A stretch of DNA of 7,537 nucleotides, from assembly GCA_017388605.1 (NCBI GenBank), contig JAFPIE010000185.1:1-7537 (forward strand), in the 5' to 3' direction. Position 1 is the first letter of the stretch. Every line of letters begins with the position of its first letter. The notes under the pieces were generated by a model. It was given only the letters and a program-made list of their open reading frames with translations, was not told the DNA's origin and ran no database searches. This DNA comes from Acholeplasmatales bacterium (GTDB lineage: Bacteria > Bacillota_I > Bacilli_A > Acholeplasmatales > Anaeroplasmataceae). Of this stretch, positions 1-7,537 are shown piece by piece. The position numbers were made by a program, and so were the translations under genes.

Positions 1-2
1 GT

Positions 3-1826
3 ATGGCAGATATATTATCCATTAACAGCAATCTAAATTCCTTAGTTGTATATATTTCTAATATTGTATATTTGGCATCTAGAGCCTTTATTGCCTTAAG
101 CTATTGCTTATACATGATTTCTTTAGCAGATAATTGGCATAAATATAAAAATGGTCCATGGAGAATCCTATTATTATTTATTCCCTTTGTTATCGTAATT
201 GGACTTTTAATTTCAAATTATTGGACACATTGGGTATTTGATGTAAGTGATGGAAAATATATAAGAGGTATGCTCATCAATTATGGCATTATGTATATTT
301 GTACATTCGTTTATTCCTTAATTGCATTAATCTATTTCATCATTTATAGAGAATTCTTTAACAGGGCAAAGAAATTTGCCATTATTCAGGTATATCCTAT
401 ATTGATTATTGCCCTATTATTACAATCCATTCGTACGAATTGGTTAATTGAAATCTTCGCAACAGCATTTTCAAGCTTAATTTTAATGAATTTGCTTGAG
501 CGTCCTGAGGAAATCTATGAGCCTGAAATTGGACTTAAAAAATATACAGCCTTCCAAGAGGATTCCTATAAGGCTGCAAGAACGAAAAAGGTTATATCCT
601 TAGTTTTTGTTAAAATTGTGAATGATGTAAGATTAACTCCAAAAATGAATTATAATGAGCAAATTTCCTTAAGAAAAAGTATTGGTAATTTGTTAAAATC
701 GACAGCTAAGGATTTTTCACTTAAGGGGGATTTCTATTATTTAGGTGTAGGTGAATATGCTATCGCTTTAGCGGATTTAAAGAATGATAATTCTGAATCC
801 TATGCTATGACATTAAGAAGAAGATTAAATGTGCCTATTAAGGCAGATTTCGGTATTGTTGATTTATATTCCAATGTTGCCTTAGTGCATTGCCCAGAGG
901 ATATTAGTAATTCAGAAACAGCAATTAACTTCGTTGAAAAATTTGTTCATATTCCCGGTATTTTAGATACTGTATTAGATTTATCTAAAATTCCAAACAG
1001 AAGAGATTTTGAGATTAGTATGAATATGTCCTCTATTATCAAGAAGGGCTTAATGGATAAGAAATTTGATGTTTATTTCCAGCCTATTTATTCGGTTAAA
1101 GAGGAAAGCTTTACTCGTGCTGAGGCACTCTTAAGATTATATGATGATAAATATGGTGAAATTGAGCCTAAGGATTTCATTCCTGAGGCTGAAAGAAATG
1201 GTACGATTCATAAGATTGGTGATATTGTATTTGATAAGGTATGTGAATTTATTGCATCAAGTGATTTTAAAAAGCTAGGTCTTGAGAAAATAGAAATTAA
1301 TCTATCTACCGTACAGTGTATGCATGAGGATTTACCAATCCATATTATGGATGCAGTAAAGAGATATGGTATACACCCAAGTGCCATTAATTTAGAAATT
1401 ACGGAAAGTGCAGATGCATATTCTCGTAAGATGATGGAGGATAATATAAAGGTTCTAAAGGAATTAGGCTTTAGCTTCTCACTTGATGATTATGGTACAG
1501 GATATTCGAATTTAGATAATGTTACACAAATGCCTGTTGATGCAATTAAGCTAGATAGATCCTTAGCTATGAGTGATAATCCTGAGATTCAGGTAATGTT
1601 TTCTCATTCCTTAAAGCTCGTTAAGGATTTGAAGAAGCAGGTTGTTATTGAGGGTGTAGAAAATGAAGATATTTTAAATATGTTTGAAACATCCTTATGT
1701 GATTATATTCAAGGATATTATTTTTCAAAGCCTTTACCAAAGGAGGATTTCATAAATTTCCTTTATGAGAAGAAGGGCTTAGTAAAAGAAAAAGAGGTTA
1801 TAGAAAATGAGCAAATGGAGCAATAA
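3..1826 (+). CDS. Membrane-anchored EAL-domain cyclic-di-GMP phosphodiesterase with degenerate GGDEF
   Basis: Predicted to hydrolyse cyclic di-GMP at the inner face of the membrane. Residues about 13-165 hold roughly five hydrophobic segments (about 13-40, 53-71, 90-115, 125-142, 147-164), an apparent sensor region I cannot name. Residues about 195-325 resemble a GGDEF domain, but its signature is GVGEY (248-252), so cyclase activity is unlikely. The EAL domain spans about 350-587. It keeps E374-A375-L376, N433, E465, D495-D496 in DDYGTGYSN, K516, E550 in IEGVEN and Q570 in QGYYFSKPLP, which are the metal-binding and catalytic positions known for active EAL enzymes. A short charged tail follows. 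The ATG at base 3 is plausible because it sits just before the membrane region, but the ribosome binding site lies outside the window and the true start could be upstream. It is separated from the next gene by a terminator, so it is probably not part of the hyp operon. Confidence 0.88.
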   Translation: MADILSINSNLNSLVVYISNIVYLASRAFIALSYCLYMISLADNWHKYKNGPWRILLLFIPFVIVIGLLISNYWTHWVFDVSDGKYIRGMLINYGIMYICTFVYSLIALIYFIIYREFFNRAKKFAIIQVYPILIIALLLQSIRTNWLIEIFATAFSSLILMNLLERPEEIYEPEIGLKKYTAFQEDSYKAARTKKVISLVFVKIVNDVRLTPKMNYNEQISLRKSIGNLLKSTAKDFSLKGDFYYLGVGEYAIALADLKNDNSESYAMTLRRRLNVPIKADFGIVDLYSNVALVHCPEDISNSETAINFVEKFVHIPGILDTVLDLSKIPNRRDFEISMNMSSIIKKGLMDKKFDVYFQPIYSVKEESFTRAEALLRLYDDKYGEIEPKDFIPEAERNGTIHKIGDIVFDKVCEFIASSDFKKLGLEKIEINLSTVQCMHEDLPIHIMDAVKRYGIHPSAINLEITESADAYSRKMMEDNIKVLKELGFSFSLDDYGTGYSNLDNVTQMPVDAIKLDRSLAMSDNPEIQVMFSHSLKLVKDLKKQVVIEGVENEDILNMFETSLCDYIQGYYFSKPLPKEDFINFLYEKKGLVKEKEVIENEQMEQ

Positions 1827-1839
1827 TTTGCTCATTTTT
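1804..1839 (+). terminator. Intrinsic terminator overlapping the end of the EAL gene
   Basis: A perfect 13-base inverted repeat (arms 1804-1816 and 1826-1838, core ATGAGCAAAT/ATTTGCTCAT) encloses a 9-base loop and ends in TTTTT at 1835-1839. The left arm lies in the last codons and the stop codon is in the loop and at the first base of the right arm. The stem is AT-rich. GAGCAA occurs twice (1810-1815 and 1818-1823), so the right arm could also form a shorter 6-bp hairpin with the second copy. Confidence 0.75.
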
Positions 1840-1846
1840 AACTTTT

Positions 1847-1875
1847 AGAACATGAATAGCGTTATTGTTCTTTTT
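1847..1875 (+). terminator. Possible second, weaker terminator
   Basis: AGAACA (1847-1852) pairs with TGTTCT (1866-1871), and TTTTT follows at 1871-1875. An inner AATA/TATT pairing may extend the stem around a bulge. The stem is short and AT-rich, so it may only back up the hairpin just upstream. Confidence 0.4.
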
Positions 1876-1882
1876 ATTCTAA

Positions 1883-1926
1883 TTCACCCCTTAATTCTTT
1901 CATTTATTATAAATAAATGTTAAAAT
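1883..1926 (+). promoter_or_regulatory. Candidate promoter region for the hypB operon
   Basis: Two overlapping readings are possible. In the first, TTCACC (1883-1888) is the -35 and TATTAT (1905-1910) the -10, with a 16-base spacer. In the second, TGT-TAAAAT (1918-1926) is an extended -10 with no clear -35. The first leaves a leader of about 30 bases before the hypB ATG and the second about 16. Some promoter is expected here because terminators precede the gene, but which boxes are used cannot be decided by eye. Confidence 0.4.
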
Positions 1927-1948
1927 CAATATATGAGGTACGATTTTT

Positions 1949-2611
1949 ATGAATGACATAGATATATTACTTGTTAAGGAAAGTATTTTCGAGAACAACA
2001 ACGAAAGAGCATCCTTACTTAGAGATGAATTAAGAAATAAGAAATTATTCTTTGTAAATATGATGTCATCTCCTGGGGCAGGAAAGACAACTACGCTTAT
2101 TTCCTTAATAAAAAAATTAGAGGATCGATATCATATTGCCGTAATGGAAGCAGATATTGATTCGGATTTTGATGCCAAAAAAATAAAATCTGAAACTAAG
2201 GCAAGAGTAATTCAGCTACATACTGGTGGAATGTGCCACCTAGATTCAGAAATGACAAGACAGGGTATGGAAAAAATGGGTATTGAGGGCATTGATTTAT
2301 GCTTCTTAGAAAACATTGGAAACTTGGTTTGTCCTGCTGAATTTGATACTGGAGCACATCTAAATTTGGTTATATTATCCGTTCCTGAGGGAGATGATAA
2401 GCCAGTGAAATATCCACTTATGTTTCAGGTTTCTGATATTGTTGTTATCAATAAAATCGATACATTACCAATATTCGATTTTAATATAGAGGAATGTAGT
2501 AAGGTTATTTTAAAAAGAAATCCTAAGGCAAAAATTATTAAAGTTTCTGCACTTAAGGATGAAGGTATTGATATTTTAGCAAATGAGTTAGTAAGAAGAA
2601 TGGAAAAATAA
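1949..2611 (+). CDS. hypB: HypB, nickel-delivery GTPase (SIMIBI G3E family)
   Basis: HypB uses GTP hydrolysis to drive nickel transfer, with HypA, into [NiFe]-hydrogenase precursors or, in some bacteria, urease. The 220-residue protein has the P-loop SSPGAGKTT (40-48), an Asp-rich switch EADIDSDFDA (67-76), the metal-site motif CHLD with C96 and H97, ENIGNLVCPAEFD (121-133) with C128, the family-typical EGDDKPVKYP (147-156), and the guanine-specificity motif NKID (168-171). C96, H97 and C128 match the G-domain metal ligands known from E. coli HypB. The N-terminus lacks both the CxxCGC high-affinity nickel motif and a His-rich stretch. GAGGT at 1935-1939 lies 9 bases before the ATG and supports this start. 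It is first in an operon with an Fe-S flavoprotein and hypA, and no hydrogenase gene is visible. The switch motif departs slightly from the usual EGD..T..DA.RI form. Confidence 0.94.
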   Translation: MNDIDILLVKESIFENNNERASLLRDELRNKKLFFVNMMSSPGAGKTTTLISLIKKLEDRYHIAVMEADIDSDFDAKKIKSETKARVIQLHTGGMCHLDSEMTRQGMEKMGIEGIDLCFLENIGNLVCPAEFDTGAHLNLVILSVPEGDDKPVKYPLMFQVSDIVVINKIDTLPIFDFNIEECSKVILKRNPKAKIIKVSALKDEGIDILANELVRRMEK

Positions 2612-2612
2612 A

Positions 2613-2625
2613 AGGAGAAAAGGGG
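2613..2625 (+). promoter_or_regulatory. Tandem Shine-Dalgarno sequences before the oxidoreductase
   Basis: AGGAG (2613-2617) and AGGGG (2621-2625) lie in the 21-base gap between hypB and the next ATG at 2633. AGGGG has the better spacing (7 bases), while AGGAG is 15 bases away. Both favour the 2633 start. Confidence 0.6.
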
Positions 2626-2632
2626 AAAATTT

Positions 2633-5578
2633 ATGGGCAAAAAAGTAGGAAAGTATGATGTAGTACCAACCTATCCTGGTGCGAGGAGCAAATTCGAAGG
2701 AGAAAAGGCACCAAGAGAAAAGGTTATTAAGCTTGGTAAAAAAATTACAGATGTATTAGACCATAAGCTTCATGGAGTTACTTCAAATGATCCAGAGTAT
2801 TGGGGTCTTGCTGAAATTTTAAGTGATGAAATGTGCGATATAGCACTTAAAATGAAAATAAGAAAGCCTTATACATTCGAGGAAATGAAAAAGCTATGTC
2901 CAGATAATGCTAAGGATCCAGAGCATTTTCAAAAGGTTTTAGATGAAATGGCATATATTGGACTATTAGAGCTCGATTGGGGCTACCATTTTGATCATAA
3001 TGGTAGAACAGCTCCAATGGATAAGGATGTAAGATATATCCTAACCTTATTCGTTCCAGGCTCTGCTGAAATGTTTAATATGGAAGAGACTCCAGATTGT
3101 AAAAATCCAAGACTTGAGGAGCACCCTGCAGTAGGTAATTTCTTTGAAAGAATGACCTATATTCCACTTGCAGGTATTACCCAAATGGTACCTGAGGGTG
3201 GTTCTGGTGTTGGTATGCATGTCATTCCAGTAGAGGAAGCTATTTCTATGAATAATGAGGCCTTAGATATTGAAAAGCTATCCTATTGGCTAAAGAAATA
3301 CGATGGTGAAATTGGTGTTGGACAGTGCTCCTGTAGATCATCAAGAAGGCTTTTAGGTACAGAAGAGGACCCACAGGGCTGTGCAGATGATGAATGGGGC
3401 TGGTGTATTGGTATTGGTGATTTCGCAAGATATTGTAGAGAAACTGGTAAGGGTCACCCTATTACTGCAGATGAGGCTATTGCTATATTAAAGAAGGCAG
3501 AGGAGCAGGGCTTCGTTCACCAAATTACAAATATCGATGGTGAGAATAAGATCTTTGGTATTTGTAACTGTAATGTAAATATTTGTAATGCGTTAAGAAC
3601 ATCTCAGCTATTTAACACACCAAATTTATCTAGAAGTGCATATACAGCACAAGTTACAAAGGAAAACTGTGTAGCCTGTGGTAGATGTGTTGAATATTGT
3701 CCTGCAGGTGCAGTTAAGCTTGGTCAAAAGCTATGCACGAAGCAAGGTGAAATTGTATATCCACGTCATGAGCTTCCAGATTGGAATAAATGGGGTACAG
3801 ATAAGTGGGACCCAGACTATAGAGACCATAACAGAATCAATTGTTATGACACAGGTACTGCACCTTGTAAGACAGCATGTCCTGCACATATTGCAATTCA
3901 AGGCTATTTAAAGATGGCCGCTCAGGGAAGATACGAGGATGCCCTTGCCTTAATTAAGAAGGAAAATCCATTCCCTGCAGTTTGTGGTAGAATTTGTAAT
4001 AAGCGCTGTGAGGCTGCATGTACTAGAGGTACTGTAGATGAGGCTATCGCTATTGATGCAGTAAAGAAATTTATTGCAGAAAGAGATTTACATGCAAAGA
4101 CACGCTATGTACCTAAGGTTGAAATGGCAGTATCTCCTGCAAGACAGATTAAAATCGATCATTGGGAACAAAAGATTGCGATTATCGGTGCTGGTCCTGC
4201 GGGCTTATCCTGTGCATATTATTTAGCAATTAAGGGCTATAAGCCAGTTGTATTTGAAAAGAACGAGAAGCCAGGTGGAATGATGCTTTATGGTATTCCA
4301 TCCTATAAGCTTGAAAAGGATGTAATAGAAGCAGAAATTGATATCATTCGTGAGCTTGGCGTTGAAATAAGATGTGGCGTTGAGGTTGGTAAGGATGTTA
4401 CTATTGAGGAGTTAAGAAATCAAGGCTTCCAGGCCTTCTATTTAGCTATTGGTTGCCAGGGTGGTAACCTACCTGGAATTGTAGGTGAGGATGCAAAGGG
4501 CGTTGAAATCGCAGTTGATTTCTTACATAAGGCTACAGAGGATAACACAACTAAGTGGACTGAGGATGTCGTAGTTGTTGGTGGTGGTAATGTTGCGGTT
4601 GACTGCGCAAGAACCGCTAAGAGATTTACCTCTGGTAAGGTAACTATGCTATCCCTAGAGGAAAGAGATGTAATGCCTGCATCTAAGGATGAAATTGAAG
4701 AAACCCTAGAGGATGGTATTGAAATCTTAAATGCTTGGGGTCCTAAGGAAATTATTAAGGATAAGGATGGTAATGTATCCTCTATTATCTTTAAGAAGTG
4801 TACACAAACGATCGACCCTAAGACTAAAGCATTTAGTCCTTTATATAATGAAAATGAAACCATCGAAATTAAGTGTAAGCATGTTATCTTTGCGATAGGT
4901 CAAAGAGTTATCTATGGCGATCTATTAAAGGGCACTAAGGTTGAATTTGGTAGAGGCAATAGACCTATTGCTGATCCACTTACATATCAAACTAAGGAAA
5001 AGGATATCTTCGTTGGTGGAGATGTTTATACAGGACCTAAGTTTGTTATTGATGCTATCGCTCAGGGTAAGAATGCAAGTGAATCCTTACATAGATTCGT
5101 ACATAAGGGTGCATCCTTAACTATTGGTAGAAATAGAAGAGATTTCATCGAGCTTGATAAGGAAAATATCGTTTTAGGTGAATATGATACTGCAAAGCGT
5201 CAGGTTGCAAGCCAATCTAAGGATTATAAGCCATTATCCTTCAAGGATTATTCTGGTACATTAACAGAAGAGCAGGTAAAGATAGAAACTGCTAGATGCT
5301 TAGGCTGTGGTGCATCTATTGTAGACCCTAATAAGTGTATTGGCTGTGGTGTTTGTACAACAAAATGTGAATTTGATGCTATCCATTTAGTAAGAGATCA
5401 TCCACATGCATCCGATATGAGATCTACAGATGAAAAATTCAAATATATCCTACCTTATGCAGCAAAGCGTGCATTTAAGATTCTATTTAAGGTAAAGCCT
5501 GAATCTCAAAAGAAATATGAGAAGGAATATAAGGCATACCAAAAGAGAGTTAATGATGCAAAGAAGGATGCTAGATAA
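2633..5578 (+). CDS. Multi-[4Fe-4S] FAD/NAD(P)H oxidoreductase, GltD/NfnB-like, with N-terminal Cys-rich domain
   Basis: A cytosolic redox enzyme expected to pass electrons between NAD(P)H, FAD and several iron-sulfur clusters; the physiological acceptor is unknown. Residues 1-230 contain a winged-helix-like stretch (about 60-120). A Cys-rich block follows with C232-x-C234-R, C250, C258 and IC311-N-C313 to C318. This pattern recalls an uncharacterised anaerobe Fe-S family with CxCR and ICNCC motifs. Next is a single ferredoxin motif (C346, C349, C352, C356-P). The GltD-type Fe-S region has C404, C412, C416-P and C451, C455, C459, C463. The FAD Rossmann motif is GAGPAG (519-524), the NAD(P) motif GGGNVA (650-655), and the second FAD motif GGD (795-797). 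The C-terminus adds C889, C892 and a [4Fe-4S] motif at C902, C905, C908, C912. At 981 residues it is about twice the length of GltD (near 470), and no glutamate synthase large subunit is adjacent. It lies between hypB and hypA, overlapping hypA by one base. Cofactors are well supported; the substrate is not. Confidence 0.9.
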   Translation: MGKKVGKYDVVPTYPGARSKFEGEKAPREKVIKLGKKITDVLDHKLHGVTSNDPEYWGLAEILSDEMCDIALKMKIRKPYTFEEMKKLCPDNAKDPEHFQKVLDEMAYIGLLELDWGYHFDHNGRTAPMDKDVRYILTLFVPGSAEMFNMEETPDCKNPRLEEHPAVGNFFERMTYIPLAGITQMVPEGGSGVGMHVIPVEEAISMNNEALDIEKLSYWLKKYDGEIGVGQCSCRSSRRLLGTEEDPQGCADDEWGWCIGIGDFARYCRETGKGHPITADEAIAILKKAEEQGFVHQITNIDGENKIFGICNCNVNICNALRTSQLFNTPNLSRSAYTAQVTKENCVACGRCVEYCPAGAVKLGQKLCTKQGEIVYPRHELPDWNKWGTDKWDPDYRDHNRINCYDTGTAPCKTACPAHIAIQGYLKMAAQGRYEDALALIKKENPFPAVCGRICNKRCEAACTRGTVDEAIAIDAVKKFIAERDLHAKTRYVPKVEMAVSPARQIKIDHWEQKIAIIGAGPAGLSCAYYLAIKGYKPVVFEKNEKPGGMMLYGIPSYKLEKDVIEAEIDIIRELGVEIRCGVEVGKDVTIEELRNQGFQAFYLAIGCQGGNLPGIVGEDAKGVEIAVDFLHKATEDNTTKWTEDVVVVGGGNVAVDCARTAKRFTSGKVTMLSLEERDVMPASKDEIEETLEDGIEILNAWGPKEIIKDKDGNVSSIIFKKCTQTIDPKTKAFSPLYNENETIEIKCKHVIFAIGQRVIYGDLLKGTKVEFGRGNRPIADPLTYQTKEKDIFVGGDVYTGPKFVIDAIAQGKNASESLHRFVHKGASLTIGRNRRDFIELDKENIVLGEYDTAKRQVASQSKDYKPLSFKDYSGTLTEEQVKIETARCLGCGASIVDPNKCIGCGVCTTKCEFDAIHLVRDHPHASDMRSTDEKFKYILPYAAKRAFKILFKVKPESQKKYEKEYKAYQKRVNDAKKDAR
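5564..5568 (+). promoter_or_regulatory. Shine-Dalgarno for hypA inside the oxidoreductase gene
   Basis: AAGGA lies 9 bases upstream of the hypA ATG at 5578 and within the last codons of the upstream gene. With the TAATG stop/start overlap this suggests coupled translation. It also supports the start that gives the essential Met-His-Glu N-terminus. Confidence 0.6.
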
Positions 5579-5928
5579 TGCATGAGCTTGGCGTTACCTT
5601 TACAGTAATTAAAAGAGTCGAAGAGGTTGCAAAGGAAAACAATGTGAAGCATGTTTCTAAGGTAACCTTGTCCTTAGGTGAGGTTTCAACCGTAATCAAG
5701 GAGCAATTAATTGACTGCTGGAATTGGGCTGTAAAAAATAAATCAGAAATCTTATATGGTGCTACCCTAGATGTAGAACAAATCCCTGCAATTACCTATT
5801 GTGAGGATTGTAAGGGGGAATATAGTACCGTAAAATATGGCAAGACCTGTCCTTATTGTAATTCAAAGAATACCTGGCTTAAGCAAGGCAATGAATTCAT
5901 TATAAAGGATGTAACGGTCGATGAATAA
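5578..5928 (+). CDS. hypA: HypA, nickel/zinc metallochaperone
   Basis: HypA binds Ni(II) through its N-terminal Met-His motif and a structural zinc through two CxxC pairs, and works with HypB in nickel insertion. This 116-residue protein starts MHE (His2 and Glu3 kept) and has the zinc site C75-x2-C78 and C91-PY-C94, which is the normal family length and architecture. Between them, GEVSTVIKEQLIDCWNWA (34-51) replaces the more usual hydrogenase-linked G.LSGV.PE.L.FAFE pattern, so it may belong to a distinct HypA subtype. The start is fixed by the MHE motif. The first base of its ATG is the last base of the oxidoreductase stop (TAATG). It is the last gene of the operon, followed at once by a terminator. 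The client enzyme is not identifiable from the window; a paired function with hypB is very likely. Confidence 0.93.
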   Translation: MHELGVTFTVIKRVEEVAKENNVKHVSKVTLSLGEVSTVIKEQLIDCWNWAVKNKSEILYGATLDVEQIPAITYCEDCKGEYSTVKYGKTCPYCNSKNTWLKQGNEFIIKDVTVDE

Positions 5929-5948
5929 GCACTCGTTTGAGTGCTTTT
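5927..5948 (+). terminator. Intrinsic terminator of the hyp operon
   Basis: AAGCACTC (5927-5934), loop GTTT, GAGTGCTT (5939-5946), then a T-rich tail (TTTT from 5945, continuing T-rich to about 5959). The 8-bp perfect stem begins inside the hypA stop codon. Confidence 0.88.
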
Positions 5949-5949
5949 C

Positions 5950-5978
5950 TTGTTTCTTTATCATCAAAATGGTATAAT
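5950..5978 (+). promoter_or_regulatory. Sigma-A-type promoter with extended -10 for the TPR gene
   Basis: TATAAT (5973-5978) is a perfect -10 preceded by TGG (5970-5972), an extended -10. TTGTTT (5950-5955) sits 17 bases upstream as a half-matching -35. Transcription should start near 5985, leaving a leader of about 20 bases. The -35 lies in the T-rich tail of the hypA terminator. Confidence 0.72.
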
Positions 5979-5993
5979 AAATCAAATGAGCAA

Positions 5994-6000
5994 AAGGAGG
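5994..6000 (+). promoter_or_regulatory. Strong Shine-Dalgarno for the TPR gene
   Basis: AAGGAGG lies 5 bases before the ATG at 6006, a near-perfect anti-16S match. It fixes the start in preference to the ATG at 5987, which is in another frame. Confidence 0.85.
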
Positions 6001-6005
6001 CACCT

Positions 6006-7537
6006 ATGGAAGATAAAGCATTAATCAAAAAGTACGAAAGCTTTTTAAAGCTAAACCATTTAAATATATCCAAGGAAAGTGCCTCTGATTTCATTGATTT
6101 AGAGGGAATGGGCTCTTTGATGGAGCTTTCTATGGAATATGTAAGAAAGGGCCTTACGATGCAAAGTAAGGTAACCAAAAATAAATATTTCATCAACGCA
6201 TTAATTGTTAATCCGGATAACTTTTTAGCCAAAATATCCATTATTGAAAATGATGGATATGATTTAGAGCGCTATAAAGAGGTATTAGATATAGAATATG
6301 AAAGGCTATTAAAAAATGATTTTTTAGAGTCGAAATATTATGAAAATAATATTGTTGATTTTTCCAAATATCAGGATACCTTTAATTATATCAAGGGCTT
6401 AAGAAGCTATTATATATCCCTAGTTGGAAATAATTTATTTGAAGAAGCGGTTAAGATTGGTGATGAAATCTTAGAATTAAACCCAAGTGATATCTTCCAT
6501 ATTAAATCCAGCCTTGCGTTTATATACATATCCTTAGGAGATACAAAGGCATCTTTGAATTTATTTTCGAAGGATAATGGAATTATCCTAGGTACAAGGG
6601 AGCTTGTACAAGCCTTTGTTTCCTATTTAAATTTAGAGGAGAGGAAATCCTTAGATTACCTATCTGATTTAGAGACAGTAAATCCCTATTTATATCGCTT
6701 AATTACAGGTGAGGTTACTCTTGGTAACCCATTAAATGTAGAACAAAAAATATCGGATTCTATTTATGTATATTTATCCTTCCTGGTTTTAGGGGATTTA
6801 CTGGATGGATTTTCAAAAATTATACAAAAATCAAAGCTAGAACATCCTATCCTAAAGAGCTTAACTAAGGATGAGCTTGATGTATTAAAGGTATCTATTT
6901 TTGAAAATATAACCTATATAAATACGGATTATATAAAAAGAGAAGCGAAGAAATACCATTTAGTCGATTACGTTTCCTCCTTTAGTGATGGAAGAATGGA
7001 ATCCATTATCGTTGCCCTAACCTCAAGAGGAATTCTTCACAAGGGTCAAATTACAACCTATGGCTTTGTTGTAAGAGATGCCTTAATGGATTATTTATTT
7101 AATGAGGCGAAAAGATTAAAGGATGAAGCTATAGATGCCTTCTTAAATCATCAAGATAACCTTGGAATCGATAATCTTCTTTTGGCACTTGATTATTCTC
7201 CAAATGATTTCTATTTAAAAAGAGATGTTTTATTCCATAAATCTCCCTTTGATTTCCATTATGCCAGAGGCTTGATTCATGAATTAGGTGTATTATATTC
7301 GAATTATGCATCCTATACCATTTATTCTGAGATTAAGGAAAGACAAGAATTAGAGGAAATTTTAGATGAAATTCATTATAGGTATTACCTTGAGGCCTAT
7401 AATCAAAAGGGTATACAGGGATTACTTGATGCATATCAAGGATTAGAAAACCAATTTACGAAATATACAAATTTAATTCAAATGGCACAGTATTTAAATC
7501 ATGAAAAGCTTAAGGATGATTCCTTTCATCTATTCTA
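6006..7537 (+). CDS. TPR / ST7-like helical repeat protein, 3' end outside the window
   Basis: The frame is open from this ATG to the window edge, giving 510 codons plus two bases (TA), so the stop may come at the very next base or further on. The product is cytosolic in appearance, with no signal peptide or clear membrane segment, and is rich in Leu, Lys, Asp and Tyr. Residues about 60-190 look like tetratricopeptide-type helical hairpins: ALIVNPDNFLAK (65-76), then YIKGLRSYYISLVGNNLFEE (128-147), EILELNPSDIF (154-164) and AFIYISLGD (171-179). The order of pieces recalls bacterial ST7-like TPR proteins, known mainly as scaffolds without a defined reaction. Residues about 230-510 are all-helical in appearance and I do not recognise them; there is a local charged stretch EIKERQELEEILDEIH (442-457). 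It has its own promoter and ribosome binding site after the hyp terminator, so it is a separate unit. No catalytic motif is visible. Confidence 0.8.
   Translation, partial: MEDKALIKKYESFLKLNHLNISKESASDFIDLEGMGSLMELSMEYVRKGLTMQSKVTKNKYFINALIVNPDNFLAKISIIENDGYDLERYKEVLDIEYERLLKNDFLESKYYENNIVDFSKYQDTFNYIKGLRSYYISLVGNNLFEEAVKIGDEILELNPSDIFHIKSSLAFIYISLGDTKASLNLFSKDNGIILGTRELVQAFVSYLNLEERKSLDYLSDLETVNPYLYRLITGEVTLGNPLNVEQKISDSIYVYLSFLVLGDLLDGFSKIIQKSKLEHPILKSLTKDELDVLKVSIFENITYINTDYIKREAKKYHLVDYVSSFSDGRMESIIVALTSRGILHKGQITTYGFVVRDALMDYLFNEAKRLKDEAIDAFLNHQDNLGIDNLLLALDYSPNDFYLKRDVLFHKSPFDFHYARGLIHELGVLYSNYASYTIYSEIKERQELEEILDEIHYRYYLEAYNQKGIQGLLDAYQGLENQFTKYTNLIQMAQYLNHEKLKDDSFHLF

Follow-up and report, generated by a model that had tools for sequence, protein, structure and literature searches.

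An apparently dedicated HypA/HypB pair beside an IsrA-like flavoprotein: a putative metal-dependent ene-reductase unit

The closest described system is that of IsrA, a putative isoprene reductase of "clade 9" from Acetobacterium wieringae ISORED-2 (Kronen et al. 2023, PMC10134865). According to the part of that paper available, the isr operon combines isoprene-raised IsrA with two hypA genes, hypB and a ferredoxin gene, and the ISORED-2 genome has neither hypCDEF nor a NiFe hydrogenase (PMC10134865). Among 988 IsrA homologues, HypA was found near 73%, HypB near 56%, DUF5692 near 40% and TetR near 21%, and Tenericutes are named among the hosts of the family (PMC10134865). It was proposed that the six-cysteine "cluster V" of IsrA, which has two CxC motifs, may bind nickel where a substrate tunnel ends, and the site was likened to cluster A of ACS or to P-type/double-cubane clusters (PMC10134865). 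The preliminary description of the present DNA had suggested a possible hydrogenase-independent redox system based on nickel or another metal. This idea fits our results but is not new, having been put forward for the IsrA family in the same paper (PMC10134865).

The window, by which we mean the entire analysed stretch of 7,537 nt, carries hypB, a gene for a large flavoprotein and hypA in one tight unit (Table 1). A 21-nt gap separates hypB from the flavoprotein gene, and the latter overlaps hypA by 1 nt (base 5578); the coordinates, gap and overlap given in the preliminary description were all correct. Terminators had also been claimed for both sides of the unit. Terminator-like hairpins do occur at both positions, but the scan returned 7 sites in the window against 4.6 +/- 2.0 in shuffled sequences, and such sites are weak evidence on their own. 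The remaining coding frames are those of an EAL-domain protein and of a frame without a Pfam match that runs to the end of the window. In agreement with the preliminary description, ORF and Pfam analysis of the 7,537 nt revealed no hydrogenase, hypC-F, urease or lar (lactate racemase) gene. The window likewise held no frame for an NfnA small subunit near the flavoprotein gene, no fatty-acid genes, including an isomerase, and no Rfam match at the gathering threshold.

Table 1 Coordinates of features in the window and at related loci (locus named where outside the window)
Feature	Position	Strand	Remarks
hypB	1949..2611	+	Ni-chaperone-type GTPase, 220 aa; ORF list, profile search
IsrA-like FAD/NAD(P) Fe-S oxidoreductase (flavoprotein)	2633..5578	+	981 aa
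Six invariant cysteines (C232, C234, C258, C311, C313, C318)	3326..3586	+	two CxC motifs
First 4Fe-4S cysteine motif (Fer4), C346-C356	3668..3700	+	
Fer4_20 / PF14691, residues 404-486	3842..4090	+	dihydropyrimidine dehydrogenase domain II, 4Fe-4S
Pyr_redox_2 / PF07992, residues 514-812	4172..5068	+	FAD and NAD(P) binding
C-terminal 4Fe-4S motif(s), C889-C912	5297..5368	+	
hypA	5578..5928	+	116 aa
Intrinsic-terminator-like hairpin closing the hypB-flavoprotein-hypA unit	5927..5946	+	terminator scan
Terminator-like hairpin 3' of the EAL gene	1818..1833	+	terminator scan; parts the EAL gene from hypB
EAL-domain gene upstream of hypB	window 3-1826; L001 7005-8975; L109 4616-6604; L112 11688-13613		
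Long frame after hypA	window ~5937/6006-7535; L001 13107-14915; L109 11820-13736		
Stand-alone six-cysteine Fe-S proteins near hypA/hypB	L089 (G156) 7377-9577; L090 (G125) 7531-13325; L091 (G116) 2062-3408 and 7326-9124		
FecCD-type transporter genes	L110 11336-14752; L112 13776-17323; L114 4157-7742		

The nearest relative of the locus among the genomes scanned is L001, from the MAG of an uncultured Anaeroplasma sp. (genome G001). Its flavoprotein is 97% and its HypB 93% identical to those of the window, on which basis G001 is called the nearest relative and a species different from the source of the window. Four loci of the Anaeroplasma order carry an EAL-domain (c-di-GMP phosphodiesterase-like) gene directly 5' of hypB, and its own terminator in the window suggests that this arrangement reflects synteny rather than an operon. 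The long frame 3' of hypA, which looks TPR-like by eye and has no Pfam match, is kept in L001 and L109. Immediately 5' of the EAL gene, the same two loci encode a protein that combines flavodoxin with ferredoxin domains (L001 6010-6900; L109 3606-4472) and that could be an electron donor.

Pfam searches of the flavoprotein gave Fer4-type motif matches at residues 339-360 and 896-917 on either side of the domains in Table 1, and residues ~400-830 resemble GltD, NfnB and dihydropyrimidine dehydrogenase (DPD). The N-terminal ~335 residues had no Pfam match and, the ferredoxin motif apart, matched no solved chain. Invariant positions are dense in the N-terminal region (e.g. residues 189-366), and the codons of the six cysteines, the counterpart of the proposed cluster V metal site (PMC10134865), fall in its Pfam-unmatched part. 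These cysteines are invariant in all 31 full-length relatives and in all 13 stand-alone homologues, whose frames are some 230 to 480 residues long; H296 is present in 31/31 and 7/13, respectively.

HypA and HypB accompany this protein across genomes. Within ~4 kb of 31 distinct full-length flavoproteins, the window's included, HypA was found for 29 and HypB for 25. Locus L088 lacks both, L081 has HypB only, and L004, L077, L079, L080 and L082 have HypA only; these absences are true at ~4 kb and are not artefacts of contig ends. Since it is conserved among the 31 full-length relatives, the linkage exceeds chance. DUF5692 lies within ~4 kb of 9/31 flavoproteins, with a divergent DUF5692 relative near 4 more. 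A scan of species genomes gave hypA, hypB or both adjoining the flavoprotein at 11/11 loci, three of which come from records whose titles name cecum, feces or colon samples. Of 249 genomes drawn evenly from the phylum of the Lachnospiraceae genome G010, HypA exceeded the cut-off in at least 103 and the full-length flavoprotein occurred in at least 8 (14 copies, 12 with HypA nearby); these profile counts are lower bounds, and for the flavoprotein the best 8 candidates were scored in most genomes. The order of G001 was sampled with 150 genomes: HypA was found in 8 and the N-terminal profile of the flavoprotein in 7, all 7 with HypA (7/1/0/142; Fisher p 2.7e-11, kinship ignored). In the eighth HypA genome, G340, a flavoprotein C-terminus stands immediately before hypA at the start of a contig. 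Every HypA of this order sample (8/8) abuts the flavoprotein, HypA was found nowhere else, and HypD was found in none of the eight genomes. Chance adjacency of HypA/HypB and the flavoprotein was rejected on the order sample together with the survey of 31 relatives. At locus L009, two HypB genes lie side by side (13229-14628).

Both small proteins are recognizable family members. HypB exceeded the TIGR00073 cut-off (214.7 bits vs 121.2). HypA exceeded that of PF01155 (103.1 vs 28.9) and fell below that of TIGR00100 (79.3 vs 88.1), by which it would be a somewhat divergent member of its family. The metal-site residues C96, H97 and C128 of the window's HypB are intact, as are H2, E3 and the zinc cysteines C75, C78, C91 and C94 (two CxxC motifs) of its HypA. 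Among flavoprotein-linked HypB sequences, C96 and H97 are each kept in 25/26 rows and C128 in 26/26, and in flavoprotein-linked HypA H2, E3 and the four cysteines are kept in 29/29. An additional HypB histidine, H91, occurs in 22/26 flavoprotein-linked rows, 1/3 stand-alone rows and 0/21 other rows. A 100/100 branch of the HypB tree (49 proteins) separates the 28 that come from loci of the flavoprotein or of a stand-alone homologue from the 21 of flavoprotein-free genomes, and both sides include long branches. To judge from these sequences, the HypA/HypB beside the flavoprotein form a dedicated pair.

A pair of this kind could have been left over from hydrogenase maturation, and carrier genomes were searched for HypD and the NiFe large subunit. 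Each was matched in 1/18 flavoprotein genomes, both times in G142 (NiFe E 2.3e-13). In contrast, 52 HypA genomes without the flavoprotein had HypD in 50 and a NiFe-family match in 51 (Fisher p 3.8e-13 for the HypD contrast, kinship ignored). The 18 genomes are G001-G011, picked by similarity to the window's protein, and seven of the 249-genome sample; the 52 are the first in list order of the HypA-positive, flavoprotein-free genomes of the draw. The large-subunit search covered the 18 genomes, and seven further genomes of the order were searched for HypD. Many of the genomes are MAGs of unstated completeness, and absences here mean "not found". A hydrogenase left-over was rejected, HypD and the NiFe large subunit not having been found in 17/18 flavoprotein genomes.

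Other nickel enzymes were also sought. The nearest genome, G001 (a MAG), was searched for LarA, urease, CODH-family proteins, HypD and the NiFe-hydrogenase large subunit, and none of these was found. HypD, Prismane/CODH, Lar_N and urease alpha were found in 0/8 of the order genomes with HypA, and G002 was likewise without HypD, Prismane, Lar_N and urease alpha. Within the 25 flavoprotein genomes as a whole, a Prismane-family protein (CODH or hydroxylamine reductase) was found in 11 and Lar_N over its cut-off in 11, and many of these genomes may therefore encode known nickel enzymes. Urease alpha was found in 0/25; the one match among 27 genomes searched was weak (G156, 27.7 bits). The Prismane-family and Lar_N proteins of many trio-bearing Clostridia would suit a scenario in which the client of HypA/HypB is a nickel enzyme from another part of the genome and chance or regulation accounts for their place beside the flavoprotein. 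This scenario is disfavoured, and we regard it as highly improbable, since the pairing is kept over distant lineages and nine genomes (G001, G002 and seven more of the Anaeroplasma order) have HypA beside the flavoprotein with none of the four markers found. LarA, CODH and urease were rejected as clients on the same nine genomes. Co-occurrence gives good support to the flavoprotein, as opposed to a hydrogenase, being the client of HypA/HypB, and the flavoprotein is very probably what they serve. The preliminary description had named it, or a protein it reduces, as the client of the pair for nickel or another metal. The flavoprotein part of that claim stands by co-occurrence (8/8 HypA of the order sample abutting it; HypD in 1/18 vs 50/52 genomes), and the nickel part is something we infer.

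Ten genomes of the 249-genome draw have stand-alone homologues only, with HypD in 5 and a NiFe-family match in 7, and HypA lies near the homologue in only three of them (G116, G125 and G156). In G156, hypA and hypB adjoin the homologue and HypD was not found. In G125, the homologue, two other genes, hypA-hypB and then a gene for a NicO nickel permease form one gene run; HypD was not found there, yet a NiFe-family match was (E 5.8e-8). On the strength of G125 and G156, both without HypD, a HypAB-linked family of smaller six-cysteine proteins seems to exist. The element that goes with HypAB at these loci is the six-cysteine domain and not the NfnB-like half.

Transporter genes adjoin some of the full-length loci. 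Pfam confirmed a FecCD-type permease and binding protein near the trio at L110 and L114, and at L112 the binding protein, which has a permease-like frame beside it. FmdE is encoded beside the transporter in L110 and a small SAM methyltransferase in L112 and L114; the latter also adjoins the trio in L086 and L093. These transporter and FmdE/SAM methyltransferase genes possibly supply metal to the trio, and candidate cargoes of the FecCD-type transporters include iron and cobalamin besides nickel.

The identity of the metal bears on a different account, in which HypA/HypB serve the flavoprotein with another metal or by Fe-S remodelling and the N-terminal site is purely Fe-S, for instance double-cubane-like. 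The published likeness of the site to ACS cluster A or to P-type/double-cubane clusters (PMC10134865) would agree with this, as would the separate branch of HypB with its extra H91, which might alter metal choice. Against another metal, the nickel-binding residues are kept in HypB (25/26, 25/26 and 26/26) and in HypA (29/29), and a NicO nickel permease is encoded at the stand-alone locus of G125. We consider this account improbable and favour nickel.

The neighbours of some relatives point to a substrate. At eight loci, a homologue of PDB 2b9w is encoded in the neighbourhood of the flavoprotein (two were compared with the PDB and the rest assigned by likeness). The PDB title of 2b9w is "putative aminooxidase", and we take the entry to be the P. 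acnes polyunsaturated fatty acid isomerase. The name and role of that enzyme of Liavonchanka et al. 2006 are given in the available part of a 2026 review (PMC13365329). An isomerase profile matched 7/25 flavoprotein genomes, 0/52 HypA genomes without the flavoprotein and 0/2 stand-alone genomes (Fisher p 2.0e-4, kinship ignored). With the best 23 candidates or fewer scored per genome, copies numbered at least nine, of which eight lie in a flavoprotein neighbourhood in six genomes (G010, G041, G063 x2, G100 x2, G136 and G227) and the ninth, in G380, is on another contig than the flavoprotein. Seven of the eight are within ~4 kb; in L010 the isomerase gene lies ~5 kb upstream, as part of a single gene run. 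Five loci have the isomerase on the same strand as the flavoprotein and three, all within ~4 kb, are divergent. The ten-gene run of L010 (G010) encodes, in order, the isomerase, a CrtI-like oxidase (labelled from weak PDB matches), a flavin reductase-like protein (labelled by likeness to an L093 protein), an AMP-binding ligase, a carrier protein, an acyl-ACP thioesterase, two flavoproteins, HypA and HypB. The two flavoprotein genes form a tandem pair (6336-12058), and one of their products groups with the window's in a 15-row set (support 100/99).

The isomerase neighbours and the acyl-gene run of L010 suggest conjugated acyl chains as the substrate in part of the family, some members of which may be conjugated-fatty-acid reductases. 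The sequences suggest this reading for some relatives and do not extend it to Anaeroplasma itself: a fatty-acid-gene neighbourhood is present at L010 and in five other genomes and absent from the window, an isomerase of the 2b9w type was not found in G001, and 18/25 flavoprotein genomes were without one. The available text of PMC10134865 describes oleate hydratase as a neighbour in two Acetobacterium; "linole" and "isomerase" are absent from it and "oleate" occurs once. No paper among the matches listed in our literature searches gave the IsrA-like family a role in fatty-acid hydrogenation, and the link of isomerase and acyl genes to the family, which we did not find in print, would add to the published picture.

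That only 7/25 flavoprotein genomes have an isomerase would also be expected if the fatty-acid link were incidental and the flavoprotein an electron hub, i.e. an Nfn-/GltD-like transhydrogenase or a ferredoxin:NAD(P) reductase, and residues ~400-830 do resemble the electron-transfer modules of GltD, NfnB and DPD. Against this, the six-cysteine N-terminus is rich in invariant positions and has no solved match apart from the ferredoxin motif, and the window has no Nfn small subunit next door. We give the hub little credence.

We favour the reading that the HypAB-flavoprotein unit encodes an anaerobic ene-reductase of the IsrA type, with nickel at its six-cysteine site, together with a pair of proteins dedicated to inserting the metal; to this reading we assign a probability of about 0.6. 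Electrons would pass from NAD(P)H to FAD, for which nested domains are read from the sequence, and then along the conserved 4Fe-4S clusters to the six-cysteine N-terminal site; the cysteines of this path are seen and its course is predicted. HypB, a GTPase, and HypA would insert a metal, most likely Ni(II), into this site, as suggested by co-occurrence and the intact metal-binding residues, and the pair would not be a hydrogenase remnant. An organic compound would act as electron acceptor and have a C=C bond, unfunctionalised and probably conjugated, reduced at this site, as the isr operon and the fatty-acid genes beside relatives suggest. For some relatives the most likely acceptor would be the product of the neighbouring isomerase, a polyunsaturated fatty acid or acyl chain with conjugated double bonds. 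Nickel and its placement, the electron path, C=C reduction and the substrate are all what we infer from sequence comparison. A wider view, in which the family is a nickel-dependent C=C-hydrogenating class of strict anaerobes and the window's branch includes conjugated-PUFA reductases that follow a P. acnes-type isomerase, act on free or carrier-bound acyl chains and contribute to gut biohydrogenation, is tentative and, in our judgement, rather doubtful.

If nickel does sit at the six-cysteine site, this would be a nickel enzyme class beyond the classical list, with dedicated HypAB maturation, in organisms where no hydrogenase is found. It would account for the hypA/hypB annotations in hydrogenase-free Clostridia and relatives of Anaeroplasma. 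The isomerase and acyl-ACP neighbours offer a concrete substrate guess for the enzymology of gut fatty-acid hydrogenation.

Among known systems, rumen and gut biohydrogenation combines linoleate isomerase with conjugated linoleic acid (CLA) reductase, for which a B. fibrisolvens gene was reportedly described in 2007. Some relatives resemble it in having the 2b9w homologue nearby, whereas the window and G001 have no isomerase. Flavoprotein residues ~400-830 are like NfnB, GltD and the N-terminal module of dihydropyrimidine dehydrogenase, from which the protein differs by its extra ~335-residue six-cysteine N-terminus and C-terminal ferredoxin motifs and, in the case of Nfn, by having no small-subunit partner in the window. 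Compared with [NiFe]-hydrogenase maturation, HypA and HypB agree in family and metal-site residues; they differ in the separate 100/100 branch of HypB and in that HypD and the large subunit were not found in 17/18 flavoprotein genomes. Relative to IsrA and its operon, as far as the available part of the published description goes (PMC10134865), the window has the order hypB-isrA-hypA, a single hypA, no partner ferredoxin and a longer flavoprotein (981 aa vs 901). Both proteins (IsrA being about 900 aa) combine an FAD/NAD(P) domain with DPD domain II, carry ferredoxin-type motifs at either end and have six N-terminal cysteines with two CxC motifs, and in both cases hypA and hypB are close by. 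By this architecture, with IsrA (VUZ27132.1) compared by description, the window's flavoprotein fits membership of IsrA clade 9.
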